Source of the DNA: Anaerolineaceae bacterium
GTDB lineage: Bacteria; Chloroflexota; Anaerolineae; Anaerolineales; Anaerolineaceae
Direction: 5' to 3'
DNA length: 64,000 nucleotides
Assembly (NCBI GenBank): GCA_016841525.1
Contig: JAENYZ010000001.1
Span: 868,001 to 932,000, forward strand
Shown here: one piece after another, positions 1 through 64,000 of the stretch
Layout: each line of letters begins with the position of its first letter
Position numbering within the stretch: position 1 is the first letter of the stretch
Notes under the pieces: generated by a model
The model's input: only the letters and a program-made list of their open reading frames with translations
The model's database searches: none
What the model was told of the DNA's origin: nothing
Program-made: the position numbers and the translations under genes

Positions 1-792
1 GCTGTAAATCCAACCCGGATCAAGGGTCAAATTGAAGAACTGATCAAGGTCTATCACACACCGAGGGTGTTTCACCGCCGATTGCAGGATCTATTCAGCC
101 TTTATGCAAATCGAGTTTTGCATCAGGGTGACACGCCCCAACCCGTGATCGTTTCCCCAAAATATCATCTTCCCCCTCCCCTCATCCGTCAACTCCATAC
201 TGACCTTAAGCCACGGATTATAAAAAGCCCTCACGCTTCACTCGAGTTAGGAGATGAGCTTTGGCCTGATCCCCATTATGAAATCAAACAACTGGCGATT
301 TACATGCTTGGTCATGTCGTCCTGGATGAGCCAGACCCAATCATAATCCGGATAAAAAACTGGCTCGACCCCGAACTTGATGACGGTTTGAAATCCGATT
401 TACTTTCTACTGGAACCATGACGCTTCAAAACAAGTTTCCTGCGGCATGGGAGAACCTGATTCAATTCCTTTTGAATCATAAAGATCCGACGATGATTGC
501 TTATGGTCTTCGAGGTTTACAGGCAAGCTTTGAGCGATCAGATTTTAACAATTTTCCCCAGGCATTTAGACTATTAAGTCCAATTATTCAAAAGCCCGAT
601 TCTTCTTGCATGGAAGAACTTGAAAACCTGGTTGAGACTTTGATTCATCTCTCCCCCACAGAAACCGCCTTTTTCATTAAACAAAGTCTTTCAATCAGCC
701 GATCCACCGAAACAACAAGGCTGATTAAGAGAATTTTGCCTTTATTTCCTGAGAAAATTCGCGAGGATATTAAATCTTCAATCAATCTCTAA
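1..792 (+). CDS. HEAT-like helical protein, C-terminal part (5' truncated by window edge)
   Basis: The frame is open from base 1 to the TAA at 790-792, so the gene starts outside the window; an internal GTG at 67 is not needed as a start. About 263 residues are visible. They are rich in amphipathic helices, with stretches such as YEIKQLAIYMLGHV and ENLIQFLLNHKDPTMIAYGLRG that resemble HEAT or AlkD-like helical repeats. I recognise no catalytic motif. It is convergent with the next small gene, 9 bases away. The function is unknown, and the repeat assignment is by eye from helix pattern only. Confidence 0.6.
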   Translation, partial: AVNPTRIKGQIEELIKVYHTPRVFHRRLQDLFSLYANRVLHQGDTPQPVIVSPKYHLPPPLIRQLHTDLKPRIIKSPHASLELGDELWPDPHYEIKQLAIYMLGHVVLDEPDPIIIRIKNWLDPELDDGLKSDLLSTGTMTLQNKFPAAWENLIQFLLNHKDPTMIAYGLRGLQASFERSDFNNFPQAFRLLSPIIQKPDSSCMEELENLVETLIHLSPTETAFFIKQSLSISRSTETTRLIKRILPLFPEKIREDIKSSINL

Positions 793-801
793 AAATTTAT
801 G

Positions 802-1062
802 TCAACCTATTGTTCTGATTACCTGACCGCCGGGCGTTATTATTGCAGGTTTTTCATCCTGCAAACTGGTCCAAACCGTATAGCCATCTTCCCAAATTTC
901 CGAAAGCACAAATGACTCCATGCCAGCCTCAATCATCTTCCTGGCAGAAGATTTGACCTTATCAAAAACATCTCCTGGTGGTAATTGAATACGGTCTAAG
1001 TGGAATGCAAGCATACCAATTAATTCATCAACGGTCAATCCCGACCCGAAATCTCGAAACAT
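802..1062 (-). CDS. small hypothetical protein (86 aa)
   Basis: I do not recognise this short acidic soluble protein. No signal peptide or membrane segment is visible. The ATG at 1062 has GGAAG seven bases upstream, which is better placed than the TTG two codons earlier. The C-terminal half (EIWEDGYTVWTSLQDEKPAI) looks like a small beta-rich fold. It lies between the convergent HEAT-like gene and hppA, from which it is separated by the hppA terminator, so it is probably transcribed alone. It is kept as a gene because of its ribosome binding site and the lack of a better frame in the region. Confidence 0.55.
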   Translation of the reverse strand: MFRDFGSGLTVDELIGMLAFHLDRIQLPPGDVFDKVKSSARKMIEAGMESFVLSEIWEDGYTVWTSLQDEKPAIITPGGQVIRTIG

Positions 1063-1156
1063 AAGCAAACTTCCGTGAACTAAAGCTCTTCTTAACCCAG
1101 ATTTTACTTCATATGACCATGAGGTAACTAACTTTTGTTGAAATAATTCTTCATAT

Positions 1157-1194
1157 TAAAAAATAAAAGAGACACTTTTTACAGCGTCTCTTTC
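1157..1194 (-). terminator. rho-independent terminator of hppA
   Basis: On the minus strand an 8-bp stem (AAAGAGAC paired with GTCTCTTT) is followed by a T-rich run. It begins about 20 bases after the hppA stop codon. Confidence 0.8.
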
Positions 1195-1213
1195 ATGTAA
1201 GAAAAGTAATTAA

Positions 1214-3280
1214 TTAAAACAGGTGGAAAGCAGCAATAATCGGCGCAAACAAAGAAGAAACCAGGGACATGACAGTAATTAAAGTGTTCAGAGAGGGACC
1301 AGCCGTATCCTTGAATGGGTCACCAACTGTATCTCCAACCACACTTGCTTTGTGAGCATCCGAACCGACACCACCGTATTGTCCTGTTTCAATGAACTTC
1401 TTTGCATTGTCCCAAAGACCGCCGGCATTTGCCATCAGCAAGGCAAAAATCACACCGGTGAAAATTGCACCACCCAGGAACCCTCCCAATGCATTGGGTC
1501 CAAGGATAAATCCAACCAGGAGCGGCAAACCTACAGCTAAAAATGCGGGTAAAACCAGGGAAGTCAAGGCACCTTGCGCAGCCAAACCAACACAAGTTTC
1601 GTAGTCTGGTTTTTGTGTGCCAGCCAAAATACCCGGATTTTCTCTAAATTGCCTGCGAATTTCCTCAATCATTTCAAATGCATTTTTCGTCACTGAGAGC
1701 ATGGTCAATGCGCTGAACAGCGGCGGCGTCATCGCCCCAAGGAATACGCCCGCTATCACAATCGGATCACGCAGGCTCATATTAATTTCAATGCCTGTTG
1801 CTTCTACAACCTCAGCATAGGCAGCAAACAAAGCTAAAACCGTTAATGCTGCAGCACTGATGCTGAAACCCTTGGTGATCGCTTTGGCAGTGTTACCTGC
1901 TGCATCAAGCGTATCGGTTATTTCAATCACTTTATGATCCATCCCTGCCATCTCTGCAATACCACGGGCATTGTCAACAATCGGCCCGTAAGCATCTGCT
2001 GAGACGATCATACCGCTGATTGAGAGCATGCCAACGGCACTGATCCCGATGCCATAAATTCCGGGTAAACCTGTTGATTCCGCAATGTAAAAAGAAAGCA
2101 GTGTTGCCACAGCGATGCCAATCACCGAAGGTACAATACTTACCAAACCGTAGCTGTAACCTGTGATGATGGTGATAGCAGCACCCGAGTCTGATACACG
2201 AGCGGTTTCATTGACTGGTTTGTGGCCCTCGGAGGTGAAATAATCCGAAGTGAAACCAATGATCACGCCGGTGATCAATCCTGTTAAAGTTGTCCAAAGA
2301 ATGCCAATGTTGATATCTGTTAGTAGAACCAGGATCACAACCAGAACCGAGAAAAATACTGTTGTAATAATAGTTCCAAAGTTCAATGCTGTTCCAGGCT
2401 TGCCGTCCTTGCCGACCTTGACAAATTGTATACCCAATAAGGATGCAATGATCCCAAGTGTACACAAAATCAAGGGAAGGATAACATATTGTGAAGAGAG
2501 GCTTGTCGATGCAGCACCAAGCAGCATTACCGCTACGGTAGACGCAACATAGCTGTCAAAAATATCTGCGCCCATGCCAGCGACATCGCCAACATTGTCG
2601 CCCACGTTATCGGCAACAACCGCAGGGTTCCTGGGGTCGTCTTCCGGGATACCAACCTCAACCTTACCAACCAGGTCTGCAGCGATATCTGCGGTTTTTG
2701 TGTAAATGCCGCCGCCTGCCTTCGCAAGAAGCGCTAAAGCTGAAGCACCAAAGCTGAAACCTAACACTGCATCTGCACTCTCTGTGATCAGAAAAATAAC
2801 GCTCATTCCGATAACAGCCAAGCCGACCATTGCTAAACCCATCACTGAGCCGGCGTAAAATGATAATTTGAATGCTTTATTAAGGGATTCGTTGGCTGCG
2901 GTTGCTGTCCGCACATTCGCCTCAACAGCAACACTCATACCCATATAACCGGCTATCGCCGAACAAATCGCACCGCTTATAAAAGCAATTGCCATTCTTA
3001 AGCCACTTGAGGGGGTGATCTGCACATTCCCTAAAGCTACCTCAGTCAGGTCAAAGCTAAAAACCACCGCAATGATGAAACCCAAAACCAATGAGACGAT
3101 CGTGAGTGCGACATACAATCGTTTTAAGTATGTTTGAGCCCCTTCTCGGATCCATGAGGCGACTTCCTGGGCTTTTTCCGTTCCCGGATCCTGACGCTCG
3201 ACCCAAAAAAACAAGTAAAGGGCAGCGCCAATTGAAATTAAACTCGCAAAAATACTGATATAAAGCCAAACTTGATTCAT
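1214..3280 (-). CDS. hppA: membrane-bound ion-translocating pyrophosphatase
   Basis: Integral membrane pyrophosphatase of about 688 residues that couples PPi hydrolysis to cation pumping across the membrane. It is almost entirely hydrophobic helices. The acidic substrate/Mg loops are seen as DPRNPAVVADNVGDNVGDVA and later as GDTVGDPFKDTAGPSLN. The segment GNTAKAITKGF has Lys where K+-dependent enzymes have Ala, and Thr three residues on. In this family that marks the K+-independent, H+-pumping type. The ATG at 3280 is chosen because AGGAG lies just upstream and the sequence begins with a membrane helix. A longer reading to 3361 would add 27 unrelated residues and overlap the next gene. The gene ends at its own terminator. 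Confidence 0.95.
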   Translation of the reverse strand: MNQVWLYISIFASLISIGAALYLFFWVERQDPGTEKAQEVASWIREGAQTYLKRLYVALTIVSLVLGFIIAVVFSFDLTEVALGNVQITPSSGLRMAIAFISGAICSAIAGYMGMSVAVEANVRTATAANESLNKAFKLSFYAGSVMGLAMVGLAVIGMSVIFLITESADAVLGFSFGASALALLAKAGGGIYTKTADIAADLVGKVEVGIPEDDPRNPAVVADNVGDNVGDVAGMGADIFDSYVASTVAVMLLGAASTSLSSQYVILPLILCTLGIIASLLGIQFVKVGKDGKPGTALNFGTIITTVFFSVLVVILVLLTDINIGILWTTLTGLITGVIIGFTSDYFTSEGHKPVNETARVSDSGAAITIITGYSYGLVSIVPSVIGIAVATLLSFYIAESTGLPGIYGIGISAVGMLSISGMIVSADAYGPIVDNARGIAEMAGMDHKVIEITDTLDAAGNTAKAITKGFSISAAALTVLALFAAYAEVVEATGIEINMSLRDPIVIAGVFLGAMTPPLFSALTMLSVTKNAFEMIEEIRRQFRENPGILAGTQKPDYETCVGLAAQGALTSLVLPAFLAVGLPLLVGFILGPNALGGFLGGAIFTGVIFALLMANAGGLWDNAKKFIETGQYGGVGSDAHKASVVGDTVGDPFKDTAGPSLNTLITVMSLVSSLFAPIIAAFHLF

Positions 3281-3336
3281 AATTACTCCTGAGATAAGAT
3301 AATCTGATGCATCTAAATGATTAATGTGCAAAAATG

Positions 3337-4101
3337 TTACATATTTGCAGAACGCCACCAACGATAATTCATCTCTCGCAATTCCTGGCTTGATGGCATT
3401 GGATAAAAGGCAATAGCTGATTCATTGCCAATGTAGAAGCCGTTCTTTATGGTGCGATAAGCAAAAGTTGCTGGACTGGCGCGGTCAACCATTTTGGTCG
3501 CTACTGATTTTGTCTTCAGGTCTTTAAGCACTTCACGAAGATGATCCAGGTTTGAATATGGTAAATCGCCAATTTGACCATCTTCGGGATCATCCGCCAG
3601 CTCACCCAGGCGTAATTCAGTAAAGGCAATTGAATGCAAACTCACCAAAGAAGTGGGATTCTTAACAATCAGATCATAAAATTCCAACGGGTTTAATCGG
3701 CTTGCAATCAAGGGAGATACCGGAACAATCTCTTTATAAAGATGCAAACCGCCATCCATCGCGGGAACCGTATCGCTCGGATCAATGCCTAAAGTGCGGC
3801 CGTCCTGGGTGACAAGGTACAGCTTTCCCAGTGCATGAACCGGCACATGTTCCAGCACCCGGTAAATGCTGATGTAGGTAGATGCTTTTGGTTCGCCATC
3901 CTCATGCGGCACACAACGTGAAATGCCTTCTTTAATTCTGAAATACTGGCTGTCAAAATGGGGATCGATCTCAAAAAAGATTGCCTGTCCGGCTGTCTTT
4001 TTCTTGGACCCCACGGCATAATAACTGCCGAACTCCTCAGGCGAAAGCATGGATGCAATCAATGCCTCAGGAATGAGGGAAAAATATAAATGAACCGTCA
4101 C
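3337..4101 (-). CDS. hypothetical protein (254 aa)
   Basis: Soluble protein with no signal peptide or membrane helix. It starts at a GTG preceded by a strong AGGAGG. The N-terminal part (HLYFSLIPEALIASMLSPEE) is followed by an alternating beta-rich region with SKKKTAGQAIFFEID. It resembles uncharacterised conserved bacterial proteins, but I cannot name the family. It has its own promoter (4172-4199) and lies 56 bases upstream of hppA, so the two could be cotranscribed. Function unknown. Confidence 0.75.
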   Translation of the reverse strand: MTVHLYFSLIPEALIASMLSPEEFGSYYAVGSKKKTAGQAIFFEIDPHFDSQYFRIKEGISRCVPHEDGEPKASTYISIYRVLEHVPVHALGKLYLVTQDGRTLGIDPSDTVPAMDGGLHLYKEIVPVSPLIASRLNPLEFYDLIVKNPTSLVSLHSIAFTELRLGELADDPEDGQIGDLPYSNLDHLREVLKDLKTKSVATKMVDRASPATFAYRTIKNGFYIGNESAIAFYPMPSSQELREMNYRWWRSANM

Positions 4102-4171
4102 GTTTACCTCCTAAAAAATGCAATATGTGAGAGTGAAAAATTCCACTATTGAAAATCACGAAAATCAACCA

Positions 4172-4199
4172 ATTATACCATTAGAATATAAGCTGTAAT
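4172..4199 (-). promoter_or_regulatory. predicted sigma70-type promoter
   Basis: On the minus strand, ATTACA (-35, at 4194-4199) and a perfect TATAAT (-10, at 4172-4177) are separated by 16 bases. It is placed about 70 bases before the GTG of the 254-residue hypothetical gene. The rest of the 4102-4320 gap is AT-rich with no other recognised feature. Confidence 0.55.
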
Positions 4200-4320
4200 G
4201 TTTCACTTGGGAGAAAATATTGTTGACAAACAATTATTGAAAACAACAAAAAGAATTGAACTTAATCAATTATTCTATGGAAATTATTCAATTTTTCCGC
4301 ATAATTTTTTTGTCAGAATT

Positions 4321-5352
4321 TCAAAGAAGACGGGCTTGATCTCGTATTTTCACGCCCAATCCACTGCCTTCCGGCATTTGGACTGTGCAGCTTGAATCCA
4401 GCGTCATTCCCTCAAAAGGATCATTGACGATCAGGGCGGAGGCATCTAAATCCAACCATTCCCCCAGACCCATCAGATGTGCCATAGCAGTCGTCCCTAT
4501 CGCCGTCTCAATCATACAGCCCAGCATTACCTTCAAATCAAACGACTTTGCCTGGCGGATCATCTTCAAAGCCGGAGAGAGTCCGCCAACCTTCATTAAT
4601 TTGATGTTCACCCCCTGAATACCAGCCAGGGCAATTTCCTTCAAATTTTCAAACGATTGAAGTGATTCATCTGCGACAACAGGTATTTTGGTCTTTGACT
4701 GCAAGATCCCCATGCCCGCGATATCCTCTTTATCCAGAGGCTGCTCAAGCATTTCAATGCCAAGGGATTCTAACTCGGGGAGATACTGCAGCGCTTCATC
4801 TAAAGTCCAGCCGCCGTTCGCATCCACCCATAATTTGACCCCAGGGCGCACTTCCCGGATGGCTGCAAGCCGTTCCAGGTCCTGCGAGTTACCGCCCAAT
4901 TTAACTTTGATAATTGGGTATGACTTCACCTGATCAGCCATCCTTGCCATCTCTAAAGGTGCATCCAAAGCGATCGTAAAGGAACTTGGTTTGGGTTTTG
5001 GGAATGGGACGCTTAAGAGCTTGTATAAAGGTAAGTTTATATTACGTGCGATCCTGTCATGCAAAGCAATATCCAGGCCACATCGAGCCGGGGCAGGGCC
5101 ATCACCTATCCAGGTTGGGATCTCTTGTGGATCATTGGGAAAGGGTTTCGGGTTATTCGCAGCACTTTGCCATACAGAGATCATTTCGACAAGATCAACG
5201 CCATAATAAGGAGGGATGGTTCCCTCACCCCACCCCGCATCATCTCTCAATCGTATCCAGAAAGCTTCTCGAGTTTCACTTGTGCCATAAGACAACCGAA
5301 ATGGATTACGCAGCTGCAGTGTAATTTTTTGCCAGCTCAGTCTATCGCTCAT
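4321..5352 (-). CDS. dipeptide epimerase (enolase superfamily, L-Ala-D/L-Glu epimerase-like)
   Basis: Cytoplasmic enolase-superfamily enzyme of 343 residues, the usual length for dipeptide epimerases. The general-base lysine motif KVK is near residue 149. The metal ligands follow as Asp in WVDANGGW, Glu in MLEQPL and Asp in VADESL, then the second base Lys in GVNIKLMKVGG. A DLDAS segment near the C-terminus matches the DxD that holds the dipeptide amino group in Ala-Glu epimerases. It follows oppF by 47 bases in the same direction, implying that it processes imported dipeptides, probably from murein. The exact dipeptide specificity cannot be read from the sequence. The start codon has a weak ribosome binding site. 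Confidence 0.88.
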   Translation of the reverse strand: MSDRLSWQKITLQLRNPFRLSYGTSETREAFWIRLRDDAGWGEGTIPPYYGVDLVEMISVWQSAANNPKPFPNDPQEIPTWIGDGPAPARCGLDIALHDRIARNINLPLYKLLSVPFPKPKPSSFTIALDAPLEMARMADQVKSYPIIKVKLGGNSQDLERLAAIREVRPGVKLWVDANGGWTLDEALQYLPELESLGIEMLEQPLDKEDIAGMGILQSKTKIPVVADESLQSFENLKEIALAGIQGVNIKLMKVGGLSPALKMIRQAKSFDLKVMLGCMIETAIGTTAMAHLMGLGEWLDLDASALIVNDPFEGMTLDSSCTVQMPEGSGLGVKIRDQARLL

Positions 5353-5399
5353 TCTGTGTCACCAATTTTCGACAATGATCAAATCAGGCGAATATTTTG

Positions 5400-6392
5400 C
5401 TAAGATACATCAGCATGATGACAGGCCACAAAATGGTTGGGTTGTAATTCACGATATTCCGGGTCCACAACAAAGCATTCTTCCGTTGCAATTGGGCACC
5501 GGGTGTTAAAATTGCATCCCTTGGGTGGATTAATTGGACTGGGAATATCGCCCTCAAGAATGATGCGATTACTTTGGGCAGCTTTATCAGGATCAGGAAT
5601 TGGAACCGCTGAAATCAAGGCTTTGGTATATGGATGCAAAGGACGTAAGTAAATCTCGTTTCGGTCGGCAAGCTCCATAACTTTACCAAGGTACATCACG
5701 ACCATGCGATCACTGATATGGCGCACCATGCTCAGGTCATGGGCGATGAACAAATAAGTCAAGCCTAATTTTTCTTGCAGTTCCTCCAACAGGTTAACCA
5801 CCTGCGCCTGAATGGATACATCCAGGGAAGAAATGGGTTCATCGCAAATAACCAAATCCGGGCTAACTGCCAAAGCCCTGGCAATACCAATCCGCTGCCG
5901 CTGTCCGCCAGAAAATTCGTGGGGATAACGATTGACGAAATCCGGGTTCAAACCAACAATCTTTAATAACTCCTGAACCCTATCTCGTTTTTCAGAGGAA
6001 TTCAGTGATGTATGAACATCAAGCGGTGCAGATATGATTGACCCAACGGTCATCCGTGGGTTCAGAGAAGCATAGGGATCCTGGAAAATCATCTGCATCC
6101 TTTGCCGCATCCGACGAACCTCATTCTCCTGTAATGATGCCAAATCAACACCGTCAAAAATAATTTGACCGGAGGTGGGTTTGTAAAGCTGCAAAATGGT
6201 TCGTCCGGCGGTTGTTTTTCCACAGCCAGATTCACCGACAAGACCCAGGGTTTCACCTTTGAGGATGTCAAAACTGATATCATCTACGGCTTTAACATCT
6301 TTTACATGCCTTCTAAAAAGTAATCCCGAATAAACAGGAAAATATTTCTTCAAATTTCGAACTTGAACCAGAACTGATTTTTCAGATGTCAT
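5400..6392 (-). CDS. oppF: peptide ABC transporter ATP-binding protein, OppF/DppF type
   Basis: Peripheral ATPase of an oligopeptide importer. Walker A is GESGCGKTT, the signature is SGGQRQR, and Walker B is [12 protein letters not shown], followed by the switch His in FIAHDLS. The C-terminal oligopeptide-transporter extension with clustered Cys (GCNFNTRCP) typically binds an Fe-S cluster in this subfamily. The start is the ATG at 6392, which has GGAG upstream and overlaps the oppD stop as ATGA, so the two are translationally coupled. A longer frame reading back into oppD was rejected. Confidence 0.95.
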
Positions 6393-7384
6393 TGAATTTC
6401 TCCTGCCTGGATCTCCCGCCAACGCCAGCATGCAACAATATGGTTTTCATTTTCTGCTTCTTCGAGAGGCGGCATTTCAGTTTTACATTGTTCTTTACGA
6501 TAAGTACAACGAGCATAAAACGGACAGCCTTTTGGAAGCCTGACAAGATCAGGGGGCAATCCTGGAATAGAAAATAATTTTGTGCCAGGGGCTTCATCAA
6601 TCTTCGGCAGCGAGCCCAATAAACCCATCGTGTATGGGTGCTTCGTACGTTTGAATATGTCCTGGGCGCTGCCCCGCTCAATGATGTAACCAGCATACAT
6701 CACGTTAATTTTATGAGCCATTTCAGCAACGATACCCAGATCGTGTGTGATCCACATCACAGCCATCCCCAGTTCTTCCTTAAGCCTGATAACCAGGTCA
6801 ACGATTTGCGCTTGAATGGTAACATCCAGGGCTGTTGTGGGCTCATCAGCAATCAGCAATTTTGGTTCGCACGAAAGCGCCATTGCAATCATCGCCCGCT
6901 GGCGCATGCCGCCGGAGAATTGATGCGGATAACTATCCAATCGCTTTTCAGCTTCAGGAATGCCTACCAGCGTCAAAAGATCAGCAGCCCTTTCTTTTGC
7001 AGCCTTTTTATTTAGATCAGTGTGAAGCGTTAATGCCTCAACAATTTGAAAACCTACTGTGTACACCGGGTTAAGAGAAGACATGGGGTCCTGAAATACC
7101 ATAGCGATATCTCTGCCGCGAACTTGACGAATTTCTTTTTCATCTAGCGTCAGTAAATCTCTCCCGTCAAACCAAATTTTTCCATCATAAATTTCGCCAG
7201 GGGGTATCTGGATCAATCGCATAATTGAAAGCGCATGAACGCTTTTTCCACAGCCGCTCTCTCCCACCACACCCAATACTTCTCCCTGAGCCATCTCGTA
7301 AGAAACGCCGTTGACAGCGTTGACAACACCATCTTCAGTATGAAACCTAGTACGCAAATTCTCAAGCTTAATCAATCCATCCAT
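6389..7384 (-). CDS. oppD: peptide ABC transporter ATP-binding protein, OppD/DppD type
   Basis: Partner ATPase of OppF in the importer heterodimer, 331 residues. Walker A is GESGCGKSV, the signature is SGGMRQR and Walker B is [13 protein letters not shown] Cys-rich C-terminal region (GCPFYARC) is present as in OppF. The start at 7384 has AGGTG upstream. The gene lies 34 bases after oppC and overlaps oppF by four bases, consistent with one polycistronic mRNA. Confidence 0.95.
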
Positions 7385-7418
7385 TATTCACCTATATATT
7401 TCAAGACTTTTTTTAGCA

Positions 7419-8648
7419 TCATAATCTTATTTTTGGGTCCAAAGCGTCGCGTAAACCATCACCCAGGAGGTTAAAGCCAAGGACGCTGAGCATAATTGCC
7501 AACCCGGGGAATAAAACCGCCCACCAGGCGCCGCTAGATAAATACTTATAGCTGTCACCCAACATTGCTCCCCACTCCGGCTCCGGGGGAATAGCTCCCA
7601 AACCAAGGAAACCTAAAGCCGCTGCCGAAAGAATGGCGTTTGCCAGACCCATCGTTGCCTGAACAATGATTGGAGAAAGAATATTCGGCAGTACATGCCT
7701 GAAGAGCATCCGGCCGTGAGATTCACCAACAGCATGAGATGCGAGCACATATTCTTTCTGAGTTACCGACATGACTGCTGAACGTGCCAAGCGGGCATAA
7801 ACAGGAATTCCAACCACTCCAATTGCAATCATCCCCTTTTCAAGTCCAGGCCCAAGGAATGCAACAATGGCTATTGCGAGCAGATAGCTTGGAAAAGAAA
7901 GGATAATGTCCATAATCCGCATGACGATGTTTGAGAACAATTCCCCGCCAACAGGTTTTGAAAGTAATAAGCCAATCAGTAAACCAACAACACCACACAC
8001 GAGTGCGACCATAGGCCCAACTAACAATCCCGGAAGCGCTGCAAGCAAGGCGCCCAATGCGGGGAAAATATAAAGGCGATGTTTCTTTTTATCGTGTAAA
8101 TATCGGTCAAAAAGGACAGACCCGGCACCAAGCAAAGCAAAAAGTATCGTTTGGAAAAATTGCCTCGCGATCCAGGCAGGAAGCATTCCCAGGGCAAATC
8201 CTAATATTGTCATAAGGATAAACGATTCCCAAAAATTCATGTGAATACTTTCAAAAAAGCCTGCCAAAAGCCCGAGAATCCCACCAACCAGGAGTGAAAT
8301 ACTGACCGCGACTAATCCAACGCGCAGTGAATTCCACCCGCCGTGAATTGTGCGGCGGAAGATATCCCTTCCTAATTTATCTGTACCAAAGAGATGTATG
8401 TCCACTTCTTCTGTGGCAATAAGTTGTGGGGGTAATAATTTTGCGCCGTAATCCAAATCTATTTTTGGTTCGTAATCCCAAAAAAAATGTGCAAAGGTTG
8501 CAGATAGCAAAAATAAAACAACGACGATCAATCCCACCATTGCAGTTCGATTTGCAACCAGTCGGCGCCAGGCATCAATCCAGAGAGAACGATGCTCTCG
8601 AACCGCAAAATCTTCAACGCCGTTGAGTTCAAATTTCGTCTCTTCCAT
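7419..8648 (-). CDS. oppC: peptide ABC transporter permease OppC/DppC with an inserted membrane region
   Basis: Inner-membrane permease subunit. The N-terminal OppC signature (FGTDKLGRDIFRR) and the EAA-type loop (VLASHAVGESHGRMLFRHVL) are present. The protein is about 409 residues, whereas family members are usually near 300. The excess is a block of roughly 105 residues between LLAGFFES and SNIVMRIMDIILSFPSY. It contains several extra hydrophobic helices plus a charged linker (DKKKHR). The ATG at 8648 has GAGGA upstream at good spacing. A GTG four codons earlier overlaps the oppB stop but has its ribosome site too close. Confidence 0.92.
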   Translation of the reverse strand: MEETKFELNGVEDFAVREHRSLWIDAWRRLVANRTAMVGLIVVVLFLLSATFAHFFWDYEPKIDLDYGAKLLPPQLIATEEVDIHLFGTDKLGRDIFRRTIHGGWNSLRVGLVAVSISLLVGGILGLLAGFFESIHMNFWESFILMTILGFALGMLPAWIARQFFQTILFALLGAGSVLFDRYLHDKKKHRLYIFPALGALLAALPGLLVGPMVALVCGVVGLLIGLLLSKPVGGELFSNIVMRIMDIILSFPSYLLAIAIVAFLGPGLEKGMIAIGVVGIPVYARLARSAVMSVTQKEYVLASHAVGESHGRMLFRHVLPNILSPIIVQATMGLANAILSAAALGFLGLGAIPPEPEWGAMLGDSYKYLSSGAWWAVLFPGLAIMLSVLGFNLLGDGLRDALDPKIRL

Positions 8649-8656
8649 GCGATTCC

Positions 8657-9709
8657 TCACTCCAAGCTGATGCGTGGATCCAATATCGCGTAAGACAGAT
8701 CCACAACCAGGTTTACAAATAAAAAGATAATTGCAATCAAAAGCGTTACACCCTGAACAATGGGATAATCCCGCCCGAGAATAGAGTCATAAACCCATTT
8801 TCCAATACCTGGCCAGGAAAAAATTGTTTCCGTAAGCACCGCTCCTGCCAGCAAAGTACCTGCCTGGATCCCGATGATTGTGATAACAGGCAAGAACGCA
8901 TTCTTAAGTGCATGACGGAAAAGCACGATCCTCAAAGATAAACCTTTAGCAGTCGCTGTCCGGATATAATCCTCTTGAAGCACATCCAGCATGCTGGATC
9001 GTGTCATGCGGGTGATAATTGCTGCTGGGATGGTTGCCAACGCAACAGCCGGCAAAATAATATGTTTGAGTGCAGCTACAAATCCTTCAAAATTTCCAGT
9101 TAACAAACTATCTAATAATAGAAGATTCGTTATCGACTGAATTTCTACACCTGTGGGCAAGCGACCGCCCGTAGGGAGCCATTTAAGAAAAACTGAAAAT
9201 AACATGATCTCCATAATCCCCAACCAGAAAATTGGCATGGAAACGCCGATCAACGAACCCACCATGGTCACACCATCCAGGGCAGTATTCCGCTTAGAAG
9301 CAGATGCAATGCCAGCAGGAATTCCGATGATTAAAGCAATAAACATTGAGAGAAGAGAAAGTTCTAATGTGGCAGGGAAACGTTCTTTCAAAGTGTCTAC
9401 CACCGGAATACGACGGTGAATGGATTCTCCAAGGTCAAACCGAATCAATCGTCCAAAATACCGTGAATATTGACTGTCAAAGAATCCTGCTAAATCGCCT
9501 TCTGCTAAAGCATCACGATCAAAAAAGGGTGGACGATCCAAGCCAAATTGCTCTCTGATTCGCGCGATATTTTCTTCAGTGGCACGTTCACCTAACATGG
9601 CAACAGCAGGGTCACCCGGGATTAATCGCTGAAATAAAAATATAATCAGGGTGACACCTATTAAGGTGGGGACCACAGATAATAATCTTCGTAGAATATA
9701 TCTTCCCAA
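8657..9709 (-). CDS. oppB: peptide ABC transporter permease OppB/DppB
   Basis: Inner-membrane permease with six expected helices. The typical N-terminus GRYILRRLLSVVPTLIG, the FGLDRP loop and the EAA loop TATAKGLSLRIVLFRHAL are all seen. The TTG at 9709 is chosen because GAGAGG lies five bases upstream and the protein then begins exactly at the family N-terminus. An in-frame TTG at 9733 lies directly against the hairpin and lacks a ribosome site. It overlaps or nearly abuts oppC, so the permeases are probably coupled. Confidence 0.93.
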   Translation of the reverse strand: MGRYILRRLLSVVPTLIGVTLIIFLFQRLIPGDPAVAMLGERATEENIARIREQFGLDRPPFFDRDALAEGDLAGFFDSQYSRYFGRLIRFDLGESIHRRIPVVDTLKERFPATLELSLLSMFIALIIGIPAGIASASKRNTALDGVTMVGSLIGVSMPIFWLGIMEIMLFSVFLKWLPTGGRLPTGVEIQSITNLLLLDSLLTGNFEGFVAALKHIILPAVALATIPAAIITRMTRSSMLDVLQEDYIRTATAKGLSLRIVLFRHALKNAFLPVITIIGIQAGTLLAGAVLTETIFSWPGIGKWVYDSILGRDYPIVQGVTLLIAIIFLFVNLVVDLSYAILDPRISLE

Positions 9710-9734
9710 AGCAACCTCTCTTTTTTTACGCAAT

Positions 9735-9758
9735 GGGGGGCGGAAAGAACCGCCCCCC
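9735..9758 (-). promoter_or_regulatory. GC-rich hairpin between oppA and oppB
   Basis: A perfect 9-bp stem of GGGGGGCGG with CCGCCCCCC and a six-base loop. On the minus-strand transcript no U-run follows directly, so it is not a standard terminator. Its position just after the binding-protein gene and before the permease genes suggests mRNA stabilisation or partial attenuation, which would raise OppA over OppB. Confidence 0.65.
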
Positions 9759-9806
9759 AGACTTACTCGTTGGGATTGATAAAAACATCAATCCGTATTT
9801 TACGAA

Positions 9807-11528
9807 CTAATCAACAAAAGTGACGAACTCAAAGTAATCTGCACCAACGGGCTGGGGGCCATAACCCTCAATTGCAGTTGAGAAAATTAACGGCGTGTTA
9901 TTGTGAGCAATCCAAATACGTGCAATATCATCATGGAGCATTTGCTCAACCTGTTCATACATCAACTGACGGGCTTCGCGGTCAGGTGTAATTGCTGCCT
10001 CTTGAATCATTTGGGCAATTTCAACATTCTGATACCAACCTTCATTCTGGATTGGTTCTTCACCTTTAGCAAAGAAGTAACCCAGGAAATTGTCAGGGTC
10101 ACCGTTATCACTACCCCAACCCAGCATGTAAAGTCCTACCAGTGTGCCGTTTCTGCGTCCGTCAAGGTATGTTGGCCAGTCACCCTCAAGATAAAGCTCA
10201 GCTTCAATACCAGCAGCAAACAAGTTAGCTGCCATAGCTGTGCCAATTTCTTCAGGTGAAGGATAGTAGAAACGGGTTACAGGCATGTAATAAATACGCA
10301 AGGGGATTTTATCACCAGCAGCATAAAGGACATTACCTTCGGCATCAACAATATCTTCAGCGATGGTAACCTCACTCAAACCATCCGGGAAACCTGCGTC
10401 AGCCAGAAGCTCACGGGCACGCTCCGGATCGTAACCACGGTCTGTCAGGGAATCATTATGGCCCCAAATCAATGGCGGCAGGAAGTTTGTTGCAACCTCG
10501 CCATATTCGCCATAGAAGTTCGCAACAAGTCCTTCTTTATCAAGTGCAAGGTCTACAGCTTCGCGAACCAATGGATCGTTGAATTCTACGATTTTGTAGT
10601 TGAAAGCCAGATAGCCGGTATTCAATCCAGGGCGGGTAATCACATACAAATCTTCAGAGCTTTCAGCGGTTTGCAGATCTTCAACAACCGCCTGCTCCAA
10701 ACCATGGATGTCGCCAGCCTGAAGCGCCAAGAAACGTGCAGAGTCATCCGGGATAACACGGAACACAATTTGCCCAACGCCTGGAACGCCGCCCCAATAA
10801 TCCTCATTGGCTTCGACAACAATTTCTGTACCCTCTTGCCATGAGACGAACTTAAAGGGACCGGTACCAACAGCACCCACTGAGGGCGTGCCATAATCCA
10901 CACCAGCAGCTTCAATAGCAGCAGGACTCGAAATTGCAAACATATCCATAGCAAGATTGGCTAAAAATGGTGCCAGGGGATCTCTCAGCGTGAATTCCAC
11001 TGTGTACTCATCAATCGCTGTAACTGCGGTGATTACGGAGTCATCATCAAATCCGCCCCACATGTATTCATAATACTCAAATACCTGGGTGTCAAAATGA
11101 TAGGGGTTATCCGTAAAACGCCAGCGCTCATAGTTAAAAACCACTGCATCGGCATTGAAATCCGTGCCGTCATGGAATTTCACACCCTGACGCAGAGAAC
11201 AGGTCCAAACTGTGGCTTCATCATTGGTGACACATTCCTCAGCAAGTGCCGGTACTGGAACGGTGGTACCAAGTTCATATTGGTAGAGCGGCTCCAAAAT
11301 TTGACCGGTTACACGGAAAGATTCACCATCGGTAACCAATGCTGGATCCAATTGCACGGAATCAGCGCCGCGGCCAAAAATGAACACATCGTCAGAAACA
11401 CCTCCTGCTGGTTCTTCAGGCTCTTCAACTTCGGGAACTTCTGTTTCGGCCTGGGGGGCACAAGCAGCGATCAGCATGCTGATGACCATTAGAAGCCCAA
11501 ATAACTTAAAAATTGTTTTTTTAGACAT
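9807..11528 (-). CDS. oppA: peptide-binding lipoprotein of ABC transporter (SBP family 5)
   Basis: Extracellular solute-binding protein of 573 residues. The lipoprotein signal peptide ends in LIAAC, with the lipidated Cys at residue 23, followed by an acidic Glu/Pro linker. The family-5 signatures LRQGVKFHDGTDFNADAVVF and GTGPFKF are present. The ATG has AGGAG upstream. It is the first gene of the oppABCDF-epimerase operon and delivers peptides to OppBC. I saw no confident promoter in the AT-rich upstream gap. Confidence 0.95.
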   Translation of the reverse strand: MSKKTIFKLFGLLMVISMLIAACAPQAETEVPEVEEPEEPAGGVSDDVFIFGRGADSVQLDPALVTDGESFRVTGQILEPLYQYELGTTVPVPALAEECVTNDEATVWTCSLRQGVKFHDGTDFNADAVVFNYERWRFTDNPYHFDTQVFEYYEYMWGGFDDDSVITAVTAIDEYTVEFTLRDPLAPFLANLAMDMFAISSPAAIEAAGVDYGTPSVGAVGTGPFKFVSWQEGTEIVVEANEDYWGGVPGVGQIVFRVIPDDSARFLALQAGDIHGLEQAVVEDLQTAESSEDLYVITRPGLNTGYLAFNYKIVEFNDPLVREAVDLALDKEGLVANFYGEYGEVATNFLPPLIWGHNDSLTDRGYDPERARELLADAGFPDGLSEVTIAEDIVDAEGNVLYAAGDKIPLRIYYMPVTRFYYPSPEEIGTAMAANLFAAGIEAELYLEGDWPTYLDGRRNGTLVGLYMLGWGSDNGDPDNFLGYFFAKGEEPIQNEGWYQNVEIAQMIQEAAITPDREARQLMYEQVEQMLHDDIARIWIAHNNTPLIFSTAIEGYGPQPVGADYFEFVTFVD

Positions 11529-11956
11529 ATATTCTCCTCTTTTCTATTGAATCTAATTGGATATCAAAACTAAATATTTAATGATCCATATGCTTCCTTT
11601 CCTATTTTCTATTAATCTTCAATTTTACACTGGATATTGATAATTCTTGCACAAGCAAAGTTAACTTAAAATGATATTTCTGTTAATAAATGATTACAAA
11701 TTTACTAAAATGGGTACGCCAACAGCCTCTCAAAGCCCAAAAATCCCTTTGAATTTATAAGTATAAATTAAATGATGTTCCCTGATTTGAAAATATTGAA
11801 TTAATTATAACGCATTTGTTTATACTGCAAGTGCTTGTCCCTATTCAAAGAAGAAATTGAGCTTGTCCGAAAAGTAATAAATCGCTATGAGGAAACATTT
11901 ACAATTATCAGGGTGATTTTAGAAGAGCCTTACAAATTAATTTCTGTTCATAGTTA

Positions 11957-12132
11957 AAAAACCCTCTCCTTTTGGCAAAGGAGAGGGCAGGGTGAGATCT
12001 TCCATAGAAATTTGAATAGTAGGTTTAGATTAGATCTTTCCAGCCTTTGGCAAGTTTCCCACCCTCACCTCAATCCTCTCCCTCGCCGAGGGAGAGGAAG
12101 AAGGACTCTTGCTGTCATAGATTTACAAGTCT
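11957..12132 (+). repeat. dispersed repeat R1, copy A (two hairpins)
   Basis: An intergenic element of about 176 bp with a left hairpin (CCCTCTCC pairing with GGAGAGGG) and a right hairpin (CCTCTCCCTC pairing with GAGGGAGAGG). It is joined by a less conserved middle and ends near CTTGCTGTC. It matches 54139-54324 in the opposite orientation with scattered differences. It begins the 3' flank of trpB. The remaining part of the 11529-12176 gap is AT-rich, and I see nothing else in it. Confidence 0.85.
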
Positions 12133-12176
12133 ATTAAAAATTCTTTTAGGACATCCTCAAAAGCTTGACGGGTTCA

Positions 12177-13544
12177 TTAAAGCGCAACCTGTGGCAATCT
12201 TGCTTTGATCTCATCCTGAGAAATTTCCAGGGTATCATCAACCACCCTGCCCTGGTTATAAGCATCATAAGCAGCCAAGTCGAGCAGTCCATGACCGGAA
12301 AGGTTGAATAAAATCACCCGTTTTTCCCCTTTCTCCTTGGCTTCCAAGGCTTCGTCGATCGCGACCCTGATGGCATGCGCTGATTCAGGCGCTGGAATAA
12401 TCCCCTCAGTCTGGGCAAACAAAACACCTGCTGAAAAAGTCCCGGGCTGGGGCACAGCTACAGCTTCAATGAAACCAGCATCATAGAGCATGCAAATTTG
12501 AGGCGCCATGCCGTGATAGCGCAAGCCACCCGCGTGAATGGGTGCAGGAATAAAGTCGTGACCGAGGGTGAACATCTTCAGGATAGGCGCCATCATAGCC
12601 GTATCGCCATAATCAAAAGCATAAGGTCCCTTTGTAAGCGTTGGGGTTGCCGTGGGCTCAACAGCCACCAACCTTGTCTTTCGGCCTTCTGTCAGGTTTT
12701 TATGGGCAAAGGGAAAAGCAACACCCCCAAAATTCGATCCACCGCCCACACAGCCGATGACCACATCCGGGTATTCATCAGCCATCTCCATTTGCTTCAA
12801 ACATTCCTGCCCAATCACTGTCTGGTGCATCAGGACATGATTCAGGACTGATCCCAGGCTGTATTTCTTGGCACCGTTTGATTTAACAGCGGTCTCCACG
12901 GCTTCAGAGATGGCTATACCAAGAGATCCCGGGCTGTTTGGATGTTCTTCAAGATAGCGGCGCCCGTAATCTGTTTGATTCGATGGGCTTGGAAAAATAT
13001 CTGCGCCATAGGTCTGCATAATCACACGGCGATATGGCTTTTGCTCATAGGATGCCTTGACCATAAAGACCTCAAGGCTTATATCGAAGAAATTACAGGC
13101 GATGGAAAGCGCAGATCCCCACTGTCCCGCACCAGTTTCGGTGGTTAAAGATTTGGTGCCATCAATCTTGTTATAGTAGGCTTGTGCAACTGCTGTATTT
13201 GTTTTATGACTGCCCGAAATAGATGCCCCTTCATTTTTATAATAAATATGTGCAGGTGTACCTAAAGCCTTTTCAAGCCGGCGTGCGCGGATCAAAGGGG
13301 TTGGTCGCCACAATTTATAGATCTCCCGAACCTCTTTAGGAATATCAACATACCGATCCTTGCTGACTTCCTGCTCAACAAGGGACATTGGGAACAACAC
13401 GTTCAGAAATTCCGGTGTGATCGGCTCTTTTGTCTGGGGATTGAGCACCGGCGTCGGGTCAACAGGCATATCCGCACTGATGTTGTACCACTGCTTTGGG
13501 AGATCGCTCTCGTTCAATAAATATTTATATTGCTCTTTAGACAT
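12177..13544 (-). CDS. trpB: tryptophan synthase beta-like protein, TrpB2 type
   Basis: PLP enzyme of 455 residues, longer than classical TrpB (about 400), as expected for the TrpB2 class. The PLP lysine is in [12 protein letters not shown] near residue 110, the catalytic loop is [12 protein letters not shown], and the phosphate cradle is [10 protein letters not shown]. It converts indole plus serine to tryptophan, probably without a tight TrpA partner. No trpA is adjacent. The start has a GGAGG site. Expression is predicted to be controlled by the T-box with a Trp specifier immediately upstream, which independently supports a tryptophan role. Confidence 0.95.
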
Positions 13545-13601
13545 TTTAACCTCCAGGTTCTAATAATGGGTCAATGGCCAGAGTAATGGCGGAAGGGCAA
13601 T

Positions 13602-13633
13602 AAAAAACGCCCGTCCCAAAAATGGGACGAACG
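13602..13633 (-). terminator. T-box leader terminator
   Basis: On the minus strand, CGTTCGTCCCA pairs with TGGGACGGGCG (11 bp including two G-U pairs), followed by TTTTTT. Its 5' arm lies just after the T-box sequence, so it can be replaced by the antiterminator. Confidence 0.85.
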
Positions 13634-13925
13634 TTAATGTCCGTGGTGCCACCCAGATTAGGCAGGCTTTAAACAAAAAACCTGTTGATGATGCAACAGG
13701 AAAAGGCCAGCCTCACTCATTACTCAGGTACAGCAGCTAATTGCATATACCTTTCACCCTGGTAACGGCGGTGTGTCCGTTTGAAGCTAATCGAAATCTT
13801 TCGCTTCAACAACTCCGAGGCCCATTCAACACGCTCGCATGTGCGGTTTCTCACCCTTCACCGCTCTCTGTAACACCAACTGCCTGCCTACTCTTCCTCA
13901 TCAAGGTCTTTGGTTATTTAATTAA
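13602..13925 (-). promoter_or_regulatory. T-box leader, tRNA-Trp responsive
   Basis: The untranslated leader of trpB has the T-box hallmarks in order. A GATGAGGAAGAGTAG stem I start is followed by an AGAGAGCGG segment, then GAA-TGG-GCCTCGGAGT with the specifier TGG (Trp) at 13822-13824. The T-box core TGGGTGGCACCACGG is at 13641-13655, and the terminator completes the switch. The TGGC bulge would pair with a tRNA end carrying discriminator G, as expected for tRNA-Trp. Uncharged tRNA-Trp should therefore stabilise the antiterminator and turn trpB on. Confidence 0.93.
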
Positions 13926-13930
13926 GAACA

Positions 13931-13958
13931 ATTATAGGGAAACAACCGGGTTTGTCAA
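13931..13958 (-). promoter_or_regulatory. near-consensus sigma70 promoter of the trpB T-box leader
   Basis: Perfect TTGACA (13953-13958) and perfect TATAAT (13931-13936) with a 16-base spacer on the minus strand. Predicted transcription starts near 13924, right at the beginning of the T-box leader. Confidence 0.85.
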
Positions 13959-14146
13959 GGGGTCAAACCCTTGTAGGTTTATTTCTGTTTTCTCAAATGC
14001 AATTATCTAATTTATTAAATCAATTTGTTAGTCAATAAGAATAATATAATCAGCTCTAAATCTGCCAATAAGAAAGACTTTACTGGAGCACAATAAAAAA
14101 CATCCCTGCAAGAAATCAATCAATCATAATTATTCGCCATTCTAAA

Positions 14147-14182
14147 AATAATCACCCTTCTCGACATGGAAGGGTGATTATT
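14147..14182 (-). terminator. strong terminator after the giant secreted protein gene
   Basis: A 14-bp perfect stem (AATAATCACCCTTC with GAAGGGTGATTATT) and an eight-base loop, with a T-run on the minus-strand side. It lies 40 bases past the gene's stop codon. The rest of 13960-14146 is AT-rich with nothing recognised. Confidence 0.85.
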
Positions 14183-14221
14183 GCAAAGATTCCAAACATT
14201 AATGATCACAGGTGAGCTTTA

Positions 14222-17200
14222 CTAACTACCACCCCCCGCAAGGATCAATGGCAAGAATACATCCCAAAATACTGGTTCTTGTTCAAGCTCATAAGCGCCA
14301 ATATCGCAGTGATAACCCTGCGGTCGAGTTACACCACGCTGGTCAATTGTCACTTCACAACTCGGTGCCGTATCAATCGCTGGCGACCCCTCAAGCAAAG
14401 CCATTGTCGGTGTATGCCCTGGAGAATTGATCATCAATGCACCCAGTAATGGGTCCAGCGGCGTTTCAACAGTGCCTACCTGGTCACTCGTTGCCCAATC
14501 ATTGGTGGAACCGGTCGGGTCGCCGATAAGGTTGCCCCCCAGGGACTCAAATTTACCATGGACATCAGGCCACTTTGCATGACCGGCTGCTGCAGGGTCG
14601 GTCATATCTGTGTTCCCCGCCACAATGCTGTTTTGAAGCTGAACCGCGCCATCAGTATCAATAAAAATGCCCGCACCGCCGCCGCGTTCTTCTCCAGGAT
14701 CCAGGTAATTTTCATTTGAGATGTTGCCGCTGACAGTGGTGTTGATCAAATTTACATGTCCGTCGTAACCAACATAGATGCCGCCGCCATAATTGTTGGT
14801 GATATTGCCGCTGATGGTGGAATTGATGATTGTCGTCGTTGCTTTGCCGTAGGCAGTGGTCACACCCGCACCGCCCAGGGAACCCGTTCCTTCATTTTCT
14901 GTGACCGTGCAGCGGTTTAATGTCAGCGTAGCGCCTTCATTGAAAATACCCCCGCCGGCATAGGTCACGATGTTGTTGGGACCTATCACACAGTCGTTCA
15001 TGGTCAGGGTGCTGCCTTCTGAAACCTGAACACCACCACCTTGAGATTCTCGACCATCCTTAATAGTTAACCCGGAGATGGTCACATTCACTTGCGTTTC
15101 ATAATCACTGACTGTGAAGACACGATCATGCTCCCAAGGATTCTCATCATTAAGTTCTGCGCCCCCACTGATGGCAAGTTGGTCTGCCCCAGGGCCGGAA
15201 ATTATCAAATCTTTGTTGATCCAGATACTATCGCCATTCAGCACAATTTCTCCAGGCAAATCGCTGAGTCCTGCAAAATCAACGGTATCACCAGTGAAGG
15301 CATAAACCACCGCTTCCCGTAAACTGCAGTGCGTACTGTCACAGGCACCGTCATCCACATCATCAAAAGCGTTTACATGCCAGGTGACTGGCTCTCTCAA
15401 GGTCAGGTCAACTTCAGCAGTGCTCGTATGTAAGTTGTTATCGGTCACCTGGAAAACAAAATAATCCGTATCTGCAGCACTTTCATTGGGTGTATATTCG
15501 ACCAGCCAAAAATAAGTAACATCAAAATCCCCTGTATCGGGGTTAAAAAATGTCTCATAATCAGCCTGACGCGGAAGTTCAAGGGTTCCCTCTGTTGGCG
15601 GTGTAACAACTTCAAGTGTCAAATGATCGGGGATCCAATTCACCACGTCCGGGTCTGTGGCTGTCAAAGTAAATTTCGTCGAAATATTCGTTGGAACTGT
15701 CAGGCTTTTGTCATTTGCAGTGGGCGCTACGTTTGGTGCAATTTCCAGATAAATTTCAGCTGGTTCAGATGTCACACCGGCATCACTGGCTGTAAATGTA
15801 AAAACGGTTGATCCGTTGAAGGGTGGTTCCACAGGGGTGTAGTCCGCAGCCGTTGAACAAACCCGGGCACCTGGCCATTCTTCGTAAGAAACACAAGAAA
15901 CAGTGTCCGTTAGCTCAATATTTCCATAAGTCGGAGAATCAGCAATCGCAAAGACAAGATCCTCAGTCCCCTGAATATCAGAAGCCTTAAGGATAACCCG
16001 GGACATCCCGGTATCGCCAACCAACCAATTATCATTCCAGGCAACCGGGGGCAGCAGGGCAGGATCAAAGACTTCAAGTGACACCGTTGTTGGGGTTGTA
16101 CTCCCGATACCATCCTCAGTCACAAATCCTGTTACCGTATAGGTGCCAGGTTCTGTGTAAATATATTCAGGGAATTCACATCCATGATAGGAACCTGACG
16201 GCATTGTTTGTGGATCAGAACCATCACCAAAGTCGATGGTACAGGTGAAGGGTCCAATATCCCAATCCAGGAAACTGATCCCTGCAGAGACAGGGCTGTT
16301 AATTAAGACTGGCTCTGGATCAAAGTCAATATGGATATTAATCGGTGGGATGTTATTAATGCTCACCACCTGTTTTTCCCAGGCAAAATCATTGATGGCA
16401 TTTACCCAGTACTGCAGACACACCTGAAAATCACCACTTTCATAAAAATCCCGGGTAAAGCTGTTGCCCGTAACCCACAAATACTCATCACAATCCTCAC
16501 CAAGATACCATGACATACCTGAACTTCCCAGCTCCGACAGTGCTGTGAAAGTCACTTGATCAAACTGATTTGGCGATTCAGGTAACCAGGTGAAGGCACG
16601 CTCTGGTGCAATCCAAATCTTATACGATTTTGCCCCCTTGACCCCTAACAGATCCTCCGCCTGCAGTTCCACCTCATAGTCACTAAAAGTTGTTGGCGTT
16701 CCAGAGATCGTGATCGTACCGGCATTTGGGTCAATATCATAAGATATCCAGTCCGGCAGGCTGAGCGGGTTAATGGTATAAGGTGCTGTCCCTCCTGAAA
16801 ACGTGATTACCTGGTTGTAAGCCTGATTGGCTTTTCCTGATGGGAGAGAATCTGGGCTGAAGGTCAAAGCAGGATAAACACTTAAAATATATTCCTTTTC
16901 AAATGGAACACTGGTTGAATCCCGCCATATTGCTGTAAATGTGATGTCTCCTGGAACTGCAGGATCGAGAATATTATCATCACTCTCAAGGATGCCATTG
17001 GTGTAAAGCGTGAATGGTTCTTCGATCAGCCCAATACTGCTCCAACTATAAGGTTCAGCACCACCAACGGCAGTTAATTGCTGGCTGTAATGAAATCCGA
17101 CTGTGGCTGGCGGCAGGGTATGGGGCAGGATATCTGGACTTTGGCTGATTGTATTGGTCACAGTCACCTCAGCAAGTGTTTCACTGATAGTGGCCTTACC

Positions 17201-20200
17201 GTCAGATGGGCTGAATGTGGGTGCGGCAAAGGTCCATCCGGTTGGTGCGGTTGGTAAGGTCGGTTCCGTCACTGTGCAGGAAGTGCCAGTCGGGATGCCG
17301 CTGATCGTCTGCGATCCACCTGCGGCAAGATTGACCGTGCCGTCATGGTCTGTTCCGTCATCGCAGTCGTAAGCGATCGCAAAAGTATCCGCGAAACCAG
17401 AGGTAGAGGCGTCAAAGACTTTGCTGATCGTCAGCTCGCCAGTCGTCGCCACTTCCAACTCATATGCCCCAATATCACAAGAGGATCCTTGCGGGCGTCC
17501 CACACCGCGCTGGTCTATCGCTATCTCAACAGGACAACTTACAGCATCAATAGCAGGGCTGCCTAACTGTAGACCATGTGTTCGGGTAGTGCCTGGCGTG
17601 TTCAAAGCCAGGGCATCCAACAAGGGGTTGATCGGTTCGGTTGTCGTACCAACCAGGTCGCTTTCCAGCCAACCAGTCGAGCTTATATTCTCACCAATCA
17701 GGTTGCCGCCTTGCGAAGTAAAAGCACCCTTCACATCCGGGTTCACACCAGCTGCTGCTGGGGACAGATCAAAGTTACCAGCCACGATGCTGTTCTGAAT
17801 TTCAACCTGACCTTCATAATTAATAGATATACCACCACCTCCCCCATTGTTATTAAATTCATCACCTGCTTTATTGTTCGTGACGGTGGAATGAACCAAG
17901 TTGACAATTCCGCCAGCCCACGCGAGGATGCCGCCGCCATAGTCATAAGCATCGTTGCCTGACACAGTACTGTTAATCAGCGTTGAAGTTGCTGGGGCAT
18001 TATTCGTAGTAATGCCGCCACCACCAATTGGATCATCACCACCACTTTGGCTGTTACCCCAAACCGTACAGCGGTTCAAGGTTACAGTCCCAAACTTATT
18101 TGAGATTCCACCACCCGCATCGTCAGCGTGATTGTTAGGACCGATCACGCAGTCTGTCATTTCCAAGGTACTTCTAGATCCGTTGAATATTCCACCACCA
18201 TCACGGGCTCGTCCGTTAGTGATAGTTACTCCTGAAATTTCCATATTAATGAATTCGACACCATCACTCCCATAAACGCCTTGAATGTAAAAAACACCGC
18301 CCTCGTTTTGGGAGACTTCGCCTCCGCTGATAGAAAGTTGGTCTGCGCCCAAACCCGCGATATTCAGACTTTTGTTGATCCAAATATGATCGCCTAAGGT
18401 GATCGTCGCACCGGAAAGGCTTGAATCAAAGGTGATTGTGTCACCAGTTCCAGCAGCGTTGACCGCCTCACGTAGGTTGCAGTGAGTCGCATCGCAAGTA
18501 TCAGGAGTATTATCGTCAGCAGCATTAACCACCAGGGTCTGGGGTATGCGAACTGTCACTGCGAATCTAGCGCTGCCTTCATTCAAGGCTGCATCTATTG
18601 CTGTGCAGGTTACTATCGTCGTGCCGAGTGCGAAGGTTGAGCCAGACTCAGGAACGCAGGTTGGTGTCAGTGGACCGTCGACATCATCGTTGGCAGCAGC
18701 TTCGAAGGTGACCACAGCTCCGCTTGAATCAGTCGTAAGCACAGTCATGTCGCTTGGCACCGTCACAATTGGAGGCGTGGTATCTGCCACTGTCTGCTCC
18801 AATTCAAAAGCGCCGATATCGCAGTGCGAGCCTTGCGGGCGGGTCACACCGCGCTGGTCCACGCCACCCACTAATGTCCCCCCACAGATGGTATCATCCC
18901 CGGCATCAATGGCAGGTGAACCCTCCTGCAGCGCCATGGTCTGGGTCGGTCCGCCGTTGTCTGCCAGGGGAGCAAGCAGGGGGTCATCGTTCAAACTGAC
19001 ACCACATCCCCAATCCCATCCCGTCACCAGGTTATTTGAATTTGTACTGATCGTTCCGTTGTTAAAACACGCATTTTCCCCAGACGAATTGGCAATGATC
19101 GTGTTGGCATAGTGCAAAGTAGAAGACCACTCATTTGCCAGGTCATGACCGTAATCATCAAATGTATCAACTGGGTCTACTACGACGTTTCCTGACAACG
19201 TGCTGTTGTACAGCGTCAGGGTTCCCCCCATATTAAAAATACCGCCACCAGGCTTGCGTGAAGTGTTCCCAATAAGGGTGCAGTTGACCACGGTCATGGT
19301 CCCTGAATTATTGAGTCCACCACCTGAGCCACTCGTGGTATCAGTCGCCTGGTTTCCCGTCAGAGTGCTGCCTGTGATGGTTATAGTTGTGCCGTTAGGG
19401 TTGTCAATGCCGCCTCCGCTGAGACCTTGATTTCCCGATAGGGTCGAATTAACTACCTCCACGCTGCCGCCTGCTGCATTGGATATCGCGCCACCTACAT
19501 TGTTTGTTGCATGGTTATTTTCCAGGCTGCTATTCGTAACGAGCAGTGTGCCCCCAGTATTAAAGATACCAGCGCCTCCCTGAGTGGATTGATTGTTAGA
19601 TAGGATGGCGTTGTTCACCGTCAGGGTCCCTGCGTTGTGAATACCGCCGCCAAAGTCACTCGAATTACCATTGATGAGCCTCAGACTTTCAAGTGAGGCG
19701 GTTACACCGTTGTAGACCTGCATTACTCTGGCCGAATTATTGGCGTCAACACTCACCCTGTCAGTCAGCGCCGAGCCGTCGATCGTCACATCTTTATCAA
19801 GGGTCAACTGCGAGCCAAGGGTGATTGTTTCTCCCGAAAGGCTTGATGCAAAGGTGATCGTCCCACCAGGGCACACATCCGTGATTGCTTGGCGCAGGGA
19901 TCCCACCCCACTGTCAGCACTGCTTGTCACCTCAACATTCACAGGACATGTTTCTTCAGCTTCGAGCATTCTAAAGGCTAAGGACAATGCCCAATCTCCT
20001 ACCCAAGTATCAGAGCCAGCGAATTTTAATGCATTGTATGGCAAGTCAGGATTAGGAGCTGCATACGCCCAACCGAAACCAGAATCCGACAAACCATAAA
20101 CTGACAACCAATAGTGACCTGGTGTGAGATCCAAAGGCGAGTCTAAAGTGAGCGTGTGGCGGTATTGGCAATAGATTGTTGAGCAAATGGTTTCTTCTTC

Positions 20201-20524
20201 ATCTACTCCGCTGGACGAAACCATACCAGAATAAAGAGAATCACCAGGTATGTCATACCCACCCCCTGTCGTGTTAGCATAGATAGCAAAATAGATATTA
20301 ATAGGGCCAGGTAACCGATTCCAGATTTCGATCTGGCCGATCGATGAAGCCTCCGCCAGGATAAAATCCTCAGCGAGGAAAGCACTGCCTGTATCTGAAG
20401 AACCATCACCGCTGTTATTAGGTAATTGTTCCCACAAGGGCGTAACTTCAGCAGCGGCTGTTGATGGCGGCAAAAACCCAAACAACATCGCAAACACAAG
20501 TGATAAATTAATAATTATCTTCAA
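14222..20524 (-). CDS. giant secreted multidomain beta-helix protein with three CSLREA-type modules
   Basis: Predicted exported protein of about 2100 residues. After a signal peptide ending near STAAA comes a beta-sandwich region (about 40-190). The first right-handed beta-helix (200-570, SLRQAITDVCPGGTITF to DIGAFELE) is followed by a HYR domain (about 585-665). The second beta-helix (670-1025) starts at CNLREAV. Next come an SpaA/DUF5979-like domain (1030-1130), putative Ig and PKD-like domains (1140-1500) and cadherin-like repeats (1490-1705). The third beta-helix (1715-2080) starts at CSLREAV. The protein ends in FLPLILAGGGS, a tail shared with the propeller protein at 59766. The TTG at 20524 is preferred because GGAG lies six bases upstream; the ATG seven codons earlier has its site too close. 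It is probably a surface adhesin or matrix protein. Confidence 0.88.
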   Translation of the reverse strand: MKIIINLSLVFAMLFGFLPPSTAAAEVTPLWEQLPNNSGDGSSDTGSAFLAEDFILAEASSIGQIEIWNRLPGPINIYFAIYANTTGGGYDIPGDSLYSGMVSSSGVDEEETICSTIYCQYRHTLTLDSPLDLTPGHYWLSVYGLSDSGFGWAYAAPNPDLPYNALKFAGSDTWVGDWALSLAFRMLEAEETCPVNVEVTSSADSGVGSLRQAITDVCPGGTITFASSLSGETITLGSQLTLDKDVTIDGSALTDRVSVDANNSARVMQVYNGVTASLESLRLINGNSSDFGGGIHNAGTLTVNNAILSNNQSTQGGAGIFNTGGTLLVTNSSLENNHATNNVGGAISNAAGGSVEVVNSTLSGNQGLSGGGIDNPNGTTITITGSTLTGNQATDTTSGSGGGLNNSGTMTVVNCTLIGNTSRKPGGGIFNMGGTLTLYNSTLSGNVVVDPVDTFDDYGHDLANEWSSTLHYANTIIANSSGENACFNNGTISTNSNNLVTGWDWGCGVSLNDDPLLAPLADNGGPTQTMALQEGSPAIDAGDDTICGGTLVGGVDQRGVTRPQGSHCDIGAFELEQTVADTTPPIVTVPSDMTVLTTDSSGAVVTFEAAANDDVDGPLTPTCVPESGSTFALGTTIVTCTAIDAALNEGSARFAVTVRIPQTLVVNAADDNTPDTCDATHCNLREAVNAAGTGDTITFDSSLSGATITLGDHIWINKSLNIAGLGADQLSISGGEVSQNEGGVFYIQGVYGSDGVEFINMEISGVTITNGRARDGGGIFNGSRSTLEMTDCVIGPNNHADDAGGGISNKFGTVTLNRCTVWGNSQSGGDDPIGGGGITTNNAPATSTLINSTVSGNDAYDYGGGILAWAGGIVNLVHSTVTNNKAGDEFNNNGGGGGISINYEGQVEIQNSIVAGNFDLSPAAAGVNPDVKGAFTSQGGNLIGENISSTGWLESDLVGTTTEPINPLLDALALNTPGTTRTHGLQLGSPAIDAVSCPVEIAIDQRGVGRPQGSSCDIGAYELEVATTGELTISKVFDASTSGFADTFAIAYDCDDGTDHDGTVNLAAGGSQTISGIPTGTSCTVTEPTLPTAPTGWTFAAPTFSPSDGKATISETLAEVTVTNTISQSPDILPHTLPPATVGFHYSQQLTAVGGAEPYSWSSIGLIEEPFTLYTNGILESDDNILDPAVPGDITFTAIWRDSTSVPFEKEYILSVYPALTFSPDSLPSGKANQAYNQVITFSGGTAPYTINPLSLPDWISYDIDPNAGTITISGTPTTFSDYEVELQAEDLLGVKGAKSYKIWIAPERAFTWLPESPNQFDQVTFTALSELGSSGMSWYLGEDCDEYLWVTGNSFTRDFYESGDFQVCLQYWVNAINDFAWEKQVVSINNIPPINIHIDFDPEPVLINSPVSAGISFLDWDIGPFTCTIDFGDGSDPQTMPSGSYHGCEFPEYIYTEPGTYTVTGFVTEDGIGSTTPTTVSLEVFDPALLPPVAWNDNWLVGDTGMSRVILKASDIQGTEDLVFAIADSPTYGNIELTDTVSCVSYEEWPGARVCSTAADYTPVEPPFNGSTVFTFTASDAGVTSEPAEIYLEIAPNVAPTANDKSLTVPTNISTKFTLTATDPDVVNWIPDHLTLEVVTPPTEGTLELPRQADYETFFNPDTGDFDVTYFWLVEYTPNESAADTDYFVFQVTDNNLHTSTAEVDLTLREPVTWHVNAFDDVDDGACDSTHCSLREAVVYAFTGDTVDFAGLSDLPGEIVLNGDSIWINKDLIISGPGADQLAISGGAELNDENPWEHDRVFTVSDYETQVNVTISGLTIKDGRESQGGGVQVSEGSTLTMNDCVIGPNNIVTYAGGGIFNEGATLTLNRCTVTENEGTGSLGGAGVTTAYGKATTTIINSTISGNITNNYGGGIYVGYDGHVNLINTTVSGNISNENYLDPGEERGGGAGIFIDTDGAVQLQNSIVAGNTDMTDPAAAGHAKWPDVHGKFESLGGNLIGDPTGSTNDWATSDQVGTVETPLDPLLGALMINSPGHTPTMALLEGSPAIDTAPSCEVTIDQRGVTRPQGYHCDIGAYELEQEPVFWDVFLPLILAGGGS

Positions 20525-20648
20525 GATTAACTCCTTTTGCTCCATCCTCTAATTTGAGCATTATGATCTAAACCAAATTTAATTCCGATCAAATTATGAA
20601 AATTTTCTTCAAATGCACCTTCTCCACCATCCCCTCAATCCCATTTCT

Positions 20649-20996
20649 TTACCATTTATCATCCGTATGATTGGCAATCAACTGAGTCAACTCCCCTGCC
20701 GTCACCACACGGTTGTGATGGCCCTTCAAAACGAAAACCTCATCGCTGGAAGGATCCACGCCGATCAACAGCAAACCAGACCTTTGCTGAAGTAAATCCA
20801 TATCCAGGTCATTTGGTGGGTCTGTTAGATCAAACAATATCGTCTCAGGGTTAAATTCATCCAGACTTTGTTTAGCCTGCAAACCATGTGGGTCAATGAA
20901 TTTAACCTCCAGGTTTTCATTAGGTTCCAGACAAGCAGAAATGCCTGCCAAATACAGAGACCTGCCATAAATAAGTACTTTCCTTTTTGCAGACAT
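20649..20996 (-). CDS. degenerate receiver-like protein (115 aa)
   Basis: A short protein beginning KVLIYGRSLYLAGI and continuing with alternating strands and helices like a response-regulator receiver. The acidic pair expected after the first strand is replaced by GR. An Asp is present at the end of the third strand (TILFDLTD), so phosphorylation cannot be excluded but the metal site is incomplete. No output domain follows. It has a good AGAGGA site before the ATG. It lies between the NarL-type regulator and the giant secreted protein, all on the same strand. The function is unknown; a pseudo-receiver or small adaptor is my inference. Confidence 0.65.
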   Translation of the reverse strand: MSAKRKVLIYGRSLYLAGISACLEPNENLEVKFIDPHGLQAKQSLDEFNPETILFDLTDPPNDLDMDLLQQRSGLLLIGVDPSSDEVFVLKGHHNRVVTAGELTQLIANHTDDKW

Positions 20997-21059
20997 TAGA
21001 TTCCTCTTCCGGATAGGACAATTACAGTGTATAAGATTTCATGCCTCCTAAGTATGCAT

Positions 21060-21093
21060 AAAAGTACAGTCAAGGTGAGAAAAAAGTACAGTC
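21060..21093. repeat. pair of direct repeats AAAAGTACAGTC
   Basis: Two copies of AAAAGTACAGTC start 22 bases apart, about two helical turns. They lie some 65 bases upstream of the receiver-like gene, which is read on the minus strand. This spacing would suit a dimeric or tandem-bound regulator, but no protein partner can be named. Confidence 0.4.
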
Positions 21094-21315
21094 GCGGAAA
21101 ATTGGTGATTGGTATAGGGTGAGTGGTTTAAGCTAATCCCGCGCTGCTTCGCTTCGGGGACAGGTCAACCTATATGACAGCCTTTATAACCGGTATCATC
21201 AAAATCATTCGATGTGACCAAACGGAAAAATACCCCCCTAACCCCCCGCAAGCAGGGAGAATTGAACAAATAGGAATCAGGTATAAGGCGATCAGGTATT
21301 AGGAAAATAATAAAG

Positions 21316-21409
21316 AACGGTGGATTGGTCAACAAAACCAGCAAATGAAAATTTCACAGTGGTAACCTGATATTTTGAATGAAAAGTCTTCATGCCCAAC
21401 CCACCCTAC
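21316..21409 (+). repeat. dispersed repeat R2, copy 3
   Basis: A 94-bp element starting GGTGGATTGGTCAA and ending CCAACCCACCCTAC. The ends are inverted repeats of each other. It matches the copies at 54015 and 54347 at both ends and in length, while its centre has diverged. Apart from the direct repeats and this element, the 20997-21440 gap contains only low-information sequence. Confidence 0.7.
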
Positions 21410-21440
21410 GCAATATCAGCTATCAGCTATGAGCTACAAA

Positions 21441-22151
21441 CTATATACTATCCTCTGGTCTGACCAATCCCATCCGAGTAGCATATGCAATCACCTGGGT
21501 TCGATTTTGCAAATGAAGGCAGTTTAGAATTTCCCCCATATGATATTTCACGGTACTTTCTGAAATACTTAATGTGGCAGCAACTTGACGATAAGTCTGT
21601 CCCTGGGCAACCAGTGTCAGCACCTGTACCTGGCGGGGGGATAAGCTATCGGCACATGCGGAACGTGGTGATAAATCCCTTGATTCTTCCTGCGTGGCTT
21701 CATGGACTGGCTTGGTATCCTGTGTCGAAAAGGCTTTAAGGATCTTTTCCGCCAAACCGGGCGAAAATGGTGGATGGCCTTCCTGCAAGTCCTTCAAATA
21801 CTCAAAAAATTCCTCAGCTTCCAGGCTTTTCACCAAAAAGCCAGATGCCCCACTCCTGACAGCTTCAAACAAATCAGCCTCATCCTCAGACATGGTCAAC
21901 ATCACAATTTTAATTTCAGACATCTCCGCTTTGATCAAGCGTGTGGCAGACACCCCATCACAGTGCGGCATATGGATATCCATCAATATGACATCCGGTT
22001 TCACCTGGCGGGCTTTCTTTAAAGCTTCAAATCCATCATGGGCTGTTCCAGCAACATGAATTCCCTCAGATGAGAGCAAATTTTCCAGCCCTTCCAGGAA
22101 AAGGTTGTGATCATCAACCAGCAAAACACGCATTTTCGATAGGTTATTCAT
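21441..22151 (-). CDS. NarL/LuxR-family response regulator
   Basis: Two-domain transcription regulator of 236 residues. The receiver starts RVLLVDDHNLF with the acidic pair, the phospho-acceptor Asp is in DVILMDIHMP, the switch Thr is in IVMLTMSED and the Lys is in GFLVKS. The LuxR-type HTH follows a linker: LSPRQVQVLTLVAQGQTYRQ, then STVKYHMGEIL. The ATG has AGGTG upstream and lies eight bases after the kinase stop. The pair is therefore one operon and a cognate two-component system. Confidence 0.95.
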   Translation of the reverse strand: MNNLSKMRVLLVDDHNLFLEGLENLLSSEGIHVAGTAHDGFEALKKARQVKPDVILMDIHMPHCDGVSATRLIKAEMSEIKIVMLTMSEDEADLFEAVRSGASGFLVKSLEAEEFFEYLKDLQEGHPPFSPGLAEKILKAFSTQDTKPVHEATQEESRDLSPRSACADSLSPRQVQVLTLVAQGQTYRQVAATLSISESTVKYHMGEILNCLHLQNRTQVIAYATRMGLVRPEDSI

Positions 22152-22159
22152 GCTTACAC

Positions 22160-23839
22160 CTATTTTCTATTGATAGGCACACAAACAAAAATTTCTGTCC
22201 CCAGGCCAGGTTGGGATTGCATCCGAATCTTGCCACCGATCGTCTCTGCACGCTCTCGCATCATTTCCAGGCCAAAATGATTCGTTCCTTTATAATCATT
22301 CTCATCAACATCAAAACCTCGCCCATTATCCTGTACTGAGACACAGATTTTTGAGTCAACCACATCAAACTTGATCCGCACCTGGGAAGCATCGGCATGT
22401 TTTCGGATGTTGGTCAGGGCTTCCTGTAAAATTCTTAATAATTGGATCTCAACCATGGGGTCGAGAAGGTTAACGTCAAAATCATCAGATGTGATCAAAT
22501 TCGTGTTAATGGCTGTGTTTGCTTCAAATTGAAGGATATACTTTTCAAGCGTGGCAAGCAGACCTTGCTCTGAAAGGCTCAACCGCATACCCCGAATTGA
22601 CTCTCGGATATCCACCTCCCCTTCACGCGCGGCTTCAATTAATCGCTCCAGGTGCTTATCAGCCATCTCTGTGTTATTTCGGTTGAAAAAGCGCTGAATA
22701 GTTTGACCCTGGGTAGCAATAAAAGCAAACACCTGCGCCAGATCATCATGCAGCTCACGGGCAATCTGCTCTCGCTCTTGCAGTGTCGCCAATACACGCT
22801 GCTGTTCAAGGATCCTTGCCTGTGCTGCCCGTTGTTCGGTCACGTCGGTCAACAGCAGCAGTTGGCCGACGTGATCATCTCGCCAATCCTTAAGCCATAG
22901 AATATCTAACAGAAAGTGCCGTTCTTTCATCCCTGTTTCAAGATATAACTCAAGTTGGCGAATATCACTTTCGCCCATCAGATTTTGTGGATATGCATCT
23001 AAAACATCCCCAATATACTTGTTCTTCACTTTCTGACTTGAAATCTGCAGCATCTTTTCTGCCACAGGATTCAAACTGACAATTTTCAGTTGATGGTCAA
23101 GAACCAGCATGCCAATGGGCATCTGGTTGATAACAGCTTGGCGTGCCAGTGGAATCGGGCCAAGGAAGCGAAAGCGAAAGAAAACAATCGCATACATCAA
23201 AGAAGTAAAAGCGATTCCAACCGGTGCAATCTGGAGGTTAGAGGAACCCCGGTTAGCAATATCAAAAAAGTATAATAAGCGCATGATGATCTGACCAATA
23301 ACCATGATCACCACTGGCCAACGATTTTGAGGTGAGTGAATAAACAACCAGATAAAAATAAAGATATTGAAGAGGAAATTTAGAAAGACATAAGCAAGAA
23401 AATATTTCATCAATGGGCCAGGATTTGCGATTAGGACGCCATTTAAATCAAACCCTTCCCAAAACAAGTGATGTAGATGATCGGTAAAAACAATCACAGC
23501 CATTATTAATGGAACAATCCAAAGCAAGATCAAGTTGCGGACGGTAAGCCATCGCTTCGGCCAGGTATAGGCTAATAGAAAGCATGTTATAGCTGTGGCG
23601 GCTGGCAGTTGGAAAACCACTTGAAACTTTCGCCAGAAAATTTTTAGATCGATGCCAACGGTTGAAAACTCAAGAATTGATCCTACTGACCAAAATAAAC
23701 CAAATATACAGGCAATTGCAAAGGGAATGGCACCAGGCATGTCACGGTGGCGGAAGCTGAAAACAGCCAGTGCAAGCATAAGCAAACTTGACATGATCGA
23801 AGGCCAAATATAGGGAACGTAGGCAAAAATCAGACTCAC
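22160..23839 (-). CDS. membrane sensor histidine kinase (7TM-PAS-HisKA_3-HATPase)
   Basis: 559-residue kinase. Residues 1-225 contain about seven hydrophobic helices resembling the N-terminal 7TM sensor region of bacterial histidine kinases. A PAS domain follows (QMPIGMLVLDHQLKIVSLNP). The HisKA_3 dimerisation helix has the phospho-His in ARELHDDLAQ near residue 360. A HATPase domain carries the N box (EALTNIRKHA), DNGRGFD and a GLEMMRERAE segment. This matches the NarX/DegS class that pairs with NarL-type regulators, here the next gene. GTG start with GGAGA upstream. The signal sensed is unknown. Confidence 0.93.
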   Translation of the reverse strand: MSLIFAYVPYIWPSIMSSLLMLALAVFSFRHRDMPGAIPFAIACIFGLFWSVGSILEFSTVGIDLKIFWRKFQVVFQLPAATAITCFLLAYTWPKRWLTVRNLILLWIVPLIMAVIVFTDHLHHLFWEGFDLNGVLIANPGPLMKYFLAYVFLNFLFNIFIFIWLFIHSPQNRWPVVIMVIGQIIMRLLYFFDIANRGSSNLQIAPVGIAFTSLMYAIVFFRFRFLGPIPLARQAVINQMPIGMLVLDHQLKIVSLNPVAEKMLQISSQKVKNKYIGDVLDAYPQNLMGESDIRQLELYLETGMKERHFLLDILWLKDWRDDHVGQLLLLTDVTEQRAAQARILEQQRVLATLQEREQIARELHDDLAQVFAFIATQGQTIQRFFNRNNTEMADKHLERLIEAAREGEVDIRESIRGMRLSLSEQGLLATLEKYILQFEANTAINTNLITSDDFDVNLLDPMVEIQLLRILQEALTNIRKHADASQVRIKFDVVDSKICVSVQDNGRGFDVDENDYKGTNHFGLEMMRERAETIGGKIRMQSQPGLGTEIFVCVPINRK

Positions 23840-23934
23840 AATTTCTCCATTGGTTTCCCAGAGCTTTGATATATTCCATCTATTATATAATAAAAATGAG
23901 CTATTCTAAAAAATTACTAACCCCCTGAAATTTA

Positions 23935-24870
23935 TTACCCTATATATTCTGACAACTCTTTTTTAAGCGCTAAATTTCCCTGCCTGCCCACCCACAAAAG
24001 GATTAATATGCAGCCGATTATCATCGCCAGTAAACCCAGTACCCCTGCTTCGGGACCAAAAGCCCCGCCGGTTAACCAATATGAACCTGTTAATTCCGTT
24101 TCAATTAATGACACCCTGAAACGGCTTCCGCTGACCGGGAAACCAAAAACATTGCCCTGGAAGAAATTCCAGGTGATATGCAAACCTATCGGAAGTCCCA
24201 ACCGGCCAGTCAGTACAAGCCCCAAGCCAAGAAAGACTCCTGCCAGTGAAATCGTTATTGTGCTGATCCAGCTCGCATTTGGATTAACGATATGAAGGAC
24301 TCCAAATATTATTGATGAGATAATCAAAGAAGTAATTAGTGCCACTTTCTTTCCCAACCAATTGATCTTCAAGCCTTCAGCCAGGTTGATTAACAAGTAC
24401 CCTCGTAGTATCAGTTCTTCATAAATACCAACGCAAATAAAGAAGAACAAGGCATCCAAAAATTGCCACATAAAGGGCGAGTTTAACGTCACCTTATGGA
24501 AGTAACCGGTAATTTGCAAATTCCCTGTCAGCCAGGTAATCAAAAATATAGCACCCATCAAAAAAGCACCTAAGGTCAGCCCAAAGCCAAAATCCTGCCA
24601 CCAGGCTCTTGAGAGCTGAAGCCCAAAACCGGAGATTTCTCTTCTGTCAATCCACTTTCCAGCGATAAGTAAAGCTGTAAGGACAGCTAAAAGGATAATA
24701 AAGACAAGCATGGAAGATGCATTTGTGAAATTAATTATCCCTGACAAAGTGGAAAAGAGCATCATTAAACCAAACAAAAGAAGGCTGAAAATAAGCAATC
24801 GCCAAACCATTCGAAAGCGCTTCTCGTTTCGACTCCAGAAAATTCCACCCAATGATTTAATAAAATTCAC
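23935..24870 (-). CDS. CPBP-family intramembrane metalloprotease-like protein
   Basis: Polytopic membrane protein of 311 residues. It carries the CPBP/Abi motifs EELILRGYLL (EExxxR), FGVLHIVNP with a metal-binding His, and HITWNFFQGN with the second His. These are the expected glutamate-zinc protease elements of the type II CAAX prenyl protease-like family. It follows thyX by nine bases on the same strand with a GTG start and AAGG site, so it is probably cotranscribed with ribF-thyX. A functional relation to those genes is not evident. Substrate unknown. Confidence 0.9.
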   Translation of the reverse strand: MNFIKSLGGIFWSRNEKRFRMVWRLLIFSLLLFGLMMLFSTLSGIINFTNASSMLVFIILLAVLTALLIAGKWIDRREISGFGLQLSRAWWQDFGFGLTLGAFLMGAIFLITWLTGNLQITGYFHKVTLNSPFMWQFLDALFFFICVGIYEELILRGYLLINLAEGLKINWLGKKVALITSLIISSIIFGVLHIVNPNASWISTITISLAGVFLGLGLVLTGRLGLPIGLHITWNFFQGNVFGFPVSGSRFRVSLIETELTGSYWLTGGAFGPEAGVLGLLAMIIGCILILLWVGRQGNLALKKELSEYIG

Positions 24871-24879
24871 GGTTAAGCC

Positions 24880-26301
24880 TTACACTTTTGAAAAGTAACG
24901 ATCTTCAATATCTCGCCAGGATTCTTCCCCGGGTTGATCCAAATAAGACCCCAAAACCGGGTAAATGTCCTCAACCTTTTCTGCCATCCACTGCGAGATT
25001 CTGCGAATTGAAAAATGGGCATTTTCTGCTGATCTGAGCCGGGAGAAATTATAAAACTCTCTCAAATTCATCGTACACAAAACTCGACGGTTGTAAGCAT
25101 TCGGGATGATGTAACTGGCAGCATACCGGTTCAATTCAGCAATTTCATCGTAAACTTGTGCTGCTTTACGCATTGCTGCTGTGTAATCTGCCTCGCAGCC
25201 AGCTTCTGTTATCGCTCTTGGAACTGCGAATCCAAGATTTGGCGTTAATGATTGTGCTGTCTGAGTCATCATTCGATGACGTTTGAATTCAAAATAAGCA
25301 CCCTGGTCCATCACCAGGTCAAAGGTCATTTGTGCATACTCAAATTCCCTCAAGGGCTGGTCAAATTTCCCCCGTCCAGACATCAATTCCGAAGCCAGTT
25401 TACTGAATTGATCTCGGGTTAGACCTTGGACGTATTCCAAACAAGCCTGAAAATCACAATTTGCGCCAAAGCGATAGAGAATTGCTGCTACAATCTTCTG
25501 CTCGCCGGTCTTATCCCAATCGAGGAGATTAACCCCTTCTTTAGAAGACCCGATTGAAAGATCCCTTGTATAATCTGACAACTTTTTCCGGGTATTAATC
25601 AAATACTGGTTGCATGAAGCATATTTAACCAGGGTTGGCGCTTCATTTTGCCCGACCTTACGTAATTTCTCCCCGATGTCCCGCACTTCCTCCAGAGGTG
25701 AACTGAGCATTTTACAAATTGCATACTCAAGGGCGCGGGCGTTAATGGTTACACCAACATTGGCTAGAGATGCAGCTGGCAATAAAAATCGGCAGTTATC
25801 AACAGCCTCACCCCGAATCCAGCGGTTGTAAGCACTATCAGATTCCTTTTGATTTTGAGGTCGTAACCTCTTCAACCAGCTTTCAAGGACTGGGATGCTT
25901 TCCTGGTAGGTATTAAAAAGCAAATGACAGGTATCTATAAAATCCTGCTTTAGTTTCCCTTCACCAAGCTCTTCTGGAACATAAAAAGCATCCTGATCCC
26001 ACTGCTGATATCGGCTGGATTTTTCAGTATACGAAGCCAGGCGGTTGCCTTCAATCGTCTCAATTGCCAGGCGTGAAACATTCTCCAACGCCAGATGCAA
26101 AACAGCATGCTCAGCGACAGATGCATGACCATAACCGACCACCCATTTCTCATGAAATTCGGCAGAACGATCATCGGTTAGCTCAGAAGCAATCTCATTA
26201 AAGGGTTTGGGAGACCGGGAAGTTTTAGCAAAGGTAACTGCAATGGTCTCAGGGGATAAATCCCGTGGGCTTAGCAAGTAAATGCGTCTATTCCCCGTCA
26301 T
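24880..26301 (-). CDS. thyX: FAD-dependent thymidylate synthase, double-domain form
   Basis: Makes dTMP from dUMP using FAD and methylene-tetrahydrofolate. Classical ThyX is about 220-250 residues; this one is 473. Both halves resemble ThyX. The N-terminal half has GHASVAEHAVLHLALENVSR followed by EGNRLASYTEKSSRYQQ, where GNR replaces RHR. The C-terminal half carries an intact RHRMMTQTAQS motif near residue 342. The protein thus looks like an internal duplication with one canonical signature. The ATG at 26301 has AAAGGA upstream and lies inside the end of ribF (14-base overlap), so synthesis is probably coupled to the FAD-producing enzyme. Confidence 0.9.
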   Translation of the reverse strand: MTGNRRIYLLSPRDLSPETIAVTFAKTSRSPKPFNEIASELTDDRSAEFHEKWVVGYGHASVAEHAVLHLALENVSRLAIETIEGNRLASYTEKSSRYQQWDQDAFYVPEELGEGKLKQDFIDTCHLLFNTYQESIPVLESWLKRLRPQNQKESDSAYNRWIRGEAVDNCRFLLPAASLANVGVTINARALEYAICKMLSSPLEEVRDIGEKLRKVGQNEAPTLVKYASCNQYLINTRKKLSDYTRDLSIGSSKEGVNLLDWDKTGEQKIVAAILYRFGANCDFQACLEYVQGLTRDQFSKLASELMSGRGKFDQPLREFEYAQMTFDLVMDQGAYFEFKRHRMMTQTAQSLTPNLGFAVPRAITEAGCEADYTAAMRKAAQVYDEIAELNRYAASYIIPNAYNRRVLCTMNLREFYNFSRLRSAENAHFSIRRISQWMAEKVEDIYPVLGSYLDQPGEESWRDIEDRYFSKV

Positions 26302-27247
26302 TTGTGAAGATCCTTTGTGCTGCTGCTTTATCTCGTTCAATTTGGGCGAGAAACGCCTCTACACCTGAAAACTTTTGTTCATCCCTGATTTTTACAATAA
26401 AAGAAACCTTCATTTCTTGGCCATAGATTTCATCGTTAAAATCAAAGATAAACGTTTCGATGTTGGCTTTTTCCTGGTTTTCAAATGTGGGACGGTAGCC
26501 AACGTTGGTAATTCCCCGGTAACTTTCACCCCGCAGATCAACATGGGTGGCATAGACACCAATAGCTGGCAGTTTTTTCTTAGGCCAATGGGTGATATTG
26601 GCGGTTGGCAAGCCAATCCTTGCTCCACGATCTGAGCCGTGGCTCACAACCCCAGAAATGGCATAGTGTCTGCCTAACAAGTCAGCGACCTCGTCAACTT
26701 CCCCCTGGTCCAAAAGCTTGCGAATCTTGGTTGATGAAATATCTCTGCTGCCCAATCTAACAGAAGGCAAAACTTCAAGTTTAAAGGACAATTTTTCGCC
26801 AATTTCTTTCAGAATTGGAATGGTGCCCTGCCTGTTTTTTCCAAGGGCAAAATCCTCACCCACAACCAGTGTCTCAAGGGCAAGTTTATCTTTCAAACCA
26901 GTCAGGAATTCTTCGGGGCTTAGATTTGCAAAATCCCGGTCAAACTTGAAAGTCAGGACGCGATCAACGCCAAGACTCAATAAGTATGCTTCTTTTTCTT
27001 CAGGTGTTGAGAGATAAAATGATTGGATGTGAGGATTAAAAAAGTCGAAGGGGTTGGGACAGAAGGTAATGACGATTAAAGGTTTGCCGTTAGCATTGGC
27101 TTGTTGGACCATTTGTGAAATGATCGCTTGATGCCCAAGGTGTACCCCATCGAAGTTGCCAATAGTGATGCAGGTTTTTTGATAAGGCAAAGGTGTCAGT
27201 TCGAAAAAATTTATTGTGTTCTGCAATTCGTAGCTGTGTTTCAACAT
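26288..27247 (-). CDS. ribF: bifunctional riboflavin kinase / FAD synthetase
   Basis: Converts riboflavin to FMN and then to FAD. The N-terminal adenylyltransferase domain has TIGNFDGVHLGHQ and SSTKIRKLL. The C-terminal kinase domain has GRHYAISGVV, GLPTANI and NVGYRPTF with ETFIFDF. The length fits the family. The start is uncertain: an ATG at 27265 abuts the U-run of the truB terminator, so the ATG at 27247 is preferred, although its ribosome site is weak. It is followed by thyX with a 14-base overlap. Confidence 0.93.
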   Translation of the reverse strand: MLKHSYELQNTINFFELTPLPYQKTCITIGNFDGVHLGHQAIISQMVQQANANGKPLIVITFCPNPFDFFNPHIQSFYLSTPEEKEAYLLSLGVDRVLTFKFDRDFANLSPEEFLTGLKDKLALETLVVGEDFALGKNRQGTIPILKEIGEKLSFKLEVLPSVRLGSRDISSTKIRKLLDQGEVDEVADLLGRHYAISGVVSHGSDRGARIGLPTANITHWPKKKLPAIGVYATHVDLRGESYRGITNVGYRPTFENQEKANIETFIFDFNDEIYGQEMKVSFIVKIRDEQKFSGVEAFLAQIERDKAAAQRIFTNDGE

Positions 27248-27269
27248 GATCTTGAAGGCTTTCATTCAA

Positions 27270-27311
27270 AAAGAGCGCCCTCCCTCATTTTTATGAAGAA
27301 AGGGCGTTCAT
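27270..27311 (-). terminator. terminator between truB and ribF
   Basis: On the minus strand a GC-rich stem (CGCCCT with AGGGCG, extended by flanking pairs around one mismatch) with a large loop is followed by TTTTT. It lies only some 20 bases before the ribF start, so it probably reduces rather than abolishes readthrough, unless ribF has an undetected promoter. Confidence 0.65.
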
Positions 27312-27338
27312 GTTATCCGTTCTTTTTAATGTCCTCGA

Positions 27339-28256
27339 TTATGTAAAGAATACTTTTCTTGGCTGCCATTCCTTTTCATCAGGCAAATATTCAAGCAAAG
27401 CAACCAACTCGCCCTGTTGACTGATTGCCCTCACCCAATGATCTGGGTTTTCAGGTTCAACTTCAACAGGCACACGATGACCGTGGCGTACAAGGTCAAC
27501 TTCTTCAAAGCTCAGCTCTCTTGAAGGCCAATCGCTCAATGCTTCTGCTGCAGGGATCAAGTATTTGTACCAATCACCATTATCAAATGCTTCTTCAAGT
27601 TTTCGTAACTGGATGGCATCTCTCAGGGCAAATTCACCGCTTTTCGTTCGGCGCAAACCAACCAAATGACCGCCGCAGCCTAAAACTTCACCAAGGTCAT
27701 TTGCAAGGGACCTGACGTATGTACCTGAAGAACAGTAGACATCGATGATCGCCTCAGGGCTGTCCCATTCAAGCAGTTCCAGGTGATAAACATCAATCTC
27801 CTTGGCATCCAGCTCAACTTCCTCACCTTTTCGCGCCAGTTCATAGGCTTTCTGGCCGTTGATTTTCTTTGCAGAATATGCAGGGGGCACCTGTTCAACA
27901 GTGCCTTCAAATTGGGTCAGTGCTTCTTCAATTTGCTCCTGGGTTATATTAACGGCTTCTCGCCGGGTAATCTCACCATCAGCATCGTAGGTATCCGTAC
28001 TTTCACCCAACCGAATAATCGCCTGGTAGCGTTTGTCAGAGGCTGAAACATACTCACTCAGCCTGACTGCCGGACCGACCAAAACAACCAGAACGCCCGA
28101 CGCACGTGGGTCAAGGGTTCCTGTGTGACCGGCACGTCGAATGCCCGTACCACGTCGAACAACCTGGACAACATCATGCGATGTCATCCCAACTGGCTTA
28201 TCAATCACCAGGACCCCTGAAACTGCATTTTTCAAATCAAATTCTTGTTCACTCAT
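27339..28256 (-). CDS. truB: tRNA pseudouridine(55) synthase
   Basis: Isomerises U55 in the T loop of tRNAs. The N-terminal GVLVIDKPVGMTSHDVV and the catalytic Asp motif GHTGTLDPRASGVL are present, as are YSAKKINGQKAYELAR and CSSGTYVRSLANDLG. A C-terminal PUA-like end follows. ATG at 28256, preceded by GGA; a TTG six codons upstream is an alternative. It lies 31 bases after nrnA in the nusA-infB operon. Confidence 0.95.
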   Translation of the reverse strand: MSEQEFDLKNAVSGVLVIDKPVGMTSHDVVQVVRRGTGIRRAGHTGTLDPRASGVLVVLVGPAVRLSEYVSASDKRYQAIIRLGESTDTYDADGEITRREAVNITQEQIEEALTQFEGTVEQVPPAYSAKKINGQKAYELARKGEEVELDAKEIDVYHLELLEWDSPEAIIDVYCSSGTYVRSLANDLGEVLGCGGHLVGLRRTKSGEFALRDAIQLRKLEEAFDNGDWYKYLIPAAEALSDWPSRELSFEEVDLVRHGHRVPVEVEPENPDHWVRAISQQGELVALLEYLPDEKEWQPRKVFFT

Positions 28257-28287
28257 AGTGTTTCCAAACTCCAAGATCCTTTATCGA

Positions 28288-29256
28288 TTACCCCTTGATT
28301 GCTTTTTGATGCTCCAATAATTTCTTCGTTTCTATGATAACACGCTTTTTGACCTCTGATAAGGTCCCAGAGATATCAGCACCGGCTGCAGCGGCATGCC
28401 CCCCACCACCAAATTCAAATGCAATACCGGAGACATCCAATCCCGGTCTCGCCCTCCAACTGACTTTTACTTCGTTCGGCGGCTGCTCGACAAAAATTAA
28501 TGCAATCTCGGCTTCTTTTACCGAGGAAAGCACGTTGACCAAATCGGCATCATCGTTTCCAGCATACTCGATTTCATCCCTGTCAGCAAGGGTTAAGCTC
28601 GTCCAAACCAGACCGTCCTCATGTTCCAATCGTCTTAATCCAGCCCCCCAGTAACGAACAGCATTAAATGGCTTCATCACTAATTCTTCTCGATAAATAT
28701 TTGCAAGGTCTGCCCCTAAGTCCATTAAAGAAGCTGCTTTTCGCAAAAGGTCTGAATTTACATTTGACGTACGGAAGCCAATCGTATCTCCCACAATTCC
28801 TGAGAGCAAACAGCTGGCAACCTCGGGTGAGTAAGATAAACCCCATTCTGGTAAATGATCAAATAAGATCGCTGCTGTTGCAGCTTGTTCCGGTTCAACA
28901 ATATTATAGGTGCCAAAATCAAGGTTGGTTTTGTGATGGTCCACAACCAGGTCAGGACGCCCATAACCATCCAAAACTTGCCCAACACGGGTTGGATCAG
29001 AGCAATCGACAACGACAACCATATCCACTTTCCCCTGAGGAGATTGTGTGATCAAATCGTAATCTGGCAGATATTGAAATTTATCTGCGCCATCTTCCAA
29101 GACCATCTGCACCTGTTTGCCAGCTTGCTTAAGTGCCAAACCCAGGCCAAGCAAGGATCCAGCAGCATCTGCGTCCGGTCTCACATGAGAGGCAATCAGC
29201 ATGCGTTCGCTGGATTCTATTTTTTCTTTAATATTTTGATCAATTTTCTTCGTCAT
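28288..29256 (-). CDS. nrnA: DHH-family oligoribonuclease / pAp phosphatase (NrnA-like)
   Basis: Degrades short RNAs and 3'-phosphoadenosine 5'-phosphate. The motifs are SHVRPDADAAGS near the N-terminus, VVVDCSDPTR, VDHHKTN (the DHH motif) and a C-terminal DHHA1 glycine-rich GGGGHAAAAG. The start is the ATG at 29256 with GAGG upstream. It overlaps the end of rbfA by 17 bases, which suggests translational coupling. A longer in-frame extension into rbfA is rejected because the family begins close to this Met. Confidence 0.9.
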   Translation of the reverse strand: MTKKIDQNIKEKIESSERMLIASHVRPDADAAGSLLGLGLALKQAGKQVQMVLEDGADKFQYLPDYDLITQSPQGKVDMVVVVDCSDPTRVGQVLDGYGRPDLVVDHHKTNLDFGTYNIVEPEQAATAAILFDHLPEWGLSYSPEVASCLLSGIVGDTIGFRTSNVNSDLLRKAASLMDLGADLANIYREELVMKPFNAVRYWGAGLRRLEHEDGLVWTSLTLADRDEIEYAGNDDADLVNVLSSVKEAEIALIFVEQPPNEVKVSWRARPGLDVSGIAFEFGGGGHAAAAGADISGTLSEVKKRVIIETKKLLEHQKAIKG

Positions 29257-29659
29257 CCACATCCTCAACGATTTCTTCAATGTCTTCGGCAGTATTTTCC
29301 GCCTGTTCTTCGCGCGCTTCACGGATCTCATTCAACAACTCTTCGATCCGTTCTGCACGTTCAGGTGTATCATCCCAATAAAATCTTAACCGGGGCATAA
29401 CACGAAGTTCAACTTCCTGGCTGAGGTTATAACGAATGAAACCGGCTGCATTTCTCAAGCCTTCAATAATCTCTTCGGCTACTGGTTCACCAGCTAATGA
29501 GGAGACGTAGATATTCGCGTAATCCAATTCACGGTCAATGGTCACATCAGTAATATAAACACCCTCGACCCGTGGATCATTAACCCGGTTTTCCAGGATT
29601 TCAGTTAATACTTTTTGAATTTGTTCTTGTATTCTTTTTAATCGAATATTTGATGGCAT
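29240..29659 (-). CDS. rbfA: ribosome-binding factor A
   Basis: Small KH-fold 30S maturation factor of 139 residues. It shows the typical N-terminus (RIQEQIQKVLTEILENRVND), the VTIDRELDYANIYVS strand and the RVMPRLRFYWDDTPERAERI end. It has an acidic C-terminal tail (EDIEEIVEDVDDEEN), longer than in the shortest homologues. It lies between infB and nrnA, its usual neighbourhood. Confidence 0.95.
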   Translation of the reverse strand: MPSNIRLKRIQEQIQKVLTEILENRVNDPRVEGVYITDVTIDRELDYANIYVSSLAGEPVAEEIIEGLRNAAGFIRYNLSQEVELRVMPRLRFYWDDTPERAERIEELLNEIREAREEQAENTAEDIEEIVEDVDDEEN

Positions 29660-29682
29660 ACTATTTCTTTCTTTCTAAAAAT

Positions 29683-31470
29683 TTACCGAGCCTGCTCTTC
29701 TATTACGTAGCACTCGAGCAAATCTCCTTCTTCAAACTCATGAAATTGTTTTAATGCAATACCGCATTCAAATCCCTCGCGTACCTCACGCACATCATCT
29801 TTGCCGCGCTTCAAGGAACCAATTTCACCTTCAAAAACGACATCTTTGTTCCGAATCACACGAATCTTGCCATTTCGTCGAATTTCGCCGTCCACAACAC
29901 GGCATCCGGCTGCAACTTTAAAACGTGAAACCGCAAAGGTCGCAAGTACTTTTGCTGATCCGATGGTGCGCTCAACCAGCTCCGGTTCGAGCATACCCTT
30001 GAGTGCCTTTTCAACATCTTCAATCAAACGATAAATGATTGTGTACAAACGTACCGAAACGCCTTCTGTTTCTGCGAGGCGTTTTGCAGCGTTGTCGGCA
30101 TCAACGGCAAAGCCAATCACAATTGCATCCGATGCAGCAGCCAGCATAACATCACTCTCAGTGATGTTGCCGGTTTCCTGGTGTAAGACATTCATGGACA
30201 CTTCTGATTGTTTCTCGCCAAGTTCTTTAAGGGAGTTGACAATCGGTTCAAGGGATCCTTGAACATCTGCTTTTACAATCAAACGAAGTTCCTGCTCTTC
30301 GCCCGCCTGAAGACGCTCAAACAGGTCTTCCAGTGTTGCACGGGGTGCAGCAATTTGTTGCTCTTCATTGGCTTCAATATCTTCTACAATCGCTCGTGCT
30401 TCCTTTTCAGATTCAACCACCCTGAAAATATCACCAGCACGGGGAACGTCGTTCAGCCCCATGACTGCAATCGGTGTTGAAGGACCCGCTCTTTTAATGG
30501 GCTTACCACGAAAATCAAACATGGCTTTAATCCGACCATGGGCTTTCCCAGCCAGGATGGTGTCCCCAACATCAATCGTACCATTTTGCAAAAGCAAAGT
30601 TGCCATCGTCCCACGGAATTTATCCAACTCTGCTTCAACAACCGTACCAAAAACCTCACCTTTAGGATTGGCTTTAATATCTTTATTATCAGCGACCAGC
30701 AAAATTGCTTCCATCAAATCATCCAAACCCTGCATCTTCGTTGCTGAGACAGGCACGACAATCGTATCCCCGTCCCATTCATCGGGCACAAGGTCAATTT
30801 CTGCAAGCTGCTTTTTAGCCATTTCAGGGTTAGCGGATGGTAGGTCCATCTTGTTTAAAGCCACAACGATTGGCACCCTTGCAGCTTTGGCATGGTTTGC
30901 AGCTTCACGGGTTTGCGGCATAACACCGTCATCTGCAGCAACAACCAGCACGACAATATCTGCACCCTGTGCACCTCTTGCCCGCATCGAAGTAAAAGCT
31001 GCGTGTCCTGGCGTGTCAAGAAAGGTAATCTTACGGCCACTGTGTTCAATCTGATAGGCACCAATATGCTGAGTAATCCCACCCTCTTCACCACCAGCGA
31101 CGTTTGTCTTTCGTATGGCATCCAAAAGGCTGGTTTTTCCATGATCAACATGCCCCAACATTGTCACAACTGGCGGTCTGGGCTGTAAATCTTCTTCCTT
31201 TTCATCGGCAATCACCCGACGCCATAAAGGAATTTCGCCCTTATCTTCCGGTTTTTCTTCTTCAATTTGAAGAAGCTCAGGTTCAAATCCCAATTCGCTG
31301 GCGACGACGGCAGCAGTATCAAAATCTACATTTTGATTAATGCTCGCCATAACACCATTAGCCATCAAGACCTTGATGACCTGAATGGGACTGGCGTCCA
31401 TTTTTTCAGCCAGTTCCCTCACGCTTATGCTGTAAGGCAAAATAATTTTCTTAATATCGTTATCGCTCAT
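29683..31470 (-). CDS. infB: translation initiation factor IF-2 (short form)
   Basis: GTPase that positions initiator tRNA on the 30S subunit. A compact IF2_N domain (SVRELAEKMDASPIQVIKVL) is followed directly by the G domain with GHVDHGKTSLLD, DTPGHAAF and NKMD, then the beta-barrel and C-terminal domains. At 595 residues it lacks the long N-terminal extension found in Escherichia coli. It has an excellent GGAGG site six bases before the ATG. It lies downstream of ylxR with a gap of about 100 bases. Confidence 0.97.
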   Translation of the reverse strand: MSDNDIKKIILPYSISVRELAEKMDASPIQVIKVLMANGVMASINQNVDFDTAAVVASELGFEPELLQIEEEKPEDKGEIPLWRRVIADEKEEDLQPRPPVVTMLGHVDHGKTSLLDAIRKTNVAGGEEGGITQHIGAYQIEHSGRKITFLDTPGHAAFTSMRARGAQGADIVVLVVAADDGVMPQTREAANHAKAARVPIVVALNKMDLPSANPEMAKKQLAEIDLVPDEWDGDTIVVPVSATKMQGLDDLMEAILLVADNKDIKANPKGEVFGTVVEAELDKFRGTMATLLLQNGTIDVGDTILAGKAHGRIKAMFDFRGKPIKRAGPSTPIAVMGLNDVPRAGDIFRVVESEKEARAIVEDIEANEEQQIAAPRATLEDLFERLQAGEEQELRLIVKADVQGSLEPIVNSLKELGEKQSEVSMNVLHQETGNITESDVMLAAASDAIVIGFAVDADNAAKRLAETEGVSVRLYTIIYRLIEDVEKALKGMLEPELVERTIGSAKVLATFAVSRFKVAAGCRVVDGEIRRNGKIRVIRNKDVVFEGEIGSLKRGKDDVREVREGFECGIALKQFHEFEEGDLLECYVIEEQAR

Positions 31471-31572
31471 ATAAAACCTCCGTTAGTATTCCCCTACCCC
31501 ATTTTCACCCGTAAAGATAAAAATGCGGCCAAAAATATTATTCTTGCTGATGAGCGATTAGATGATTTTAAT

Positions 31573-31899
31573 TCATCTTGACGATTCCTCTGCCCCCTGT
31601 TGAACCAGTTCTTCGTCAGGAAGTTGATTTTCCATAAAGTTTCGTAAATCTTCTTTTTCCTGATCTGTCAGCCTGGTCCTCAGTGCATGGTCAAGTGCGC
31701 CATTGATACCGCGCAACCAGCAAGATCGTTTGTCGTGTAAATACGCCCCTCTGCCGTGAGCCCTACCGGTGTTATCAACCTTAACACCCTCTGGCCCATT
31801 GACAATTCTGATCATTGAGCGTTTTGACAGGACTTCTCTGCAGCCAACGCATGTCCGCCTTGGGACATGCTTACTTCGACGCTTTGGTTTTTTGACCAT
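31573..31899 (-). CDS. ylxR: YlxR family RNA-binding protein (RNase P modulator family)
   Basis: Basic protein of 108 residues with the YlxR signature RTCVGCREVLSKRSMIRIV and GRAHGRGAYLHDKRSCW. The N-terminus is a basic patch (KKPKRRSKHVPRR). Members bind RNA; the Bacillus relative has been renamed RnpM as an RNase P modulator. It sits between nusA and infB as usual. The start codon has no strong ribosome site; it lies 33 bases after nusA. Confidence 0.93.
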   Translation of the reverse strand: MVKKPKRRSKHVPRRTCVGCREVLSKRSMIRIVNGPEGVKVDNTGRAHGRGAYLHDKRSCWLRGINGALDHALRTRLTDQEKEDLRNFMENQLPDEELVQQGAEESSR

Positions 31900-31932
31900 C
31901 TAATCGCTACTCATGTATAAATTTATTAAAAT

Positions 31933-33825
31933 TTACCAATCTTCCCAATCGTCTACATCTTCTCGAGGTGGTCGAGGTTTCTTCCGCTTCTTCTTCTTTT
32001 CGGGCTTTGCACGATCCTCTTCTTCACCTTCTTCAAATTGGGCAGGTGCGGGTTCGTAATACCCGTATTTTGATGCATCATACGAGAAGAGCTTGTCGAA
32101 ATCTTCTTCTTCCTCGTCTTCTTCTTTTTCAACTGGCTGTTTCTTGACTGGCTTAGGCGCTTCTTCGATGACCTCTTCCACAGGTTCTTCTTCAACAACC
32201 GCTTCAAGGGGTTCCTTGATTTCCTCTGCCGGCAATTCTTCAATAGGTTCTTCAACAACTGCCTGATCTGCCGGTTTTTCTACTGGCTGTACCACTTCCT
32301 CAGCTTCAACAGCAATCTGTTCTCCCGGTGAGACACGTAATGCATCGGTCAATTCAGATATTTCCTCAAAGGATTTCGGACCAATGCCATTCAAAGCAAG
32401 AATTTTGTCTGAGTCGAGCCGCATTTGAAGAACAAGATCACCCAGGGTATCAATACCTGCTTCCTGCAGGATGAAAAGGATGTGTTCCTTCAAGTCCACA
32501 TCAAGAATGTCAATTTCAAAGGTCAATTCAGGAACTGTAGCCAGGGCTTCTTCATGACGACGTTGTTCTTCAATGTCCTCTTCACGTCGTTTCTTCTCAA
32601 CCCGTTTTTCCACGCGGTCGATAAATTTTGCCATGAAGTCATAATCTTCAGGGGGCAATGGTCGCCCTTCTGCTTTCTTTTCAAGCATGACGACAATTTT
32701 CTCCATTGCCTCAGCTTCGCGAGCTGCCATTTCCTGGTATTGTGGGTCTTCCTGCAGTTTCTTAAGTGATTCGCCCGCCGCTTCAACCTGGCTCTTGATA
32801 TCAATTCGCCAGCCTGTTAGTTTGGCAGCCAACCGGGCATTTTGACCGTCCCGTCCAATTGCAAGGGAAAGCTGATCCTCTGGAACGACGACGGTGGCTG
32901 TCCTTCCATCTTCCTCAGTTTCAGATAAATAAACGCCAACCACACGAGCTGGGCTGATTGCTTTGGCAATGAATGCCGCAGCATCATTGCTCCACTCAAT
33001 CACATCAATTTTTTCATCGCTCAGCTCACGGACAATCGCCTGAATTCGAACACCGCGCACACCCACACAGGCGCCCACAGGGTCAATACCCTGCTGTGTT
33101 GCTGAGACAGCAACTTTTGCCCGCTGACCGGGCTCACGGGCGATCGATCGAATTTCGACAACTCCGTGATAAATTTCAGGCACTTCGTTTTCCAACAATC
33201 GACGGAGGAATTTGCGATGTGCCCGCGAAAGATAGATCATCGGGCCGCGACCGCTCTCTTTAACATCATAAATTAAACAGCGGATGCGGTCATGAACGCG
33301 TAATCGTTCTCGTGGGATCATGTCCTTCCGAAGCATGGTGCCTTCGGCTTTTTTATCCAAACCTATGGTTGCGCCACGGCCGCTGATCGCCTGCACAACA
33401 CCACTGACGATCTCGCCCACTTGTTTGGCGAAATATTCATACTGGATCTCGCGCTCTGCTTCACGAATGCGTTGTTGAATGACCTGGCGAGCCGTTTGTG
33501 CAGCAACACGCCCAAAATCTTCAGGCGTTGTATCCACAACAACCATATCACCAAGTTCTGCTTCAGGTTCTACCTTTTGAGCTTCACTTAACAAAACTTC
33601 GGTTTGCTCATTTTGAACATCTTCAACAACTTCTTTTTCCGCGAATATCCGTACATCCCCGGAATCCAAATCAACTTTCGCTTCAACAAACTGCGCGTTA
33701 GAAGCATTAACAGCCCTGCGATAGGCTGAAACCATTGCTGATTCAAGCGCATCCAGAATCACATCCCTGGATAGCTGTCGATCCTCAACAACTTCATTAA
33801 ATGCCAGCGCAAATTCACTTTTCAT
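31933..33825 (-). CDS. nusA: transcription termination/antitermination factor NusA with long charged C-terminus
   Basis: Binds RNA polymerase and nascent RNA. The N-terminal domain, S1 domain (GEIVSGVVQAISGRGATIGL) and two KH domains (DPVGACVGVRGVRIQAIVRE, SLAIGRDGQNARLAAKLTGW) are all clear. A helix-hairpin-helix region (GIDTLGDLVLQM, LNGIGPKSFEEI) follows. The last 150 residues are an acidic Glu/Val/Pro stretch ending in a Lys/Arg-rich patch and DDWEDW, making 630 residues. No rimP is present upstream, where a divergent gene begins. ATG at 33825 with GGA nearby. Confidence 0.96.
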   Translation of the reverse strand: MKSEFALAFNEVVEDRQLSRDVILDALESAMVSAYRRAVNASNAQFVEAKVDLDSGDVRIFAEKEVVEDVQNEQTEVLLSEAQKVEPEAELGDMVVVDTTPEDFGRVAAQTARQVIQQRIREAEREIQYEYFAKQVGEIVSGVVQAISGRGATIGLDKKAEGTMLRKDMIPRERLRVHDRIRCLIYDVKESGRGPMIYLSRAHRKFLRRLLENEVPEIYHGVVEIRSIAREPGQRAKVAVSATQQGIDPVGACVGVRGVRIQAIVRELSDEKIDVIEWSNDAAAFIAKAISPARVVGVYLSETEEDGRTATVVVPEDQLSLAIGRDGQNARLAAKLTGWRIDIKSQVEAAGESLKKLQEDPQYQEMAAREAEAMEKIVVMLEKKAEGRPLPPEDYDFMAKFIDRVEKRVEKKRREEDIEEQRRHEEALATVPELTFEIDILDVDLKEHILFILQEAGIDTLGDLVLQMRLDSDKILALNGIGPKSFEEISELTDALRVSPGEQIAVEAEEVVQPVEKPADQAVVEEPIEELPAEEIKEPLEAVVEEEPVEEVIEEAPKPVKKQPVEKEEDEEEEDFDKLFSYDASKYGYYEPAPAQFEEGEEEDRAKPEKKKKRKKPRPPREDVDDWEDW

Positions 33826-33870
33826 GTTTCCACTTACTCCAAATAACTAACGAAACCTGCTTGATACAAA

Positions 33871-33895
33871 GAAAAGTGGGGGGAACCCACTTTTC
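33871..33895 (-). promoter_or_regulatory. hairpin in the nusA 5' leader
   Basis: A perfect 10-bp inverted repeat (GAAAAGTGGG with CCCACTTTTC) and a five-base loop, 46 bases before the nusA start. A short T-rich run follows on the minus strand. It could be an attenuator or leader element for nusA; the evidence is structural only. The remaining gap to 34144 holds the glucosidase promoter and no other recognised feature. Confidence 0.5.
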
Positions 33896-34083
33896 GACGT
33901 AAAGGGTATGAAAAATAAGCCGAGGCTTATCAACTCACCTGTGATTTTAGCACATATCAAGGTGAGGTGCAAGGGAATTAAGGTACTGCCAAGCAGGTAT
34001 TTTACATATTTGTGCTTAAAAAATTCCAAACAAAAATTCGAAGTAAACTCAATGAAGATGTCAAGGAAAGTTCCTGATTTATT

Positions 34084-34111
34084 TTGCGAAAAGACAATAA
34101 TCTACTATAAT
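34084..34111 (+). promoter_or_regulatory. predicted promoter of the GH13 glucosidase gene
   Basis: TTGCGA (34084-34089) and a perfect TATAAT (34106-34111) are separated by 16 bases. The start codon lies 34 bases past the -10 box, which gives a short leader and argues against a start further upstream. Confidence 0.7.
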
Positions 34112-34144
34112 TTATCGAAATGGGATTCGAGCGAAGGACGAATA

Positions 34145-35725
34145 ATGACAGATGAATTCTTGTGGTGGCGTGATGGTATCATTTACCAAATTTATCCTCG
34201 TTCTTTTATGGATGCAAACGATGATGGCATTGGTGACCTGAAAGGGATCATCAGCCGGCTCGATTATTTAGAAGACATTGGAATCGATGCCATTTGGCTG
34301 TCCCCAATATTCCCTTCCCCTGATGTTGATTTCGGCTATGACGTCGCAAACTATAAGGATATCGATCCAAAATTTGGCACAATGGAGGATTTTGAACAAT
34401 TAATTGCGGAAGCAAAACACAGAAAGATCCACATTATCCTGGATTTAGTACTTAACCATACTTCCGATCAACATCCCTGGTTTATTGAATCTAAAAAATC
34501 GACGGATAATCCCTATCACGATTGGTATCTCTGGCAGGACCCCAAACCAAACGGTGACCCGCCCAATAACTGGCAGTCGATCTTTGGTGGACCAGCCTGG
34601 GAGTATGATCCCGACCTGAGACAATATTACTATCACATGTTCTACAAAGAACAACCCGATCTCAACTGGCGAAACCCGGACGTTCGCCACGAAATGCTGG
34701 ATGTTTTCCACTTCTGGCTGGACAAAGGTGTTGCTGGCTTCAGGCTTGACGTGTTTAATGCCTACTTCAAAGACCCTGAATTTAGAGATAATCCTTCAAA
34801 ATTTGGCATCCGCGCTTTTGACCGCCAGGAGCATATTTATGATGTCAGCCAACCGGAGATGATGCCCTTATTGAAGAATATTCGCGAAATTTTAGATCAA
34901 TATGATCAGACATATGTCGTGGGTGAAACATTCATGGCAGATACAGAACAAACAGCAAATTACTGCGGGGATGACAAACTTCACGCCGCCTTTAATTTTA
35001 AATTTGCAGAAAATCGCTGGCATCCCAAACGATTCCTAAATTCATTAACTGAGTGGTATCAATCATTGTCAGGGTATGCCTGGCCAAATAATTTTCTCAG
35101 CAACCATGATATGACCCGCACCGCATCGCGCTATTGCTTTGGTGAGGATGACAGGCGGGCAAAGGTTGCTGCTGCAATGCTATTGACAGTAAAAGGTACC
35201 CCTTTCATTTATTATGGTGAAGAGCTCGGTATGCGGGACATTCCGATTCGAAAGAGATCTGACGTAAAAGACCCCGTTGGGAAAACTTATTGGCCTAATT
35301 TCAAAGGACGGGACGGCTGCCGTGCCCCCATGCAGTGGAACGATAAAGAATACAGTGGCTTTTCCGAAACAGAACCCTGGCTGCCAGTCCATTCAAATTT
35401 CGTTGAGAGAAATGTTAAAACCCAAACAGCCGACCCAGAGTCAATCCTGAACTTTGTGAAAACCATCATTCGAATCCGAAAAAATGAACCCGCTTTACAA
35501 CGTGGGGATTTCACGCCAATAATAACAGATCCCAGACATCTCCTTGCCTTTACCAGGGGCTTTGGCACAGAAAAAATATTAGTGGTTTTGAATTTCAGCA
35601 GTCGTGAGCTGACCTATCAACTGCCCGATGGCACCTGGGTTTCGTTATTTGATAACCAAACAACGGAAAATGAATTATTGAAGATCAATCCGTACCAAGT
35701 TCATATCCTAAAACTTAAAGACTGA
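34145..35725 (+). CDS. GH13 alpha-glucosidase / oligo-1,6-glucosidase
   Basis: Cytoplasmic glycoside hydrolase of 526 residues that releases glucose from alpha-linked oligosaccharides. The alpha-amylase conserved regions are clear. Region I is DLVLNHTSDQHPWF, region II is GFRLDVFN (nucleophile Asp near residue 201), region III is VGETFM (acid/base Glu near 260) and region IV is FLSNHD (Asp near 321). The early GIGDLKGI and the C-terminal beta domain are typical. The ATG at 34145 has AAGGA upstream and follows the promoter closely; an open frame to 33908 was not used. Linkage specificity (1,4 versus 1,6) cannot be decided. Confidence 0.93.
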   Translation: MTDEFLWWRDGIIYQIYPRSFMDANDDGIGDLKGIISRLDYLEDIGIDAIWLSPIFPSPDVDFGYDVANYKDIDPKFGTMEDFEQLIAEAKHRKIHIILDLVLNHTSDQHPWFIESKKSTDNPYHDWYLWQDPKPNGDPPNNWQSIFGGPAWEYDPDLRQYYYHMFYKEQPDLNWRNPDVRHEMLDVFHFWLDKGVAGFRLDVFNAYFKDPEFRDNPSKFGIRAFDRQEHIYDVSQPEMMPLLKNIREILDQYDQTYVVGETFMADTEQTANYCGDDKLHAAFNFKFAENRWHPKRFLNSLTEWYQSLSGYAWPNNFLSNHDMTRTASRYCFGEDDRRAKVAAAMLLTVKGTPFIYYGEELGMRDIPIRKRSDVKDPVGKTYWPNFKGRDGCRAPMQWNDKEYSGFSETEPWLPVHSNFVERNVKTQTADPESILNFVKTIIRIRKNEPALQRGDFTPIITDPRHLLAFTRGFGTEKILVVLNFSSRELTYQLPDGTWVSLFDNQTTENELLKINPYQVHILKLKD

Positions 35726-35810
35726 ATTCAAGAAAGTTCATCTTTTAACGATTACAATCAAGAAAAGTATCACACACGCATCGGACGCTCGACTTAAGAA
35801 GAAAGTTTCG

Positions 35811-38048
35811 ATGGACATACCTTATATCCCCGGCAAAGGTTCAATCCCAGACTTGCCACTTGGACGGTTTATACCCCCAATCCCCAGCGGCATGGTAAGT
35901 GAGTGGTGCCTGAAATATCTCTCACCAGGCGACAGGGTGCTCGATCCCTTTGGTTTTAATCCCATGGTCCCTGTCGAAATCGCATCTGCTGGATTCCAGG
36001 TTCTGACCACCGTCAACAACCCCATCCATGCTTTTATGCTGAAAATTATCGCCAGTGCTCCCCAGGAAACAGAATTAATCGCTGCGCTGCAGGACCTGGC
36101 AGCTGCACCCAAAGGCGACGACCGCATGGAACCCTACATCCGGAGCCTTTATCACGTAAGTTGTGCAAATTGCAAACGTCACATCGAAGCTAATTCCTTT
36201 CTTTGGGAAAAGGGAGCAGATTATCCCTTTAAAGCCCAGGTCAAGTGCCCCTATTGTGGTGCTGCCGGCGAGCAGGAAATCACAACTGAAGACAAGGAAA
36301 TCATGGGAACTTTGCCGTCCATTCAACTGCACCAGGCTCGTGCCCTTAACAGGATCGTTGGGCAGGATGAAAAACTGCGGTCCCAGGTCTTGAATGCGCT
36401 TAACGCTTACCCACCCCGGCCCATCATCGTCTTGCAAACCATCATCAATAAACTCAATAGCCTGGAACAAAGCCCAAGACGTCGTGATCTTTTAATTGCG
36501 CTGATCCTGTCCGCCGCTGATTTGGGCAACACCTTGTGGGCATATCCCTCCCCTCGAAATCGCCCACGGCAAATTGTCGTTCCCAATGTTTACCAGGAGC
36601 GCAACCTCTGGAATGTACTCGAAGAGTCAATCAAGTCGTGGCAGGTTCTCTCAACCCCTATCCTACTTCAGAACTGGAGCGAATCCTACTCAGAAGATCC
36701 GGGTATTTTCTTGTTTCCTGGACGCTTAAGAGAGCTGACACCCCAGCCAGATCAAGGATTCTTTTCTGCAATATTCGCCGCTATTCCAAGACCAAACCAG
36801 GCTTTTTGGACGCTTTCAGCCTTATGGACCGGATGGATTTGGGGTCAGGAAGCAATAACACCAATCCGCAATGTCCTTTTTCGGCAGCGTTATGATTGGA
36901 ACTGGCATACCAACGCATTAAAAGCTGTTTTCGATACCTTTGAGGATTTTCACTACCCTGACCTAAAACTTTATGGACTCATCGCTGAAAACGAGCCAAT
37001 GCTCTTGTTAGCTGCATTGATGGCAGCCGAGATATCCGGTCTTACGCTGTCAGCCTTTGCCCATTCTTTGGACGATCAAATTGCGCAATGCCACTGGATT
37101 AAGAATCCAAACCCAAGCGATCATGATTTACCTGCTTCAGCAATTAAAATTGCCCACCAATCTGTGAGAGATTACCTGAACCAAAAGGGTGAAACCGCAA
37201 ATTATCAACAAATCCACACTTCGGCGGTCACTGGTTTAGCGAGTGAACATAAGCTTGCCCTGGACATCTTTCTTCAAAACCCAAATAACGCTGCCTCCGA
37301 GACTCAAAAATGGATTGAATCCCTGTTTACAGAAGGAAATCTTCTAAGAAGAATTGGGGCAGAAACAGCATCGATCGAAACCACGGATTGGTGGCTTAAA
37401 AACCCACCCGGGCAATCGACATCCTTGATTGATCGTGTTGAAGAAACCCTGCTCAAGCACCTTTTTCAAGTAACAGAAACAACAGCCCAAGATCTTAAAA
37501 CCTTCGTTTACCAAACCTTTCCCGGGAGATATACACCAGAAGACAAAGTTTTGCTAAACTGTCTCGAATCTTACGCCGAGCTCATTGATGATCAAAAACA
37601 TCTCTGGCGTTTGCGGGAAAACGAAAAGCCAAACCTCAGAGAAGCTGAGGTGAATAAAATTCGAAAAATTTTATTAGACATGGGTGAAAGGCTGAATTAT
37701 AAAAGCGGCGGTGATAACCCAATTCTATGGTTTGACAATCTTGATGGCAACCCAAATTACAGCTTTCTCGTGCTTTCAACCGCCATCGTATCAAAGCATA
37801 TTTGGAAAAATAATGGAAATACCCGGACAAATGTACTGGTTATACCCGGCAGTCGGGCAAACCTTCTCGCATATAAAAAACAACGTGATCCAATATTAGG
37901 GGAAAAATTGGATCACAATTTTCTTACAGTAAAATTCCGTCTCATCCGTGATTTAGACGCAAACCCATTACTGACACGAGAATTGTTTGTTGAACAAATC
38001 CAAATTGACCCTCCTGAGTACCGGGCATCACAATTAGCTTTGTTTTAA
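35811..38048 (+). CDS. large Zn-ribbon protein with a DNA-methyltransferase-like motif (function unknown)
   Basis: 745 residues, no signal peptide. An N-terminal segment (IPPIPSGMVSEW, then GDRVLDPFGFNPMVPVEIA) resembles the SAM-binding DPFxGSG motif of N4/N6 DNA methyltransferases, but with FGFNP in place of the Gly-rich loop. A zinc-ribbon follows: CANC near residue 119 and CPYC near 143. I find no DPPY or NPPY catalytic motif; the matching region reads RPRQIVVPNVYQERNLW. A helical middle (DQGFFSAIFAAIPRPNQAFW) and a C-terminal alpha/beta region (SFLVLSTAIV, NVLVIPGSR) complete it. It lies 85 bases after the glucosidase and ends six bases from the convergent PBP gene. It may be a degenerate or repurposed methyltransferase. 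Confidence 0.7.
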   Translation: MDIPYIPGKGSIPDLPLGRFIPPIPSGMVSEWCLKYLSPGDRVLDPFGFNPMVPVEIASAGFQVLTTVNNPIHAFMLKIIASAPQETELIAALQDLAAAPKGDDRMEPYIRSLYHVSCANCKRHIEANSFLWEKGADYPFKAQVKCPYCGAAGEQEITTEDKEIMGTLPSIQLHQARALNRIVGQDEKLRSQVLNALNAYPPRPIIVLQTIINKLNSLEQSPRRRDLLIALILSAADLGNTLWAYPSPRNRPRQIVVPNVYQERNLWNVLEESIKSWQVLSTPILLQNWSESYSEDPGIFLFPGRLRELTPQPDQGFFSAIFAAIPRPNQAFWTLSALWTGWIWGQEAITPIRNVLFRQRYDWNWHTNALKAVFDTFEDFHYPDLKLYGLIAENEPMLLLAALMAAEISGLTLSAFAHSLDDQIAQCHWIKNPNPSDHDLPASAIKIAHQSVRDYLNQKGETANYQQIHTSAVTGLASEHKLALDIFLQNPNNAASETQKWIESLFTEGNLLRRIGAETASIETTDWWLKNPPGQSTSLIDRVEETLLKHLFQVTETTAQDLKTFVYQTFPGRYTPEDKVLLNCLESYAELIDDQKHLWRLRENEKPNLREAEVNKIRKILLDMGERLNYKSGGDNPILWFDNLDGNPNYSFLVLSTAIVSKHIWKNNGNTRTNVLVIPGSRANLLAYKKQRDPILGEKLDHNFLTVKFRLIRDLDANPLLTRELFVEQIQIDPPEYRASQLALF

Positions 38049-38054
38049 CAAGAC

Positions 38055-41000
38055 TTACCCCCCAGTAGTGTCTGTCACCGAAGGCGTTGCTGAAGGTGAT
38101 TCTGTTGGGGTGCTAGTTGGGTTCTGCGTTGATGTTGGTGCCTGTGTTGGTGCCTGAGTCGGTGTTCTCGTAGGCGTTGGCGTTGGCGTATCCATGTCAG
38201 TCGGCGTAATGGTGGGGCTTGGCGTCGGTGTTAAAGTCGGCGTGTGTGTTGGAGTTTGTGTCGGGGTCGGTGTCGGCAGTTGAATATTTATGGTCATCAA
38301 TTTTTCAGCATAGGTGTCTTCTGTGCTGTGAATATAAAACTTCAAAGTGTAGATACCTGCATCCAATTCTTCCAGATCCCACTCGTACAAAGTTCCCCGA
38401 TCTTCCTGTGGTGAGTGCTCTTCCTCAACAAGTGTCTTCCACGTCACCGGATCGCCACCCTTACCATATTCAATGCGATAGTAATCAAAATTATCCGTAG
38501 CAGTGATAACACCTTTAATTTCTAAGGGACTTGTCTTGATTGTCTGCCCTTCGCTGATACTCGCCAACTCAATGATCGGTCGGGGATCATCTGCTCTACA
38601 GGCACGATCTGGTGCAAAAAACAAAGGCGTCGAAAAGCCCATATCTTCAGCCCAGGCACGTCCTTTCGGATCATCTTTTAGCCATTTCTGTGCCCATTCA
38701 TCATCTACATTGATCGCAAACATCTGATCGGTGAAATCACTGCAATCGTCAGAAACGAGCAGTCCTGTCCAGGTGTCAATTTCTACTTTATTCCATAGAT
38801 CCTCAGACTTCGGTTTTGGCAGCTGGTCAGACGCAAATATTTCGCTGCGCTGCTGCGGGCACCACTCTGAAGGCTCCGTCCCCGAAATCGCACAAACCAC
38901 ACGATCGACAACACCGGCAGGCCGGCTAAAGGGTGTGGGGTTCCCGTCTTTGATTTCACCAATTGCGTAGGTCATAAATTCTGCCCAGATAGGACCTGCC
39001 CCTGTCAAACCGGTTGTATTTACCATGGGTGTGTAATCGGTATTTCCAATCCAGGTACCCACGACCAAATCGGGGGTGTAACCAACCGTCCAGTTGTCCC
39101 GAAAATCGTTGGTCGTACCGGTTTTAACTGCAGCTTGAAAATCCAGGTTGATAACCGGGTTGGTACCGAACATCGGGACCCTTGCGCTCTTGTCCGATAG
39201 GATCGAAGAAATCAGGTAGGCATGTTCTGCTCTCACAACCTGGTCTCCTGTGGGCGGCTCATATTCATATACAATGTTGCCGCTGTGATCAATAATTTTT
39301 GTGATGGCAATACTGGGCATTCTTCGTCCCTGATTCGCAAAGGTCGCATAAGCGCCTGTTAATTCCTTCAGGCTAATTTCGCCGCCGCCCAATGTTAATG
39401 CAAGCCCATAATCACTTCGAGTCAAACTGGTAACCCCCAGGCGCTGGGCGAAGGATATCAAGCCATCCTCTGCAGGTGTGTCCGGATCGTCATACACACC
39501 CACAAATTCCAGGGCTTTTACAGCAGGAATGTTGTAAGAATTTGCCAGTGCAGATCGCAAAGATACCGGACCGTGAAACTTGCCGTCGTAATTGACGGGT
39601 TCATAAGGTGGGTTGGTATCAAAGGGATCGGTAGAAGGGGGAAATTCCGTGGGAACATCCCAAATTAAAGTGGCTGGCGTCCAACCCTTTTCAAATGCTG
39701 CCACATATGTCAGCGGTTTAATTGCAGAGCCAGGCTGTCGGGTTTGTGACAAAACCATGTTTACCTGGCCGTCAATCTCATCATCATGGAAATCAGCTGA
39801 ACCCACCATCGCCAGTATCTCACCGGTGTTAGGGTCCATCGCCATCAAAGCGCCATTCGAAGCGTTATTTTCCACCAGGGAAGCAAGTTGGCTCTTAACA
39901 ATGCTCTCAGCTTTGCTTTGAAGATCAGGGTCCAGGGTCGTATAAACAGTAAATCCACTTTTATAAATGGTCTGGGAGTCAAATTGCTCTTCTAACAAGG
40001 ATTTGACATAGACAACCCAATGTGGATAACGCATAAAAAAGTTTTGTTCAGGAAACACATAATTCGCAAGGTCAATCCCTGCCTGTGTTGCATCAGGGTA
40101 GGAGACACACACGGGCGATCTGCCCGTCCCTACATCAATACAGCCCCTTTCAGAACTCAACTCATACATTAATACCAATACGGATCGCTGTCGATACAGG
40201 GTTGCTTCTCTGTTGGTATAAATGTCATAAATTGAAGGCCCTTGCGGTAATCCTGCCAGAAAAGAAGCCTGCCATAAATTCAATTCTTCAGCAGAGGTAT
40301 TGAAATATGACTCTGAAGCAGCCTGAACACCGTAAGCCATATTGCCATAAAAATTCTCGTTCAGGTAAAGTTCCAAAATTTCTTCTTTTGAATACTGCCG
40401 AGTGATCTCGTATGCCAAAACGATCTCGCGGGCTTTTCGTTCGTAACTTTGTTCGTATCTTTCCGCAGGATCAAGAAGCAAAGCACGAGCCAATTGCTGA
40501 GTGATGGTCGAGGCACCAGACTGTATCTCTCCAGCGGTGTAGTTTTGAATGAGTGCACGGGTCATCGCGAACAAATCAAACCCGGGATTGGTGAAGAAGT
40601 CCTTATCTTCTGTAGCGATCGTGGCAGCTATCAATTCTGCTGAAATGTCTTCCAGGGGAACATAAGTGCGTCGCCCAGCGTTGGGATCGATAATTTCATA
40701 TAACAAATGACCATCCCGATCCAGAATTCGAGTTGTTTCAAATTGAGCAGCATTTTCCCGCAGTTCATTGACATCCGGTAAGGACGAAGATATCCGAAAA
40801 TATTGGTAAATTGCGACAGAACCAACCACAAGCGCCGCCAAAACAACTAAGAAAATAAAAAGCAGGAAAGCCTTGAGTAAACATCCACCAAATTTTTTCC
40901 TGGTTTTTGGCTTCTTAGGACGCTTGGGTTTCGACCCTCGTTGACTTTTTTGAGTTGTCGTTTTTGCAGGAATCTTATTGGTTTCCTGTCGATCCCTGGG

Positions 41001-41912
41001 CTCTCGTTTTGCTGCCAGGTAAGCAGCAGGTGTGACCTGTGTGGCTTGCTTATCAATTTCACTGACAGCTTTTGGCAAATTTGGATTTTCTGGCGTCCAG
41101 CCCAAAGGGACATTGGGCGGTGGGATTGTAGGGATATCATCGCTGGCAAGATGCGACCCTTTGACAGGCGTCACATCTTCATCTGGCACTGGTCTGTTTT
41201 TTTCTGATTCTATTCGCTTAGATGTTTGGGCTGGCAATACACGCGTTTCAGCAAGGGATGCAGATTCACTGACGCTTTCATCAGCATCTGGTTCCACCCC
41301 GTTTTCCTCGCTAATTTGCACAGGCTGAGTATCTTCGTCATCCGTAATTGGTTCTATCGGCGTAAAGGGGACATCACCCCACCAATCCCCTGAATATTCA
41401 TCCAGTTTGGGGTGACCATCCTCAGGAGCCCCGTTTTCATCGGCTGCCATTATAAACACATCATCCTCGAGGGCTTCGAGATCTGCATCATCACCCTCTG
41501 GTGTTGCGCTGTCAGTGATCTCAACATCCTCAAAATCATTATCGCTTGATTCAATTTGTTCGTAGGCTTTTTCATTTTCTTCGTCGGAAGAAATTATATC
41601 CTCATCCAAACTTTCCTCATCACTCTCTTCATCAATCGTAAGCTCTTCCTTCTCGTCAGATTCTGCTTCCTCTTCCAGGGGTTCAATTTCTTTGCTTTCA
41701 ACATCCGGTGACGAGTCAACAGGCGCGCCATTTCCTTCAATAACATCCTCAAACCCTTCATCTGGATGAGCGGACAACTCGTCTGACACCACTTCTATTT
41801 CTTTTGTGTCTTCTTCATTTAAAGGAAGCTCTGCATCAACAGGGTTCTCACCAACAGGTTGCTCCCCGTTTTGCAATGGCTCTTTGTTTTCAATGTCATT
41901 ATTTTCAGTCAT
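38055..41912 (-). CDS. class A penicillin-binding protein (PBP1A-like) with long acidic N-terminus and Thr/Pro C-terminal tail
   Basis: Bifunctional peptidoglycan synthase of 1285 residues, far longer than the usual 650-850. Residues 1-340 are a predicted disordered cytoplasmic region, mostly Glu/Asp, that turns Lys/Arg-rich just before one membrane helix (about 350-372). The GT51 transglycosylase has ATEDKDFF (Glu near 432) and [14 protein letters not shown]. The transpeptidase has the acyl Ser in RQPGSAIKP (near 727), SYN in ANSYNIP and KTG in [10 protein letters not shown] (near 927). After an Ig-like segment the protein ends in about 70 residues of Pro-Thr repeats. It acts at the outer face of the membrane. 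Confidence 0.95.
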
Positions 41913-42049
41913 GGCATAATTCTAGCATAATTCCTATCTAATTAATAGACGCAAGCCAATACGATAAAGTTCCCTGAAATTATCCACTTATAATGAACGC
42001 AGTCTAAATCAGAATCATTTAAAAGATCAATTATTGGTAAAATGGGAGT

Positions 42050-44440
42050 ATGCAGCCCCATTCCTTAGATCAAACCAATCCAAATGCGTTTATCCTGGTC
42101 TCCGAAGGCGAATTTTCAAATTGCCTTCCGAACTCAGATCAGGTTTGGGTTTTAAATTTGGATACAAGGGACCTGCAGCCCTTTTCCTTAAGCACAACTT
42201 ATGGCTTGAGGGCAAAATCAATGCATGTGTTTCCAGGGTTCATTTATGAAAATCAGCACATTTCAAAACCCGATGATTTTACCAAACCGCCAAGGGTGAC
42301 CTGCTACACCGCCGCATCCGTGCAGATAGAAGCAAGTTACGGCAATCACTTTGAATTTACATTCACGTGTTATTTGCCTGAACCCGATGTGTTAACGGGC
42401 GGCATCCAAATCAGAAATCTCAAAGAAAAGCCGATTGAAATCACTGCACAGCTGGCAGTAAAACTGGTTCCCATAGGTAAAGGTCAACCTTTACATCCTG
42501 AAAAATCAGGACCCAATCACTTCCTGGCAGGGAAAACCGATGCCTTGGAACCTGTATTATTTATGACGGGCGGACCAACCGCCATCAATAATCCCTTTCC
42601 CGCCCTGACAATCCAGCTCAATATTCAACCGCATCAATCTCAAGACGTATCATGGGTTTTGGTCAGCAAAGAAACAAAAACAAAGGGGCTTGAAAAAGCC
42701 AGGGCTATGATCACAAACAGCTGGCAGGATGTTTTTTTAGCGAATGTAAAGCGTTCGGAGCGTCAAAACATACAAATTAAAACTGGAAATTCAGATTGGG
42801 ATGCTGCATTTCTTCTTGCACAGATCCATGCCAGAACCCATTTTGTTAACTGTGTCGGTGTTGAAAATAAAATCAAATTCAGTAAAACCCGATTGCCTGA
42901 TCAATCAAGTGTCAACCAGGACCATCCCTCTCAATCAAATATCCTTACAAATCTTGAGCTTCACCATCTCTGCCAGGTCATGATGCCTGGTAGTGTTGAT
43001 TTGTTTGCCGATCTACTGGAAAAGCAGATCGGCAATCAATTGGAAATCGAGAACGCAAAAGCAGAAGAAAACATTTTCTCTGCAAGAAAAACAATAAACG
43101 GATGTCCGTTGCTGGCAACAACTGTCCTCGAAGTTTATGAAGTCACACAAAATCTTGCGTATTTAAAGAAACTCTTCCCATACCTTACGCAATTATTCCG
43201 TTCCTGGGTCAGTGATCAGGTTTCAGGAGATGAAAAGGCGCATATTGTCTGGGAGACAGCATCGCAATTGCAAATTGACACAGGCTTGTTTACCTACGAC
43301 TTTTGGGAATCCTGCTGTAAAGGACTGGATATTTCTATATCTGAAAGCCCGGGCCTGTATGCCATGCTGTACAGGGAGGCAAAAGCCCTATATGAGATTT
43401 CGAAAATCCTTGGCGAGCGGTTTCAACTGCGAACCTTCAGCCGTTGGCAGAAAGAGCTATTCAAGCGTTTGGAAAATTGCTGGCAGGAAGAAAATGGGGT
43501 TTACAGCTACCAGGACATTCAAACGCACCTGAGCCCCGAACGAGAATTATATTTTCCTAGCCCAGTTAAAAACCGCGTTGAAATAAGAAAAAGATTTTCA
43601 AAGCCGCAGCGCTTACAATGCCACATAAGCTCATCGGATGAACACACCCGGGTTTGCAACGTAAAAATCACCGGGCGTTCCATTCAAGGTGAGTCCTTGG
43701 AAGAGGTAATTAAATCTTCTGATATCCTTTGGGTTTTTGGAAGGGCGCATCTTACATCTGACAATATTTTTAGTGAATTAACCGCCATATCTTTCGATGG
43801 CCTCAAACCTGACGATAAATTCATCCTGGAAACAGCAGATTTTACACAACAGGATATCTCTTGTTTATTGCCCCTTTGGGCAGATGCAGGAGCAGAAGCA
43901 CACCGCCAAACCCTGGCTTCCAGCTGGCTCGATTCCCACAAGGATGCATTTTCCCACGGCATCCCGGAAACATGGCCGGGCAAGGGTGGCTTACCTGAGA
44001 ACCTCCCCATTATGATCAATGTGTTGTGGAACACGTTGATCATTGAAGGCTTTGTCAAACAGGGGAAAAGTGATGCGGCTTCCATCCTTTTTGCAAGCCT
44101 GATGGAGACAATCCTCCACGGATTGGGAAATTATCAAGGTTTCTATCCCCTTTTTGATCAAAAAAACGGACACCCTTCAGGCCAGCAAAATGCTATCACC
44201 GGTTTGATCCCGCTGCAATTGTTTTTAAAAATCGCTGGAATAAAGATATTCTCACCCAATAAACTCGCTGTATGGGGAAATAACCCATTTCCCTGGCCAA
44301 TTGAAGTAAACTGGCAAGGGCTTTCTTTTGTCAAAGATAACGTGCATACATCCATCATTTTCCCGAATGGCACCACAGCATATCATGACTCCGGAAAACC
44401 GGTTTTGATAAGTTCTGAAATGGATCACGAACAATCATGA
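42050..44440 (+). CDS. six-hairpin glycosidase-like protein (function unknown)
   Basis: 796 residues, no signal peptide. The N-terminal third is beta-rich (ASYGNHFEFTFTCYLPEPDV) and the rest is helical. The segments NSDWDAAFLLAQIHARTHF, LPYLTQLFRSWV-like helices and LPENLPIMINVLWNTLIIEG recall the (alpha/alpha)6 barrel of the GH15/GH63/MGH1-like clan. I cannot point to a secure catalytic acid pair. A separate beta-type insertion lies around residues 490-590. It overlaps the downstream lipoprotein by four bases (ATGA), implying coupled translation. A role in carbohydrate metabolism is inference from fold resemblance only. Confidence 0.65.
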   Translation: MQPHSLDQTNPNAFILVSEGEFSNCLPNSDQVWVLNLDTRDLQPFSLSTTYGLRAKSMHVFPGFIYENQHISKPDDFTKPPRVTCYTAASVQIEASYGNHFEFTFTCYLPEPDVLTGGIQIRNLKEKPIEITAQLAVKLVPIGKGQPLHPEKSGPNHFLAGKTDALEPVLFMTGGPTAINNPFPALTIQLNIQPHQSQDVSWVLVSKETKTKGLEKARAMITNSWQDVFLANVKRSERQNIQIKTGNSDWDAAFLLAQIHARTHFVNCVGVENKIKFSKTRLPDQSSVNQDHPSQSNILTNLELHHLCQVMMPGSVDLFADLLEKQIGNQLEIENAKAEENIFSARKTINGCPLLATTVLEVYEVTQNLAYLKKLFPYLTQLFRSWVSDQVSGDEKAHIVWETASQLQIDTGLFTYDFWESCCKGLDISISESPGLYAMLYREAKALYEISKILGERFQLRTFSRWQKELFKRLENCWQEENGVYSYQDIQTHLSPERELYFPSPVKNRVEIRKRFSKPQRLQCHISSSDEHTRVCNVKITGRSIQGESLEEVIKSSDILWVFGRAHLTSDNIFSELTAISFDGLKPDDKFILETADFTQQDISCLLPLWADAGAEAHRQTLASSWLDSHKDAFSHGIPETWPGKGGLPENLPIMINVLWNTLIIEGFVKQGKSDAASILFASLMETILHGLGNYQGFYPLFDQKNGHPSGQQNAITGLIPLQLFLKIAGIKIFSPNKLAVWGNNPFPWPIEVNWQGLSFVKDNVHTSIIFPNGTTAYHDSGKPVLISSEMDHEQS

Positions 44441-46584
44441 TTCAGAAAAAGCTATCCATCTTCTCATTGTTCTTCACTTTTGTCATTCTTCTATCAGCCT
44501 GCCAATCAGCTCAGACGCCTGCAGCCACACTCACAGAAGGATCATCTTCATCCACTGCCACAATCAGGCCCACAGAAACCAGCACACCAAGCCCCGAGCC
44601 AACCAGTACACCAACCGCCAGTCCAGAGGCAGTCAAGGAAGACATTAGAGCTGTTGGGACACCGCTGCCATCTGATCTTGCAATGATTAATACCGAAAAC
44701 ATTAAACAAATCCGACATCTTGCAAGCTGGGGTACTGGCAGCCCTAACATCATCCACCTGTCAGGCAGCGGGCAGATTCTGGCGGTAGGAACAAGAAACG
44801 GCGCACATTTCTACGACAGCCTTGGACTATACGAATTGGCGTTCAGGGAAACCCCTTATTCTGTTATGAGTTTTGCCTTTTCCACGGACTTTAAATATGT
44901 CGCCGTTGGTCAATTGGGCGGTGCGATCAACATCTACGATCGATTTGGTTTTACACCAATCTTTCAGCTTAATTCCCCCATCCAGAGCTTACCCAAGGTT
45001 TATGATTTCGACCTATTTTTCTCACCTGAAAATGAGAAACTCATCAGCATTATCCGTACTGATGAAAAAATATTTATCAATCACTGGCGAACCAGTGACT
45101 GGCAACCTGTTGATGCATATAACATTGATAATGGGTATGTCTCTTACATCAACCCGGATGTTGGGATTATTGGTGTGGTGAAACAGGGTGAACTGCTGCT
45201 GCAATCAATGCTCTTTTCAGAGGATATAAAAATCATCTCAATTCCTGAATCATTGCCAAAAGAGTACTGGCTGGAACTGGTTGCAAACAATGGCGAAATA
45301 TCAGCCTGCGGGAATGGCGAGGATTTGTTGATCAACAATGGGTCAAGCATTCTCCGATGGAATATCCGCTCGGAAAAGATCAGCTACAAACTGGATGAAT
45401 ATCCGGAAGCTTTACCTGGTCCCTGCCAGAAGCTTGCTGAGACCTGTCTTAATCAAAATGGAAAACCCTCATGGATATGTGGGGAGGAAACAATCCCAAC
45501 GATTGAAATCACTGCGCTCACGCCAGATGGCCTTATGGTGCTGATTTCCCGAAATGACAATATTGTTGAGTTTAGACGATCTTATGATGGCCTGATTTCA
45601 TGGGAAATTGAGACGAAATACACACAGGTTCAGTTTTCACCAGGCAGTGAATTCTTTTTTGGCTTGCGTGAGGATGGGCTCATTGAAAAGGTCAGCACGG
45701 AAAATGGTTCCCTGTTGGGCGTTATTGACCAGCATCCCAGTCGTATGTATGACATTGCTTTCTCGCCAAACGGGAATGACGTCGCCGGGGGCATCAATAC
45801 TGGCTGGGTTCAAATTTACGACACTGTGGACGGTCAGACCGTTGGTGTTTTAGCTGGGTCTGCCTCTTCTTTGGAATATTCACCGGATGGCACCTTACTG
45901 GCAGCAGGTTTGCTGGATGGTCGGCTTCGCATCTTTGAATTGGCAATAGGGCAGTTCTTCGATCTCCCCGGTCACCAGGACGCAATCACAGACATGGCTT
46001 TTTCCCCGGATGGAGAAGTTCTGCTGGCAGGGAGTGATGATTGCACCATCAGTTTATGGGATATCAAAGATCGGTCCCTAATAAAATCGATCCTCCCTGG
46101 TAAGGGAAGCCCGTTCATGATCAAGGGTGTGGAATTTTCACCGGTCAAAGACAATCAATACCTAGTGGGCAATTATGAAAGTCTTAATCTTGTATCACAA
46201 GAGGTGGAACTGTCGCTTTTGCCAGCCATCTTAACAAGTGATATTGCTCTTTCAGAAAATAAGCAAACCCTGGGGGTTACAGGTGAAAGTACTTATCTGC
46301 TCAGAGAAATTGATGAAAACGCCTTTTCTTCATCTTTAAGACTATCAACACAGGGAAACGTCCTCGCCCTGAACAAGGATGGTTCGCTACTGATCATCGG
46401 GACGAGTGACGCCCTCGAGTTCTGGTCTGTGGAATCAGGAACAAAACTTCATGAAATTCCTTTAAAAGAAGACACTTATCCAGCCAATACGCCAATTAGC
46501 CTGGAAATGTCATCGGATAACACCCTGGTTGCCCTTGGTTTTCAAAACGGTTTGATCGATATATTTGGCATACCCATGAATTAA
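44437..46584 (+). CDS. WD40-repeat lipoprotein
   Basis: Exported lipoprotein of 715 residues. The signal peptide ends LLSAC with the lipidated Cys at residue 22, followed by a Ser/Thr/Pro-rich linker. The rest is a beta-propeller. WD-type repeats are clear in the C-terminal half (IAFSPNGNDVAGG, MAFSPDGEVLLAGSDD, TISLWDIKD), and a more degenerate propeller probably makes up the N-terminal half. It probably serves as a binding scaffold at the cell surface. The start codon overlaps the stop of the glycosidase-like gene. Confidence 0.88.
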   Translation: MIQKKLSIFSLFFTFVILLSACQSAQTPAATLTEGSSSSTATIRPTETSTPSPEPTSTPTASPEAVKEDIRAVGTPLPSDLAMINTENIKQIRHLASWGTGSPNIIHLSGSGQILAVGTRNGAHFYDSLGLYELAFRETPYSVMSFAFSTDFKYVAVGQLGGAINIYDRFGFTPIFQLNSPIQSLPKVYDFDLFFSPENEKLISIIRTDEKIFINHWRTSDWQPVDAYNIDNGYVSYINPDVGIIGVVKQGELLLQSMLFSEDIKIISIPESLPKEYWLELVANNGEISACGNGEDLLINNGSSILRWNIRSEKISYKLDEYPEALPGPCQKLAETCLNQNGKPSWICGEETIPTIEITALTPDGLMVLISRNDNIVEFRRSYDGLISWEIETKYTQVQFSPGSEFFFGLREDGLIEKVSTENGSLLGVIDQHPSRMYDIAFSPNGNDVAGGINTGWVQIYDTVDGQTVGVLAGSASSLEYSPDGTLLAAGLLDGRLRIFELAIGQFFDLPGHQDAITDMAFSPDGEVLLAGSDDCTISLWDIKDRSLIKSILPGKGSPFMIKGVEFSPVKDNQYLVGNYESLNLVSQEVELSLLPAILTSDIALSENKQTLGVTGESTYLLREIDENAFSSSLRLSTQGNVLALNKDGSLLIIGTSDALEFWSVESGTKLHEIPLKEDTYPANTPISLEMSSDNTLVALGFQNGLIDIFGIPMN

Positions 46585-46659
46585 GCCTTATAGTTTTTGT
46601 TTCTGCACATTTATCCCATATAATTAAACCGATCCAAAATCAAATGAAAGGATAAAGCT

Positions 46660-47076
46660 ATGTCAGAAAGAGTTGTTGTCTACCAGGATAAAAGTTTTCG
46701 GACAAATTTCAGAGCGGCCGATCCCCACGAGGAAGAATCGGATGTGGTGGAAAATGTGATGCACCTGCACAACCTGACCCCCTACGGCATGCTCCTAGCA
46801 AGCCTAGCCGCCTGTACTGCCATTGTGGTCAACTCCTATGCTCAAAACCACGGGATTCCCCTCAAGGGTGTTAATGTTGATGCCAGTTATGATCGTGTTT
46901 TTGCTAAAGATTGCGATGATTGTGATGAAAACGACATCTATGAAGAAATTATCAAAGAAAAATTAGATTTTGAAGGTGATTTAGATTCAAAACAACTCGC
47001 TCGACTGCACCAGGTAGCTAAAGCATGTTCCATTCGAAAACTGCTTGAAAACGGCATTCGGGTGCAAAGCGATTAA
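46660..47076 (+). CDS. OsmC-family protein
   Basis: 138-residue member of the OsmC/Ohr fold, which includes thiol-dependent peroxidases and proteins of unknown role. The conserved first Cys is in SLAACTAIVV and the second in VAKACSIRKLL. A Cys-rich acidic loop (DCDDCDEND) is unusual and could bind metal. The AAAGGA site is well placed before the ATG. It lies 17 bases before the nicotinate phosphoribosyltransferase gene, so cotranscription is likely. Substrate unknown. Confidence 0.85.
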   Translation: MSERVVVYQDKSFRTNFRAADPHEEESDVVENVMHLHNLTPYGMLLASLAACTAIVVNSYAQNHGIPLKGVNVDASYDRVFAKDCDDCDENDIYEEIIKEKLDFEGDLDSKQLARLHQVAKACSIRKLLENGIRVQSD

Positions 47077-47093
47077 CAACGAAAAGAGGCTAA

Positions 47094-48653
47094 ATGAAAA
47101 ACAAAGAACTATTATCTGCCAGGGGCATTTTACTTACCGATCAATACCAGCTGACCATGGCTCAGCTTTATTTTCGTATGGGACTGCACGAAACTCCGGC
47201 ACAATTCGACCATTTCTACCGCAGCAACCCGGATTACGGCGTACACAAATCTGGCTTTGCTGTCAATGCTGGCCTTGCACCCCTGGTAGATTGGTTGGAT
47301 GAAGCTGGATTTGGTGAGCATGAGATCAATTACCTTCGCTCACAAAGAAGCTCAACTGGTGACCAGCTTTTCAAAGAGGATTTTTTGTCCTGGCTGAAAA
47401 ACGATTTTGATTCAAAAGCCATTTCTCTGTATGCCATGCCTGAAGGGCGCGTGGTCCATCCAAACGTCCCCATTCATGTGGTCGAAGGTCCGCTGGCTGT
47501 CGGACAGATCATTGAAACCGGCTTGCTCAACACCGTTAATTACCAAACGCTGATTGCCACGAAAGCTGCAAGGATAAAACAGAGCGCACGCGGTCAATTA
47601 GTCATGGAGTTTGGGCTTCGCCGTGCACAGGGTTTGGGCGCTATCCAGGGGACGCGCGCCGCATTGATCGGGGGGGCTGATTTTTCTTCCAACGTTGGTG
47701 CCTCCCGGGTTGCCGGATTCCCTCCCAAAGGCACCCATGCCCACAGCATGGTCCAGGTCTTTATGGGATTGGGAGAGGGCGAACTGGCAGCATTTCAAGC
47801 ATATGCCGATGTTTATCCTGATGATTGTTTGCTGCTGGTAGACACCATCGATACCATCGAATCGGGCGTGCCGAATGCGATCAAAGTTTTCGAAAAATTA
47901 CGTAAAACCGGGCACAAACCCGTTGGGATCAGGCTCGATTCAGGCGACCTGGCGCATCTAAGCATCAAAGCGGCAAAGCTGCTAAATGACGCTGGCTTCC
48001 CTGATGTCACCATTGTCCTATCAAATAATCTCGATGAACTGGTCATCTGGCAGATCGTCACCCAGATCCAGGAAGAAGCCGAACGGTATGGCGTGGACCC
48101 CAATAAACTGATCAAGCGATTGGCTTACGGCGTCGGGACAAGCCTGATCACCTCTGCCGGTGATGCTGCCCTTGACGGCGTTTATAAGCTGGTTGCTATC
48201 CAGCAGGATCAGGAATGGATTCCGACCATGAAGATTTCGGAAAACATCGATAAGACCCTTAACCCTGGCAACAAACGCGTGTGGCGGGTGTATGACAGCC
48301 GGGGCAAAGCAACTGCTGACCTGATCAGCCTGTACGATGAAGACATCCAAAATCAAAAGCCCCTTATTTTGCGGCATCCGACCCTTGAAAACAAACGCCG
48401 CACTCTAGAAAGCAGCAAAATCGATCACATTGAAAAACTACTCATCCCTGTTATCCACGATGGTAAAGTGGTATATGACCTGCCTGATATCCCAGCAATC
48501 CGGGAAACGCGCCAGGTAGATATTGACGCCCTTGATCCCGGTGTTCGACGTTTGATGAACCCGCATTTATACCACGTATCCCTCTCACAAAAATTATGGG
48601 ATCTCAAGCAAGAACTCAAGAAAAATGCCCGAAATGATTTGTTTAGCGGTTAG
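47094..48653 (+). CDS. pncB: nicotinate phosphoribosyltransferase
   Basis: First step of NAD salvage from nicotinate: joins nicotinate and PRPP. 519 residues with the family motifs [14 protein letters not shown] at the N-terminus, [27 protein letters not shown] with the catalytic His region near residue 214, and [13 protein letters not shown]. It is slightly longer than average because of the C-terminal extension. AAGAGG lies just before the ATG. It is probably in an operon with the OsmC gene. Confidence 0.95.
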
Positions 48654-48665
48654 GGATTGAAACTT

Positions 48666-48693
48666 TAAAAAGTAGTCGCAGTCTTTGCGACTA
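48666..48693 (-). terminator. terminator for the phosphotransferase gene
   Basis: An 8-bp stem (TAGTCGCA with TGCGACTA, five-base loop) is followed on the minus strand by CTTTTT. It lies between the convergent pncB and phosphotransferase genes. A second, weaker inverted repeat (AGGCGC with GCGCCT) is at 48721-48742. Confidence 0.6.
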
Positions 48694-48847
48694 TCAACCT
48701 TCAAAGCTCACAAACATCATAGGCGCCCTTCCATGAGCGCCTTACAAGTTAATATCCTCAATCCGATAAAAATCTTTAGAGTTTGAATTCATCAAATCGG
48801 TTTGCGTTTCGATGTTTTTTTCAAAAAGGAATTTCGCTAAATAGAGG

Positions 48848-49720
48848 TCACACAATATCACGTGCCCCGCCGATGTGAGCAGTAAACCAGTAATATTCCC
48901 CCGATTCAACCCCCAATAATGCCCACTGCAGTTCAATTGCATGGGCATAAAACCTTGCCCTGGGCAGCAATTTATCCAGGGCTGGGTAGGTGTTCTTGAT
49001 TTTTGAAACCAGGCTTTCCCCATAATAATTAATCAAACTTCCCAGATCAGTTGCCGGGTCACCCATGCCTGCCACACCAAAATCAATCACCGCCTTAATC
49101 CTTCTTTCTTCTGGTGAATAGAGGATGTGATAGGGGGCAAGGTCGCCATGAACAATGGCAGGTTCAAAATCAAAGAAATGTGGTGTTGTAAAGGCATCCG
49201 AAAAGAGCGCATCGACCCAGTCGATTTGATGCGGCAAAAGGTGAGGATACACAATTTCGACCACACGCTCAAAGATTTCTTGCCATGTCTCCATTGTGAT
49301 TGGTGCCAGTGTGGGCGGTAATTCCAGGTTCATTGTCCCGGTATCCGTCCCATGCAATTCATTTAGGAATTGCCCAATTTGGTCGGCATATCGCTGCTGG
49401 CCGACCTGATCAGCCCTCTTCCATATCTCTCGTTGAAATTCCTTTCCCCGCAGCAATGGGTATACAAGGACGTCGTCCTGCAGCATTTCGGGCGAAGGGA
49501 TTGCAAGCGTCAATCGCGATTGCAATTCACGCATTAGATAGGCTTCAATCGCCATTTGCTCCTTGCCCCACCCCGTTTTTGTTAAGCGAATCACCCATTG
49601 GTCGTTAACAATCACAACATCATTCACCAGGCCTTCCCTGTGCAGCTTCAGGGATTTGATCTCCAGGTCGGGCATCACCTGGTGAACTTGTTGATGCCAG
49701 TAGGATTCGCTTTCAACCAT
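48848..49720 (-). CDS. aminoglycoside/macrolide phosphotransferase-fold kinase
   Basis: 290-residue kinase of the APH/choline-kinase fold. The catalytic loop is VHGDLAPYHIL (Asp near residue 195), and the metal-binding loop is AVIDFGVAGMGDPATDLG. N-terminal beta strands carry DQWVIRLTK, with the ATP-contacting Lys. It transfers phosphate from ATP to an unknown hydroxylated substrate. Resistance cannot be claimed, because housekeeping and resistance members share these motifs. The ATG at 49720 has AAAGGAG at ideal distance; an upstream start at 49744 is rejected. The gene stands alone. Confidence 0.85.
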   Translation of the reverse strand: MVESESYWHQQVHQVMPDLEIKSLKLHREGLVNDVVIVNDQWVIRLTKTGWGKEQMAIEAYLMRELQSRLTLAIPSPEMLQDDVLVYPLLRGKEFQREIWKRADQVGQQRYADQIGQFLNELHGTDTGTMNLELPPTLAPITMETWQEIFERVVEIVYPHLLPHQIDWVDALFSDAFTTPHFFDFEPAIVHGDLAPYHILYSPEERRIKAVIDFGVAGMGDPATDLGSLINYYGESLVSKIKNTYPALDKLLPRARFYAHAIELQWALLGVESGEYYWFTAHIGGARDIV

Positions 49721-49895
49721 GGGCAACTCCTTTCTTTGCTTCATTTATAGTTGATTTGGGGGTTAAAAATCAAGAAATTCTGAAAATTTAGCGCAATTGA
49801 TTACAGTGTCAACAAAAGAGTAGCACTTAATTTAAAAGAGCCTGCCAGGTTGGTAGGTCGATTTCAAAAAATTATTCAAAGAATTTCAGGAAGCT

Positions 49896-50426
49896 TCAGG
49901 TAGCGCGCTTTTGACCATGCCGGTATTGATCGAGCATCTCTCTCTGCGGCATCAAAATCGCCTTGGGATCGCAGGCACTCTTACAAAAACAGCAGCCAAC
50001 GATGCACAAGAAGGGCTCAACAACCATCACTTTGCCGTTTTCCAAAGTTTGAAAGACATCCTTTGGACAAACCTCAATGCATTTGCCGCAGCCGTTGCAT
50101 AATTCTTCAGATACCGTCGGGAACCAGGGGATATGCTCCCTTGGATGACCCTCCCATTGACCGTAATCTCTGGTGACCTGCGCATCCCCCCCAGTGCGTG
50201 CCTGGTAATATTTCAGATATTCACGCACCAGCACATCCTGGTAATCCTTAAGCGCTGGTTTTGGGACAAAATTGTGTTTTTTCACACCTTTGATGAGCAT
50301 TTCCCCTAAATTTTCATCCCTTGGTGTCGCTCCGGTAACAAAAAGGTCATTGAATAATTCATCCACGCCTAACAAGCCGGCTGGTGCACCTGCAATATAA
50401 ATCATCCGATAACTCAAATTACCCAT
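49896..50426 (-). CDS. ferredoxin-like 4Fe-4S protein with N-terminal domain of unknown function
   Basis: 176 residues. The N-terminal half (IYIAGAPAGLLGVDELFNDL) ends in a helical segment before EHIPWFPTVSEE. The C-terminal half has one classical cluster motif (CNGCGKCIEVCP) and a second modified set (CIVGCCFCKSACDP). Two 4Fe-4S clusters are therefore plausible, with unusual spacing in the second. It lies 25 bases after sufE on the same strand, which points to Fe-S or redox metabolism. The electron partner is unknown. The start codon has a weak ribosome site. Confidence 0.75.
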   Translation of the reverse strand: MGNLSYRMIYIAGAPAGLLGVDELFNDLFVTGATPRDENLGEMLIKGVKKHNFVPKPALKDYQDVLVREYLKYYQARTGGDAQVTRDYGQWEGHPREHIPWFPTVSEELCNGCGKCIEVCPKDVFQTLENGKVMVVEPFLCIVGCCFCKSACDPKAILMPQREMLDQYRHGQKRAT

Positions 50427-50451
50427 AAGCTTAATCTCATTCTACCAATAA

Positions 50452-50877
50452 TTAATGTTCTTCCGTTAATGCTTCTGTCTGCTTGTGAAGGTGGTCTAGC
50501 ACCGCCAGCAATCCACTATTGCGTTCAGAAGCCAGCTTCCAAATTTTAAGCCGATCAATGAAATCCAGGCTGAGATTGCTGATTTCCTCAATTCGCCGAC
50601 CTTCCACCAAGCGCACGAGCAAGGCACCAATGCCTTTGATCACCATCGAATCGCTGTCCACATGGAGGTGCAATTTACCATCATCCTGGCTTAATTGGAA
50701 CCACAATTTCGACTGACAGCCATCCACCAGTGTGTCATCATTTTTTAAGGATGAATCCATCTCCGGCAAATCGTTTCCAAGTTTAAATAGATGGCTATAC
50801 TTCGAATCGATATCCGGGAATTGTTCAAATTCTTCAATAATTTCTTGTTCAGTTTGCTTAATTGATTTCATAATCAC
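50452..50877 (-). CDS. sufE: SufE-family sulfur-transfer protein
   Basis: 141-residue protein that accepts sulfur from a cysteine desulfurase for Fe-S assembly. The acceptor Cys is in DGCQSKLWFQL near residue 54, with the expected preceding VDG. The ending (LDFIDRLKIWKLASERNSGL) is slightly unusual but still family-like. GTG at 50877 or ATG two codons later could start it. No sufS or sufBCD is in the window. It heads a two-gene unit with the ferredoxin-like gene. Confidence 0.88.
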   Translation of the reverse strand: MIMKSIKQTEQEIIEEFEQFPDIDSKYSHLFKLGNDLPEMDSSLKNDDTLVDGCQSKLWFQLSQDDGKLHLHVDSDSMVIKGIGALLVRLVEGRRIEEISNLSLDFIDRLKIWKLASERNSGLLAVLDHLHKQTEALTEEH

Positions 50878-51141
50878 ATCATTATCATCCCAAATATCAT
50901 TTTTTCATCAATGGATGATTTACTTTGAAGGAAGGTCATTATAACATATAATATATGCATATTAATGAATATATTCTCTCTATCTACTATTCCAGTCAAA
51001 GTTGACAACAATGAACATTTAGAAATCATACGTCACAGCCTTCTTGTGGAATTAACCAAAGTTTCATGAAAACACCTTGATGTTCGGATATAATCAGCCA
51101 AACTTAATTACAAAATTCTTGAAAAGCAGATTGGCACGCAT

Positions 51142-51942
51142 ATGGATTATAAAAAGAAAACCTTACAACAGCAAAATATAAAAGAAAAGTATGGCTTGAT
51201 TGCCCGCAATTCCGGGTCCTGCTGCGATTTTGGACCTTCCCCCTGCTGTTCAAGCTCGATTGAGACCCCCATTGAATTGTCCATGAAGATCGGGTACTCC
51301 CCACAGGAGATTTCAGAAGTCCCCGAAGGCGCTAATCTCAATCTTGGCTGCGGTAATCCCCAGGTGATTGCATCACTAAAACCAGGAGAGGTTGTTCTTG
51401 ACCTCGGCAGCGGTGCAGGTTTCGACAGTTTTTTAGCTGCCAGGCAGGTCGGCTCACAGGGCAAAGTCCTGGGGATCGATATGACTGCCGAGATGGTCAA
51501 AAAAGCCAGAGAAAACGCCGTTACAGGAGCATATTCGAATATATACTTTCAATTAGGCCAAATTGAGCGCATACCTTTAAGAGACAACTGCATTGACGTC
51601 ATCATCTCTAATTGTGTGATTAACCTTTCAACGGACAAAACCTGGGTCTTTCGTGAAGCGTACAGGGTGCTCAAACCAGGCGGGAGGTTGGCTATCTCAG
51701 ATACAATCGCTTTGACTGAGCTTCCGGAGGAGATTAAAAATGATCTCGACCTCTTTTCAGCTTGCTTTGCCGGGGCAATGGAATATAAGAAACTCGAGCG
51801 CTTGTTGGAGACAATCGGATTTTCAAAAATAAGTATTGATTTCGCTGATAAAGGCTTTGATATCACCCAATATTGGGCACTCAGTCACAACCCCAAAGAT
51901 TACATACGATCAGCCGCAATCAGTGCCAGGAAAATCGTCTAA
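51142..51942 (+). CDS. ArsM-like SAM-dependent methyltransferase
   Basis: 266-residue class I methyltransferase. The SAM motif is VVLDLGSGAGFDSFLAA, followed by GIDMTAEMVKKARENA. The arsenite-methyltransferase pattern is seen in the Cys of ISNCVINL (near 157) and of SACFAGA (near 208), plus N-terminal Cys pairs (SCCDF, CCSSS) that could supply the remaining thiols. It probably methylates As(III). The gene is alone; no arsR, arsB or arsC is near. The start codon has little ribosome site. The 50878-51141 gap is AT-rich and contains a TATAAT at 51089-51094 without a clear -35 box. Confidence 0.85.
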   Translation: MDYKKKTLQQQNIKEKYGLIARNSGSCCDFGPSPCCSSSIETPIELSMKIGYSPQEISEVPEGANLNLGCGNPQVIASLKPGEVVLDLGSGAGFDSFLAARQVGSQGKVLGIDMTAEMVKKARENAVTGAYSNIYFQLGQIERIPLRDNCIDVIISNCVINLSTDKTWVFREAYRVLKPGGRLAISDTIALTELPEEIKNDLDLFSACFAGAMEYKKLERLLETIGFSKISIDFADKGFDITQYWALSHNPKDYIRSAAISARKIV

Positions 51943-52032
51943 TGACTTTTTCCAATTAAAAACCAGTCGTTCTCGGGACAATTATCAATTACAATAATCC
52001 AACAAGATTTAAATTTATTCAGGGAGATTTGT

Positions 52033-53004
52033 ATGACCTTTAAAGTCTTCGTCACGCGGCATCTCACACCCGACGCCGAAGAAAAATTAAATGCTTTCTG
52101 CAATGCCGAATACTGGCCTGAAAAAACACCCCCACCTTACCAGGTGCTCCTTGAAAAGACTCGAGAGGTTGACGGCTTGATGACCATGCTGACCGACCCC
52201 ATCGATAAAAAGATCATCGAAGGGGCAAAAAACCTGAATGTGATCAGCCAGGTGGCTGTCGGTGTGGACAATATCGACCTCAAAGCTGCTGCTGCCAGAA
52301 ATATCGCTGTTGGACATACGCCCGACCTGCTCACCGATGCCACGGCTGACCTGGCATTCGCCTTGATTTTGGGTGCCGCCCGCCGCCTGGGAGAAGCCAT
52401 CGACTATGCCCGCGACGGGCAATGGCAAACCTGGTCATTGACCAATCTTCTCGGCGCAGACGTGCATGGACGCACCCTGGGCATTATCGGTATGGGTCGC
52501 ATCGGCCAGGCGGTTGCCAAGCGAGCAGCCGGTTTCGATATGAAAATCCTTTATTACAACCGCTCCCGGGTATCAGAAATCGAAACCGAGTTAGGTGCTT
52601 CTTATGTTTCGCTTGACGAGCTGCTGCAATCCTCTGACATCATCAGCCTGCATGTGCCCCTGAATAAAGAAAGTAAAGGATTGATTGGTGCTGAGCAATT
52701 CAAGTTGATGAAGAACGATGCCATCCTGGTCAACACTGCCCGGGGAGAAGTTATCGACACCGATGCGTTGGTGATCGCCCTGAAATCAAACCAGATCGGA
52801 TGTGCCGCCCTGGACGTGACCGACCCGGAACCATTACCCAACAACCACGAACTCTACCAACTGCCCAATGTCATTATCACACCGCACATCGGCAGTGCCA
52901 CACGCTCAACACGAAGCGCGATGGCAATCCTCGCAGTGGACAACTTAATTGCTGGTTTAGAAAACCGTCCACTGCCCAAAGCTGTCATATCCTCTGAATC
53001 GTAA
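52033..53004 (+). CDS. D-isomer 2-hydroxyacid dehydrogenase (glyoxylate/hydroxypyruvate reductase-like)
   Basis: 323-residue oxidoreductase. The nucleotide motif is GIIGMGRIGQAVAKRA, and the following strand ends YYNRSR rather than with an acidic residue, which favours NADP(H). The catalytic Arg is in NTARGEVID, the Glu in DPEPLP and the His in ITPHIGSAT. This fits the glyoxylate reductase branch. It has a GGGAG site before the ATG and is followed by the CDF gene after 14 bases. The substrate is not certain. Confidence 0.92.
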   Translation: MTFKVFVTRHLTPDAEEKLNAFCNAEYWPEKTPPPYQVLLEKTREVDGLMTMLTDPIDKKIIEGAKNLNVISQVAVGVDNIDLKAAAARNIAVGHTPDLLTDATADLAFALILGAARRLGEAIDYARDGQWQTWSLTNLLGADVHGRTLGIIGMGRIGQAVAKRAAGFDMKILYYNRSRVSEIETELGASYVSLDELLQSSDIISLHVPLNKESKGLIGAEQFKLMKNDAILVNTARGEVIDTDALVIALKSNQIGCAALDVTDPEPLPNNHELYQLPNVIITPHIGSATRSTRSAMAILAVDNLIAGLENRPLPKAVISSES

Positions 53005-53018
53005 AGGAATATTCTTTT

Positions 53019-53912
53019 ATGCAATGGATTCGCGATCATCAACCCGATCCTGAAAGGGACCAGGTTTACAAAAAAGCCCTGATCATCACTTTGGCAGGCA
53101 ACATTTTGTTAGCTGTTGGAAAAGGACTTGTTTCATACCTTACAGGCAGTGCTGCCCTATATGCAGACACAGCAAATTCCGTGTCTGATGTGATCTATTC
53201 CCTGGCAATGGTCTTTGGTATTTGGTATGCCATTCAGCCCCCCGATCTTTCCCATCCCCAGGGACATTCTCGTTTCGAGCCCCTGGTTGGCCTGGTTGTG
53301 TCTATTATGATGGCGATCGCGGGTTATGAAGCAATTCGAACGTCGATAGCTCGCTTTATTTCGGGTGCTGAAGCGATCCAAATAAACTTGCCAACGATCA
53401 TTTTGCTGATCAGTGCAGCGATCAAAACAGGGATGTTCATTATCATCAGGAAAATGGCGGTAGTGACCGACAGTCCTTCTCTGCGCGTCACCGCAAAGGA
53501 TAACCTCAGCGACGTGCTCACCTCACTGGCTGCTTTCTTTGGTATTTTAGGATCGAGCTTCATTCATCCACTGCTAGACCCTGCGGCAGGTGTATTGGTT
53601 TCATTGTGGATCTTCAGGGCAGTCTACGGAGCCGTCAAAGAGAACCTCAAGTACCTGACCGGAGCGGGTGCTGATGAAGAGCTCAGGCAAAAGATCATCA
53701 AAACTGCTAATGGCGTTGAAGGCGTGCGTAATGTGCATCACATGATGAGCGATTATGTGGGGCCAAAATTGATTGTGGATATGCACATCAACTTACCAGG
53801 ACATGCCTCGTTAGATGAAGTTCACGAGATCTCAGACAGGGTTATCGACGCATTACAGGCAATGCCGGAGGTCGACCGCGCTTATGTCCATGTGGAGCCT
53901 TTTGAGGAATAG
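53019..53912 (+). CDS. cation diffusion facilitator (CDF) metal exporter, Mn-type signature
   Basis: 297-residue proton-coupled metal exporter. An N-terminal set of six membrane helices is followed by a cytoplasmic metallochaperone-like domain (VRNVHHMMSDYVGPKLIVDM, ending DRAYVHVEPFEE). The transport site residues are N and D in TM2 (ADTANSVSD) and two Asp in TM5 (DNLSD), a DxxxD pattern reported for Mn-transporting CDFs rather than the His-containing Zn type. It is probably cotranscribed with the dehydrogenase. Metal specificity is an inference. Confidence 0.9.
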   Translation: MQWIRDHQPDPERDQVYKKALIITLAGNILLAVGKGLVSYLTGSAALYADTANSVSDVIYSLAMVFGIWYAIQPPDLSHPQGHSRFEPLVGLVVSIMMAIAGYEAIRTSIARFISGAEAIQINLPTIILLISAAIKTGMFIIIRKMAVVTDSPSLRVTAKDNLSDVLTSLAAFFGILGSSFIHPLLDPAAGVLVSLWIFRAVYGAVKENLKYLTGAGADEELRQKIIKTANGVEGVRNVHHMMSDYVGPKLIVDMHINLPGHASLDEVHEISDRVIDALQAMPEVDRAYVHVEPFEE

Positions 53913-54014
53913 AACTAAAAACCAATTGATAAATTCGCTTGACAAATAATAGCGAACTAAACTACCAATATCCGGTACTTACTGCCCAATTTGTGAATAA
54001 ATCAATGTCTCTTT

Positions 54015-54109
54015 GTAGGGTGGGTTGGTCAATCAAGCCTAAAATTCCATGATCAAACCGCAATTCAACACCCGATATTGCGGTTTTCTTTAGCTCAACC
54101 CACCTTACA
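54015..54109 (+). repeat. dispersed repeat R2, copy 1
   Basis: A 95-bp element from GTAGGGTGGGTTGGTCAATC to CTCAACCCACCTTAC, whose ends pair with each other. An inner hairpin (ACCGCAAT with ATTGCGGT) would give a cruciform. It has the same orientation as copy 2 at 54347. It lies 3' of the CDF gene. Confidence 0.85.
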
Positions 54110-54138
54110 GACTATAACAGTAAGGCTTACCTAAAAGT

Positions 54139-54324
54139 ACTTGTAATCAGATTATAAACTTGCGACAGCAAGAGTCCTTCTTCCTCACCCTCAGGGAGGG
54201 AGAGGATTGAGGTGAGGGTGGGAAGCTCATCAATTACTAGAAAGGTCTAAACCAAACCTATTATTCAAATTTCTGAAGAAACCCTCACCCTGCCCTCTCC
54301 CTTGCAAAAGGGAGAGGGTTTTAT
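54139..54324 (-). repeat. dispersed repeat R1, copy B
   Basis: This is the reverse-oriented match of 11957-12132. It shares the GACAGCAAGAGTCCTTCTTC end, the GAGGTGAGGGTGGGAAGC segment, a TTCAAATTTCTGAAGAAACC middle and the terminal CCCTCTCCC/GGGAGAGGG hairpin. It lies between two R2 copies in the convergent gap between the CDF and peptidase genes. Confidence 0.85.
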
Positions 54325-54346
54325 ATTATGAAAAGAATGATTTTAA

Positions 54347-54440
54347 TATGGTGGGTTGGTCAATCAAGCCTGAAAATTTCATGATCATACGGCATTTCGA
54401 CACCCTGTAATGCGGATATGTTCAGCTCAACCCACCCTAC
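54347..54440 (+). repeat. dispersed repeat R2, copy 2
   Basis: A 94-bp element from GGTGGGTTGGTCAATCAAGC to CTCAACCCACCCTAC, with terminal inverted repeats and an inner imperfect hairpin. It is about 80% like copy 1 by eye and ends 20 bases before the S9 peptidase stop codon. The region 53913-54459 holds these repeats and no gene. Confidence 0.85.
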
Positions 54441-54459
54441 TAATACCTGATACCTTTTC

Positions 54460-56343
54460 TCACCCAAATATCACATACTGCAGCAAAAAGCGCTCAATGG
54501 CTTCATAATACGCCTGGCGCGTCTCCGATTTTCGGAAACCGTGCCCCTCACCCGGGTACAGGTGATATTCATGCGGCACACCATTCGACTTGAGCGCTTT
54601 AACGATTTCCTCCGATTGGCTTGGGGGAACAACTTTGTCCTCCTCGCCCTGGAAGATGGCTACAGGATCCTTGATTTTGTCGGCATGGAAAACCGGGGAC
54701 CAATTGCGGTACTTCTCTGCAGCTTCAGGCAGCGGCCCGACCAATGAATCTGTGTATCGTTCTTCAAATTTATGGGTGTCCATTGCCAGTGTGAATAAAT
54801 TGGTGACACCGTAGGAGCAAATGCCAGCTTTATACAAACCGGGAAAACGGATTAAGGTGTTCAACACTGTGTAGCCGCCTGCGCTGCCGCCCTTAATCAC
54901 CAAGCGGTTCGGATCAGCCAGGCGCTGGTCGATCAAAGCCTGGGCGCCACCTGCAGCATCGATCACATCCAGGTGCCCCCAGTTGCCGCGCAATGCTTCG
55001 CGATAAGCGCGCCCGTAACCAGTGCTGCCGCGGTAATTCACTTCAAGATAAGCATAGCCACGGCTTGTAAAAAAAGCTGCCTCAAGATTGTAACCAATAG
55101 AGACAGCGCTGGTCGGGCCGCCATGGATCAACACAATTGCGGGCGGCAATCCCTCTCCTTCAAAGCGGCTGCTGGTAGGGGGTGAATAAATGCCGTAGAC
55201 CTCTTCACCGTCGCTGGAAGTCCAGCTGATTTCATAGGGTGTCGGCAGGTCCTCGGTCGGGATGGATTCGCTTGTGCTGCGCTGGTGGATGATGCGGTCA
55301 TCCCCCAAGAAACTGATCACACGCATGGAAATTGACGGTGAATTGGCTAATAGAGCCAGGCGTCCTTGGTGATTTATGGATGGTCGACGTAACAATGTAT
55401 AAGGGTCTGTATTCAGATGAAATATCTCACCTCTTGTTACATTCACTTTATTCAGGATGTTAATCCCCCCTTCCGTCTGTACAAAATAAAGCTGCTGGCT
55501 GTCAGGTGCCCAAACATGAACCACTTCGCCCTGAGCCCAGGCTGGTTTCAGTAACGCGTCACCTTCAACGAGAACCTTTGATGTTCCTTCTTTAAGATCT
55601 CTCAGTATGAGCTGATCCCACTCTCCACGATTCTGGATATAGCTCAAATAACGCCCATTAGGTGAAAAGGCGGGTTGTAAAATTGGGATATCATCACCAC
55701 CTGCTAATTGTTGGGCTACCTGAACTCTTGGGGGGTTACCTTCCAGTACTGCGTACATCAAACGGGTGCCATCCCAGGGCATGTTTGGATGGTCCCATTC
55801 TACCCAGGCGATGGCTTCGCCGGAAGGATGCCAAACAGGCTCCATATAAAAATCAGCCCCCTCAACCAATTTTATGGGCCAGTATTTCCCTTCTGCATCA
55901 ACCAGACCTAGTACGTCCCGCCCCTCATAAGTGTGCACAAATACTACCCATTCATCTCCAGGTGAGAGCTCGGGTGAAGCAACACCACCGAACTCAGGGG
56001 TTATCGGTTCGGGAAAACCTGCAGAAAGAGGCACCCTATAAAGACGACCATCCTTGGCAGCGAAGATCACATTACCACGCTGAACGGTGAAATCGCCCCC
56101 ACCATAACCCACCCCACCACCAACGTTTTTACCTTCTGATAGTTGATAAGGCGCTTCACCCAGTGGTTGAGCCATCAAAACACCTTGACCTGAACGTCTC
56201 TCCCGCCACACGAGGGTCTTTCCATCTGAATCCCATTTAGGATCGAATAAATCGATAGAAGCCGCGATCAATTTAGGCGTAATCTGGCTGTCCCACATGC
56301 CAAAAGCTCGTTTTGTCTTCTCCATTTGGTTTTGCTCCATCAT
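54460..56343 (-). CDS. S9-family serine peptidase (acylaminoacyl-peptidase-like)
   Basis: 627 residues without a signal peptide. An N-terminal beta-propeller (about 30-350) guards a C-terminal alpha/beta-hydrolase. The catalytic Ser is in KGGSAGGYTVL (near 487), the Asp in GEEDKVVPP (near 567) and the His in PGEGHGFRKS (near 599). The oxyanion region is LIHGGPTSAVSIG. It removes dipeptides or acylated residues from oligopeptides in the cytoplasm. AGAGGA lies eight bases before the ATG. The thioredoxin gene is 33 bases upstream on the same strand, so the two may share a transcript. Confidence 0.93.
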   Translation of the reverse strand: MMEQNQMEKTKRAFGMWDSQITPKLIAASIDLFDPKWDSDGKTLVWRERRSGQGVLMAQPLGEAPYQLSEGKNVGGGVGYGGGDFTVQRGNVIFAAKDGRLYRVPLSAGFPEPITPEFGGVASPELSPGDEWVVFVHTYEGRDVLGLVDAEGKYWPIKLVEGADFYMEPVWHPSGEAIAWVEWDHPNMPWDGTRLMYAVLEGNPPRVQVAQQLAGGDDIPILQPAFSPNGRYLSYIQNRGEWDQLILRDLKEGTSKVLVEGDALLKPAWAQGEVVHVWAPDSQQLYFVQTEGGINILNKVNVTRGEIFHLNTDPYTLLRRPSINHQGRLALLANSPSISMRVISFLGDDRIIHQRSTSESIPTEDLPTPYEISWTSSDGEEVYGIYSPPTSSRFEGEGLPPAIVLIHGGPTSAVSIGYNLEAAFFTSRGYAYLEVNYRGSTGYGRAYREALRGNWGHLDVIDAAGGAQALIDQRLADPNRLVIKGGSAGGYTVLNTLIRFPGLYKAGICSYGVTNLFTLAMDTHKFEERYTDSLVGPLPEAAEKYRNWSPVFHADKIKDPVAIFQGEEDKVVPPSQSEEIVKALKSNGVPHEYHLYPGEGHGFRKSETRQAYYEAIERFLLQYVIFG

Positions 56344-56376
56344 AAAACATTCCTCTCATGTCGTTGTTTGATTAAT

Positions 56377-56703
56377 TTACAAGTCATTAAAAAAGGCTTT
56401 TACCAAAGCCTGCTTTGGTCGGTATCCCGTCAGGCGATGTTTTACCTCGCCATCCACAAACAGCATCACCGTCGGCACCCCCATGATTCCATATTTCATC
56501 ACCAATTCTGGTGTCGTATCAACATTAAGAGAATAGAAATCGACCTGCCCATCATATTGACTCGCCAGCTCCGATAACACCGGTTCAAGCATCTTGCAGG
56601 GTCCGCACCACGGTGCACCAAACTCAACCAGCACAGGTTTGTCAGCATTAAGAACCAGGTTTGAGAAATCTTCTACAAGTAATGTATTTAAATCAGATGC
56701 CAT
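56377..56703 (-). CDS. trxA: thioredoxin
   Basis: 108-residue thioredoxin with the WCGPCKMLEP active site (Cys near 33 and 36), the VDTTPELVMKYGIMGVPTV cis-Pro loop and the usual overall length. The start at 56703 has AAGGAG at good spacing; an in-frame start at 56727 is rejected. It reduces disulfides in the cytoplasm. Confidence 0.95.
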   Translation of the reverse strand: MASDLNTLLVEDFSNLVLNADKPVLVEFGAPWCGPCKMLEPVLSELASQYDGQVDFYSLNVDTTPELVMKYGIMGVPTVMLFVDGEVKHRLTGYRPKQALVKAFFNDL

Positions 56704-56842
56704 CAGGTCTCCTTTTTTAATCAGCAAGGGTTTGACAAGCTCCTTGAGTTAAAGTATCTTAATCACGGTGGAACACAAACTGCAATATTGATATTATACT
56801 ATTCGAGCGGGCATATCTTAAACGAACAGGATTGAGGGAACC

Positions 56843-57436
56843 ATGCACAAAAGAGGATTATTAAGCTTGATTATTGCAATGCTCACCATGATGATATTAT
56901 CAGCTTGCGGTCAAACGCCTTCAGCTGCTAATTGGGAAGTATTTACTATTGAAGAAGCAGCTGGCTTTGATATTCGTTTCCAGGTGCCGCCAGATTGGGA
57001 GACCAATTACATCCTCCCCATGGAAACTGCGTTAGGTCAATGGAAAGTTACCCTGACGCCGCCCCGATGCTCACAGGGTCAGATCGCTGAGTACGAAGAG
57101 GACTGCATCACCCTGACAGCCTATATCAAGGGTGAAGCAGAATTTGAAGAGGATGCGGTACTGGCTTTACTCAGCCAGAATATCCCTTTGGATCAGGAGG
57201 GGGCTGCAGAATCGATCCTGATGGGACAAACCAGTTTCGAAGTTGACGGACTGACCATCAAGCGATTTAACCACAAATTAGCTTCAACCATTGGTGAAGT
57301 GCAGTTATCCTATTATTATTTCCAAACAGAAAATGCCTATTACACCATCATGGCTAATTTCCCCTACGATGAACGTGATGGTGAGACCGCACAGGAATTC
57401 CAAAAAATCCTTGAAAGTATCAAAGTGCTCGATTGA
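56843..57436 (+). CDS. putative lipoprotein (197 aa)
   Basis: Exported lipoprotein. The signal peptide ends MILSAC with the lipidated Cys at residue 22. The mature part is beta-rich and resembles PsbP/MOG1-type folds (RFQVPPDWETNYIL at the start, YYYFQTENAYYTIMANFPYD near the end). The fold suggestion is by pattern only. GAGGGAA precedes the ATG. It is divergent from thioredoxin. Function unknown. Confidence 0.75.
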   Translation: MHKRGLLSLIIAMLTMMILSACGQTPSAANWEVFTIEEAAGFDIRFQVPPDWETNYILPMETALGQWKVTLTPPRCSQGQIAEYEEDCITLTAYIKGEAEFEEDAVLALLSQNIPLDQEGAAESILMGQTSFEVDGLTIKRFNHKLASTIGEVQLSYYYFQTENAYYTIMANFPYDERDGETAQEFQKILESIKVLD

Positions 57437-57560
57437 GCGTGATTTCTGGATTTGCCCTCACGAATATAATTCATCAGTGTCAACACGGTAAAGCCATACT
57501 TTGATTGAGATATAATTAATCGCCTTTTATTTCCAAAGAGAGCTTGAAAAAGGAAGCATT

Positions 57561-58427
57561 TTGAAGAACAACCCAAGATTTGAACCCATTCTCGATAAAT
57601 TGAGGATCACACGCAAATCCTTGCAATCTGCTCAACGTTGGGGGCGGACCCAATTTAAGGATGTCCCAGCCTTGTTTGGCAACGCCATGCCCAAATCCGG
57701 CTCTCACCTGGTGCTGCAAATATTACAGGGGGTTGCCCAAATTGCCCCGTTTCGTTATGTCGATCACAAGCCGCTGCGCACCATCACGGCAGATGGCCGC
57801 AAACGGACTGAAAAAGAAATCTTCAGGGACTTGAAAGCTTTAAAATCAGGTGCCATTGGCTGGGGATACCTGCCCTCAAAACCCGAGTTTGTTCAGTATT
57901 TCAAAGATCGTCCGGAGATTATTTCATTTTTCGTCTATCGCGATCCGCGTGATCGTTTGATCTCCAGCATTTTTTATGCTGTGGACATCTATAAAGGCCA
58001 CATCCAGCACGATTATTACAGCAGCATCCCAATGAATGAACGCATCAAAACAGAAATTTTGGGGCGGGATGTAGATGGGCTGGAACACCTGCCCAATATT
58101 TACGAACACTATGCACGTTATATTGACTGGCTTGACTGCCCCAATGTGCTCTGCCTGCCTTTTGAAGACCTGGTAGAAAAGCAAGAACAAAGCCTGGATA
58201 AAATTCTTGATCACATTGAAAGCGGCTCATTCAAAATCCCGGTAAGTCGGGAAAAAGCAAAGGCTGTTATTATAGAAGCTGTCCAGCCAAAGAAATCGCC
58301 CACCTTTCGTGAGGGCAAAACAGGTAAATGGCGGGATTATTTTAGCGAGCAGCATAAGCAGCTTTTCAAAGATGTCGCCGGGGACTTGCTGATCAGGCTG
58401 GGTTACGAGGAAAACAATGACTGGTAA
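57561..58427 (+). CDS. sulfotransferase domain protein 1
   Basis: 288-residue sulfotransferase. The 5'-phosphosulfate loop is NAMPKSGSHLVLQIL, and the 3'-phosphate site is FVYRDPRDRLISSIFYA. A late FREGKTGKWRDYF segment matches the PAPS-binding RxGxxGxW motif. It transfers sulfate from PAPS to an unknown acceptor, probably a sugar or lipid. TTG start with AAAGGA upstream. It overlaps the second sulfotransferase by 11 bases. Confidence 0.88.
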   Translation: MKNNPRFEPILDKLRITRKSLQSAQRWGRTQFKDVPALFGNAMPKSGSHLVLQILQGVAQIAPFRYVDHKPLRTITADGRKRTEKEIFRDLKALKSGAIGWGYLPSKPEFVQYFKDRPEIISFFVYRDPRDRLISSIFYAVDIYKGHIQHDYYSSIPMNERIKTEILGRDVDGLEHLPNIYEHYARYIDWLDCPNVLCLPFEDLVEKQEQSLDKILDHIESGSFKIPVSREKAKAVIIEAVQPKKSPTFREGKTGKWRDYFSEQHKQLFKDVAGDLLIRLGYEENNDW

Positions 58428-59166
58428 ACTTCCCCACCAGATGATTTTATCCGCTGGCATGCCCCGTGCAGGCAGCGCCTGGTTTTACAACCTGACACGG
58501 GATTGCTGGCTGGCAGCCGGTGGTGATGATATTCGAGAGATTCGAAAAACCTATCCATTGGAAACGGTCATCACCGAAACAAACCAGAACATCGATAATT
58601 TTACACTCCGAAAAACATTATTGATCCTGCTCCCCTTCCTTATGGGGAAATCCTTCACCATCAAAATTCACTTTGCCCCTATGACCTTAGGACGCACATT
58701 GATTGGGCTGAATTGGATTCGCCCCACTTTTATTTACCGAGATCCCAGGGACGCCCTGCTTTCAGCCTATGAATACGGTCGGCGGGTAGAAAAAACCGGA
58801 CGCCTGAACGCCTTCAGTCACCTGGATACAATTGAAAAATCGATTGACTTCATGGGTGATTACATGGCGGATTGGGAAACCTGGATGCATTTAGCAGACC
58901 CGGCAATTTTTCGTTATGAGGACCTTCTGACCGATTATGTCCAGCAAGCTGAGCGATTGGTAAACTTCCTTGAACTTGACCCGCAATCCCAAAGAATCCG
59001 CAGTGCCATTGAAAAAAACAAGCCCAGAGATGCTGCACAGAAAGAAGGGGGACATTTTAGCAAGGGCAAGATCGGGCGATTCCGTGACGTGTTGACATCT
59101 GAACAAATTGCTCTGTGCAAGGAACGCTTTTCACCCTACCTGGAGAAAATGGGCTACGAGCTTTAA
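58417..59166 (+). CDS. sulfotransferase domain protein 2
   Basis: 249-residue paralogue-like neighbour. The 5'-phosphosulfate loop is SAGMPRAGSAWFYNL, the 3'-phosphate site is FIYRDPRDALLSAYEYG, and the C-terminal motif is HFSKGKIGRFRDVL. The general base His of many family members is not obvious. It overlaps the first gene and is probably translationally coupled, which suggests that the two act on one product or form a heteromer. No PAPS-forming genes are in the window. Confidence 0.85.
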   Translation: MTGKLPHQMILSAGMPRAGSAWFYNLTRDCWLAAGGDDIREIRKTYPLETVITETNQNIDNFTLRKTLLILLPFLMGKSFTIKIHFAPMTLGRTLIGLNWIRPTFIYRDPRDALLSAYEYGRRVEKTGRLNAFSHLDTIEKSIDFMGDYMADWETWMHLADPAIFRYEDLLTDYVQQAERLVNFLELDPQSQRIRSAIEKNKPRDAAQKEGGHFSKGKIGRFRDVLTSEQIALCKERFSPYLEKMGYEL

Positions 59167-59223
59167 AATAATCAAATCTGTTGACGCTGACCTAGTCCCG
59201 TGCTACAATAATGACCTGATTAT

Positions 59224-59295
59224 GGGCGTGTAGCTCAATGGTAGAGCAGTGGCCTTTTAAGCCATTGGTTGGGAGTTCGAGCCTCCCCACGCTCA
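59224..59295 (+). tRNA. tRNA-Lys (anticodon TTT)
   Basis: A 72-base cloverleaf. The acceptor GGGCGTG pairs with CACGCTC (one G-U), the D arm is GCTC/GAGC, and the anticodon arm is GTGGC-CTTTTAA-GCCAT with anticodon TTT. The T arm is GGGAG/CTCCC with TTCGAGC. The discriminator is A and CCA is not encoded. Confidence 0.96.
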
Positions 59296-59326
59296 CTTTA
59301 CAATAATAGTGGTTTATCATTAACTT

Positions 59327-59351
59327 ACCCCCATCAGTGGGGGTATTTTTA
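59327..59351 (+). terminator. terminator after tRNA-Lys
   Basis: A 7-bp stem (ACCCCCA with TGGGGGT) and a four-base loop, followed by ATTTTT. Confidence 0.85.
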
Positions 59352-59765
59352 TATTCCCCAGAATCCCATTTTGTGACAAGCCATTGGTTTAATTTAGATG
59401 CAAAAAACACTCTCTGTCTTTGAATAGAGAGCGCTTAGGTTCTGCCAGCATTGACCTGACCGAATAAATTTGGATTGGTAATTTAAAATAATTTAACTAA
59501 GCATGTGTAATGGATAGGAAATACACATAATACAAAGAGTGGTAGAAATTAATAGCTAAAAGACCTAGACGAGTTAGAGCCTAGGCTTTCTGATTGTTAT
59601 GAATTTAAATTGTTATTCTGGTTTGAATTTTCTCTTTATTACAGCAATATTGAACAACTGGACTTGGGCGACAAATAACTAATAAGAAGCAAATAAGAAT
59701 AATTAGATAAAAGTGGTTTTCAGTGAAGTTTCCTTTCCATGAGGTTACGAAAAGTAATGTTGTTA
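59352..59765. other. gene-free stretch with no recognised feature
   Basis: AT-rich sequence between the tRNA terminator and the propeller gene. I see only a small inverted repeat (CTCTCT with AGAGAG near 59410-59430), no att-like copy of the tRNA 3' end, and no credible coding frame. Confidence 0.5.
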
Positions 59766-61103
59766 TTAATCAAATTTCATTAATAGAGGTAAATAAGTCT
59801 GAAAGACGGATAACTCATGCAGAAAAATATCATAATCGCCATTGGTATCATTAATCACTAAATCGTTGGCTATTGATTCAAAGACTACATACCCTCCATT
59901 GCCGGATATTGCAGGGGAGGATGAGTCCCCATGAGCTTCAACACCACTTGAAGATACTGAAACTCGAATGGTCTCCCCGGAAACTACGTTATGGACAAAT
60001 ATATCCTGCTTTCCATTATCATCTCCTGTGGCAAGGTTAATCGCGTCAGATGAAAAAGCAATATAATTTCCATTAGATGAAATGGACAGCCCCAATGAGT
60101 GACCATTTGCTTGGTCTCCATTTGAAGCAAGAGAAACCATTTTCGTCTCATGTGAGTTTAGGTTGTGAATGAATATATCATTGAAACCGCCGGAGTCCCC
60201 TGAAACCAGGTTGTTGGCAGCTGAGAGAAATGCGACGATTTGTCCATTGCCAGAGAGTGATGGGGCGGTAGAGCTGCCGTTGGCTTGAGTTTCAACAGAG
60301 TCAACGGAGGCCCTGATTGTATCTCCAGTTTGTATGTAGTGAACAAAAATATCGGTGACATTATTATCATCATTGTCGACTAGATTCTCCGCTAGCGATT
60401 GGAAAGCAATAACCTTTCCATCATAGGAAATTGAAGGGTCATAGGAATCGCCAATAGCTTGGGTACCCTCCGATGACACTGAGATTCTTGTTGTTATACC
60501 AGTCGTGCGGTCACGCAGGAAAATATCCGAATCATCATTGGTATCGCCAGTGACAAGATTGCTGGCGTTTGAACTGAATGCGACGTATCGCCCATCCGCT
60601 GAAACAGAAGAGTCGGTCGAAGTATTCTCTGTCGGAGAGGTATCCTCAGTTACAGAAATGAGCTCGGTCTCCCCGCTTTTGAGGTCATGGATAAAGATAT
60701 CACGAATGGCAGTGTCATCATTGACAAGATTGCTGGCTTTAGAAGCAAACGTAACGAATTGGCCATTTGCTGAAATTGACGGCCAACTTGAATCATTGTT
60801 TGCTTCATTTCCCTCCGAATCTACAGAGACTCGTATCGTTTCACCAGTCATGTAATTATGGACAAAAATATCCCGGAATCCCCGGGTATCATCTGATACC
60901 AAATCATTAGCATCAGATTGGAATACAATGTAATGTCCATCCGCAGAAATATCCGGAAAATTTGACCAATCAGTCGCCTGACTACCATCTGAAGCAACAG
61001 ATACTCTGTTAGTGTCACCTATATCTGCATAAACAGAACCAAAGACCCCTAGAAACAAAACCGTGATGGAAATTAATAAAATACAGACGCCACGCCTTTT
61101 CAT
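59766..61103 (-). CDS. secreted TolB/PD40-type beta-propeller protein
   Basis: 445-residue exported protein. It has a signal peptide (GVCILLISITVLFLGVFGS) followed by about seven repeats of the form SISADGRYVAFSSDANNLV, GDTNGxxDIFVHD and TGETxRVSV. Together they make a closed beta-propeller, probably calcium-stabilised given the many Asp-rich turns. It ends TYLPLLMKFD, a tail shared with the giant beta-helix protein. The ATG at 61103 has GAGGAG upstream; the GTG five codons earlier lies within that site. Ligand unknown. Confidence 0.88.
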   Translation of the reverse strand: MKRRGVCILLISITVLFLGVFGSVYADIGDTNRVSVASDGSQATDWSNFPDISADGHYIVFQSDANDLVSDDTRGFRDIFVHNYMTGETIRVSVDSEGNEANNDSSWPSISANGQFVTFASKASNLVNDDTAIRDIFIHDLKSGETELISVTEDTSPTENTSTDSSVSADGRYVAFSSNASNLVTGDTNDDSDIFLRDRTTGITTRISVSSEGTQAIGDSYDPSISYDGKVIAFQSLAENLVDNDDNNVTDIFVHYIQTGDTIRASVDSVETQANGSSTAPSLSGNGQIVAFLSAANNLVSGDSGGFNDIFIHNLNSHETKMVSLASNGDQANGHSLGLSISSNGNYIAFSSDAINLATGDDNGKQDIFVHNVVSGETIRVSVSSSGVEAHGDSSSPAISGNGGYVVFESIANDLVINDTNGDYDIFLHELSVFQTYLPLLMKFD

Positions 61104-61441
61104 GATTTTACTCCTCACTACATCAAGTAATACCTAAACCAGTAAAGTATGCTAAATTATTGAATTGGATATCCTATTAGTAAGGGGGAGAATGAATTTT
61201 ATTGAAACGTTAGTGGAGGACAATGCTGCTTTTTATTATAATCTAATGGATTTGAATTTTCAACAAACACGCGTAAGACGTTAAAATTTTTAGAGATTGA
61301 TTATTTGTAATTATTAAAATCCGATAGATTGCGGCGTTGAATAATCCGAATTTTAGCTGTTTGTAAACAATCTGGTAGGGTGAGAATCTCCAGTTTTTCC
61401 AAATACTATCACAGGTTTTGGATCAGTTTATGGGGGTCAGG

Positions 61442-61744
61442 TCACATATTTGACGGATCGATTGCTGATCCAACAATAGAGGGAAAAACAAAGCCTTCCT
61501 CTTGCCATATTTCCAATTTAGCTTCCCATCCTTTAGCAATACATTTCTTCTGCGCTTTGAGCGCATCAATGGTATCTTGCTCCAACTTGATTGACCTGAT
61601 CGAAGTTTTAGTTTTCGGTTTATCAAGAACAAGTCCTCACCCATTTGGAAGTCGTTTTAGATTGAACTTGATAAAGAGAATCCCCTTTTCAAGATCAATA
61701 TTTTACCACTTAAAAGCAAGCAATTCATGAAGCAAACCCTTCCT
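61442..61744 (-). pseudogene. decayed tyrosine recombinase (integrase) fragment
   Basis: Reading one minus-strand frame through stops gives HELLAFKW, stop, NIDLEKGILFIKFNLKRLPN, G, stop, then GLVLDKPKTKTSIRSIKL and an EEGFVFPS segment ending DPSNM and a stop. This follows the integrase catalytic-domain pattern ELLALxWxDIDL, PKTKxSxRxIxL, GLVFP, DPSN. The first catalytic Arg is lost and the HxxR and Tyr boxes are missing, so it is a truncated relic of about 100 codons. It sits between the propeller gene and typA, 2.1 kb from tRNA-Lys. The rest of 61104-61788 shows nothing else. Confidence 0.85.
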
Positions 61745-61788
61745 ACAAAAAGAAGGGGGAAGTTCACTCCAGCATGAAAATTTTTAGT

Positions 61789-63654
61789 TTAACTTACCGC
61801 CTCAACCGCTGCTTTTCTGGCTGCCTTGTTTAGCCGTCCACGCTCGTGAGCGGAAAGCAATTGTTTGCGGATACGATAAGCGAGCGGCGTAACTTCTAAA
61901 AGCTCATCCTTGCCCAGATACTCAATGGCTTCTTCAAGGCTCATGTGCCTGGGGGTCGTTAACCGCGCTTCGTTATCTGCATTGGCTGCTCGCATATTGG
62001 TGAGTTCTTTTTTCTTGCAGACATTTATTTCCAAGTCCCCGGGACGCTGGTGTTTCCCAACCACCATACCGGCATAGACTGGTATGCCTGGCCCGTAGAA
62101 CAAAGTCCCCCGTTCTTCAGCGTTCTTCAAACCAAAGGTGGATGTCAAACCGGTCTCGTAGGCTACCAGGGAGCCCGATGCGCGCTCGCCGATTTCCCCT
62201 GAGTGTGGTAAATAGCCATGAAAGAGCGTATGGATGACACCATCACCGCGCGTGGCAGATAGAAAGTTAGATCGAAAGCCCAGTAAACCGCGGGTTGGCA
62301 CCAAGAATTCTAGACGTACGTTGCCTGTAGTTGTGTTAACCATATTCTTCATGACACCACGCCGTATCCCCAACATTTCGACGACCACACCAACTGTATC
62401 CGGGCTGGTCTCGATATACACATCCTCGAAAGGCTCCAACGTTTTGCCCTCATCATTCTCCTTTAGGATCACATCTGGCCTCGACACTTGGAATTCATAC
62501 CCTTCCCGACGTAAGGTTTCAATCAGAATAGCCAGATGCAGCTCCCCCCTGCCAGAGACTCGGAAGGAGTCTGGGCTATCGCCTTCGACCACTTTTAGGG
62601 CGACGTTCGTCCGCAGTTCATCGAAGAGACGCTGGCGTAATTTTCGGGAGGTGCTCCATTTGCCCTCACGTCCAGAAAAAGGTGACGCGTTGACTCCAAA
62701 GGTCATATGCACGGTAGGTTCCTCAACCTGGATAGGAGGCAAAGGTTGAGGGTGCTCCGGATCGGTCAGCGTCTCACCAATGGCAATCCCCTCCAACCCT
62801 GCCAGGACGACGATATCCCCCGCCTGGGCGGAATCAACTGCGACCTGAACCAGTCCTTCATGGATGTTCAAATAGGGAACACTTTCAGGCAATATCTCAC
62901 CATCAACGCGGATGCGGGCTAACGGCATGTTGACTTGCATCTGGCCGGCATGGATTCGTCCGATAGCTGTAACGCCCCGGTATTGATCGTAACCCAGATT
63001 GGTAACCAACATTTTCAGGGGTGCTTCGAGATCCACTTTTGGACAGGGTATTTGAGTTAAGATGGCGTCAAACAGAGGTTGCAGGTCGGGACCCAAATCC
63101 GGGCTTCGACCAGCCTGGGCGCTGACGGCATTGGTGTAAATCACCGGAAAATAAGCCTGCTCCTCACTGGCACCCAATTCGATGAATAAATCAAAGGTTT
63201 GGTTGAGCACTCGCTCTGGATCGGCACCTTTGCGATCCACTTTATTGATGACGACGATGGCGCGGTGATTCATTTCGAGGGCTTTCTTGAGCACGAAACG
63301 TGTCTGCGGCATGGGACCTTCGGCTGCATCCACCAGGAGCAGCACGCCATCAACCATATTCATGACCCGTTCCACTTCTCCACCAAAATCGGCATGCCCG
63401 GGCGTATCGACGATGTTGATTTTAACTTTTTGCTTCGCATCTTGATCCCAAATTTCGATAGCGGTGTTCTTGGCCAAAATGGTGATGCCGCGTTCGCGTT
63501 CTAAATCATTTGAGTCCATTACACGCTCGGCCACGTGTTGATTCGCACGGAAAACATGGGCCTGTTTGAGCAAGCCATCCACAAGCGTGGTTTTACCATG
63601 GTCAACATGAGCAATGATGGCAATATTTCGTAGATCAGTTCGTTTTGTAAGCAT
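61789..63654 (-). CDS. typA: ribosome-associated GTPase TypA/BipA
   Basis: 621-residue translational GTPase involved in 50S assembly and stress growth. The G domain begins [20 protein letters not shown], with [10 protein letters not shown] (switch), [12 protein letters not shown] and [10 protein letters not shown]. Then come the domain II barrel, the EF-G-like domain and the BipA C-terminal region ([20 protein letters not shown]). Length and motifs are standard. Confidence 0.97.
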
Positions 63655-63697
63655 AAATCTAAAAGTCCCGATTAATCAGAAGATAGGTTTGTTCCAC

Positions 63698-63727
63698 AAA
63701 AAACATCGGCCAATCAGGCCGACGTTT
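63698..63727 (-). terminator. terminator upstream of typA
   Basis: On the minus strand, ACGTCGGCC pairs with GGCCGATGT (one wobble) around TGATT, followed by TTTTTT. It would end transcription of the partial gene entering from the right edge. Confidence 0.8.
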
Positions 63728-63836
63728 TCCTGCAGGGATATAATCCTATCCGATTGGATCGATTTTGGATAGAGGTAAGCTGCAAATTGTCAGGACTTGG
63801 GAAAAACATCTGATGTACGGAAAACTCGAACACCCT

Positions 63837-64000
63837 TTATTGGTGATTAAGGCGGGATTTGATTTTTAGGAACTTGTGGGAAACTGTCATCCTGTCAGGT
63901 TGTTTCACCGAAATCTCAAACGCTTCAACCAGCGGATCACCTTGCAGAAGTTTACTTCTTTCCAGTCTATCGATCCCGATATAGTGGCTGCAGAGCATTA
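63837..64000 (-). CDS. C-terminal end of a gene entering from the right edge
   Basis: An open minus-strand frame runs from the window edge to a TAA at 63837-63839, giving about 54 residues (HYIGIDRLERSKLLQGDP, then VEAFEISVKQPDRMTV). A terminator follows 110 bases later, which supports a real gene end. The segment VEAFEISVKQPD faintly resembles the last strand of dihydroneopterin aldolase, but this is too short to name. Confidence 0.45.
   Translation of the reverse strand, partial: MLCSHYIGIDRLERSKLLQGDPLVEAFEISVKQPDRMTVSHKFLKIKSRLNHQ

Follow-up and report, generated by a model that had tools for sequence, protein, structure and literature searches.

Our results suggest, with a probability of about 0.6, that the 745-residue protein encoded in a 64,000-nucleotide stretch of Anaerolineaceae DNA (hereafter the window) is an old, domesticated and non-catalytic pseudoenzyme, probably DNA-binding, that derives from a Zn-ribbon N4/N6 DNA methyltransferase and has been kept by selection. 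Its proposed ancestor would be such a methyltransferase joined to a winged helix and to a domain resembling a restriction nuclease. The residues for methyl transfer would then have been lost, in the class Anaerolineae together with the nuclease-like residues, and the gene would have been retained by selection as one copy per genome. We argue that the protein no longer transfers methyl groups because the signature residues are replaced, and that it has another function because selection keeps the gene. This role, the least certain part of the reading, may be that of a non-catalytic DNA-binding scaffold or regulator, with the ribbon, the former target-recognition surfaces and the winged helix contacting DNA; that ribbon and winged helix bind DNA is the simplest assumption, made with moderate confidence. 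Judged from its residues, the protein would neither bind SAM productively nor methylate. An earlier note on this DNA had proposed a so far uncharacterised family in which a methyltransferase fold is repurposed, and this is supported by losses that are fixed in the order Anaerolineales (0/57) and by homology in both directions. The family has no model in Pfam, NCBIfam or PADLOC and we infer its function; the protein should not be classified as a DNA methyltransferase, since tests for the defining motifs found none of them.

Motif remnants and their loss across the family

The coordinates and the length of the open reading frame, reread from the window's own list, were correct (Table 1). The opposite strand is interrupted by stops in the matching frame, and the longest other frames there measure 101 to 131 aa.

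Table 1. Features of the pseudo-methyltransferase gene and of a short gene found beside its relatives (window positions unless a locus is named)
Feature	Position	Strand	Basis or remark
Whole gene, 745 aa pseudo-methyltransferase	35811..38048 (stop included)	+	ORF list; match in 36/41 genomes
Motif I remnant VLDPFGFNP, residues 43-51	35937..35963	+	both loop Gly of DPFxGxG replaced
Motif II remnant VLTTVNNPI, residues 64-72	36000..36026	+	SAM-ribose acid lost, D/E in 0/57
Zn ribbon, C118 C121 C146 C149	36162..36257	+	four Cys kept in 57/57, 64/64, 19/19
Motif IV remnant AIFAAIPRPNQAFWTLSALWTGWIWG, residues 320-345	36768..36845	+	aligned to TDPPYAGLVPYLDLSMVWLVWL of intact enzyme
RQRYDWNW block, residues 358-365	36882..36905	+	R358, R360, W363, W365 invariant in 30-sequence alignment
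Strand-helix-strand-strand, residues 386-431	36966..37103	+	arranged like beta5 to beta7 of a methyltransferase; model of low confidence
Winged-helix domain, residues about 535-603	37413..37619	+	model and structural comparison
Alpha/beta domain, residues about 607-733, weakly PD-(D/E)xK-like	37629..38009	+	model; L653, L655 at ExE places
Short VPI protein gene	L080:7728-8276; L081:7146-7676; L030:3763-4299; six more loci	-; -; +	

The N-terminal stretch LDPFGFNP (residues 44-51), in which the Gly-rich loop is replaced, and the CxxC...CxxC ribbon were both found as described before. In addition to the losses named then, the acid after beta-2 is gone (TVNNP). The protein was also rightly said to have no DPPY-type motif, and the DPPY site itself can be located by alignment, as it falls on residues 324-327 of the protein, which read A-I-P-R within AIFAAIPRPNQAFWTLSALW (PRPNQAFW). 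The full-length structure model made from 7 sequences was poor (mean pLDDT 44.9), the methyltransferase domain included.

Retention of the motifs was counted in 140 family sequences: 57 from Anaerolineales, 64 from other orders of the class and 19 from other Chloroflexota classes, with eight intact relatives (L067-L073 and L165) set apart (Table 2). The counts leave out the repeat genomes L031-L036 and the duplicates L037-L042, L050, L074-L077 and L082. The class sample leaves out some matches that scored weakly or were broken into small pieces, the other-class sequences fill 19 of 20 places drawn from 49 matching other-class genomes, and the group alignment was made by adding sequences to an earlier alignment.

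Table 2. Family sequences that retain methyltransferase residues at the aligned sites
Residue	Anaerolineales	Other orders of Anaerolineae	Other Chloroflexota classes	Intact relatives
First loop Gly	0/57	2/64	4/19	8/8
Last loop Gly	0/57	3/64	12/19	7/8
Motif II acid	0/57	19/64	14/19	8/8
Catalytic Asp	0/57	9/64 (all DPPR)	0/19	7/8 (one Glu)
Aromatic after PP	0/57 (Arg in 57/57)	0/64	1/19 (RPPY)	8/8
Catalytic [DNS]PP[YFWH] (E also allowed)	0/57	0/64	0/19	8/8 (set apart for having it)
All four ribbon Cys	57/57	64/64	19/19	6/8

The absence of DPPY is thus conserved in 57/57 Anaerolineales. Conservation of GFNP held only in part: the exact GFNP is confined to close relatives, but a loop of the form G-x-[SNAHQT]-P extends across the order, with G in 55/56 and P in 56/56 (at the place of the last loop Gly) and one further sequence truncated. 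At the motif IV site the full catalytic tetrad was found in none of the 140 sequences of the three groups. A [DNSE]PP[YFWH] tetrapeptide occurs elsewhere in 10/140; four of these (L045, L058, L060, L062) have EPPF at one shared place in the beta5 strand, where the window's protein reads ENEPM, and the remaining occurrences are scattered, which gives no conserved migrated motif among the 140. Outside Anaerolineales the losses are incomplete, so the ability to bind SAM may persist there. In a midpoint-rooted tree the 57 order sequences fell together (support 1.0) within the 121 of the class (0.83). The 19 other-class sequences group with a support of only 0.27, so that motif IV may have been lost once or more than once.

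PRPNQAFW and RxRYDWxW rank among the most conserved stretches of the family, and this could speak for an enzyme that is still active, in which PRPNQ, the invariant Trp and R-x-R-Y-D-W would line the old pocket as a new active centre. We regard this as unlikely, as the motif II acid and the Gly loop are found in 0/57 and no match in Pfam, NCBIfam or PADLOC points to an enzyme.

Homology to intact methyltransferases

For the protein itself, Pfam, NCBIfam and PADLOC gave no significant match. Neither PF01555 (N6_N4_Mtase) nor NF042963 (DUF1156 anti-phage methylase) was listed for it up to E 10; among 30 members scanned, each reached one (E 0.02 and 0.027), as did the CcrM model (E 0.012). The best of the scattered matches in these 30 members was to a winged-helix model, PF10264 (3.7e-5, in one member), and PF05876 matched 10 (best 9.8e-4) and NF003067 three (best 2.3e-4). 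Two sequence searches of the PDB yielded no more than 4 and 3 matches (E 0.15 to 0.82), and zinc-ribbon proteins were among those of one search. In the literature searched, which most subscription papers lie outside, no title among the matches listed concerned the family.

By hhalign the family aligned to intact Zn-ribbon N4/N6 DNA methyltransferases over 644 columns (99.7%, E 3.6e-26), with PRPNQ-AFWTLSALW placed opposite DPPY...LDLSMVW. The family HMM matched L070, an intact 820-aa enzyme with DPPY, at 1.6e-29 in three stretches (the N-terminus and profile positions 445-634 and 639-728), and it matched L067-L069 (DPPH), L071-L072 (DPPF) and L073 (EPPF) mainly in the N-terminus and ribbon. 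In the reverse direction, a profile of five intact enzymes from which the family was excluded matched the pseudo-methyltransferase gene at E 1.9e-11, from motif I through the ribbon, and no other gene in its genome at E 1e-10. This reverse match is support and not proof, because it is no stronger than those of the profile to ordinary small methyltransferases in other relatives. The 644-column match is also a better test than our group-wise comparison of N-termini, because there a gap filter left few rows (3/57, 15/64 and 10/19). All five intact relatives scanned exceed the PF01555 cut-off; NF042963 matches intact relatives too, but far below its cut-off. Judged by these profiles, the family shares common descent with N6_N4_Mtase (PF01555) members, and the N-terminal likeness to N4/N6 DNA methyltransferases noticed earlier is borne out by homology in both directions. 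A search for close homologues with intact motifs gave none, the best intact relative having 28% identity over 109 residues.

The Zn-ribbon N4/N6 DNA methyltransferases of the COG1743/DUF1156 kind have the motifs in the same order, with the ribbon after motif II, and share the R-x-L and LSxxW segments with the pseudo-methyltransferase, in which DPFxGxG, the motif II acid and DPPY are replaced. Compared with the 563-aa relatives, it carries an extra C-terminus made of a winged helix and a nuclease-like domain. L070, from an Anaerolineales genome, shares the N-terminus, winged helix and C-terminal domain with it, but has intact DPFAGSA, DLNP, DPPY and D...EVE and no Zn ribbon.

Another methyltransferase gene, smaller and with DPFVGSG and SPPY, overlaps that of L070 (L070:4793-5731, + strand), which suggests a two-methyltransferase unit. 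After the genes of the DPPH methyltransferases (563-564 aa) comes an overlapping gene of 386-390 aa (L067:4552-5724 and L068:4576-5736, both + strand), perhaps a restriction partner; the L068 product had no match in Pfam or NCBIfam. In L073 (847-3981, - strand) an apparently intact Zn-ribbon methyltransferase with EPPF is fused in-frame to a dihydroorotate-dehydrogenase-type electron-transfer domain, and on contig C66 of genome G039 a 1011-aa frame also matches the methyltransferase part.

The protein might instead be a pseudo-subunit, with an active methyltransferase from elsewhere in the genome stimulated or targeted by it in the way that METTL14 acts on METTL3. Partner-activating pseudoenzymes exist, T. 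brucei PRMT1 PRO being one example (PMC10211241), and the window's own genome holds four PF01555 methyltransferases above the cut-off. We nevertheless consider such a role improbable, as an intact enzyme of the same type is missing from this genome, where at E 1e-10 the intact-enzyme profile finds no other gene than this one. The profile has long matches (E 1e-25 or better) in 4/41 genomes (G008, G025, G029 and G039), and one of them, G025, had supplied a row of the profile. DUF499, which PMC7641849 describes as the partner in the COG1743 operon, was found in just 1/41 of the relatives' genomes.

Predicted C-terminal domains

A model of residues 530-745 made from 7 sequences was of better quality (pLDDT 81.8, pTM 0.79) and predicts two domains. 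The winged helix resembles the cullin WHB and Rpc5 (Z 6.9, 2.5-2.6 Å over 65-66 residues; for the cullin WHB, 2.5 Å over 66). In Foldseek the C-terminal model had weak matches, the best to FokI (E 3.7e-3) and others to YaeQ and Can2, with an O-methyltransferase at rank 2 and winged-helix proteins also among them; in the viral library it matched a phage protein with the name restriction endonuclease (9.4e-3). No match in the PDB and viral libraries reached E 0.001, and values of Z up to 7 may mean only a common arrangement. FokI, YaeQ and Can2 have PD-(D/E)xK folds, and the predicted C-terminal domain would share the order of its helices and strands with FokI and YaeQ. The earlier note had described a long helical and alpha/beta C-terminus as retained; the alpha/beta part stands, but a winged helix is present as well and neither domain belongs to the methyltransferase.

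Unlike in FokI and YaeQ, the D...ExE pattern is absent from the Anaerolineae sequences (0/57 and 0/64). In the other classes D..W...[EQDK][VLI][ED] is present in 19/19 by pattern and 18/19 by aligned column, and by alignment D...ExE is also found in one intact relative, L070. The full-length homologues of the other classes are like the window's protein in keeping the ribbon and lacking the catalytic tetrad (both 19/19), but differ in keeping D...ExE and, in 14/19, the motif II acid, both of which are lost here. We read this as loss of a nuclease-like site in the class Anaerolineae, and we infer both that the domain may once have cut DNA and the order in which the losses would have occurred.

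Genomic setting, spread and selection

The own genome consists of 9 contigs that total 3.2 Mb, one of which, of 1 Mb, carries the window (Anaerolineaceae, with Brevefilum as relatives). Seven flanking genes were scanned (29683-46584), encoding IF-2, YlxR, NusA, an amylase, a penicillin-binding protein, an MGH1-like glycosidase and a WD40 protein. The neighbours are housekeeping genes: the amylase-family gene lies upstream, with nusA, ylxR and infB further upstream, and the penicillin-binding-protein gene downstream is convergent with the pseudo-methyltransferase gene, at a gap of 6 bases. In the genus both neighbours recur in 6/6 loci examined, and in L075, from a different genus of the family, the penicillin-binding-protein gene adjoins as well. 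None of the seven is a restriction gene, in agreement with the claim that no restriction partner is nearby. Plasmid and phage records gave no match to the pseudo-methyltransferase at E 0.001, and a pattern scan of viral contigs gave 51 pattern matches with no relative among them.

The gene is present in 36/41 genomes searched, its own one counted. Of the five genomes without it, two are incomplete ones of the same genus (81 and 70%), and the remaining three belong to other families of the order. In six loci of relatives (Brevefilum sp. and Anaerolineaceae MAGs) the identity was 54 to 91% over nearly the whole length. By our own count from a listing of 396 class genomes sorted by kinship, 57/63 Anaerolineales genomes of at least 85% completeness match, 7 of the 57 with extra, weaker or split matches. 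The other class genomes match in 96/333, some of these being weak matches to intact methyltransferases and not family members, and a search of the phylum gave 75/301, of which 49 lie outside the class. Measured against its two closest orthologues (90-91% identical), dN/dS was 0.11-0.13 (dN 0.045 / dS 0.359 and dN 0.046 / dS 0.422). Given its presence in 36/41 genomes and the low dN/dS, the reading frame is not a chance one, and these substitution rates indicate that the gene is kept by purifying selection.

Defence genes are usually patchy in their spread, and the distribution found here (57/63) is unlike this, which bears on the idea that the dead domains might sense invading or modified nucleic acid. 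Intact relatives do resemble restriction-modification enzymes, and inactive REase domains have been proposed as sensors in BREX-related systems (PMC12839542). PADLOC, however, had no match for the pseudo-methyltransferase, and its matches in 3/7 flanking genes were to general domains only (a translation-factor GTPase, an amylase-type protein and a WD40 protein), so that a defence role appears quite doubtful. That the gene is a decaying, functionless remnant of a restriction-modification enzyme, as the missing catalytic residues and the scanned flanking genes without a restriction partner might suggest, is very improbable and already contradicted by the dN/dS values, by replacements that are fixed and not random in the order, and by the lack of internal stops in every match listed from the 41-genome and class-wide searches.

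Restriction-modification enzymes are mostly mobile and patchily spread. As a tentative extension of our preferred reading, a DNA-binding pseudoenzyme kept by selection, the protein may be a housekeeping protein spread widely through Chloroflexota, with a fused restriction-modification enzyme as its origin; methyl transfer would have died first and the nuclease-like residues later, while the remodelled pocket (PRPNQ, RxRYDWxW) took on a new, specific chromosomal role. If true, a lineage in which a version with both catalytic centres disabled became fixed and was kept under selection across an order would illustrate a clear path from a defence-type enzyme to a housekeeping protein. The order of loss can be tested thanks to the variants at hand, namely DPPR, APPT and RPPY, a motif II acid without motif IV, and D...ExE kept or lost.

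As a general operon partner we rejected a short protein that has a hydrophobic stretch at its N-terminus and several copies of a VPI motif, since its profile matches 168/396 class genomes, the window's own not among these, and at least nine places adjoin the pseudo-methyltransferase gene among the class-wide matches listed. It is encoded after that gene in nine loci of a set in which most loci carry just a few hundred flanking bases (Table 1). In L080, the penicillin-binding-protein gene lies about 3 kb from the pseudo-methyltransferase gene.
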